A DNA stretch of 35,623 nt. It comes from a bacterium. GTDB taxonomy: Bacteria > Calditrichota > Calditrichia > RBG-13-44-9. Below are positions 1-35,623 of the stretch, in pieces. Every line of letters begins with the position of its first letter. The first letter of the stretch is position 1. Under the pieces are notes generated by a model that was given only the letters and a program-made list of their open reading frames with translations, made no database searches and was not told the origin of the DNA. The stretch spans positions 2,083,652 through 2,119,274 of the forward strand of contig CP070707.1 of the NCBI GenBank assembly GCA_020350205.1, given 5' to 3'. The position numbers were made by a program, and so were the translations under genes.

Positions 1-1
1 A

Positions 2-970
2 GGCTCTGAACTGCTACTCGGCATTGGTGATGACTGCGCCGTAGTGAAAATCGAACCGGATCGTGCCCTGCTTCTCACCTGCGATATTCAGGTCCAGGAC
101 CGTCATTTTCTTTTGCAAAATATTTCCGCTTATCAACTGGGAAGGCGCGCCATGGCGGTCAATCTAAGTGACATTGCCGCCATGGGTGGCCGGCCTCTGT
201 ACGCCCTGGTTTCCCTGGGCCTTCCACCCCACTATTCTGTATCGGACTATGAAGCATTATTTCAAGGAATGCGTGATGAGCTGAAATCTTTCAAAGCCCT
301 GATCATCGGAGGGAATCTGGCTCAGACCGAGCAAAAATTAATCATCGATATCACCCTGACCGGAGACGTGCATCCGGATCATTATATAGAGCGGAAGGGG
401 GCCAGTGTAGGAGATAAAATTTATGTAACGGGTCAGGTGGGCGCTTCCGCGGCAGGGTTTTATATTCTACAGAAATATGGTGTAAAATATCCCCGGGAAT
501 ATCAATCCCTGGTCCAAGCTCACCTTCAGCCACACCCAAGGGTCGAAATCGGCCAAAGACTGGCGCAGAATCAGCTGGCTTCCGCCATGATTGATATAAG
601 TGATGGTATTGCCAGCGATCTCTATCATATCTGCAGGATGAGCGGGGTTGGAGCAGAGATTGAGCTTGATGCGATTCCTGTTCCCCAAAAATTATCTAAA
701 GTTGCGCGGGTTTGCCAGCAGACGGAAGAAAACTTAATTTTACACAGCGGAGAAGACTATGAACTCCTGTTCACCACCCGGCCGGAGATACCAGAGGCTG
801 AATTCAGAGAGATCGGATTAGATTATGGTGTTCCTATTTCCTGTATCGGCCGGATTATAACACAATCAAATGGTTATCTGATCATTGAAAAAAATGGTCA
901 GCGGAATCTGCTGCAGCCCGGGGGATGGGATCATTTTAAGAGTAAAAGAAAAGAAACGGAGGCAGAATGA
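2..970 (+). CDS. thiL: Thiamine-monophosphate kinase ThiL (5' end cut off)
   Basis: ThiL phosphorylates thiamine monophosphate to the cofactor thiamine diphosphate, using ATP, in the cytoplasm. The frame is open from base 2 and already carries the family's N-terminal GIGDDCAVV motif before the first possible internal start (GTG at 44), so the true start lies off the left edge. Further ThiL/PurM-like signatures follow: NLSDIAAMGG, a glycine-rich IIGGNL segment, DISDGIASDL and the late HSGEDYELLF motif. About 322 codons are visible, close to the usual family length, so only a short N-terminal piece is missing. The stop overlaps the thiD start (ATGA), which indicates translational coupling in a thiamine operon. 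Assignment is secure. Confidence 0.95.
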   Translation, partial: GSELLLGIGDDCAVVKIEPDRALLLTCDIQVQDRHFLLQNISAYQLGRRAMAVNLSDIAAMGGRPLYALVSLGLPPHYSVSDYEALFQGMRDELKSFKALIIGGNLAQTEQKLIIDITLTGDVHPDHYIERKGASVGDKIYVTGQVGASAAGFYILQKYGVKYPREYQSLVQAHLQPHPRVEIGQRLAQNQLASAMIDISDGIASDLYHICRMSGVGAEIELDAIPVPQKLSKVARVCQQTEENLILHSGEDYELLFTTRPEIPEAEFREIGLDYGVPISCIGRIITQSNGYLIIEKNGQRNLLQPGGWDHFKSKRKETEAE

Positions 971-1770
971 CTATAAAGAAAGCACTTACCATTGCCGGAT
1001 CGGACAGTGGCGGTGGTGCCGGGATTCAAGCTGATCTCAAAACATTTTCCGCTTTTGGGGTCTATGGCATGTCTGCAATCACAGCATTAACGGCCCAAAA
1101 CACCATCGGTGTTCAGAGCATTCAAGAAATTCCGGCAGAGTTTATTCAGAAGCAAATCGAGAGCATCATGACGGATATAGGTACCGATGCTGCCAAAACA
1201 GGAATGCTGGCCAACCAGGAAATTGTGGGCGTGGTGGCAGAGGCAATCAATTCTTTTCACATCCCTAATCTGGTGGTGGACCCGGTGATGGTGGCTAAAA
1301 GCGGTGATCACCTGCTGGCACAATCTGCCCGAATAGCTATGAAAGAAAAACTGATCCCTTTGGCAGAAGTCATTACTCCCAATATTTTTGAAGCCGAAGC
1401 CTTGGTCGGATACACCGTGGATAATCTCGAAAAAATGAAACAGGCGGCCAGAGATCTGCATCAGCTGGGCTGTCGATGGGTGGTTATCAAAGGTGGTCAT
1501 ATCTCTCTCGAGAATCAATCAATGGATGTGGTCTTTAATGGCAGTGATTATTATATTCTTAAGTCGGTACGTTTTGATACCCGGAATACCCACGGTACCG
1601 GATGTACTTTTGCCTCCGCTATCGCAGCCTCATTAGCAAAAGAAATACCGCCACTGGAAGCAATTAAAAGAGCTAAGGATTTTATAACCGAAGCGATCCG
1701 AAGCGGCTTAAGTATTGGAAGCGGGCATGGGCCCACTAATCATCTGGTTGGTGTCCACTCCAAGTGGTAG
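967..1770 (+). CDS. thiD: Hydroxymethylpyrimidine/phosphomethylpyrimidine kinase ThiD
   Basis: ThiD phosphorylates HMP and HMP-phosphate to HMP-pyrophosphate, the pyrimidine half of thiamine. The 267-residue protein has the ribokinase-like fold signatures of the family: AGSDSGGGAGIQADLKTF at the N-terminus, TALTAQNT, DPVMVAKSG in the middle, and the anion-hole/catalytic HGTGCTFASAIAA near residue 215. Length is normal for a stand-alone ThiD without a ThiE fusion. The ATG lies inside the thiL stop region (4-base overlap), so the two are probably translated as a coupled pair. No riboswitch can be seen because the operon's 5' end is outside the window. Confidence 0.96.
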   Translation: MTIKKALTIAGSDSGGGAGIQADLKTFSAFGVYGMSAITALTAQNTIGVQSIQEIPAEFIQKQIESIMTDIGTDAAKTGMLANQEIVGVVAEAINSFHIPNLVVDPVMVAKSGDHLLAQSARIAMKEKLIPLAEVITPNIFEAEALVGYTVDNLEKMKQAARDLHQLGCRWVVIKGGHISLENQSMDVVFNGSDYYILKSVRFDTRNTHGTGCTFASAIAASLAKEIPPLEAIKRAKDFITEAIRSGLSIGSGHGPTNHLVGVHSKW

Positions 1771-1811
1771 TGAAAAAGAAATCGTCTATGCAGGCACCTC
1801 AAACAATCTGA

Positions 1812-2528
1812 ATGAGCATGCCGAAAAAAAATCATGATACCAAACCCGGGTATTCTGCCCTGATAATAGGTGAAACCGGATTGGTGGGAAAATACTGTTT
1901 ACAAAATTTACTGCGGGACCCCCAATACAGCAAGATCACTGTTCTGTCCCAGAGAGACCTTTCCCTGCCTCATCAAAAATTAACCGTTCACATCATCGAT
2001 TTTGAGAAGATACATCAATTTGCTGATCTCATAGAAGCCGATCACATTTTTTACGCCCCGTGGACAGCCCTAAGAACTGCCGGACCCCGGGAAAATTTTC
2101 GCAGGGTCGTTTTTAGTTATCCTATGCAAATTGCACAAATCTCACAAAAAAAGAGTATAAAACAGTTTATGATGTTAAGTACACTCACCGCCTCAAGTCA
2201 ATCCCGCTTTTTTTATAACCGGGTGAGGGGTGAACTGGAAGAAGCCATCACGAAAATACCATTCCAGACCGTCCTTGTCTTTCGAACTTTATTGATTCTG
2301 GGAAAACATCAGGAAAACAGTCCCGCTCAGAAACTGGTGCAGATGGTTTCACACCTATTCAATCCTTTATTATGCGGGAAGCTCCGCCGATTTCGGCCCA
2401 CCCATGCCAGAGTTATTGCAACAGCCATGACGGAATTTGCAAAAATAAAGCTAAGGGGTATCCACATTTTTGAACCTGATCAGATGCAATTCTTTTATAA
2501 TCAGCTTTCAAAAAAAGGACACCCCTAA
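1812..2528 (+). CDS. NAD(P)-binding Rossmann-fold protein (HTATIP2/epimerase-like)
   Basis: A 238-residue protein with an N-terminal dinucleotide-binding loop, ALIIGETGLVGKY (GxTGxxG), then a beta-strand ITVLSQR. It continues as a short SDR-like protein with a TLTASS segment near residue 122 and a following YNRVRGELEEAI that has the tyrosine/lysine-region layout of atypical SDRs, although the classical YxxxK is replaced by YNRVR. This resembles NAD-dependent epimerase/dehydratase-like oxidoreductases of the HTATIP2/NAD(P)H-binding type; the substrate cannot be told. It starts 41 bases after thiD and may share its transcript. There is no clear Shine-Dalgarno; ATG 1818 is an alternative start. 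It ends facing tatA on the other strand. Confidence 0.8.
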   Translation: MSMPKKNHDTKPGYSALIIGETGLVGKYCLQNLLRDPQYSKITVLSQRDLSLPHQKLTVHIIDFEKIHQFADLIEADHIFYAPWTALRTAGPRENFRRVVFSYPMQIAQISQKKSIKQFMMLSTLTASSQSRFFYNRVRGELEEAITKIPFQTVLVFRTLLILGKHQENSPAQKLVQMVSHLFNPLLCGKLRRFRPTHARVIATAMTEFAKIKLRGIHIFEPDQMQFFYNQLSKKGHP

Positions 2529-2595
2529 GTGATCATCCGCCCTTTATTTTTGGTTACTGTTCACAATGATCTGACTTCTTGGTAATCCTCAATAA

Positions 2596-2844
2596 TCAGA
2601 TTTCCGTTTTCTCATTTTTCAAATGAGTGTCGGTGATTACATTTTTCTGACTTCTGGCAGATCCGGTCGTATCCTCTTCCATTACTTTTTTTAATTCAGA
2701 GAGATTCGAATTTACCGCTTTCTTGAACTCAAAAATACTCACACCCAGAGATCGTGCTATTTCCGGTAATCTTTTAGCCCCAAATAACAAAAGGATCACC
2801 AGTAAAATGACTAGGATCTCGCCCATTCCAATACCGCCCAACAT
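2596..2844 (-). CDS. tatA: Twin-arginine translocase subunit TatA/TatE family
   Basis: An 82-residue TatA-type protein: a short N-terminal membrane helix (about residues 9-20) with Glu9, then the hinge LLFGAKRLPEIARSLG (Phe21-Gly22, Lys24, Pro27) and an amphipathic helix EFKKAV, followed by a charged tail. TatA oligomers form the conduit for folded proteins carrying twin-arginine signals. An AAAGGA ribosome site lies 5 bases before the ATG. It follows the 106-residue hypothetical gene by about 20 bases on the same strand. No tatC or separate tatB lies nearby. Glu at the polar position of the helix is TatB-like, but the overall pattern and length fit TatA of bacteria with minimal systems. Confidence 0.93.
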   Translation of the reverse strand: MLGGIGMGEILVILLVILLLFGAKRLPEIARSLGVSIFEFKKAVNSNLSELKKVMEEDTTGSARSQKNVITDTHLKNEKTEI

Positions 2845-2864
2845 AGGTATCCTTTCTCAAAATT

Positions 2865-3185
2865 TTAATCGGGGTAAAATCTTCTGAAAACAATATCGGT
2901 AAAAGCAATGACTTCGCGTTCCCGCATCGTACGCTTCTGACGTACAAATTCATCTTCCATTTTTTGAAAGCTACTGCTCCAATTCTTAAGTGTATTAAGG
3001 ACTTGAATAAATTCATCATACCGAACCGCATTATTTTCAAACAGATTCTTCACAAATTTTTTCTTTTCTTTCCGGCTGATCAACGATTCAATTGAGGGGG
3101 GTACGGGCCGCTTTCTTTTTCGAAGGTTTTTCCCCGATTCGAATATTTCATAAATCGGATCAGTTTCTCTTTCAAATAATTTCAT
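2865..3185 (-). CDS. Hypothetical protein upstream of tatA
   Basis: A 106-residue, strongly charged, probably soluble protein that I do not recognise. It has a basic stretch (residues about 20-30, RKRKRPVPPS) followed by predicted helical segments rich in Lys, Glu and Phe (KEKKKFVKNLF, and NTLKNWSSSFQKMEDEF). No signal peptide or membrane segment is visible. A good ribosome site (AAAGGA, 8 bases before the ATG) and tight spacing to tatA support it as a real gene cotranscribed with tatA. Confidence 0.7.
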   Translation of the reverse strand: MKLFERETDPIYEIFESGKNLRKRKRPVPPSIESLISRKEKKKFVKNLFENNAVRYDEFIQVLNTLKNWSSSFQKMEDEFVRQKRTMREREVIAFTDIVFRRFYPD

Positions 3186-3289
3186 ATCAATGTTCCTTTA
3201 TACAGTCTTTTCAATCCGAAAAACATATACTTATTCGCCACCGATTTGCTTTAAAATTCTGCAAACATTCAATGCTGTTCATCCGGGTA

Positions 3290-3445
3290 TTATTTCTTTT
3301 TTTTCTTTGGTCCTATTTTTTGAGACAGTTCCGCAGGTGGAACAGGATCCTTTGATATAAGCACGCGATAAAAACTATAAAACATGAGTCCAAGTAGAAA
3401 ACTTGCCAGAACAACCAACGATACATAGGAGAAAATATTTGACAT
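3290..3445 (-). CDS. Small single-pass membrane protein, 51 aa
   Basis: Translating the minus strand from ATG at 3445 gives 51 residues ending at TAA. The first half is one hydrophobic helix (about residues 6-28, containing SLVVLASFLLG). It is followed by a proline-containing linker (DPVPPAEL) and a poly-lysine C-terminus (five consecutive Lys), so the tail is probably cytoplasmic by the positive-inside rule. An AGGGG ribosome site lies 7 bases before the ATG. It sits in the minus-strand run between the 113-residue and 106-residue genes. The layout recalls small accessory membrane peptides of respiratory or secretion complexes, but no family can be named. Confidence 0.6.
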   Translation of the reverse strand: MSNIFSYVSLVVLASFLLGLMFYSFYRVLISKDPVPPAELSQKIGPKKKKK

Positions 3446-3551
3446 TTTAAACCCCTGATATTTTAATTTTTAGTCTACACCAATCGAACCAAATTTCAAT
3501 CCGTTCAAGGAAAGCACATTAATTTGGTACGTGAAATTTCCGGGTCAGGGG

Positions 3552-3893
3552 TCAACCCGCTGCAGTGTATTCACTGGGAGGAAATTTGTAGCATACAAGG
3601 GGGGAATTATATCCTGAAAAGAGGTGATTAATTTGATAATCTCGTATACTTTCGCAATTCTGATAAGGGTGATATTTTGAAATTTTTATGCTATGCACTT
3701 CCCAAGAATGCAATCCTCTGGGAATTAAAAGCGATTGGTTTCCTTCCTGGGGAGCGGTTAAAAAATAAAGATCGGCATAACTTTTTGTATAGGATTCAGT
3801 GGATCTGACATTTACGACTGATATAATGGACAAAGTCAGGTAAAAAAAAGCAAGAATAACAAAAATGTGCTTTCGAAACGGAGTAAATACCAC
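3552..3893 (-). CDS. Hypothetical membrane-anchored or exported protein
   Basis: A 113-residue protein starting at GTG. Residues about 10-28 (FVILAFFYLTLSIISVV) form a single hydrophobic segment that could be an uncleaved anchor or signal peptide. The rest looks extracytoplasmic and carries two cysteines (CESIRDY and LVCYKF) that could form a disulfide. A GAGG element lies about 11 bases upstream of the GTG, which is a little far. No family is recognised. It shares strand with its neighbours up to tatA. Confidence 0.5.
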   Translation of the reverse strand: MVFTPFRKHIFVILAFFYLTLSIISVVNVRSTESYTKSYADLYFLTAPQEGNQSLLIPRGLHSWEVHSIKISKYHPYQNCESIRDYQINHLFSGYNSPLVCYKFPPSEYTAAG

Positions 3894-3990
3894 TTCTCTC
3901 TTAACCTCGCGAAATTACCCAATAATTTACAGAAATGTTTGATTGGAGGGAAATGAAATTTTTTGAATTATTCCGGATATATATTAAATC

Positions 3991-4224
3991 TTACCAGGAT
4001 GCCGGTGATTTGGAAGAGGAGATGCCGGAATTAAAAAATCTGTCCTCAATGGATCCGTAAGTACGGTATACCAGGACCTGACTTGATCGAAAACGGGCTG
4101 CCAGGCGCTTGGCCTTTTGGATAGCTTTATCTTTGTTCTCATAACTGCCTAATATGACGCTGTCCCTGAGGACTAACCATTTATCTTTTTTTAAAAAAAC
4201 GCGAAATATATATCTCGCAGCCAT
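3991..4224 (-). CDS. Small DUF2188-like protein
   Basis: A 77-residue protein resembling the DUF2188 family of small proteins. It has an N-terminal beta segment (YIFRVFLKKDKWLV) with a tryptophan, a middle helix of Ala/Lys repeats (NKDKAIQKAKRLAARF) and a closing strand with the pattern SQVLVYRTYGSIED, which matches the family's 'h-x-x-dG-x-I' end. The function of the family is unknown. ATG 4224 is preferred over the TTG at 4230 because the AAAGGA ribosome site ends 6 bases before the ATG but directly touches the TTG. It is the first gene of the minus-strand run leading to tatA. Confidence 0.65.
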   Translation of the reverse strand: MAARYIFRVFLKKDKWLVLRDSVILGSYENKDKAIQKAKRLAARFRSSQVLVYRTYGSIEDRFFNSGISSSKSPASW

Positions 4225-4429
4225 ACACAATCCTTTAAAATTTCTTAATTATACTCCTTCAGGTTACTTTAGATTCACATTTTCGATACATTTTCATAAA
4301 ACTTAAATCAACAGCGATAAATATCTTTCTCCAAATAAGAGACCCACCCAACTCTTGAGGAGGTATAGACTCAAATACCATTGATTCTAGAAATATCAAA
4401 AATCCCAATAATAACTCAATTTTTTCCGC

Positions 4430-4458
4430 TTGATTACATTTTTGAAAATGGTTAAATT
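4430..4458 (+). promoter_or_regulatory. Possible sigma70-type promoter of galT-glgA
   Basis: TTGATT (4430-4435), a 17-base spacer and TAAATT (4453-4458) would start transcription about 30 bases before the galT ATG. The region is very AT-rich, so chance matches are likely. The remaining gap from 4225 holds no recognisable gene; it contains an isolated AGGAGGT at 4357-4363 with no usable start codon behind it. Confidence 0.35.
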
Positions 4459-4497
4459 TTATAAATATATAAAAAATATTAAATAAACTACTGTTTT

Positions 4498-5496
4498 ATG
4501 CCGGAACTTCGAAAAGACCCTGTGATTGGAAGATGGGTTATTATTTCCACCGAACGCGGGAGAAGGCCTTCAGATTTTGCTGAGGTAGAGAAAAAAAAAC
4601 ACGGTGGTTTCTGTCCATTTTGCTATGAGCATGAAGATAAAACACCCCCGGAGATATTCGCCATCCGGCCGGATAAATCCGGTCATGACCAGCCGGGATG
4701 GACGCTGCGGGTGGTTCCCAACAAATTTCCTGCCCTGCGCGTGGAAGGTCAGTTGAACCGGCAAGGTGAGGGATTATACGATAAAATGAATGGTGTGGGG
4801 GCTCACGAAGTTATTATTGAAACTCCGGAACATTTCAAAGATCTGGCAGACCTTGATATTTCCGGTATCCACGATGTGTTCTGGATTTACCGGGAAAGAA
4901 TCCTGGATCTGAAAAAAGATATGCGTCTAAAATACGCTATGATTTTTAAAAACCATGGTATGACGGCGGGTGCTTCCCTGGAGCATACTCATTCTCAACT
5001 GATTGCCACACCCATCATCCCCAAAACTGTTGTTGAAGAAATGGTGGGAGCGGAGCAATATTTTGAGTATAAAGATCGTTGCATTTTCTGTGACATCATC
5101 CGTCATGAGATGCATGAGAGAGTAAGGGTAGTTTACGACGAGGAACTTTTTATTGCTCTAGAACCCTATGCACCGCGGTTTCCGTTTGAAACATGGATTC
5201 TCCCCAAAAATCATTTCTCGCATTATGAAACCATCTCGGATGAAATGCTCAATCATCTTTCGGTCACCATGAAGGAAGTTCTGGGAAGAATTAATATCGC
5301 ATTAAATTATCCGCCGTATAATTTTGTGATTCACACCTTCCCTATGCAGGACGATGCAAACGATTATTATCACTGGCATATCGAACTGATGCCAAAATTA
5401 ACTAAAGTCGCAGGTTTTGAGTGGGGAACGGGATTTCACATAAATCCAACCAGTCCTGAGGATGCGGCTCAGTATTTAAAACAGATTACTCTTTAA
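4498..5496 (+). CDS. galT: Galactose-1-phosphate uridylyltransferase (GalT family)
   Basis: A 332-residue HIT-superfamily nucleotidyltransferase. GalT transfers UMP between UDP-glucose and galactose-1-phosphate in the Leloir pathway. The N-terminus PELRKDPVIGRWVIIS is typical, with zinc-site cysteines C39 and C42 (CPFC). The active-site motif is E162-HTHSQ, with His165 as the expected uridylylated residue, in place of the HPHGQ of E. coli. A second CIFC pair is at 195-198 and HWH at 292-294. It is joined to glgA by 14 bases. That pairing occurs in other bacteria and suggests a role in sugar-nucleotide supply for glycogen rather than only galactose use; substrate preference is inference. Confidence 0.92.
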   Translation: MPELRKDPVIGRWVIISTERGRRPSDFAEVEKKKHGGFCPFCYEHEDKTPPEIFAIRPDKSGHDQPGWTLRVVPNKFPALRVEGQLNRQGEGLYDKMNGVGAHEVIIETPEHFKDLADLDISGIHDVFWIYRERILDLKKDMRLKYAMIFKNHGMTAGASLEHTHSQLIATPIIPKTVVEEMVGAEQYFEYKDRCIFCDIIRHEMHERVRVVYDEELFIALEPYAPRFPFETWILPKNHFSHYETISDEMLNHLSVTMKEVLGRINIALNYPPYNFVIHTFPMQDDANDYYHWHIELMPKLTKVAGFEWGTGFHINPTSPEDAAQYLKQITL

Positions 5497-5510
5497 TCCA
5501 GAGGTATCGA

Positions 5511-6989
5511 ATGACACCCTTAAAAATTTGTTATGTTTCTTCAGAAGTTGTTCCATTTGCCAAAACTGGAGGCCTTGCCGATGTCGCCGGTGCATTACCG
5601 GTTGCTCTCAAGGAAATGGAGCAAGATGTACGGGTTATGATGGCAAATTATAAATCCATTAATGAAAGAAAATTTGTATTGCGGGAAGTCATCCGATTGA
5701 AGGAAGTTAAAGTAACCCTGGATGCAGAGACCAAAATTGTAGATGGAAAAACTGCCTTCTTGCCGAACTCCAAAGTTCATGTCTATTTTTTACATATTCC
5801 CGACTATTTTGACCGCAAAGAACTTTACGTCGATCCCGCAACGGGCAAAGACTTTAAAGATAATGCCGAACGTTTTGCTTTTTTCAGCAAAGCGACATTG
5901 GAAACCCTGAAATTGCTTTACTGGCAACCCGATATTATTCATTGCAATGAATGGCAGACAGCCCTGATCCCCTTCTACCTGAAAACCCTCTATAAGGATG
6001 ATGAGTTCTTCAAAAATACCAAAACGGTACTGACACTCCATAACCTGGCCTACCAGGGTATCTTTCCTCTGGAAAAAGCGAAAAAAATTGAAATCCCCAA
6101 AGAATATATTAAGACCGGAGCTGAATTTGAATTTTACGGAAAGCTCAACCTGCTGAAAGGAGGAATTCTTTTCGCGGATGTGTTAAATACGGTCAGTGAA
6201 AAATATGCCGAGGAGATTACATCGGATCCGGAGTTCGGTTTTGGATTTGAAAAGATTCTGGCCAGTAGAAAGAAGGATCTGGTCGGTATCCTGAACGGTG
6301 TCGATTATGAAAACTGGTCTCCTGAGACTGACAATCTGATTCCCCAGAAATATTCCTGGAACAAACTGGAAGCAAAGATTCAGAATAAAAAAGTATTGTG
6401 CAAACAGAATAATCTAGAATTTAAAGAAGATGTGCCCGTGATTGGAATTATTTCCCGCCTGGCCGATCAGAAGGGATTTGATCTGATTGAAGAGGTTGCA
6501 ACTGAGTTGATGGAAATGGACCTTCAAATCATTATTCTGGGTACCGGAGACACCAAATATCATAAATTCTTTGAAAAACTGGCCAAGAAGTATCCTCAAA
6601 AAGTAGCGATCAATCTTCGCTTCGATAATAAAATGGCACATTTGATTGAGGCGGGTGCCGATATCTTTCTGATGCCCTCCCGGTTTGAGCCTTGCGGATT
6701 GAATCAGATGTACAGTCTCAAATATGGAACTGTACCGGTGGTCAGGGAGACCGGAGGACTGGCAGATACCATCCTGGATTATAACGCTAAAACCGGTGAA
6801 GGCACAGGTTTTACCTTCAAAAAATATCAAGCCAAGGAAATGTTGAAGGCAATCACCCGGGCAGTAAAAACCTTTTCCAATAAAAAAATTTGGAACGATA
6901 TTCAAAAAACCGGTATGAAAAAGGATTTTTCCTGGACTAAATCCGCAGAAAAATACATGTCACTTTATGAAAAAGTGATGGGTAAATAG
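5511..6989 (+). CDS. glgA: Glycogen synthase (GT5, GlgA)
   Basis: A 492-residue GT5 glycogen/starch synthase, which elongates alpha-1,4-glucan from ADP-glucose (sometimes UDP-glucose) with retention. The donor-binding KTGGLADVAGALP motif begins at Lys18. The C-terminal Rossmann domain carries SRLADQKGFDLI and the catalytic RFEPCGLNQMYSLKYG with Glu393 and Cys395, then RETGGLADT. Length is normal. An AGAGG ribosome site precedes the ATG, and the gene is followed at once by a strong terminator, so galT-glgA is a two-gene operon. Confidence 0.96.
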   Translation: MTPLKICYVSSEVVPFAKTGGLADVAGALPVALKEMEQDVRVMMANYKSINERKFVLREVIRLKEVKVTLDAETKIVDGKTAFLPNSKVHVYFLHIPDYFDRKELYVDPATGKDFKDNAERFAFFSKATLETLKLLYWQPDIIHCNEWQTALIPFYLKTLYKDDEFFKNTKTVLTLHNLAYQGIFPLEKAKKIEIPKEYIKTGAEFEFYGKLNLLKGGILFADVLNTVSEKYAEEITSDPEFGFGFEKILASRKKDLVGILNGVDYENWSPETDNLIPQKYSWNKLEAKIQNKKVLCKQNNLEFKEDVPVIGIISRLADQKGFDLIEEVATELMEMDLQIIILGTGDTKYHKFFEKLAKKYPQKVAINLRFDNKMAHLIEAGADIFLMPSRFEPCGLNQMYSLKYGTVPVVRETGGLADTILDYNAKTGEGTGFTFKKYQAKEMLKAITRAVKTFSNKKIWNDIQKTGMKKDFSWTKSAEKYMSLYEKVMGK

Positions 6990-7005
6990 ATCTGTTTCTT
7001 ATTAT

Positions 7006-7040
7006 AAAAGCCTCCGGCCCCTCTTAGCGGAGGCTTTTTT
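7006..7040 (+). terminator. Rho-independent terminator after glgA
   Basis: An 11-bp perfect stem (7006-7016 with 7028-7038, AAAAGCCTCCG paired to CGGAGGCTTTT) around an 11-base loop, ending in a six-T run. It lies 17 bases after the glgA stop. The A/T-symmetric stem could also act on the minus strand, but no gene ends there. Confidence 0.92.
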
Positions 7041-7063
7041 ATTTTGTTAAAATCCGGAAAAGT

Positions 7064-7666
7064 ATGGAAAATATTCCAAAACCTGCGGTTTTTCTTGACC
7101 GAGATGGAACAGTCTGCGAGGAGGTCGGTTACCTTAGCGACATCGACCAGCTTCGCCTAATTCCGACCGCAGCAAAAGCAATTGGTATCATAAATCAGGC
7201 GGACTGGAAAACCATTATCGTCAGTAATCAGTCCGGAATTGCCCGGGGTTATATGACTGCAGAGGTAGTGGATCAAGTCAACCGGCAATTGCTTAATCTG
7301 TTGCAGCTGGAGGGTGTCAAGGTCGATGGCATCTATTATTGCCCGCATCATCCGCAGGGACTTCCACCCTTTGATATAGACTGTGCTTGTCGTAAGCCGG
7401 GCGGAGGCATGCTGCAAAAGGCAGCCCGGGAACATCAATTGGCTCTAGACCGGTCAATCATCATTGGGGATAAAGTCTCCGACGTGGAAACCGGCCAGCA
7501 GCTGAATATACCGGGCATCCTGGTACGGACCGGTTTTGGAGAAGGAGAAATAAAAAAATATCAGCATCAATGGCAACAGGCGCCAGACTATATTGCCAGA
7601 GATATACTGGATGCGATACAGTGGTGGTTTAACGGAATGACACAAAAACCGGATTCGGCCAAATAA
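7064..7666 (+). CDS. gmhB: D-glycero-D-manno-heptose-1,7-bisphosphate 7-phosphatase
   Basis: A 200-residue HAD-family phosphatase that removes the 7-phosphate of heptose bisphosphate on the way to ADP-heptose. HAD motif I is D12-R-D14-G-T, motif II lies in IVSNQSGIARG, and motif III/IV in CRKPGGGM and IIGDKVSDVE. The structural zinc ligands typical of GmhB are present: C93-x-H95 and C107-x-C109. Whether it acts on the alpha or beta anomer cannot be told from these motifs. With gmhA at 8512 this gives two steps of heptose synthesis in one cluster. Confidence 0.93.
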   Translation: MENIPKPAVFLDRDGTVCEEVGYLSDIDQLRLIPTAAKAIGIINQADWKTIIVSNQSGIARGYMTAEVVDQVNRQLLNLLQLEGVKVDGIYYCPHHPQGLPPFDIDCACRKPGGGMLQKAAREHQLALDRSIIIGDKVSDVETGQQLNIPGILVRTGFGEGEIKKYQHQWQQAPDYIARDILDAIQWWFNGMTQKPDSAK

Positions 7667-7756
7667 AAGATTACACATAAGGCCTTTTCAAAGCACTTGA
7701 TTTGCAGAATTGGCTGCATTACTTTAAATTTGTTAAACTGTAGATGGTATCAAACC

Positions 7757-8512
7757 ATGAAAAATCAAACCTACCAGAATTTACAGAATATTGTTAAATC
7801 GCGCGGTGCCGGATTCGTTCTATTGCTGGATCCGGATCGCTTACAGCTTGAAAATATTGATGATATTGTCTTTCCGGCGGTGGAAAACGGGGTGGATATT
7901 TTTTTAATCGGCGGGACCTTGTTACTCAACAGAAACTTTGAAGATTTTGTAAAAAAAGTCAAGGCGTCAGCCGGTCATGTCCCGGTGATCCTGTTCCCGG
8001 GGAGTATTTTTCAGGTTTCCCGTTTTGCAGATGCCATCTTATATCTTTCGGTGATCAGCGGCAGGAATCCTGCCTACTTGATAGACAATCAGGTGCTGGC
8101 CGCTCCGGTGGTGTGGCAACTCCAGATCGAGGCAATTTCATGTGGTTATATGCTGGTTGAATCCGGTCAAATGACCAGTGCCGAATTCATGAGCAACTCC
8201 CGCCCCATCCCGCGCAATAAACCCGACCTGGCCCTGGCACATGCGCTGGCCGCCCAGTATCTGGGTTTTAAAACGGTGTACCTGGAAGCAGGCAGCGGAG
8301 CACAGCTGTCTGTTCCCGAAGAGATGGTAACAGCGGTAAGCAAAACCATCTCCATTCCCGTAATGGTAGGCGGAGGCATCCGTACCCCGGAAATAGCCGC
8401 TAAAAAAGTGGATGCCGGCGCATCATTCGTGGTAATTGGGAATCATTTCGAGGATACCAAAAATTATTCGAAATTGCAGGAATTTTCAGAAGCAATTCAT
8501 CTCAAATCTTAA
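7757..8512 (+). CDS. Geranylgeranylglyceryl-phosphate synthase family protein (GGGPS/PcrB, group II-like)
   Basis: A 251-residue TIM-barrel prenyltransferase of the GGGPS/PcrB family, which joins a polyprenyl diphosphate to glycerol-1-phosphate, the first ether bond of archaeal-type lipids. Visible signatures are LLLDPDR (Asp25), GVDIFLIGGT, the YLEAGSGA block at 175-182, VGGGIRTPE at 204-212 and VVIGNHFED near the end, all phosphate or G1P-binding elements of the family. ATG 7757 is chosen; a TTG at 7697 would add 20 residues before the conserved start. The next gene begins inside its stop (TAATG), so it is coupled to gmhA. Family membership is clear; prenyl chain length and G1P use are inference. 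Confidence 0.92.
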   Translation: MKNQTYQNLQNIVKSRGAGFVLLLDPDRLQLENIDDIVFPAVENGVDIFLIGGTLLLNRNFEDFVKKVKASAGHVPVILFPGSIFQVSRFADAILYLSVISGRNPAYLIDNQVLAAPVVWQLQIEAISCGYMLVESGQMTSAEFMSNSRPIPRNKPDLALAHALAAQYLGFKTVYLEAGSGAQLSVPEEMVTAVSKTISIPVMVGGGIRTPEIAAKKVDAGASFVVIGNHFEDTKNYSKLQEFSEAIHLKS

Positions 8513-9129
8513 TGCCATACCGGAAATTGTTTCTTATGAGAGACGAGTGGAAAAATTTGATTGAATCCGTTATTCAAGAAAGCATTACGGTAAAAAATCG
8601 TTTAATGCCGGATCTCGCTCCAGTCCTGGATCAGGCTATTCAACAGCTGGTATCGACCATCCGCAAAGGCGGAAAGATTTTGCTGTGCGGAAACGGGGGA
8701 AGTGCCGCAGATGCCCAGCACCTTGCTGCGGAACTGGTGATCCGTCTCAAGAGCAGTAATGATCGACCAGCTATTGCAGCCCTGGCGCTTACTGTGGATA
8801 CTTCTATTCTGACGGCAGGAGGAAACGATTACGGTTTTGATTATGTCTTCTCCCGCCAGATAGAAGCACTGGGAAAACATGGAGATACTTTAATCGCACT
8901 CAGTACCAGCGGAAACTCTCCCAATGTAATTGAGGCGGTCAATATGGCACACGAAAAGGGATTATATGTGATCGGCCTGCTGGGTGGAGATGGGGGTAAA
9001 TTAAAAAAACTGGTGGATTTGCCTATCATCATCCCTTCTAACAACACAGCCCGCATTCAGGAATGCCATATTCTGATCGGTCATATTCTCTGCGAGATTC
9101 TGGAAAATGAATTATTCACTAAAGTATGA
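8512..9129 (+). CDS. gmhA: Sedoheptulose-7-phosphate isomerase (SIS domain, GmhA)
   Basis: A 205-residue SIS-domain isomerase that makes D-glycero-D-manno-heptose-7-phosphate from sedoheptulose-7-phosphate. Motifs are LLCGNGGSAADAQHLAAEL, ALSTSGNSPNVIEA (sugar-phosphate binding), GGDGGKL and the C-terminal QECHILIGHILCE with the catalytic histidine region. Length fits GmhA. The ATG at 8512 overlaps the previous stop; a second ATG at 8536 would remove eight residues. It is the last gene of the gmhB-GGGPS-gmhA run. DiaA is a paralogue to consider, but the heptose context favours GmhA. Confidence 0.92.
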   Translation: MPYRKLFLMRDEWKNLIESVIQESITVKNRLMPDLAPVLDQAIQQLVSTIRKGGKILLCGNGGSAADAQHLAAELVIRLKSSNDRPAIAALALTVDTSILTAGGNDYGFDYVFSRQIEALGKHGDTLIALSTSGNSPNVIEAVNMAHEKGLYVIGLLGGDGGKLKKLVDLPIIIPSNNTARIQECHILIGHILCEILENELFTKV

Positions 9130-9219
9130 TCAGGGAAAAATCCTCCCCATAAATCAAGCCAGATCGCGCCAAGTAAATAATGCCAGAAAATCACCATAAA
9201 TCCGGGAATTTAATCAGTA

Positions 9220-10584
9220 TTGACTGAATCATTCTTTTCAAAATATTTTGGCTTCATGAAAGGGACCTCACGTTCCGATAAAGCCAAGAAACATATCATA
9301 TACCTCATTATCACCTACAGTTTTAATTTCATATTAATTCTCCTTCTAGTCCCGGTAAGCTTGCGGTGTCTGAGCAGCAGTGAATACGGTATCTGGTTAA
9401 CGCTTACCTCCATCACTGCCTGGTTTGTATCTTTGGACTTTGGTATCGGAAATGGCCTGAGGAATAAATTATCGGAGGCACTGGCTGCGGACGATCTGGA
9501 GACCGGTAGAATTTACATCAGCACCGCATACGCCTATCTGACGCTCTTTTTTGGATTCATATACATTCTATTTCTATTCGTTTATCCCCATTTGAACTGG
9601 CTGAAGATTTTTAACACTTCCACTGAATTAGGAAACACCTTACCCACTCTGGTTCTCATCGTTTTCAGCCTGTTTTTTCTTAATTTTATTTTGAAGTTGG
9701 TCACCGCCATTCCCTTGGCAGATCAGAAACCGGCACTTAACGGGCTATTCAATTTTCTCAACAATCTGTTTACCGTAAGCGCCATTTATCTGCTTTCTTT
9801 CACCGAGCATGCAAATCTGCTGAACCTGGGTATCATTTCCAGTCTCATGCCTGCCCTGGTTTATTCGATTGCCAGTATCATTTTCTTTAACGGCAGTTAT
9901 AAGAGGATCAGACCTTCGCTAAGGTTTGTCAAATCTACCTATTCAAGAAAACTTCTGACGTTAGGATTTCGCTTTTTCATCATTCAAATTGCATCGATCA
10001 TCATATTTACAACAGATAATTTAATTATTACCCAAATTTTTACCCCGGCCGATGTCACGATTTATAATATTGCCTTTAAATATTTTAATACGATTGTACT
10101 TGTCTTTGGCGTGATTCTCACCCCTTTCTGGTCAGCCTTTACGGAGGCACATGCCGAAAATGATTTCGCCTGGATTAAGAATGTTATCCGACAACTGTTG
10201 CGGATTTGGGGGGTATTTGTGGGAATAGCACTGATCATACTGGTGGTCTCACAGCCGATCTACCGGATCTGGGTCGGTTCCGAAATTCAAATTCCCCGGA
10301 TGTTATCCATCCTGATGATGGTGTTTGCGGTCATCAGCATGTGGAATAATATTTTTGCAAATTTTTTAAACGGGGTGGGAAAAATTCAACTCCAATTATA
10401 CACCGCTGTAACCATAGGTATAGTGAATATCCCCTTGTCAATTTTTTTTGCCAGACATTTACAGTTAGGGGTGTCGGGTGTTATTCTGGCCACTATTGTC
10501 TGCCTACTGCCATCTGCCCTATGGTCACCCATTCAATATCGGAAAATCGTCAATCAGAAGGCCCGCGGTATTTGGAACAAATAA
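9220..10584 (+). CDS. Polysaccharide flippase (MOP/Wzx-like, about 12 TM)
   Basis: A 454-residue integral membrane protein of the oligosaccharide flippase type in the MOP exporter superfamily. About 12 hydrophobic helices are spread evenly. The N-terminal region has the usual pattern LRCLSSSEYGIWLTLTSI, then WFVSLDFGIGNGLRNKL, which is common in Wzx-like proteins of surface-glycan loci. It would move lipid-linked sugar units across the inner membrane. The frame begins at TTG 9220; ATG 9256 is an alternative that loses 12 residues, and neither has a strong ribosome site. Location next to glycosyltransferases supports the role; substrate unknown. Confidence 0.85.
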   Translation: MTESFFSKYFGFMKGTSRSDKAKKHIIYLIITYSFNFILILLLVPVSLRCLSSSEYGIWLTLTSITAWFVSLDFGIGNGLRNKLSEALAADDLETGRIYISTAYAYLTLFFGFIYILFLFVYPHLNWLKIFNTSTELGNTLPTLVLIVFSLFFLNFILKLVTAIPLADQKPALNGLFNFLNNLFTVSAIYLLSFTEHANLLNLGIISSLMPALVYSIASIIFFNGSYKRIRPSLRFVKSTYSRKLLTLGFRFFIIQIASIIIFTTDNLIITQIFTPADVTIYNIAFKYFNTIVLVFGVILTPFWSAFTEAHAENDFAWIKNVIRQLLRIWGVFVGIALIILVVSQPIYRIWVGSEIQIPRMLSILMMVFAVISMWNNIFANFLNGVGKIQLQLYTAVTIGIVNIPLSIFFARHLQLGVSGVILATIVCLLPSALWSPIQYRKIVNQKARGIWNK

Positions 10585-10605
10585 ACAACCTGAAAAAAAC
10601 AGGAA

Positions 10606-11595
10606 TCAATCTTCCAGTCTTACAGCCTGCTGGGCAGCCAGGCGGTCGGAATCAGATTTAATTTGATTAACAAAAAAATTGATTTCGGAGGAATAAAACG
10701 CCTGTAATTGTTCTTCCGGCATGAGCAAAATATCATAATAATAATAAACACGGGTTAGCTGATAAAATAGCGCATTTTTAAACTTGAAGACATCATCAAG
10801 TTCTAGTCGACCGTAAAGATAACCAAAGTTATCATAGAGGAGTGCACTCCGATATCCATTTTCATGGAAAAACTTTAAAATATTCTGCATTTCTTTTACA
10901 TAATCCGGGTTTTCATTGGGTTCACACTCAAACAGGACAGCAGGTTTATTCCGGAGAATTGTTTTTTTTGCCCCTTTGAGAACTTCAAAATCATAGCCAT
11001 CCGTATCCACCTTTAAAAAATTTACCGATTTGAAGTCACTGTTATTGGTTAGAATGGTATCCAGTGACTGGGCCCGAATGTGATTTTGAATATTCTCCAC
11101 AATCCTTGCGGTACCCTGGTTTCTGTGTAAGCTGCCGTTTATTTGTCCATCCTTTGATGAACAGATGGTCTGGATGAGGGTGACACCGCGAAGATGTCCG
11201 ACATTTTTTTTAAGGTAATCCAGGTAGATATCATCTGCATCAATACCCAGAACCCGATCGTTCTCTTGAGGATTGCTGAATAGAATAGTATCACCGATAT
11301 TGGCCCCAACATCAATATAAATTAATCTGCCCTCCCGGCTGCGAATAAATTCTGAAACCCTTTCAATCACGCCATCATAATGTGGATGCTGAGAAACATT
11401 AAAGGCCAGCGGATGTGAAATAGGAAGATAGATAGATCTACCCCGAATTTTCATTTTACATGACGGATCACCCAATTTAACCAAAATGGATCTTGCCATC
11501 GAAAAAAATGCCTGATTAACCTTCCCCATAAAGAAAGGATTGTGATAGGATCTATTTAACTGCGTATTAACAAAAGTCGCTATTTTCTGTATCAT
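10606..11595 (-). CDS. FkbM family methyltransferase
   Basis: A 329-residue protein with a central FkbM methyltransferase domain. The SAM-binding motif is IDVGANIGDTILF, followed by the acidic VLGIDADD, and later the family's LKVDTDGYDFEVLKGAKK and VLFECEPNE. FkbM-type enzymes O-methylate sugars or other hydroxyls and are frequent in glycan loci. The C-terminal 70 residues (tyrosine-rich YYYYDILLMPEEQL) look like a family-specific extension. It is the only gene on this strand inside the glycan locus and has its own putative promoter (11618-11646). Confidence 0.88.
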   Translation of the reverse strand: MIQKIATFVNTQLNRSYHNPFFMGKVNQAFFSMARSILVKLGDPSCKMKIRGRSIYLPISHPLAFNVSQHPHYDGVIERVSEFIRSREGRLIYIDVGANIGDTILFSNPQENDRVLGIDADDIYLDYLKKNVGHLRGVTLIQTICSSKDGQINGSLHRNQGTARIVENIQNHIRAQSLDTILTNNSDFKSVNFLKVDTDGYDFEVLKGAKKTILRNKPAVLFECEPNENPDYVKEMQNILKFFHENGYRSALLYDNFGYLYGRLELDDVFKFKNALFYQLTRVYYYYDILLMPEEQLQAFYSSEINFFVNQIKSDSDRLAAQQAVRLED

Positions 11596-11617
11596 TTTAC
11601 ATTAAAACGTTTCAGGA

Positions 11618-11646
11618 TTAATATAATTCTTGCTATTATCGCTCAA
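11618..11646 (-). promoter_or_regulatory. Possible promoter of the FkbM gene
   Basis: On the minus strand TTGAGC (11641-11646), a 17-base spacer and TATTAA (11618-11623) lie about 20 bases upstream of the ATG at 11595. The position is plausible; the -35 box is only partly consensus. Confidence 0.4.
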
Positions 11647-11703
11647 TATAATCTAATAATCCCCAGATGAGAATCATAAAAAAAAGACCGATAATCAAAT
11701 CCC

Positions 11704-11732
11704 TTGCTTACTCAGGATATTTACAATAAAAT
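11704..11732 (+). promoter_or_regulatory. Possible promoter of the GT9/GT2 genes
   Basis: TTGCTT (11704-11709), a 17-base spacer and TAAAAT (11727-11732). Transcription from here would give a leader of about 135 bases before the GT9 ATG, containing the hairpin at 11780-11820. The AT-rich setting lowers confidence. Confidence 0.35.
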
Positions 11733-11779
11733 TATTACCTGTTTTTCGAATAAAATACAAAAATAAAACAAATATAACA

Positions 11780-11820
11780 GGAATCATGATCCGTAAATGT
11801 GGATCCGAATGTGATTCTCC
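11780..11820 (+). repeat. Nested inverted repeat in the GT9 leader
   Basis: GGAATCA (11780-11786) pairs with TGATTCTCC (11812-11820) allowing one bulged base, and inside it GATCC (11788-11792) pairs with GGATC (11801-11805). No T-run follows, so it is not a terminator. It could be an RNA hairpin in the 5' leader or a protein-binding site. Confidence 0.45.
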
Positions 11821-11873
11821 TAAGAATTAATTGGGTCACTATCCCCGGAAATTTATTCAGTTAATTCTCTACT

Positions 11874-13061
11874 ATGTTTTCACTTTTTATTATAAAAATT
11901 AAAAACTTAATTGTATTTCTGATTTCCATTCTAATCATTATTTTGTTGAAATTTCAGAAAACAACAACTCATCTTCACACTCTCTTATTAATCCGTTTGG
12001 ATGAAATAGGAGATTTCGTCCTGTTCTGCAATTTTATCAGCGCTGTGAAAGCGAGCCAGAAATACCAAGCTTACAGAATTTCCCTGTGTGGCAATGAATT
12101 GTGGCGGGATCTGGCTGAGCATTTTTTTAGACACGAAATTCATTCTTTCATCTGGATTCAAAAAACTAAATTCTATTCTAATCTATTTTACAAGTACCGC
12201 ATTTTGAAGCAAATTTACCAGGCTGGCTTTGAGGTGGTTATCAATTCCCGATACTCCCGGGGAATTTTGTATGATGATCTGATCGTCAGGGCCAGCAGGG
12301 CACCGATAACTATCGGCAGTGAGGGAAGTTTGGAGAAACATGCTCAATGGAAGCGCCATCTCTTCACCGACAGGTATTATACCCGACTCATTCCTCAAAG
12401 CGGGGAGGTTAATTTTGAATTCCTTCGCAACAAGTATTTTTTTGAAAAAATCTTGGAAGAACCAATTTCTTTAAGAAAACCAGCCTTAAAACAGATTAAA
12501 GAAATTCCTTTTCAATTGCCGGAAAGATATATCATCCTTTTCCCTGGTGCCGGGGAAATAAAAAGGGAGTGGGCCGTAGAAAAATTTGCACAGCTCGGTA
12601 AATTTATTCTGCAAAAGTATAACATTCCTATCGTCCTTTGCGGTTCGCCAAAGGATTTGGAAAAGTCACAGCAGATTGATAAAATTCTCAATAATAACAA
12701 CACCTATAACCTGGCTGGGAAAACCTCATTACCCGAATTAATCAGCATCATTGCTAACTCCGAACTGCTCATTTCCAATGACACCAGTGCACCTCATATA
12801 ACGGCTGCTGTAAATCGGCCTTTCATTTGTATATCCAATGGAAAAACTCTGGGGCGATTTTCGCCCTATCCAAAAGAAGTCTTTGCCGGTAGCTCATATA
12901 TTTACCCCCCGCAGATTATGAACAATTTGCATGAGATGGACAAATTAAAAGAACAATACCAATTTGATTCTGACCTGGCTATTAATGAAATTACGGTAGA
13001 TCAGGTTAAAATTTTAGTCGCTGAAATACTTGAAAAGAAACTGAAGGGTTATACTTTCTGA
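11874..13061 (+). CDS. GT9 family glycosyltransferase (heptosyltransferase-like)
   Basis: A 395-residue GT9 (ADP-heptose:LPS heptosyltransferase-type) enzyme. An N-terminal hydrophobic helix (about residues 10-27) probably ties it to the inner membrane. The first Rossmann domain starts with LLLIRLDEIGDFVLFCNFISAVK. The second carries LFPGAGEIKREWAVEKFAQL and the donor-binding NLAGKTSLPELISIIANSEL, then SNDTSAPHITAAV, which is the GT9 'D(S/T)xxxH' signature. ADP-heptose made by the gmhA/gmhB pathway is a natural donor candidate, but GT9 members use other sugars too. It is the first gene of a plus-strand run of three glycosyltransferases. Confidence 0.88.
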   Translation: MFSLFIIKIKNLIVFLISILIIILLKFQKTTTHLHTLLLIRLDEIGDFVLFCNFISAVKASQKYQAYRISLCGNELWRDLAEHFFRHEIHSFIWIQKTKFYSNLFYKYRILKQIYQAGFEVVINSRYSRGILYDDLIVRASRAPITIGSEGSLEKHAQWKRHLFTDRYYTRLIPQSGEVNFEFLRNKYFFEKILEEPISLRKPALKQIKEIPFQLPERYIILFPGAGEIKREWAVEKFAQLGKFILQKYNIPIVLCGSPKDLEKSQQIDKILNNNNTYNLAGKTSLPELISIIANSELLISNDTSAPHITAAVNRPFICISNGKTLGRFSPYPKEVFAGSSYIYPPQIMNNLHEMDKLKEQYQFDSDLAINEITVDQVKILVAEILEKKLKGYTF

Positions 13062-13118
13062 AATAAACAAATATATCAAGAAAGCAGAAATAATTTATTT
13101 TGTTTACTACCTTAGATC

Positions 13119-13952
13119 ATGAATATGAGCAAATCCAAAATATCTGTCATAACCGTCGTATTCAACGGTGAAAAATATCTGGAACAAACTATCAAGAGCG
13201 TGCTAGACCAGACTTATAAAAATGTTGAGTACCTGATTATCGACGGGGGCTCTACAGATGGTACCCTGGCGATTATCAAAAGATATGAATCACAGATCGA
13301 TTATTGGGTGAGTGAGCTGGACAACGGAATATTCGATGCCATGAACAAAGGGATAGCCAGAGCTTCCGGTGAACTCATCAATCTTCTGAATGCGGATGAT
13401 TTTCTGGAACCTGATACTCTTGAATCGGTGGCCGAAAGATACCATTCCATCAATCAGCCCTGCGTCATATATGGCCATGCCTCGGCACTGGACGATAAGA
13501 ACCAGGTGGCGGCAGAGATGTATTCCCATCCCAAATACTGGCGGGGAATGACGATTAACCATCAGAGCATGTTCGTCCATAAGGAGGTTTACCAAAGCGT
13601 TGGCCTGTATGATACTCAATATCGTTATGCTGGCGATTATGATTTTCTGGTCAGAACATTCCGCCAGAATATACCCTATTTTATCATTGATAAAGTGATG
13701 GTACATTACCGCCTTTCCGGCCAGAGTACCAATAACCCGGAATGTGTGAGAGAGTCCAATATCATAAATAAGCAGTATTTTGGACATTCTATGGCAAGAC
13801 AAAAGTTCCTGCTGTATAACTACGTCTGGCAGCCTTTAAAATTTTCAGTTCGGTCATTTTTATACCGAACCGTGGGTGCGAAACGATCCCGTAAAATCAT
13901 GGCCCTTTATAAACGATGGGTTCAAAAACCCAAAGCAATAATTAAAAGCTGA
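13119..13952 (+). CDS. GT2 family glycosyltransferase
   Basis: A 277-residue GT-A fold glycosyltransferase of family 2. It opens with ISVITVVFNGEKYLEQTIKS, then the nucleotide-binding IIDGGSTDGT, the DNGIFDAMNKGIARASGE segment, and the metal-binding LNADDF. The motif MTINHQSMFVHKEVY and GDYDFLVR belong to the acceptor side of WcaE/WcaA-like enzymes. Cytoplasmic, with a basic C-terminus that may contact the membrane. The donor sugar is unknown. Confidence 0.88.
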   Translation: MNMSKSKISVITVVFNGEKYLEQTIKSVLDQTYKNVEYLIIDGGSTDGTLAIIKRYESQIDYWVSELDNGIFDAMNKGIARASGELINLLNADDFLEPDTLESVAERYHSINQPCVIYGHASALDDKNQVAAEMYSHPKYWRGMTINHQSMFVHKEVYQSVGLYDTQYRYAGDYDFLVRTFRQNIPYFIIDKVMVHYRLSGQSTNNPECVRESNIINKQYFGHSMARQKFLLYNYVWQPLKFSVRSFLYRTVGAKRSRKIMALYKRWVQKPKAIIKS

Positions 13953-13981
13953 TCCAATCTAATTCGTTCGTTGAGGATCCC

Positions 13982-14848
13982 TTGCAACAAAAGAAACGAT
14001 CTGTAGAACTTGTAATACCCAGTTACAACCGTCTGTCTATTCTGGAATCTACATTAAATAAAATCCGGATGATCTATCCTGAGCTGCCTATTTGTATCGG
14101 ATTACAGGGTGACCGGCCCGATGGCAAATTTTTACTCTGGCTGGAACAGGATGCTCACTTGAGAATTCTTTCGGAAGAAAAGCCTAGCACCACGGTAACC
14201 CTCAATCATTGTATTGCAACCTCTAAGGCTGATATAATACTGTTGCTGGACGATGATGCCATTCCCAGCGTGGGTTGGCTTGATGCCCATCTAGAGGCCT
14301 TCGAAAAAAATTCAGCGTTGGCGTATACCTGTGGAAGGGAGGTACGAGTCTCATACAAAAATCCCGGGATATCGAAAGTCTTACGCGCTATAGTCCAAAA
14401 AATGTTAGGGGTGTTTTTCTCTCCCACTAAAAAGTTACAGGGATATGTGGTAGGATGGTTAACCCGCAGTGGATTGCTGCTCGGCAACTTTGACCTTCCA
14501 GGAGAATGTGTCATTAATTCACCCCGGGGATGTAACATGGGAATACGAAAAGCCCCTTTTTTAGAACTGGGAGGATTCAATGAAAATTTCCGGGGAAACG
14601 CCTGGGGTTTTGAAGCGGATTTTGGTTTAAGATTGCAAAGACAGGATCAATTAGGAAAATACATTGGCAGTGCAATAGTACATCACCTGGAGGTTTCCAG
14701 TGGCGGTAGTCGCCAGAAATCCTCTCAAAAATGGTTTGATGATTTTATGTTTAATCAGAGGCTGTTAATCGAACGTCTGGGAAAAACTGCCTGGATCGGT
14801 TCACTTCCCAGGTTAATCAAATTTTATATCAAGATGATTCATAAATGA
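13982..14848 (+). CDS. GT2-like glycosyltransferase
   Basis: A 288-residue GT-A glycosyltransferase more distant from the canonical GT2 pattern. VELVIPSYNRLSILESTLNK opens the domain, LLLDDDAIPSVGWLDAHLEAF carries the DxD-type metal site, and INSPRGCNMGIRKAPFLELGGFNE is the usual GT2 acceptor loop. The TTG start is supported by GAGGA about 6 bases upstream. It follows the previous GT2 by 29 bases. Donor and acceptor unknown. Confidence 0.82.
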   Translation: MQQKKRSVELVIPSYNRLSILESTLNKIRMIYPELPICIGLQGDRPDGKFLLWLEQDAHLRILSEEKPSTTVTLNHCIATSKADIILLLDDDAIPSVGWLDAHLEAFEKNSALAYTCGREVRVSYKNPGISKVLRAIVQKMLGVFFSPTKKLQGYVVGWLTRSGLLLGNFDLPGECVINSPRGCNMGIRKAPFLELGGFNENFRGNAWGFEADFGLRLQRQDQLGKYIGSAIVHHLEVSSGGSRQKSSQKWFDDFMFNQRLLIERLGKTAWIGSLPRLIKFYIKMIHK

Positions 14849-14986
14849 CATAACAAGACTATTGGAATAAATATTATTTGAGCTTAAACATCCTATCGAA
14901 TACATCTTCACTATTTTCCGGTTGTTACAAGAATATTTATTATTTACATCAAAATTATTAGACGATATAAATAGTAGGAGGATTCT

Positions 14987-15901
14987 TTGAATATTTTTCA
15001 AAAATTAAATCAAATTAAAAAGGGATTGAGCAGTTTATCGAATTTGGCAATTTATCAGGAGGAACAGAAACTCTTACTGGGAAAATTACTTATTGAAAAC
15101 AAGTTAAGAAGACACCCACCCTCCAATTTAACGGAATGTGAATTCAAGATATTCTCACAATGGGGGGAAGATGGGATTATCCAATGGCTGGTAAATAATT
15201 TAGAAATCGAACATAAATCGTTTATCGAATTTGGAGTAGAGGATTACCGGGAATCAAACACCCGCTTTTTGATGATGAATGATAATTGGTCTGGGTTAAT
15301 TATGGACTCCTCGGAATCGCAAATTTCAAAAATCAAACAATCTGAATATTACTGGAAATATGATCTTCAGGCAAAAACCGCTTTCGTGGATTGTGAGAAT
15401 ATTAATGACCTCATTCTTACTAGCTCTTTTGAAAATGAAATCGGTCTGTTAAGTATAGATATTGATGGAAATGACTACTGGATATGGAAAAAATTTGATG
15501 TTATTTCTCCAGTCATCGTTGTGATCGAATACAACGGTCTATTCGGAATAGACCGAGCGATAACAGTTCCCTATGATAAAAATTTTAATCGGACCAATAA
15601 GCACTACAGTAATTTATTCTTTGGGTCGTCTCTTAAAGCATTACAATTGTTAGCACAAGAAAAGGGATACGCATTTATTGGTTGTACTTCAGCAGGAAAT
15701 GATGCATTCTTTGTGAGGAAGGATAAATTAAATCAAATCGTTAAGGAAAAAACTTTAAAGGAAGGTTATGTACTACCAAAATCGCGACAAAACCTTGATA
15801 TTAAAGGAAATTTAACTTATAAAAAAGATATTGACCAAATCGAGTTAATGAGGGGAATGCCGATATTGAATGTTGTTACGAATAAAATAGAAAGTTTTTA
15901 A
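14987..15901 (+). CDS. FkbM-like SAM-dependent methyltransferase-type protein
   Basis: A 304-residue protein. Its core runs FSQWGEDGIIQWLVNNL, then SFIEFGVEDYRESNTRFLM and NWSGLIMDSS, a pattern seen in uncharacterised FkbM-like proteins from glycan loci; LLSIDIDGNDYWIWK matches the FkbM 'DIDGxD' region. The SAM-binding glycine motif (EFGVED) is degenerate compared with VGANIG, so catalytic activity is uncertain. The TTG start is fixed by a full AGGAGG at 14976-14981, 5 bases away. The gene is visibly more AT-rich than the housekeeping genes around the locus, which may mean recent transfer. Confidence 0.7.
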   Translation: MNIFQKLNQIKKGLSSLSNLAIYQEEQKLLLGKLLIENKLRRHPPSNLTECEFKIFSQWGEDGIIQWLVNNLEIEHKSFIEFGVEDYRESNTRFLMMNDNWSGLIMDSSESQISKIKQSEYYWKYDLQAKTAFVDCENINDLILTSSFENEIGLLSIDIDGNDYWIWKKFDVISPVIVVIEYNGLFGIDRAITVPYDKNFNRTNKHYSNLFFGSSLKALQLLAQEKGYAFIGCTSAGNDAFFVRKDKLNQIVKEKTLKEGYVLPKSRQNLDIKGNLTYKKDIDQIELMRGMPILNVVTNKIESF

Positions 15902-15995
15902 CCCTACTCCACCATATCCAAGCGACAATATTTAATTAATCTCACTCTCCTAGCCATTTTTTTGATATTGGGCTCTAACTTGAGTTTAAACAAAG

Positions 15996-17063
15996 TTAAT
16001 ACCCACTCACCAGGGCGGATAGATCATATCCCTGCATTTTCAGGCGGTCCAGGTTGGTCTTAATGAATGTTAGAATGATCTCGGTTGAGACAATAAAGGT
16101 AATCCCATAATTGATGTGGCGGTTGAGCTCCACAAAAACATCCCCTTCATAGGGAATTCGGGGATCGAAAGCACTGCGGCCAATATCATTTGGTGGAATA
16201 ACCCGATACTCGAAATCGGCGGAAACCGAACTCGCCAGTCCCACCAGCTCAAAATTAGGCACCCCGTCCTTGATTGCCAGGACAATCCCTCCGCTGAATC
16301 CCCTGTTAAAGAGTGCATCTACCAGAAAAGAGCCCTGCCGGTCACGGTCCGGCTGGCTTACAATACCGCGGGTGACCATCAGATAGCCCTTGGGATATCC
16401 CATTAAATATACAAATGATCCCCACTCCAGTTGAACGGCTTTCCCGAAAGGATAATTAAAAACCGGAATGGGAAATTTGGTATCGCTGGTGAACATACGC
16501 CCCAGCAGCGCAATATCCAGCTCCTTATCGATGGCCAGTATTTCCAGCTCCCCCCTCTCCGGTAAATCCGCCACGAAATTGTTCTGCTTTTGTTTAATGG
16601 CGACGCTTTGCAAAAAAGGCGTTTGCATCCCGCTTTCTGTACTAAAGTATGTATAAAGGGTATCCTCAAAATCGACAATATGGGCACAGGTTATTAAGGT
16701 AATGCGTCTCCCCACATAACTGACTACCGTAGCAGATCCGATGACCGAATTATTGAAGTAAACCTCCTTGACCGCATGATCACGAAAATTTTTATTCTTG
16801 AGATCAGATTTTCTCAGTCGGCTTTCTTCGCTGAAAACATAACTTTTGTAATAGGCAATGGCAGATAATTTACGAACCGTCTGCGCAATATTATTTAGTT
16901 CGGTAGAGGCATTTTTGTAGGGAAACTCACTGTCGTATTTACCATCATTGAGGGTGGGATAGGCGACCTGATAAATTTTCCTTGAGCATCCAGAAGCCAC
17001 AACCAACAGGACTGTAAACATGAGCAGCAGGAGTATGATGGATAATCTCAGAGATTTTCCCAT
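15996..17063 (-). CDS. Lipoprotein with trypsin-like serine protease domain
   Basis: A 355-residue protein starting with a lipoprotein signal, basic MGKSLRLS, then a hydrophobic core and the lipobox VVASGC with the lipidated Cys. The catalytic triad of a trypsin-like/HtrA-type domain can be traced: His128 in ITCAHIVD, Asp183 in ELDIALLGRM and Ser257 in NRGFSGGIV. No PDZ domain is evident. ATG 17063 is preferred because it gives a normal signal peptide; ATG 17108 would add 15 residues with charges before it. It probably acts in the periplasm. It is monocistronic and convergent with the glycan locus. Confidence 0.78.
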   Translation of the reverse strand: MGKSLRLSIILLLLMFTVLLVVASGCSRKIYQVAYPTLNDGKYDSEFPYKNASTELNNIAQTVRKLSAIAYYKSYVFSEESRLRKSDLKNKNFRDHAVKEVYFNNSVIGSATVVSYVGRRITLITCAHIVDFEDTLYTYFSTESGMQTPFLQSVAIKQKQNNFVADLPERGELEILAIDKELDIALLGRMFTSDTKFPIPVFNYPFGKAVQLEWGSFVYLMGYPKGYLMVTRGIVSQPDRDRQGSFLVDALFNRGFSGGIVLAIKDGVPNFELVGLASSVSADFEYRVIPPNDIGRSAFDPRIPYEGDVFVELNRHINYGITFIVSTEIILTFIKTNLDRLKMQGYDLSALVSGY

Positions 17064-17758
17064 GTTTTTAAAATAGATAAAATTCTTCTTATTATCAAGT
17101 GCATTCATTCTACATTCTCATTCTGATTGTTTTGCTGAAATATACGGTACAACACCAGAATGGATGCATCATTACCCGATAGCTTGAAATAAAATATTTT
17201 AATTTCTTGAAAAAACTGATATTTGTCCTAAATTTTATTCTTAAAATTTGCAGAAGGACAGGTTGTTCAATATCTCTACAATATTACCCATTGATATTGA
17301 TTTGGTTTAATATTCTAAAACTTCTGGGAAATATAGTGAGTGCGAAAGATAGTCAAAAATATTGTATGATTTGTTTTATCCTGTCATTCCTGTAGACATT
17401 AAGTAATTCGAGGACACAAAGAGAACCCGTCATCTCGACAAGAGTCCCGGATATGAGGGCCGGGACGTAGTAGAGAGATCTATAAAACAAATCTCTCCAC
17501 TTTCTCGCACTCAATACACTGAACATATTACTAATGCATACTGAAAAAATTGATTGCAAGATTGCTCGAGAAGACTAATAAATGAAATTTTCATGAATAT
17601 TTATTATTCGTCCATGTCTGAGTTCATATTTAGTGGAATGACTTTTCAGGATATACTTCGCAGTATGGAAATCAATAATATATTTAATCAAAAAATTATA
17701 ACTTTTCAGAAGAAATTATTCAGCCCATGTCACACTGAGATCAACTCCGGGAGTAACC
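17064..17758. other. Gene-free AT-rich interval of about 700 bp
   Basis: No convincing gene on either strand; short open frames lack ribosome sites and recognisable content. It contains the inverted-repeat element at 17337-17513 and, at 17577-17605, another AT-rich palindrome (ATGAAATTTTCAT flanked by AATAA/TTATT). The upstream regions of two divergent genes, the lipoprotein protease (-) and the acyl-CoA synthetase (+), lie here, but no clear promoter stands out. Confidence 0.6.
17337..17513. repeat. Nested imperfect inverted-repeat (REP/MITE-like) element
   Basis: Three layers of symmetry share one centre. Outer: TGAGTGCGAAAG (17337-17348) against CTTTCTCGCACTCA (17500-17513, two extra bases). 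Middle: GATTTGTTTTAT (17368-17379) perfectly inverted at 17482-17493. Inner: GTCCCGG (17444-17450) against CCGGGAC (17460-17466), with ATCTC/GAGAT extending it (17432-17436, 17475-17479). The inner part recalls the dispersed 'CATCTCGAC...GAGAGATC' palindromes found in many Bacteroidetes/FCB genomes. No transposase is present, so it would be non-autonomous. Confidence 0.6.
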
Positions 17759-19873
17759 ATGGATCTGAACCCATTTTTTAAACCCAAGTCAATTGCGATC
17801 ATCGGAGCTTCCCGTAAAGCGGGAAGTCTGGGACAGGTATTTTTCGAAAAATTGCTGCATTATGGTTATCGCGGTACCATTTATCCGGTCAATCCGCAGA
17901 CAACCGAAATCAACGGAATTCACTGTTATCCCTCTGTGGAAAATTTACCCGAAATCCCGGATCTGGCTATCATCCTGGTCCGGAAAGAACTGGCCATAGA
18001 AGCCACGGAATCCTGCGCCAAGAAGGGCATCAAACATCTGGTCATGATTACTGCCGGTTTCAGGGAAATAGGAGGAGAGGGGATAAAACGGGAAAAACAA
18101 TTGTTGAAACTGATCAGGAAATACAAAATCCGCCTGATCGGACCGAACTGCATGGGTATCATTAATACAGATCCGGCGATTTGCATGAATGCCAGTTTCT
18201 CCCCCACCGAACCATATCAGGGTAATGTTGCTTTCATCTCCCAATCCGGTGCATTGGGTGTCGCGGTTCTGGAGATGAGCAAATTACTGCACCTGGGATT
18301 CTCTGTTTTCGTGAGCGAAGGAAATAAGGCGGATCTGGTCGATCACCACTTTCTGCAATTTCTTGACGGTCATGAACCCACAAAAGTTATTACACTGTAC
18401 CTGGAAAGCATTGAGGAATCAGATCTTTTCCGGCAGATTGCCCAAAAGCTGGCCAAGAAAAAACCCATTATTGCACTCAAAGCCGGCAGCAGCAGTAGCG
18501 GAGCCAGTGCCGCTGCTTCTCATACCGGGGCGCTGGCGAGTTCAGACCTGGCCACAGAAGCACTTTTCGAACAAGCCGGTATTATTCGTACCCAAACACT
18601 TTCTCAATTGTTCGATCTGGCCATCGCATTTTCGAACCAACCCCTCCCAGCCGGAAAGCGGGTGGCCGTGATGACCAACGCCGGCGGACCGGCCATTCTG
18701 GCCACAGATGCCATAGAACGGAACGAACTATCGATGGCAAAATTAATGGATAAAACTATCCAAGAGTTGAGAAATATCCTACCTGAAGAAGCCTCTGTGA
18801 ATAATCCAGTGGATATGATTGCCAGCGCCAATGAAATTACTTATCAGCGAACATTGACCGCTCTTCTTAAGGACTCCCAGGTGGATGCGGTCATGATAAT
18901 CATTGTGCGACCCCCGATCAACACAACTCCGATGATGATCGCGGAAAAATTTAAAGAACTCCTTCAAAACAAAAGTAACAAACCCATTTTTGTGGTGCTG
19001 ATGGCAGAAAAGGATCGGGATTGCGGACTTGCGATTTTTCAGGAACTGGGACTCCCGATTTATGATTATCCGGAATCAGCAGCATACGGTCTGGCTAAAA
19101 TGGCTGAGTATGCAGAATGGAAAAAGAAGCCGGCATCCAAGGTTAAAAAAATAACGGTCGACAAGGCCTCTCTCACCTATATCTTTGAAGCAGCCGCAGC
19201 AGAAAACCGGCAATTTTTGAAGACCTCCGAGATCATGACAATTTTATCAGCCTACAAGTTTCCGGTTGCTCTAGGAAAGCTCATCCAGGCCCCGGAAGAA
19301 GCTATTCAGTTTTATGAAACAATGAAAAATCCGGTGGTTCTGAAAATTGAATCGGAGGATATCATCCACAAGTCAGACAGTGGGTGTGTTCGGATCAACT
19401 TGAAAGATGTCCGGGAAATCCGACAGGCCTATGAAGATATCATGCAAAAGGCTCTGAAAATTTCACGTCCTGAAAAGATTGGCGGAATGGTGGTTCAGGA
19501 AATGGTTCAGGGCAAAGTTGAAATTGCACTGGGAATGAATCGAGATCCTAATTACGGACCGTTACTGATGTTTGGTATGGGGGGTATATTTGTGGAACTA
19601 TACCGGGATGTTTGCTTCCGTCTTGCGCCAATTACCGAAAGAGACGCCCGGGAAATGATCCGGAATACCCGTGCGTTTCAGCTTCTACAGGGTTTCCGGG
19701 GAAGTGAACCGATCGACCTGGAAGTCATCGCAGACAGTCTGATCAGGTTATCACAGCTTTCAACTGACTGGCCGGAAATTTCAGAAATGGATCTGAATCC
19801 TTTTGTTGTTGCGCCACAGCTAAAAAATTGTAAAATTGTGGATGCCAGAATTAAAATTCATGTAAAAAAATGA
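17759..19873 (+). CDS. ADP-forming acyl-CoA (acetate-CoA) ligase, fused alpha-beta
   Basis: A 704-residue NDP-forming acyl-CoA synthetase with alpha and beta parts fused. It interconverts acyl-CoA + ADP + Pi and acid + CoA + ATP, so it can yield ATP from acetyl-CoA or other acyl-CoAs. The CoA-binding Rossmann part begins SIAIIGASRKAGSLGQ, GPNCMGIIN follows, and the phosphorylated histidine is His255 in SHTGALA. The C-terminal third is an ATP-grasp domain with LKIESEDIIHKSDSG, GMVVQEMVQGKVEIALG and MDLNPF near the end. GGGAG precedes the ATG. The preferred acyl group cannot be read from the sequence. Confidence 0.92.
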   Translation: MDLNPFFKPKSIAIIGASRKAGSLGQVFFEKLLHYGYRGTIYPVNPQTTEINGIHCYPSVENLPEIPDLAIILVRKELAIEATESCAKKGIKHLVMITAGFREIGGEGIKREKQLLKLIRKYKIRLIGPNCMGIINTDPAICMNASFSPTEPYQGNVAFISQSGALGVAVLEMSKLLHLGFSVFVSEGNKADLVDHHFLQFLDGHEPTKVITLYLESIEESDLFRQIAQKLAKKKPIIALKAGSSSSGASAAASHTGALASSDLATEALFEQAGIIRTQTLSQLFDLAIAFSNQPLPAGKRVAVMTNAGGPAILATDAIERNELSMAKLMDKTIQELRNILPEEASVNNPVDMIASANEITYQRTLTALLKDSQVDAVMIIIVRPPINTTPMMIAEKFKELLQNKSNKPIFVVLMAEKDRDCGLAIFQELGLPIYDYPESAAYGLAKMAEYAEWKKKPASKVKKITVDKASLTYIFEAAAAENRQFLKTSEIMTILSAYKFPVALGKLIQAPEEAIQFYETMKNPVVLKIESEDIIHKSDSGCVRINLKDVREIRQAYEDIMQKALKISRPEKIGGMVVQEMVQGKVEIALGMNRDPNYGPLLMFGMGGIFVELYRDVCFRLAPITERDAREMIRNTRAFQLLQGFRGSEPIDLEVIADSLIRLSQLSTDWPEISEMDLNPFVVAPQLKNCKIVDARIKIHVKK

Positions 19874-22154
19874 GGAAATATTTCATATAAATTACTTTAT
19901 CGATAGATTTAATATTCTCTGCAATCTCCTGGTCTTTTATATTGTTCTTGCCTCAAGTCACCTGTACAGTCAGGATTATGTCTGGCCGACCAGCGCCAGC
20001 AAACTTTTGACCAGCAGCTTCTGCGAATTTCGTCCCAGGCATTATCATGCCGCCATTGATATTAAGACCTGGAACCGCACCGGATACCGAACATTCGCGA
20101 TTGAAGACGGGTATATCATGCGGGTGAGAGTGTCAGCCTTTGGCTATGGGAAAGCCCTCTATGTGAAATTAAACGATGGAAATATTGCAGTCTATGCCCA
20201 TCTAGCCAAATTCACTCCCGAATTGGAAGATTATGTAAATTCTATCCGGCAAAAAAATCAGCAATATTCACTGGATCTCCATCTGACACCGGAGAAATTT
20301 CCGGTAAAAAAAGGGCAGTTGATTGCCTATACCGGTAAAACGGGTATAGGATATCCTCATCTTCACTTCGAAATCCGAAATCCCAAAAATCAACCTATAA
20401 ATCCCCTGCAGTTTTACCGGGAGGTAGTGCAGGATAACTATCCTCCCCAATTATATGAGGCTGCATTTTTTCCACAGGACCACAAATCGCTAATTAACCA
20501 GCAAAGTGACACCGTTTTTATCGATCTGAGACGCAGCAGTGAAATATTTCTGGAAGATACTTTGTACATCAGCGGAAAGGTAGGACTGGCCCTGAAATGT
20601 TACGACTATGCCGAAGGTGCGAATAATCGTTTTTCTTTTTACCGGAGCAATATGTGGATCGATGATTCGCTGGTCTACTCAGTTCAATATGACCACTTTT
20701 CTTACGCCCATACAGAAAAAATAGAGGTCGACAAAAATTATTCTCTGTGGCGAAAAGGCGCCGGTATCTTTCATAATTTTTACCGGCACCCCGCCAACAA
20801 TTTACCACATTATTCCGATACTCCTCCCTATGGCGGGATAATCGACAGTAAATTACTCCGGCCGGGTCTGCACAGTTTGCGAATTGAACTGGAAGATTTT
20901 TCAGGTAATCAGTCTCTTTTCCAGACATATTTCCGGACCGGTGAATTTCCTTTTCTGACTTATGATTTAAATCGCCGTTTAGAGAATGAGCTATTTTTGC
21001 GCATCCAATCCCCTCTTGAATTATCAGAAATTCATGTGGCAAAGGGAGGAAATCCCGGAGAATGGTCTGAAATTGCCCTATCCCAGGATTTTATGCGCCT
21101 GGAACTGGATGAGATTTATCATTATACCTTCGCTGTAGCAGCCCCTGACAGCCTCAACGGACACTACCTGCAAATTTCCGGAGTAACCAGCTTAGGAATG
21201 CCCAGTTTTCCGTTATATTTGCCCCTGTACACACCGGAAAAACGTTCCGAAGCCTCGACAATCTTCCAGATTCACTCGCTTAAATATAAAAAAGACTGGA
21301 TTGAATTGAAGACCTCGATCAATTACCCCATTCCAAGTAAGTTACTCAATCAATTACGAAAACAGATACCCGATTTGATCTGGTTCCCGCGGGAAATTGG
21401 AGAATATCAGATTAATATTCCCACACAGGCAGTCCAGGATCATCAGGAATTACTCTCCCGAATTTTACCCTCTGATCAGGATAATTTTACACTTATTTCA
21501 ACCCGCGAAAAATATCGACTTTATTCCCGCGATCAACTCTTCGAGGCACACTTTCCGGTTTCCGCATTATATGATGACGGAATAGTTTCCATCAGGGAGA
21601 TGGATTCTAAAGAACAATTATTCGCACCACCTGCAGCGGCAGGAATGGTCGGTAAAATTTATGATTTGAGTCCCTTCGATTTAGCAGTAGAGGAGGGGGT
21701 TTACATTTCCCTGGAGGCTCCGGATGAACATTTTCAAAGTGCAGGGATGGGATTGTATTACTGGGATAATAAGAAAGGATGGCTTTTTATCCCGACTAAT
21801 GTTGATTCTGTTCGGATGCGCTACGAGTCCAGAGTAACCAGTCTGGAGAAATTCGTTCTGCTGCAGGATACCACTCCCCCTGTGATTTATCCTGTTCAAT
21901 CAAGCAGAAACGGGATAATCCAAAGTCTGGACAATCAGATTCGTTTCACTTTAAAAGATGAAATATCAGGTATTCGCCGGGAATCCCAGATCACAGTATT
22001 GATAAATGGCCAGTGGCAATTATTCGAGTATGACCCGGAGGAGGATTATATTGCCATAGACATTTCCGGTCAGGAAAAGTTCCCGTTGCAGCTGATGCTA
22101 TCTGTGACAGACAATATGGGGAATCAAACCATAAAAGAATTTAAAATTCAGTAA
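19870..22154 (+). CDS. Exported M23 (LytM) endopeptidase-like protein, apparent 5' frameshift
   Basis: An M23 domain opens the mature protein. The zinc site is traceable: RHYHAAID gives the His and Asp, and PHLHFEI the last His; AVYAHL and KKGQLIAYTGKTG are standard LytM landmarks. The roughly 550-residue remainder looks like beta-rich repeats (for example YDLNRRLENELFL, and DTTPPVIYP near the end) with unknown role. In the long frame the first usual start is TTG 20007, which is already inside the domain. Yet a hydrophobic signal sequence is readable in the same frame upstream (NLLVFYIVLASS). ATG 19870, overlapping the acd stop, reads into it if one base is added in the AAA run at 19876-19878. 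It probably cleaves peptidoglycan. Confidence 0.82.
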
Positions 22155-22218
22155 GAATGATCCAACCATCCTTCAGGAGTTGTTTTTAAAAAACATTAAA
22201 TAAAAAAATAAACAAAAA

Positions 22219-22240
22219 AGAATCATTTATTAATGATTCT
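22219..22240. repeat. Perfect 9-bp palindrome between M23 gene and lipoprotein gene
   Basis: AGAATCATT and AATGATTCT around a 4-base TATT loop. No T-run follows on the plus strand; an A-rich run precedes it, so as RNA it would look like a terminator only on the minus strand, where no gene ends. It could be an operator or mRNA hairpin for the following gene. Confidence 0.5.
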
Positions 22241-22311
22241 GATACAAAAACCGATTATTCGATAGTATAAAAGTAGTTTTATTTTTTACAGCTAAATCAG
22301 GTAACTCATCC

Positions 22312-24384
22312 ATGCAAAAAAAATATATCATTCTCCTGTTTCTCTCAATTTATTTAGTTTCGCTAAATTGTTCCATAGACGAGCCGGTGTTGCCGCGCTG
22401 GAAAACACCCTACCTTATACCGCTTATCAGAGAAACCATCATTTATTCAGATGAACTCGCCAAGGATAGCACCATCACGGTAAAAGGTGACAGTCTCTTT
22501 TTTGAAGTCGACGGAAAATTTGATGCGGATACCCTCACTTCACAGGATCTGAGCGTCGATGGAGCTGATTCAACCTCCACATTTTCCCTTGAAAAAATCA
22601 GTTTGGATTCTTTAACCCGGATTTCCACTGGGGAAGTGGGTATCACGACCTTTATTCCCTCTCTTCCCATCTTTATAAACCAGACTATCCCCTTTCCGGA
22701 CACTACCATCTCTGGGCAAGCCGTTGTGACAGACACCAGTGCATTTCGATCCATGAAGGTCAATAACGGTGTGGTATATTTGACAATTTACAATAACTTG
22801 CCATTTACCTTGTCTCCCGATCCGGTATCTGGGAATAGCATGGAAATTTCAATTTACAATCAAAACGATCGAAATCATGTTACCGATGTTATCTTTACCC
22901 AGACAATTCCCCCCGGAAGTAGCGGGACGGGTTCGGCTGATTTGGGAAACGGGGATGGATGGGTTAGAATTCCTCTGGATCTGGACTTTAATTTTCATGT
23001 GGACGCAGAAAATATATTTATTACTGAGGATTCTCTTAATGCCTGGCATCTCCAGATTGATTTATCCTTCAGGGATCTGGAAATCTCAGAAATCACGGGA
23101 AAAGTGTCATCTCAGACAGTGGATGATACCCTGCGGATTGGGATTGATCACGAAGACCAGATTATCGAAGCGCGGGTTGACAGCGGAAGCATTGAGCTAC
23201 GATTTTTTAACCAGCTGCCCCTACCCACCAGTCTGCTCTATGTGATTCCGGATATCGTAAACGACATTTCCGGGCAGCCATTGTCAGGACAGCTGTCAGT
23301 TGCTCCCAATGATAGTGTCTCACTGGGGATACAAAATCTTCAGGGGTACCGAATTTTTAATTCCCAGGCCACAGGTCAACCTCTGGACACTTTCACGGTC
23401 CTTATTGAAGCATCCACAGACACCGGCTGGGTTACCCTGAAAGCGGAAGACGAGATTTCAGCCCGGGTTGCCTCGTCCCGGATATTATTCAGTTATGTGA
23501 GAGGCATTCTGGCACCGGATTCTCTCGTACTGGAACCGCGTTTTGTAACCGACATCGCGGATTATGACCAACTTTCCCAGGGCATTCAAATTCAGGGAGT
23601 GCAACTCATTCTGGGTTTCGAAAATCAACTGAATATTCAGAATCTGGAGGTAAATGCAGTTCTAACCGGATATAAGAAAAACTCATCCGGAGATTACACG
23701 GACTCTGCCAAGGTATTCATCCAGAATCAGACTCTGGTGGTGGGACGAAATGTTCTTGTCCTGCAGGGACCGGATGTGGATGCGCTTATTAATATTTACC
23801 CGGTTGACCTGAAAACTGAGGGAACCCTTTCCTATGGCGGATTGGCAGAGGTAAGTGCGGGCGATACCCTGGGAGGAGATTATTTGCTAACCAGCCCATT
23901 CTGGATCCGCATTCATAATGCAGATCCTATTACCCTCGATCCGGATACGGTGCGGGAAGTGGATGAAAACTTTAAAGATGCTATCAGAGATACTGTTATA
24001 CAATATGCCCGCTTAAAAACAAAAGTCCTCAATGCCGGCCCGGTCAGTGGTATGATGGATATATTTTTCAGTGCAGACCGTTCACGTCAGGATCTATTTG
24101 ATACCACCGGATACGGTAAATCAGATCTCGAATTTTATAAAACTGTCAGTGTTCCTGAGGCGGTGGTCGATCCATCAACCGGTTTTGTCACCGAACCTAC
24201 TGAAACCGAATATATCATAGACCTGACGATGCAAGAACTGCAAGTCTTCGTGAAGCTTCCTTTCCGGGTCGGATTACAACTTCACCTGGATAATACAAAT
24301 GGATATGTAGTTCTGAGAGGGAGTGATTTTGTAGAATTCTCAGGATTGATAGAAACCGAAATATTATTTAAGGATTATGACTAG
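22312..24384 (+). CDS. Large putative outer-membrane lipoprotein, unknown family
   Basis: A 690-residue exported protein. The signal has a basic start (MQKKY), a hydrophobic core and Cys20 in a lipobox-like VSLNC; Asn before the Cys is unusual, so lipidation is likely but not certain. The mature part is acidic, low in Lys and Cys, and rich in Thr, Ser and Val with predicted beta-strands throughout. Repeated Ig/adhesin-like phrases such as LSVDGADSTSTFSL and DLEVNAV-type strands are present. I recognise no domain. Its last bases overlap the start region of the following barrel gene, so the two are coupled and probably work together at the outer membrane. Confidence 0.72.
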   Translation: MQKKYIILLFLSIYLVSLNCSIDEPVLPRWKTPYLIPLIRETIIYSDELAKDSTITVKGDSLFFEVDGKFDADTLTSQDLSVDGADSTSTFSLEKISLDSLTRISTGEVGITTFIPSLPIFINQTIPFPDTTISGQAVVTDTSAFRSMKVNNGVVYLTIYNNLPFTLSPDPVSGNSMEISIYNQNDRNHVTDVIFTQTIPPGSSGTGSADLGNGDGWVRIPLDLDFNFHVDAENIFITEDSLNAWHLQIDLSFRDLEISEITGKVSSQTVDDTLRIGIDHEDQIIEARVDSGSIELRFFNQLPLPTSLLYVIPDIVNDISGQPLSGQLSVAPNDSVSLGIQNLQGYRIFNSQATGQPLDTFTVLIEASTDTGWVTLKAEDEISARVASSRILFSYVRGILAPDSLVLEPRFVTDIADYDQLSQGIQIQGVQLILGFENQLNIQNLEVNAVLTGYKKNSSGDYTDSAKVFIQNQTLVVGRNVLVLQGPDVDALINIYPVDLKTEGTLSYGGLAEVSAGDTLGGDYLLTSPFWIRIHNADPITLDPDTVREVDENFKDAIRDTVIQYARLKTKVLNAGPVSGMMDIFFSADRSRQDLFDTTGYGKSDLEFYKTVSVPEAVVDPSTGFVTEPTETEYIIDLTMQELQVFVKLPFRVGLQLHLDNTNGYVVLRGSDFVEFSGLIETEILFKDYD

Positions 24385-25657
24385 ACTTATGATGAAACAG
24401 ATTATTATCTCGACCCATATTTTTCTGTTGTTTTTTCTGACGGTAGAGGTTCGCTCACAGAACCTGTATAACGCCCGCAGTCTGAGTATGGCGGGAAGTA
24501 ATGTGGCCATTACAGAGGGAAATGAATATATCGGTGGTAATCCTGCGGTGCTGGCACTTCCCAGGCATTTCAATTTTGAAATCCTTCTGGTATCAGCCCA
24601 CGCCATGTTGCGAAATAACAGTTATTCACTGACGGAGTACGACCGCTATTTTACAACCGGTGATTCACTTAGCAGTTCTGATATTGATTTTCTGGCAAGT
24701 CGTATACCCGATAACGGTTTGAAAGGTGAGTTCAATACCGATGCCAGGGCCCTGGCTTTTTATGCCAGACCTTTCAGTCTCTCCATCGGTGGCATGGGCA
24801 ATGGTTTTGTGAACTTTCCCAAAGATGCCGCCCGTATTCCATTTTATGGAAATACCGAGATCAAAGAGTTTAAAATTGACGATCTTGACGGGGAAGCCTG
24901 GGCTGGCGGATCACTGGATTTTGGAATAGCTTTCCCGATTACTGAGTGGACTCCGGCTGAATTCGACTTTTTCTCGGTGGGACTTACGGCAAAGTATATT
25001 GTGGGTTTCCAGTATGCCAATATTGAGAACTCTTCCGGCACTCTCATTACAACTGATGATTATCTGCTGGTTGACGCAATGATAGAAACCCGCCGCAGCG
25101 AAGGGGGAAGCGGCTGGGGAGTTGACCTGGGTATCCTGGGGATCTATGAAGAGGATTGGACTCTCTCCCTGCATTTTTCCAATATTCTGGGAGAGATTTT
25201 CTGGAATAAGGAAAATAAAATCGATGTTATTGAATACGAAGCGGATTCACTCTTTCACATCGAGGAAATTGCAAATTTTGCCGATAAAAGGATTGATACC
25301 ACGCTGTCGATTGGAAGATTCGGTACGGGCCTGCCGCGAAGCGCGACCTTCAGCACGGCCTACCGGCTTCAGCCCAACCTGGTTCTCACCGGTTCATATC
25401 GGCAGGGCTTTAATGAAGAACTGGGAAACACCACGATTCCCCGTGTCGCCGGTGGCGTTGAATATGCTCCTGTTCCCTTTGTTCCTTTGCGGGCCGGTAT
25501 TGCTGTCGGCGGAAAATCCAGTTTTTCGCTGGGTTTAGGATTCGGAATTGATCTCAAGTATTGGCAATTAAATATCGGATATCTGAACCATAATTTTCGC
25601 TGGTTCCGTGGTGCCCGAAGCGTGGATGTTGCAGTCACCACTCAATTTAGATTCTAA
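24377..25657 (+). CDS. Outer-membrane beta-barrel protein (DUF5723/FadL-PorV-like)
   Basis: A 426-residue outer-membrane protein. After a signal peptide (hydrophobic IIISTHIFLLFFLTV, cleavage near RSQ) comes NARSLSMAGSNVAI followed by GGNPAVLALP. This matches the N-terminal 'AMGGA...NPA' pattern of FadL-like and DUF5723/PorV-type barrels. Alternating-polarity strands continue to a terminal aromatic residue (TTQFRF), the usual Bam recognition signal. The ATG at 24377 overlaps the previous gene by 8 bases; ATG 24389 or 24392 give a tidier signal peptide. Function unknown; perhaps transport or a scaffold for the upstream lipoprotein. Confidence 0.8.
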   Translation: MTRLMMKQIIISTHIFLLFFLTVEVRSQNLYNARSLSMAGSNVAITEGNEYIGGNPAVLALPRHFNFEILLVSAHAMLRNNSYSLTEYDRYFTTGDSLSSSDIDFLASRIPDNGLKGEFNTDARALAFYARPFSLSIGGMGNGFVNFPKDAARIPFYGNTEIKEFKIDDLDGEAWAGGSLDFGIAFPITEWTPAEFDFFSVGLTAKYIVGFQYANIENSSGTLITTDDYLLVDAMIETRRSEGGSGWGVDLGILGIYEEDWTLSLHFSNILGEIFWNKENKIDVIEYEADSLFHIEEIANFADKRIDTTLSIGRFGTGLPRSATFSTAYRLQPNLVLTGSYRQGFNEELGNTTIPRVAGGVEYAPVPFVPLRAGIAVGGKSSFSLGLGFGIDLKYWQLNIGYLNHNFRWFRGARSVDVAVTTQFRF

Positions 25658-25690
25658 AAGAGAGATTCAGACCTTTTAGAATATTTTATC
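25651..25690 (+). terminator. Terminator after the barrel gene
   Basis: A perfect 10-bp stem, ATTCTAAAAG (25651-25660) with CTTTTAGAAT (25673-25682), overlapping the stop codon and followed by a T-rich ATTTTATC. The weak AU-rich stem makes it moderate in strength. Confidence 0.55.
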
Positions 25691-25695
25691 TTTCA

Positions 25696-25731
25696 GAAAA
25701 ATAACGGGGAGATTTTTTATAAAGTTCTCCC
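25696..25731 (-). terminator. Likely terminator after the class I aminotransferase (minus strand)
   Basis: On the minus strand GGGAGA (25726-25731) pairs with TCTCCC (25707-25712) around the stop codon, and the RNA continues into a U-rich stretch (complement of 25696-25703). The stem is short, so this is tentative. Confidence 0.45.
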
Positions 25732-26916
25732 GGGATAGACTTTCAGGGCTTCGCGAAGGATTTCCATCGATCGCCTCATCGATTCAACATTCAAAACAAA
25801 TGCAATCCTGACTTCATCAACACCCTTTCCGGGCGTGGCATAGAAACCGTTTGCCGGAGCCAGCATAATGGTTTCCTGCTGAAAATGAAAGTCATTCAGT
25901 AACCAGGTTGAAAATAAATCTGCATCATCCACCGGAAGTTTGACGATGGTATAAAAGGCCCCCTGCGGTTTCAGGGCAACCACTCCCGGGATCTTTTGTA
26001 ATTCTTCAAAAACCACATCCCGCCTTTTACGGTATTCCTGAATCACCTCCTCAAAATAGGAATCAGGGGTGTGAATGGCAGCCTGGGCAGCCATCTGTTC
26101 CAGGGTCGCCGGACACAAACGAGCCTGACCCAAGCGCAGGCCGGAATCTAAAATTTGCTTGTTATGAGTGATCAGGCAACCTACCCGGGCACCACATACA
26201 CTGTAACGTTTTGAAATACTGTCCAACAGGACTGCCTGTTGTTCAATGTCCTTCAAATGCAATACGGATGTATACACCGCACCTTCATAAATAAATTCCC
26301 GGTATACTTCATCAGAGAAAAAGAAAAGATCATGTTTGATAACCAGTTTTCGCAAGGCCTCCATCTCTTCAGGAGTATAAACATATCCGGTGGGATTATT
26401 GGGTGAACAGATCATTACGGCCCGGGTTTTAGCGGTAATTTTCTTTTCTATTTCTGTAATGGGGGGTAATTTGAATCCCTCTTCCACCTGACTCGTTACA
26501 GGAACAATCCGAACGCCTGCTTCAATAGCAAAACCATTGTAATTCGTATAAAATGGTTCCGGGATAATGATTTCTTCTCCCGGATCCATCACCGTCATCA
26601 TGGCAAAAATAATGGCTTCACTCCCTCCGTGAGTAACCAATATTTCCTCACTACTGATGTGAATATCAAATTTTTTATAGTATGAAACCAGGGCATCCCG
26701 GTATTCCCACAAACCGGCCGAGTGTCCGTAAGGAAGAATTTCCAAATCGTGGTTTCTGAAGGCGTCCATGAACTCCTGGGGTGATTTAATATCAGGTTGG
26801 CCAATGTTAATATGATAGACATGTATTCCCTTTTTCTTAGCTTTTTCTGCATAAGGTACCAATTTCCGAATAGGTGATGGGGGCATAAGATGAGCACGAT
26901 CTGCTAATTTTGGCAT
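25717..26916 (-). CDS. PLP-dependent class I/II aminotransferase
   Basis: A 399-residue fold-type I aminotransferase. The N-terminus reads SPIRKLVPYAEKAKKKG, then INIGQPDIKSP. The PLP-contact motifs are SPNNPTGYVY, FFFSDEVYREF and the Schiff-base Lys236 in LDSISKRYSVCGARVGC. This places it with AspB/aromatic-type aminotransferases, but the amino acid is not determined. An AAGGAG ribosome site lies 6 bases before the ATG, and it follows ilvE by about 30 bases on the same strand, so both are read from the promoter in front of ilvE. Confidence 0.9.
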   Translation of the reverse strand: MPKLADRAHLMPPSPIRKLVPYAEKAKKKGIHVYHINIGQPDIKSPQEFMDAFRNHDLEILPYGHSAGLWEYRDALVSYYKKFDIHISSEEILVTHGGSEAIIFAMMTVMDPGEEIIIPEPFYTNYNGFAIEAGVRIVPVTSQVEEGFKLPPITEIEKKITAKTRAVMICSPNNPTGYVYTPEEMEALRKLVIKHDLFFFSDEVYREFIYEGAVYTSVLHLKDIEQQAVLLDSISKRYSVCGARVGCLITHNKQILDSGLRLGQARLCPATLEQMAAQAAIHTPDSYFEEVIQEYRKRRDVVFEELQKIPGVVALKPQGAFYTIVKLPVDDADLFSTWLLNDFHFQQETIMLAPANGFYATPGKGVDEVRIAFVLNVESMRRSMEILREALKVYPGRTL

Positions 26917-26945
26917 GAATCACTCCTTAATTTGAAAAATCCGAT

Positions 26946-27953
26946 TTAAGCTAACTGCGTTTTCATTTCTTCCATGGAGTCATAAACATAAGTCAACCAA
27001 TGATTATACTTCGTTTCCTTTCCCCGCACAATAGCTTCATACGCCTCTGAAATCTGACGGGTTATGGGACCCGGTTTTCCCTGACCAATAAGATGGGTTT
27101 TCCACGCTTGCTTATTGGGTTCATTTTCTTTTTCAACCGTGACCCGGCAGATTGGGGTGATTTCAGCTGCCGTACCCGTAAAAAATACTTCATCTGAATC
27201 CAATAATTCTTCCACTGTAATCGGCCCTATTTTTACCTGATACCCCATATCTTTTCCTAGCTCCAAAGCAGTAGCACGGGTGATTCCGGGAAGAATGGAT
27301 TCGCTTTCATCATTGGTCTTCAAAGTGTTTTTATGAATCACAATAATGTTTTCTCCGGGACCTTCGGCAATTCTTCCCTCCATGTTGAGGAATATTGCCT
27401 CATCATATCCCTGTGACCGGGCATAACTACCCGCAATATTGGATTGGGCATACATACCTCCGATTTTTGCCCGCATATCCATTTGGCTCGGATGAATGCG
27501 GCGACGATTCAAAAGCAGGGTATGAACACCTTTTTCGAGACTCTCCTCGCCAAGATAGGCTCCCCAAGACCAACACGCCACGGTGAGCTCAACCGGACAG
27601 ACTTTTGGAACTAGCCCCAGATTACCATACCCAAAAAAAAGATTCGGGCGAATATATGCCGAACGTAATTTATTTGCTTTCATTACCTGTTTTATTATAT
27701 CTGTAATTTCTGCATCACGGAAAGGGACTTTCATATTTATGGTCCGGGCAGAGAGATAAAATCTCTCGATATGATCCTGTAAGCGGAAAATGGCAGGGCC
27801 CCGGTCAGTGTCATAGGCGCGAATACCTTCAAACACTGAGCTTCCATAATGGACGGCATGACTCATAGCATGAACATGCACGGAATCCCAATCATAAATC
27901 TTGCCCATATGCCAAAATTTCTTTGCTCCCGGGAAAAACTTTGTATCAAACAT
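26946..27953 (-). CDS. ilvE: Branched-chain amino acid aminotransferase
   Basis: A 335-residue fold-type IV aminotransferase that interconverts Val, Leu and Ile with their 2-oxo acids. Motifs are HYGSSVFEGIRAY near the N-terminus, the PLP Lys163 in MRAKIGGMYAQSN, EGRIAEGPGENI and FFTGTAAEITPI. The start is ATG 27953, because GGAGGA sits 5 bases before it; the in-frame ATG at 27965 has its own purine tract only 2 bases away. A strong sigma70-type promoter and a terminator hairpin lie upstream, suggesting attenuation. It is the first gene of a two-aminotransferase operon. Confidence 0.94.
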   Translation of the reverse strand: MFDTKFFPGAKKFWHMGKIYDWDSVHVHAMSHAVHYGSSVFEGIRAYDTDRGPAIFRLQDHIERFYLSARTINMKVPFRDAEITDIIKQVMKANKLRSAYIRPNLFFGYGNLGLVPKVCPVELTVACWSWGAYLGEESLEKGVHTLLLNRRRIHPSQMDMRAKIGGMYAQSNIAGSYARSQGYDEAIFLNMEGRIAEGPGENIIVIHKNTLKTNDESESILPGITRATALELGKDMGYQVKIGPITVEELLDSDEVFFTGTAAEITPICRVTVEKENEPNKQAWKTHLIGQGKPGPITRQISEAYEAIVRGKETKYNHWLTYVYDSMEEMKTQLA

Positions 27954-27989
27954 CCATTCCTCCATTCCTGATTTATATCAATCCTCTGA

Positions 27990-28016
27990 CAAAAAACCCG
28001 GTTTGATAAACCGGGT
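27990..28016 (-). terminator. Rho-independent terminator in the ilvE leader (attenuator-like)
   Basis: Read on the minus strand, ACCCGGTTT (28008-28016) and AAACCGGGT (27996-28004) form a perfect 9-bp stem with a 3-base loop, followed by six T (27990-27995 region). It lies between the putative promoter at 28087-28115 and the ilvE start, so it either attenuates ilvE or ends a short RNA. Confidence 0.85.
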
Positions 28017-28037
28017 GGCTCATGTATTTGATCTATC

Positions 28038-28061
28038 TCATTTTGATATAAAAATTTCCAT
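28038..28061 (-). other. Possible leader peptide frame before ilvE
   Basis: A 7-codon frame (MEIFISK) with two Ile codons lies between promoter and terminator. It has no ribosome binding site. Ile codons would suit attenuation by isoleucine supply, but such a short AT-rich frame is easily accidental. Confidence 0.2.
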
Positions 28062-28086
28062 TCTATTACCAGAATTGGTTGAAAAA

Positions 28087-28115
28087 ATTATACATTTCAG
28101 GCTGTGTAAAGTCAA
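28087..28115 (-). promoter_or_regulatory. Strong sigma70-type promoter for ilvE (or a leader RNA)
   Basis: On the minus strand TTGACT (28110-28115), a 17-base spacer and a full-consensus TATAAT (28087-28092). Transcription would start near 28080, giving a leader of about 125 bases to the ilvE ATG, or an RNA of about 90 bases if terminated at 27990. Confidence 0.8.
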
Positions 28116-28396
28116 GACAATAAAAAAATCAAAAATGTCATTTTAAATATATTTATGTGACTCACATCTCTTTGCAGAATTTCCAGTTGGGTTAAAAAGA
28201 ATTTACCCAGTTGTATGACCTATTTTACCTGTCATATAAAAAAATATCACTTTTGAATCATATAATTTGTTCTTAGACTATTAAGATGATAACGGTTGGA
28301 GAATAATCCGGGAGGAATTACCATTCTCTAAACGAAATAAATGGTCAAAATCGCAAAAAAGCAATGATTTTACACGATCTTATTTTCAAAAATCAA
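28116..28396. other. AT-rich divergent intergenic region
   Basis: No gene seen. It separates the divergent ilvE and pilin-like operons. A weak imperfect palindrome GGGTTAAA...TTTACCC (about 28193-28206) flanked by CAGTTG repeats is the only structure noticed; it could be an operator but there is no further support. Confidence 0.4.
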
Positions 28397-28425
28397 TTGA
28401 CATTATATGCTTATTTTATTAAACT
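28397..28425 (+). promoter_or_regulatory. Promoter of the pilin-like operon
   Basis: Consensus TTGACA (28397-28402), a 17-base spacer and TAAACT (28420-28425). The start would be near 28432, about 80 bases before the ATG. The perfect -35 box makes this more credible than other AT-rich matches nearby. Confidence 0.6.
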
Positions 28426-28510
28426 TTTTAAAATGTAGTCCAATAAATAATGCCATGTAAATCTAAAAAAATATATAACTTATAAAACATAAAAATCTCA
28501 CGGAGGCAAA

Positions 28511-30205
28511 ATGGCTGCGAAAGGTGGTAAGGGCTCCATTCTACTGGAGATCTTGATTGTTCTTATGGCCTTGTTATTAATTGCAGTAATTATTATTCCC
28601 AATCAGATTTGGGAAGAAGAGGAAACGATTACCTCCACATGTCAGCAGAACCTGAACGCACTCTATGAAGCTGAAAGGTTCTATTATCAACGCAATTCAA
28701 CCTATACCGATTCATTGGGAAAGCTTTTAACCTACGTTCAGACCGATTCGGGTTTAAATAAGCGCCAAACACTAGTTTCTTTGACCAACAGTCTGACCCA
28801 GGTACTGGATAATATCCTGAATATACCCAGTTTTCAGAATATTTCGAAAATCTCGCAAGCCGCCTTTGAAATTACCGGTGATCTGGTAGGTAATGAGCGG
28901 TATTTCAGAAAATATCCTGAAATTGATAAAACCCGGGAAGAGATTGTGAGAGAAATGACCAGACTGGATTCCAGTATTGTGTTTCCGAATTTCTCCCAGA
29001 CTAAACTTTTTGTAGATTCTTTAAGATTCCTGAAGGAATCAGTAACAGATTTTTCTCTGCAGGTCGCAACCTACAGAGCCATTAGTGCGGCTGACTCACT
29101 CTCCCTGTACTATGATAAATTGGAAAAAAACGAGTTAGTAAGAAACTGGAATGCCCAATATAGCAAAATTAACGAGTTTGTTTCAGAAATTCGGAAAACA
29201 GATATCAGCAAGGTATCCACTGTACCGGATCGCCTTAAAAAATTCATTGATCAAATCAATAAGAGTGTAGATAATTTAAATATGGCCAATACCAGCAAGG
29301 ATGCAGAGGCTTTGGGTGTCGAAAAACAAACCCTCACCGAATTGCATAAAAAATTCCTTTCCGAATTTTTCATTCTCACCAAAAGTTATAGTTTGACCAA
29401 ACTTAATGAAACCGACTCCATTCTCATCAGCTTAACACAGGAAGATTTCAATTGCCCGGACGCGAAAACAATCTATGTCTTTGATACCACCCAGAGAAGA
29501 TTGACTATCGAATGCCCAAACCTGTTAACAGAATTTCAACAGAAATTTCAACAGGATATTGGACCTATAAGGACCCTGCCCCTCTATCAGCAGGTTGATG
29601 AGATCGCAAGAATTCTGCAAAATGCAAAAAATATGCTTGACCAAAACCGGGCGGAGCTGCGCCGCTACACCGATATTTTGCTAAAAATAAAAGAGTTGCT
29701 GGTAGAAATAGACCAGATGAACAATGTTTTCCTGTACAGATATGCAAATGAGGTGAAGAATTTCATTCAGCTGGTAGACCAGGAAAACCAGCTCTCAATT
29801 CTTAAACCGGCCATCGAAGACATTTTAAATCCTCTGGATACACTTGCTACCAGAATCGAAAATCGTAATATTGCAGATTTAGAAAACCGGATGAATTATT
29901 ACAATCAAAAGCTCGCCGAAATTGATAGTGTTGTAAAGGGCATGAATTTACCCAGGCGAACCCGTGCCCAACTCACATCAAATCAAGAACCCCTGCAATC
30001 CGTATTTGATGAGCTCTCCAAAATCAAAGCAGGTTTCAATCCCCAGCAGGCCGAAGCCTTGCGTACGGCATCGAATGCTCTTGAGGAAAATTTACTGGAG
30101 GCCTTGGAAGGAGAAAGTGAACCAATTTTTGTTATTTTCAGGAAAGAACACAGGAATCACGGATATATCGCAAGTGGCGAAAAAAGCTGGGAACAAGAAG
30201 AGTGA
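28511..30205 (+). CDS. Giant pilin-like protein with long coiled-coil insertions
   Basis: A 564-residue protein with a type IV prepilin/pseudopilin N-terminus: a short basic leader ending in Gly, then SILLEILIVLMALLLIAV with Glu at position +5, as needed for prepilin peptidase and assembly. Next comes a pilin-like CQQNLNALYEAERFYYQ and YTDSLGKL. Instead of ending near 150 residues it continues with long helical, heptad-like segments; a FNCPDAKTIYVFD...LTIECPN block (about 310-340) looks like the Cys-Pro end of a GspG-type pseudopilin. More coiled coil follows to the C-terminus. GGAGG lies 4 bases before the ATG. The role is unknown; perhaps a pilus-base or secretion subunit. Confidence 0.75.
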   Translation: MAAKGGKGSILLEILIVLMALLLIAVIIIPNQIWEEEETITSTCQQNLNALYEAERFYYQRNSTYTDSLGKLLTYVQTDSGLNKRQTLVSLTNSLTQVLDNILNIPSFQNISKISQAAFEITGDLVGNERYFRKYPEIDKTREEIVREMTRLDSSIVFPNFSQTKLFVDSLRFLKESVTDFSLQVATYRAISAADSLSLYYDKLEKNELVRNWNAQYSKINEFVSEIRKTDISKVSTVPDRLKKFIDQINKSVDNLNMANTSKDAEALGVEKQTLTELHKKFLSEFFILTKSYSLTKLNETDSILISLTQEDFNCPDAKTIYVFDTTQRRLTIECPNLLTEFQQKFQQDIGPIRTLPLYQQVDEIARILQNAKNMLDQNRAELRRYTDILLKIKELLVEIDQMNNVFLYRYANEVKNFIQLVDQENQLSILKPAIEDILNPLDTLATRIENRNIADLENRMNYYNQKLAEIDSVVKGMNLPRRTRAQLTSNQEPLQSVFDELSKIKAGFNPQQAEALRTASNALEENLLEALEGESEPIFVIFRKEHRNHGYIASGEKSWEQEE

Positions 30206-30214
30206 GGCCTTAGC

Positions 30215-31141
30215 GTGGCAAAAACAGCCAGTTTATCCCTCAGAGAAGATTCTCTGATTTGGACCGAATTTATAAAAACTGGAAACAATATCCATTTAGA
30301 GCGGGCAGTCTTTGAAACACTGCCCGTCTTTATTAATCATCAAACAATCCAGCAAAAACTTACAGCAACCAAGCTCATTAACTTCCTCAAGGAAACCGTA
30401 AAGAAAAACAACCTCACTCCTAAGGATCTTCGACTCACGATTCCAGGCCGTTTTTCATTAATCAAGAAGATTGCTATTGATCCCGTAATTCCGGAGCAAA
30501 ACAGAGAGGAAGCCGTTGCGTTTGAATTTGAGAAACTATGGGAAGAATCCAATCAAAATTACCATATTTATCTTCCGGAAAATTCCACCTCAGAAAAAAT
30601 GATTACAGTAGCTATCCGTAAATCGGTTCTGAAATTCTTCAACCAGATATTTGATGAGGCTCAACTACCTGTTTCTATCATTACTTCTAGCTGCTTTACG
30701 ATTGAGGAACTTGCCACACAACTTTATCCAAATTCTAATGGTCACAACCTACTTCTTGGATGGCAACGTAGAGGATTCGACGCCATTGTAACCGAAAATC
30801 AGGCTTTCCACAGTTATGTTTTCAAAAACTACAATAACAAACTTAATCCGGTTGAGAGTGTGAGTGAATTTGATCTGGCCAACAGTTTCTCGAATCTGCT
30901 CTTTGATTTACAACACCCAAAGATTCTAAATAAACCATTGTTAGATATTCAGACAATTTATAATTACGGATATTATTTTAAACCTGAATGGCTGGATTTT
31001 ATGAGAAACAGGGTACAGGTTCCGATAAATCTTTTCAATATAGATGCCTCCAGCTTAATTACCATAACAACTAGTGAATCCGATATTCCTCCGGAGCAAA
31101 TATTTAGATATATTGAACCCATATCCAATTATTCTGAATGA
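30215..31141 (+). CDS. PilM/GspL-like protein
   Basis: A 308-residue, apparently soluble protein. The segment LTPKDLRLTIPGRFSLIKKIAID, followed by REEAVAFEFEKLW, resembles the PilM/GspL actin-like fold near its first subdomain, where pilus assembly proteins read 'hhlP...h.r.h.lP'. Other PilM-like features are weak, and the full ATP-binding motif set is not obvious, so it may be a degenerate member. The GTG start is supported by GAGG 7 bases upstream. It lies 9 bases after the pilin-like gene and 15 before the PilN/O-like gene. That arrangement matches pilM-N-O and is the main support. Confidence 0.6.
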   Translation: MAKTASLSLREDSLIWTEFIKTGNNIHLERAVFETLPVFINHQTIQQKLTATKLINFLKETVKKNNLTPKDLRLTIPGRFSLIKKIAIDPVIPEQNREEAVAFEFEKLWEESNQNYHIYLPENSTSEKMITVAIRKSVLKFFNQIFDEAQLPVSIITSSCFTIEELATQLYPNSNGHNLLLGWQRRGFDAIVTENQAFHSYVFKNYNNKLNPVESVSEFDLANSFSNLLFDLQHPKILNKPLLDIQTIYNYGYYFKPEWLDFMRNRVQVPINLFNIDASSLITITTSESDIPPEQIFRYIEPISNYSE

Positions 31142-31156
31142 CGACATTTTATTTCT

Positions 31157-32296
31157 ATGGTTAAATTAAATTATAAAACTGCAATACCCATCAAGAGTGT
31201 ACCGCCGCTAAAGGAAAAACTAAAAGCGACTCCGGAACCGGAAATGCCACCTCCGGCCGAAGAAGAGAGCTTAAAGCTCGAAGAAGCAGCCGAGGTCGTC
31301 GAAGAAACTTCGAAAGTTGAGGAAGTTGAAGAAACTTTCGAAATGGAGGAAATTGATACCTCCTCCAAGAAAACAACTGGAAAATCAAAAGAATTCAAAT
31401 TTAAAGAAGATATCTTTCAAGAATCCGGGGAAGTATTTGATGACCAGGGTAGCAGTGGATTCAAAAAGACATTCATTATTATCGTATTCGTGATTGCCAT
31501 ACTGGGAGGAGGTGGATTTTTCCTTTATAAATTTACCGGAATTTTTAACAATCTGCCCTTTATTTCTAAACCACCTACCACAACTGAAAAACCGATCGAG
31601 GTCGAATCCCCTGCCCAGGATATAAAAACACCGCCTGCTGCAACACAATCAAAACCTGCATCAACGCCTGCATCTTCTCCTATGCTTCCGATATGGCAAA
31701 AAAATATGGGAAATAATCAATTTGTAAGCTCGAATTTAGAACGGATTATGAGCCAAAAATCCAGTTTTAGTCGCTTCTCCCTGATTATTCTGACGCCCAA
31801 TGAAATCAATCTCACCATTTTATCAGATTCCCCTGATAAAATAGCCCGTTTTAAGGATGATCTAAACAAAGCTACTGGCCAGATCAATTTTCGAACGATT
31901 GACACACAGGAAAAAAATATTAATCGCAGCCGTTTGATTTTTGCAGATTTAAGTGCCCAGGTACCCGCTGGATATATTCGCCCTGCTCTGGAAACACCAC
32001 AGCGCGGTATACCGTCAGATAATCTTAAAAATGATGTCAGCAACCTTAGCCGGAAACATAAAATTAAACTGGATTATTTTAAAGCCGGCAAAAGTGTGAG
32101 CGGTGCACAATTCACACAACACTACTACTATATAAATATCAGCGGTAGCCGTGACGGTACACTGAGTTTTTTAAAAGAACTGACATCAACTTTCCCTGCA
32201 ATACAGATTAATAAAATTGCTGTGAATCCCACCAATTTAGTTACCTATTCTGATAATTCTCTGTTTATACGAATAAATTTCCTATACATGAACTAG
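31157..32296 (+). CDS. PilN/PilO-like bitopic membrane protein with acidic N-tail
   Basis: A 379-residue protein. An acidic, low-complexity cytoplasmic tail (about residues 20-90, many Glu, with Pro) precedes one membrane helix (IIIVFVIAILGGGGFFLYKF, about 107-126). A Pro/Thr/Ala-rich linker follows, then a periplasmic region. The last 70 residues, HYYYINISGSRDGTLSFLKEL, and INKIAVNP, fit the ferredoxin-like C-terminal domain of PilO/GspM ('Y..F..hL..h.r.h.h..h.h'). It would sit in the inner-membrane alignment complex with the PilM-like partner. The acidic tail is unusual for PilN or PilO and may bind the PilM-like protein. Followed after 24 bases by rsmD. Confidence 0.6.
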   Translation: MVKLNYKTAIPIKSVPPLKEKLKATPEPEMPPPAEEESLKLEEAAEVVEETSKVEEVEETFEMEEIDTSSKKTTGKSKEFKFKEDIFQESGEVFDDQGSSGFKKTFIIIVFVIAILGGGGFFLYKFTGIFNNLPFISKPPTTTEKPIEVESPAQDIKTPPAATQSKPASTPASSPMLPIWQKNMGNNQFVSSNLERIMSQKSSFSRFSLIILTPNEINLTILSDSPDKIARFKDDLNKATGQINFRTIDTQEKNINRSRLIFADLSAQVPAGYIRPALETPQRGIPSDNLKNDVSNLSRKHKIKLDYFKAGKSVSGAQFTQHYYYINISGSRDGTLSFLKELTSTFPAIQINKIAVNPTNLVTYSDNSLFIRINFLYMN

Positions 32297-32320
32297 ATTA
32301 AGATCCAACACCTGACCTTT

Positions 32321-32872
32321 ATGCGCATTATATCCGGAAAATATAAGGGAAGACATCTTTACTCCTCAAAAAATCAATCTATCCGCCCAACTACTGACCG
32401 TATTAAGGAATACATTTTCAACATCCTGGACGACTTTCCCAGGGACTCCCGGGTTTTGGATCTTTTTGCAGGATCGGGTAATCTGGGTATTGAAGCTCTG
32501 AGTCGCGGGGCTAATAATATTACTTTCGTTGATATTGCACACAGTTCAATGAAAGTTCTAAAAAAAAACCTTTTACGGATCAGGGTAGACGAAAATTATA
32601 CGCTCATTCAGAAGAATGCATTGACTTTTCTTCGGCAGAACAAAGAACCATTCGACTTGATTTTTGCAGATCCGCCCTTCAAGTGGAATCATTATATTGA
32701 ACTATTGCCATTGGCATTTTTACCCGAAAATTTAAGTAATTATGGAATTTTTGTTTTAGAAAGCGAGAAAACTCACAATATTGAATGGGATACCAATATT
32801 TATGAGGTCATCAGACAAAAAAAGTTTGACAGAAGTCTGATTACATTTTTTGGAAGAAAGGGAATTAAATGA
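32321..32872 (+). CDS. rsmD: 16S rRNA (guanine966-N2)-methyltransferase RsmD
   Basis: A 183-residue SAM-dependent RNA methyltransferase. The N-terminus MRIISGKYKGRHL and RPTTDRIKEYIFNIL are characteristic, with the SAM-binding VLDLFAGSGNLGIEALSRG and the catalytic D117-PPF motif. It methylates G966 of 16S rRNA. The stop overlaps the coaD ATG (ATGA), the common rsmD-coaD pairing. Confidence 0.95.
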   Translation: MRIISGKYKGRHLYSSKNQSIRPTTDRIKEYIFNILDDFPRDSRVLDLFAGSGNLGIEALSRGANNITFVDIAHSSMKVLKKNLLRIRVDENYTLIQKNALTFLRQNKEPFDLIFADPPFKWNHYIELLPLAFLPENLSNYGIFVLESEKTHNIEWDTNIYEVIRQKKFDRSLITFFGRKGIK

Positions 32873-33357
32873 GAACAGCAATTTATCCCGGTACTTTCGA
32901 CCCAATCACCAATGGTCATCTTGATATCATCAATCGAGCCATCAATTTATTCGATGAAATTATCATTACCATCGCAGTCAACCCGGTAAAAAAACCACTT
33001 TTCTCGCTCAATGAACGAAAGAACTTAATTAAAAATGCTCTTAGGAATCACTCCCACAAAGGACAGGTAAAAATTGAAGGATTTGACGGTCTTTTGATTC
33101 ATTTTGCCCTGGAAAAAAAAGCAACTGCCATCATCAGGGGTTTGCGGGCCGTTTCTGATTTCGAATATGAATTTCAAATGGCCTTGATGAACCGCCGTCT
33201 GGCAGAAGACATATCAACTGTGTTTATGATGCCTCACGAAAAATATACCTATCTGAATTCAACTATCGTCAAGGAAGTAGCCCGCCTGGGAGGGAAAATA
33301 TCAAACTTTGTACCTCCCGCTGTCGAAAAAGCGCTCTTAAAAAAATTTGCAAAATAA
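32869..33357 (+). CDS. coaD: Phosphopantetheine adenylyltransferase (CoaD)
   Basis: A 162-residue nucleotidyltransferase that makes dephospho-CoA from ATP and 4'-phosphopantetheine. The N-terminal YPGTFDPITNGH gives the ATP-binding TxGH (Thr14-Gly16-His17), IIRGLRAVSDFEYEFQMA follows, and the C-terminal YLNSTIVKEVARLGG corresponds to the ISSS/T motif. Length is standard. It is translationally coupled to rsmD and is the last gene of the operon starting at the pilin-like gene; a 129-base gap follows. Confidence 0.97.
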   Translation: MRTAIYPGTFDPITNGHLDIINRAINLFDEIIITIAVNPVKKPLFSLNERKNLIKNALRNHSHKGQVKIEGFDGLLIHFALEKKATAIIRGLRAVSDFEYEFQMALMNRRLAEDISTVFMMPHEKYTYLNSTIVKEVARLGGKISNFVPPAVEKALLKKFAK

Positions 33358-33486
33358 TCCCCTCTTAATCCCAAAAATATTTGCAAAAAGATCAGAACAG
33401 AAAAAAGAAAGACATTGAAAGAGTTGTAATTTTTATTAAATTTTATGCTTCAAATATGATACCTAATTTAGGGGAGCAGATCACAT

Positions 33487-34470
33487 ATGAACGTGATTGG
33501 AAAAATTAAAGATCTCGCGAGGAAAGCCCAAAAAACCATCGTTTTACCTGAAGGAAACGAAGAACGTGTCATTCAAGCTGCAAGCCGGATTAAAATTGAA
33601 AATGTCGCCGGACCTGTTTTACTGGGAAATTCAGAGCTCATCCACCAAACTGCAAAAGATAAGAATATTCAACTTGATAAAATTCCTATCATCAATCCCC
33701 CCGAACACCCGAGATTCGAGGATTTTGTTGAAGATTATTACCAACTTCGACAGCATAAAGGGATCTCAGTGGAAATCGCACGCAAGATAATGCACAATCC
33801 ACTGTTTTTTGGAGCTATGATGCTTCGGCATGATATGGCAGCGGGAGCGGTCGCAGGATCAATTAATACCACCGGGGATGTATTAAAGGCAGCTATCCAG
33901 ATAGTGGGATTAATGCCTCAGGTTGATGTGGTTTCAAGTTGTTTTCTGATGGTTCTTCCAAATGGTAAAATTCTCACCTTTGCGGATTGTGCTGTGATTC
34001 CTGATCCCACCCCGGAGCAGCTGGCAAGTATCGCTATCAGTTCAGCCTATACTCACAAAAAGTTGGTGGGAACCGATCCTAAAGTTGCCATGTTATCTTT
34101 TTCCACCAAGGGGAGTGCCAAACACACCTTAGTGGATAAGGTTGTCGAAGCGACCGAAAGAGTAAAAAAATTGGATTCAAAACTGGTCATTGATGGAGAA
34201 CTGCAGTTTGATGCGGCTTATCTGCCTGAGGTAGGTAAAAGGAAGGCACCAGATTCAGCCGTTGCAGGTCAGGCCAATGTGTTCATATTTCCAGATCTGA
34301 ACTCAGCCAACATCGGTTACAAAATGGTTCAAAGATTAGCCGGTGCTGAAGCAATCGGGCCGGTCATCCAGGGACTTTTAAAACCTTATAACGATCTTTC
34401 ACGCGGATGCAGTGTGGACGATATCGTTAATGTAACAGCAATTTGTAGCATACTCTCCGGAAATAACTAG
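33487..34470 (+). CDS. pta: Phosphate acetyltransferase
   Basis: A 327-residue single-domain phosphotransacetylase that interconverts acetyl-CoA and acetyl-phosphate. It reads IVLPEGNEERVIQAA at the start, then MMLRHDMAAGAVAGSINTTGDVLKAA, VSSCFLMVLPNG, FADCAVIPDPTPEQLA, MLSFSTKGSAKH and ANVFIFPDLNSANIGYK, all Pta/Ptb family motifs. The pattern favours Pta over the shorter phosphate butyryltransferase. No acetate kinase gene is adjacent. It is followed after 32 bases by an aminotransferase. Confidence 0.93.
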   Translation: MNVIGKIKDLARKAQKTIVLPEGNEERVIQAASRIKIENVAGPVLLGNSELIHQTAKDKNIQLDKIPIINPPEHPRFEDFVEDYYQLRQHKGISVEIARKIMHNPLFFGAMMLRHDMAAGAVAGSINTTGDVLKAAIQIVGLMPQVDVVSSCFLMVLPNGKILTFADCAVIPDPTPEQLASIAISSAYTHKKLVGTDPKVAMLSFSTKGSAKHTLVDKVVEATERVKKLDSKLVIDGELQFDAAYLPEVGKRKAPDSAVAGQANVFIFPDLNSANIGYKMVQRLAGAEAIGPVIQGLLKPYNDLSRGCSVDDIVNVTAICSILSGNN

Positions 34471-34502
34471 TATGTTAGATTTGCAGAAAGTGAATTTATA
34501 TC

Positions 34503-35623
34503 ATGCAGATTGCCAATCGAATAAATAACATTGAAGCCTCAAAAACACTTCAGGTGAAGGAAAAAGCGCTTCAATTAAAGGCAAAAGGTATCAAGGTTAT
34601 TGACCTGACTGCCGGTGAGCCTGATTTTCAGACTCCGGAACTTATTGCACAGGCCGGAATCCGGGCGATACAGGAGGGATTTACTAAATATACCGCGAAT
34701 ACTGGAATCCCTGAGTTACGAACAAAAATTGCCCAGAAATTACATACAGATAATAATCTTGATTATACACCGGAACAAATTATCGTCTCGAATGGTGCTA
34801 AACAATCCATTCTTAATGCCCTGTTATCAATAGTGAATGAAGGTGATGAGGTGATATTACCCTCTCCTTACTGGGTAAGTTATCCGGAGCAAATCAAAAT
34901 TGCCGGGGGAACGCCGGTCATCGTCGATACCCGATATCACCAGTTTAAACTGTCTCCTTCGCTTCTGCAACAGCATATCACACCTAATACCCGCGTTCTG
35001 ATACTCAATAGTCCATCTAATCCCACAGGTGTGGTCTACAGTAAATCAGAATTATCAGAACTGGCTGAAGTCCTGAAAAATGAGAACATCTGGATTATCT
35101 CTGATGAAATTTATGAGAAGATAATATTTGATGGATTACAGCATACCAGTATCGCTGCCTTGGGAAATTTGATAGAAAAAAGCATTGTGATCAACGGATT
35201 CTCGAAATCCTACTCCATGACAGGCTGGCGGGTCGGGTATGCGGCTGCTCCTTTACCTGTGGTAAAAGCCATGTCTAAAATCCAGGGGCACTCTACCTCA
35301 AATGCTTCCTCCATCTCCCAAAAAGCAGCTCTGGCAGCATTGCAGGAATCCGATGCAGAAGTTGAAAAAATGCGCAAGACCTTCGAGGAAAGAAGGAACT
35401 TCATACAACAACAACTCGATAGTCGGCCATATTTTTCTTACATCTATCCCCAGGGGGCATTTTATTTTTTTATCAATATTTCAAAAAGTTTTGGAAAACA
35501 GGCGGGAGACAAAGTCATTGAGAATTCGCTGGATTTTTCAACCTATGTGACCGAAAATTATCATATGGTAAGCGTTCCCGGAATTGCCTTTGGCGCCAAT
35601 GATTATATCAGATTATCATTTGC
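34503..35623 (+). CDS. Aspartate-type aminotransferase (3' end cut off)
   Basis: An open frame from ATG 34503 runs to the right edge with no stop; 373 residues are visible and about 20 are missing. It is a fold-type I PLP aminotransferase of the AspB/AspC type: LTAGEPDFQTPE, FTKYTANTGIPELR, NSPSNPTGVVYS, ISDEIYEKIIFDG, the Schiff-base Lys235 in NGFSKSYSMTGWRVGY, and YPQGAFYFFIN near the end. It probably converts aspartate and 2-oxoglutarate to oxaloacetate and glutamate. It is the third aminotransferase gene in the window. Confidence 0.92.
   Translation, partial: MQIANRINNIEASKTLQVKEKALQLKAKGIKVIDLTAGEPDFQTPELIAQAGIRAIQEGFTKYTANTGIPELRTKIAQKLHTDNNLDYTPEQIIVSNGAKQSILNALLSIVNEGDEVILPSPYWVSYPEQIKIAGGTPVIVDTRYHQFKLSPSLLQQHITPNTRVLILNSPSNPTGVVYSKSELSELAEVLKNENIWIISDEIYEKIIFDGLQHTSIAALGNLIEKSIVINGFSKSYSMTGWRVGYAAAPLPVVKAMSKIQGHSTSNASSISQKAALAALQESDAEVEKMRKTFEERRNFIQQQLDSRPYFSYIYPQGAFYFFINISKSFGKQAGDKVIENSLDFSTYVTENYHMVSVPGIAFGANDYIRLSF

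Follow-up and report, generated by a model that had tools for sequence, protein, structure and literature searches.

A conserved operon of type IV filament parts with an enlarged pilin-like protein in Calditrichota

Three genes and their genomic setting

The window analyzed here (the whole 35,623-nucleotide stretch of DNA) belongs to a Calditrichota genome, as determined by a profile search of public genomes, in which the nearest relatives by family profile were Calditrichota, including Caldithrix sp. RBG_13_44_9. The genome is approximately 92% complete, and its scaffold contains N gaps. Reading of the open reading frames (ORFs) confirmed the positions and lengths of three genes described in an earlier note on this DNA. 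They are tightly spaced and form one operon:

28511–30205, + strand: pilin-like protein of 564 aa with two helical insertions (ORF, profile match to PilA, AF2 model)
30215–31141, + strand: PilM-like protein of 308 aa, with ATP-site motifs that look degenerate (profile match to PilM)
31157–32296, + strand: PilN/PilO-like bitopic protein of 379 aa (profile and fold match to PilO)

The first ORF is preceded by the sequence GGAGG at positions 28502–28506, and the second begins with GTG. Downstream of the three genes lie rsmD, coaD, and then a phosphate acetyltransferase-like gene. No PilB, PilC, or secretin gene was found beside the operon in the loci read.

The pilin-like gene was present in 38 of the 40 Calditrichota genomes, with one copy per genome, and the orthologues that were aligned (n = 30) were 555–578 aa long. 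The two remaining genomes were still negative on profile search; these genomes are mostly metagenome-assembled, any single locus should be missing from approximately 3.8 of the 40, and incompleteness is enough to account for two misses. Wherever the contig was long enough, Calditrichota kept the order pilin-like, PilM-like, PilN/O-like, rsmD, and usually coaD. Outside the phylum, KSB1, bacterium SM23_31, and others have the same order, and Candidatus Kryptonium has part of it. The three-gene order, which the earlier note had proposed to look for in FCB genomes, thus recurs beyond Calditrichota as well as throughout it.

The genes upstream of the operon bear on one possible function. The gene directly upstream in KSB1, Kryptonium, and MAG87 codes for an HhH_3 (ComEA-like) protein with a membrane anchor, and ComEC was found in all seven genomes tested, including two with no detected pilus. 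These observations would fit a role in DNA uptake, in which the operon products form part of a competence pseudopilus or of a periplasmic DNA-handling complex together with the ComEA-like protein and ComEC. However, the upstream neighbor differs in Calditrichota, where it is an alpha/beta hydrolase gene or genes on the opposite strand; ComEC and HhH proteins are common; and Pfam searches with the window proteins alone, which were nearly silent, linked none of the operon proteins to a DNA-binding family. We consider a competence role improbable, and it is a weaker rival to the reading that we prefer than the tip-pseudopilin role discussed below.

The pilin-like protein

The first protein begins with MAAKGGKG/SILLEILIVLMALLLIAVIIIPNQIW, that is, with a short hydrophilic leader ending in Gly(−1) and followed by a hydrophobic helix with Glu at +5 and Pro at +22. 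An AF2 model based on 30 sequences (mean pLDDT 91, pTM 0.71) and the alignment of the orthologues divided the protein as follows:

28511–28534, + strand: leader-like N-terminus of 8 residues, MAAKGGKG, with Gly(−1) (alignment: G8 and S9 the same in all 30 orthologues)
28538–28696, + strand: pilin alpha-1 helix, residues 10–62, with Glu+5 (residue 13) and Pro+22 (residue 30) (AF2, alignment)
28751–29422, + strand: insertion 1, approximately residues 81–304, all-helical, with approximate boundaries (not present in the 146-aa Kryptonium protein; reduced in KSB1)
29423–29530, + strand: Cys-Pro strand block, approximately residues 305–340, NFNCPD..YVFD...IECPN (similar to CPRINEPYIM...WVECPYGHG of Kryptonium)
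29531–30109, + strand: insertion 2, approximately residues 341–533, all-helical (approximately 20 residues in KSB1, none in Kryptonium)
30110–30202, + strand: C-terminal strands and the motif NHGYI..GEKSWE, residues 534–564 (AF2, alignment)

Several lines of evidence relate the N-terminus to pilins. In the 30 aligned Calditrichota orthologues, G8, S9, P30, and W34 are invariant, and the predicted alpha-1 helix, at approximately 53 residues and with Pro22, has the form expected of a pilin. When the family profile was compared with PDB, residues 11–69 matched PilA, a solved type IV major pilin (E = 6.3e−7). The NCBIfam families PilA, ComGE, GspG, and ComGC matched the window protein with E-values from 5e−5 to 6e−4, all below their cut-offs, and sub-threshold GspG and PilA matches were also obtained with the KSB1 protein; Pfam N_methyl and Pfam T2SSK (the GspK family) did not match. 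The prepilin-like start reported in the earlier note is thus borne out, and its occurrence throughout the phylum with an invariant G8, S9, and P30 shows that it is not a chance feature of one protein. Residue +5 is variable, with K in 16 orthologues, E in 12, G in 1, and I in 1.

The remainder of the protein differs from the long coiled coil that had been predicted from the window alone. Besides the single N-terminal helix of 53 residues, the AF2 model contains many short helices, those of the insertions being mostly approximately 15–26 residues each; therefore, "helical bundle" is a better term than "coiled coil." Strands occur only at the Cys-Pro block and the C-terminus, and they are short (residues 323–325, 332–334, 535–539, 543–547, and 552–554). 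At the C-terminus, N549, G551, S559, W560, and E561 are invariant across the 30 orthologues, and the pattern NHG...SW is common to the KSB1 and SM23_31 proteins.

The homologues outside the phylum are of graded length: 146 aa in Kryptonium, 240 aa in SM23_31, 297–298 aa in KSB1, and 365 and 426 aa in others. The Kryptonium form is a bare pilin, consisting of the helix, the Cys-Pro block, and a terminal SWE. Against this form, the window protein aligns as a single pilin module (approximately residues 1–80, 305–340, and 534–564) with two helical insertions, which together amount to approximately 420 residues and make the protein approximately four times the size of a normal pilin. Because the bare form matches ordinary pilins, growth by insertion rather than shrinkage is indicated, and the giant protein probably arose in this way. 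The series from 146 to 564 residues clearly records how insertions can enlarge a pilin.

The same comparison weighs against the view that the prepilin-like start arose by coincidence in an ordinary helical protein anchored by its N-terminus. The window protein alone gave no Pfam match above cut-off, and a Foldseek search of PDB with the whole 564-aa model returned only helical noise (best E = 0.05), with no pilin and no solved relative, as such a protein might. Nevertheless, the PilA profile match, the sub-threshold GspG and PilA matches of both the window and KSB1 proteins, the bare-pilin homologue, and the linkage to PilM-like and PilN/O-like genes make convergence or artefact very hard to credit.

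A more serious rival is suggested by the GspK-type tip pseudopilins of type II secretion systems and by modular pilins, whose likeness to the window protein lies in an oversized pilin, an inserted helical domain, and a dispensable Glu5 (PMC8179133). Pilins of the GspK family exceed the usual size, have no Glu5, and contain a bulky helical domain within the pilin sheet (PMC5207764, PMC8179133), as here, and Glu5 is needed for efficient docking into the filament but not for the tip subunit (PMC5207764). Membership of a filament is accordingly compatible with a missing Glu5 and a helical insertion, because GspK-type tip pseudopilins share both. In contrast to GspK, the window protein has two insertions totaling approximately 420 residues and lacks the T2SSK match.

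The PilM-like and PilN/O-like proteins

The second protein was suspected to be PilM-like, and the profile searches agreed: a profile of 25 PilM-like proteins matched Myxococcus PilM (PDB 3jc8) with an E-value of 1.6e−13. With Pfam PilM_2, the window protein alone scored 2.7e−4, below the cut-off, and the KSB1 orthologue scored 8.6e−23, above it. When the alignment was read by eye for the ATP-binding DxG and GG motifs, no conserved columns were found, and the phosphate and adenine motifs of the actin-like site look degenerate.

The third protein has the following parts:

31157–31180, + strand: PilN-type N-terminal peptide MVKLNYKT (almost all 30 relatives have Asn/Asp near residue 5 with a hydrophobic residue after it)
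31181–31459, + strand: acidic, disordered cytoplasmic stretch (26 D/E versus 14 K/R in residues 1–100; low AF2 pLDDT)
31460–31546, + strand: single transmembrane helix, residues 102–130 (AF2, sequence)
31769–31960, + strand: first ferredoxin-like domain, residues 205–268, in a PilN-like position (AF2 strand and helix pattern)
32024–32290, + strand: second ferredoxin-like domain, residues 290–378, PilO-like (AF2 order helix, two strands, helix, two strands; PilO profile and fold)

The profile of this family matched PilO in PDB (E = 1.4e−5), and the top Foldseek match of its model was PilO (3jc8_Oa, probability 1.00), with PulL, PulM, and XcpY also among the matches. Profile, AF2 model, and Foldseek therefore agree on a single transmembrane helix and a ferredoxin-like periplasmic core, as in PilN and PilO, which upholds the PilN/O-like assignment of the earlier note. 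The "unusual acidic tail" of that note proved to be half right: the acidic stretch exists, but it forms the N-terminal approximately 100 residues before the transmembrane helix and is not a tail. For the first ferredoxin-like domain, the corresponding region of the KSB1 orthologue matched Pfam PilN with an E-value of only 0.1. Judged from sequence and model, the protein was read as the periplasmic domains of PilN and PilO in one chain, the PilO part alone being firmly identified.

Crystal structures show that PilM binds the N-terminus of PilN (reviewed in PMC5805733). The N-terminal peptides of the relatives, such as MVKINLL and MVDINLI, follow the pattern hydrophobic-[ND]-[LM] around residues 4–6, and the window peptide may be functionally equivalent to the PilM-bound PilN N-terminus. 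In two relatives (L120 and L124), the PilM-like and PilN/O-like parts are fused in a single ORF, which supports a physical pairing of the two proteins.

The pair resembles the PilM-PilN-PilO subcomplex of type IVa pili (T4aP) in its cytoplasmic PilM-like protein, PilN-type N-terminal peptide, and PilO-fold periplasmic domains, but differs from it in that the PilN- and PilO-like domains share one chain with one transmembrane helix and an acidic cytoplasmic stretch, that no PilP or PilQ lies at the operon locus, and that the PilM ATP motifs appear degenerate. It likewise shares with GspL-GspM of type II secretion an actin-like cytoplasmic part and ferredoxin-like periplasmic parts, and the fusions are GspL-like in layout; unlike GspL-GspM, the operon is usually split into a soluble PilM-like protein and a double-domain bitopic protein, and no other Gsp genes accompany it.

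Resident pilus, prepilin peptidase, and a proposed role

The pilB, pilC, and secretin genes that the earlier note had proposed to seek elsewhere in the genome were found outside the locus. An MGQQQ-type small protein, PilC, PilB, and minor-pilin-like genes lie at approximately 2.2896–2.2956 Mb, and a second ATPase, PilM, PilO, and the secretin lie at approximately 2.734–2.742 Mb. A complete pilus cluster at the operon site was rejected, since PilB and PilC are approximately 180 kb and the secretin approximately 630 kb away. The resident pilus has its own PilM/PilN-O sets, distinct from those of the operon.

No match to PF01478 or PF06750 was found in the window genome, and both families matched in the sister genome G038 and in G001. 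The absence of a prepilin peptidase, which the earlier note had named as speaking against a prepilin signal, is strong but not absolute, because the genome is incomplete and contains gaps. Outside Calditrichota, PF01478 had no match in 8 of 10 operon-bearing genomes. Five Calditrichota genomes have PilC but no PF01478, and all five carry an MGQQQ-type pilus and the pilin-like operon; PF01478 was missing from none of the 24 other PilC-bearing genomes (Fisher P = 0.0014). The chance that incompleteness removed the peptidase from all five jointly is approximately 2e−6, although these five were chosen post hoc, and a loss of the peptidase from at least five of the PilC-bearing genomes as a whole would not be unusual (P = 0.19); the weight is therefore carried by their clustering in one pilus type. 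With no peptidase found and Glu5 in only 12 of the 30 orthologues, the earlier suggestion that the protein belongs to a working pilus assembly line was not sustained.

Genomes with the operon and without any pilus were also considered. G015 and G023 (94% and 92% complete) contain the operon and gave no PilB, PilC, secretin, or PilD match. Together with G012, these cases did not reach significance (five genomes missing PilC, P = 0.33), because the incompleteness of such assemblies predicts them.

The anatomy and ancestry of the three proteins are well supported, and we hold them with high confidence: the operon is a real, conserved variant of type IV filament parts and is not an ordinary pilus operon. 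As to its function, we propose, with confidence evenly balanced, that it encodes an enlarged pilin and, with it, a derived, stand-alone T4P inner-membrane alignment complex, the pilin serving as a periplasmic scaffold or adaptor. The PilM-like protein would hold, in the cytoplasm, the N-terminal peptide of the PilN/O-like protein, a contact suggested by the homology of the two, and the tandem ferredoxin-like domains of the latter would stand in the periplasm. A pilin helix that is uncut, or rarely cut, would anchor the pilin-like protein in the inner membrane, and the helical module of the protein would face the periplasm and dock on the PilN/O-like stator. The pilin-like protein, which is probably used unprocessed, would then be a permanent scaffold or adaptor rather than a polymerized filament subunit, and the scaffold may be autonomous or may support whichever pilus the cell has.

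The scaffold reading is suggested by the lack of a prepilin peptidase in the window genome while G8-S9 is invariant, by the greater frequency of Lys than of Glu at +5, by a dedicated PilM/PilN-O set that is not accompanied by PilB, PilC, or a secretin at the loci read, by the single copy of near-constant length beside rsmD-coaD throughout the phylum, and by the L120 and L124 fusions and the lack of pilus gene matches in G015 and G023. The intact Glu5 and Gly-Ser site of the window protein itself count against it.

In the chief rival, the protein is a GspK-like tip or priming pseudopilin of the resident pilus that borrows PilB, PilC, and the secretin, with the PilM/PilN-O proteins of the operon as a dedicated docking platform. 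The window genome encodes the machine that it would borrow, as do most genomes with the operon. Against this, and unlike GspK, the pilin-like gene is not part of a minor-pilin cluster and adjoins its own PilM/PilN-O set, several host genomes lack a detectable prepilin peptidase, and the resident pili already have their own minor pilins. We judge a tip role unlikely, if less so than one in DNA uptake.

The accepted view of type IV filament machines is that they require a processed pilin, a motor, and a platform. In this operon, a pilin and its alignment proteins have stayed together and are strongly conserved, both throughout the phylum and in neighboring lineages; they have no motor of their own and occur in genomes that lack a recognizable processing enzyme, and the question of whether pilins can act unprocessed becomes directly testable. 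If the scaffold reading holds, a pilin and PilM/PilN-O may have become, in an FCB-group lineage, a permanent envelope complex that does not depend on a peptidase and is nearly universal in Calditrichota, two helical insertions having enlarged the pilin fourfold; we advance this scenario slightly more tentatively than the scaffold itself.

A text search of the open-access literature found no description of the operon, and the passages on pili in papers on Caldithrix and Melioribacter mention the main pilus genes alone. Type IV pili without pilA or pilD have been reported in Melioribacter roseus (PMC3534657), a case like the present one in that an FCB-group genome encodes pilus components but no recognized prepilin peptidase; that report differs in that its passages on pili cover pilB, pilC, pilQ, and pilT and make no mention of the operon. 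As a separate observation, the resident pilus of the window genome is a leaderless-pilin, peptidase-free variant.

Type IV pilus variant with no detected prepilin peptidase

Five loci encode a type IV pilus variant for which no prepilin peptidase was detected:
L033 5628-11578 (window genome G000, contig C1, about 2289627-2295577)
L070 6356-13784
L072, L077 and L142

The proteins at the major-pilin position begin MGQQQLLLIVLG..VG, without a leader, and none of the pilin family models matched them above the cut-off. They are encoded in company with PilC, PilB and three minor-pilin-like genes, and further with a second ATPase, PilM, PilO and a 400-aa secretin. Of the 40 Calditrichota genomes, 11 carry the variant, and it also occurs in KSB1 and Kryptonium. 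It agrees with the Melioribacter account, where pilB/C/Q/T are reported without pilA/pilD (PMC3534657). In genome G035 (locus L083, contig C31), parts of the cluster occur in at least two copies, and there are several pilin genes of the MGQQQ type.

Surroundings of the pilin-like gene

The immediate upstream neighbour in KSB1, Kryptonium and MAG87 encodes a membrane-anchored HhH_3 (ComEA-like) protein, and this neighbour is itself preceded by hrcA-grpE-dnaJ in most KSB1 loci:
L117 5551-5964
L119 2151-2624
L123 5456-5983
L120 5245-5952

Two loci have one ORF with a single TM that appears to fuse the PilM-like and PilN/O-like proteins, a layout resembling GspL:
L120 7236-8672
L124 7388-8536

Genome G021 has its pilin-like gene broken into frames of 388 and 184 aa (L041 6351-8032), through a frameshift or an assembly error.

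Other window genes

Positions 22312-25657 of the window encode a 690-aa protein that matches no Pfam family and, after it, a DUF5723 outer-membrane-like protein; the two are possibly a surface pair.
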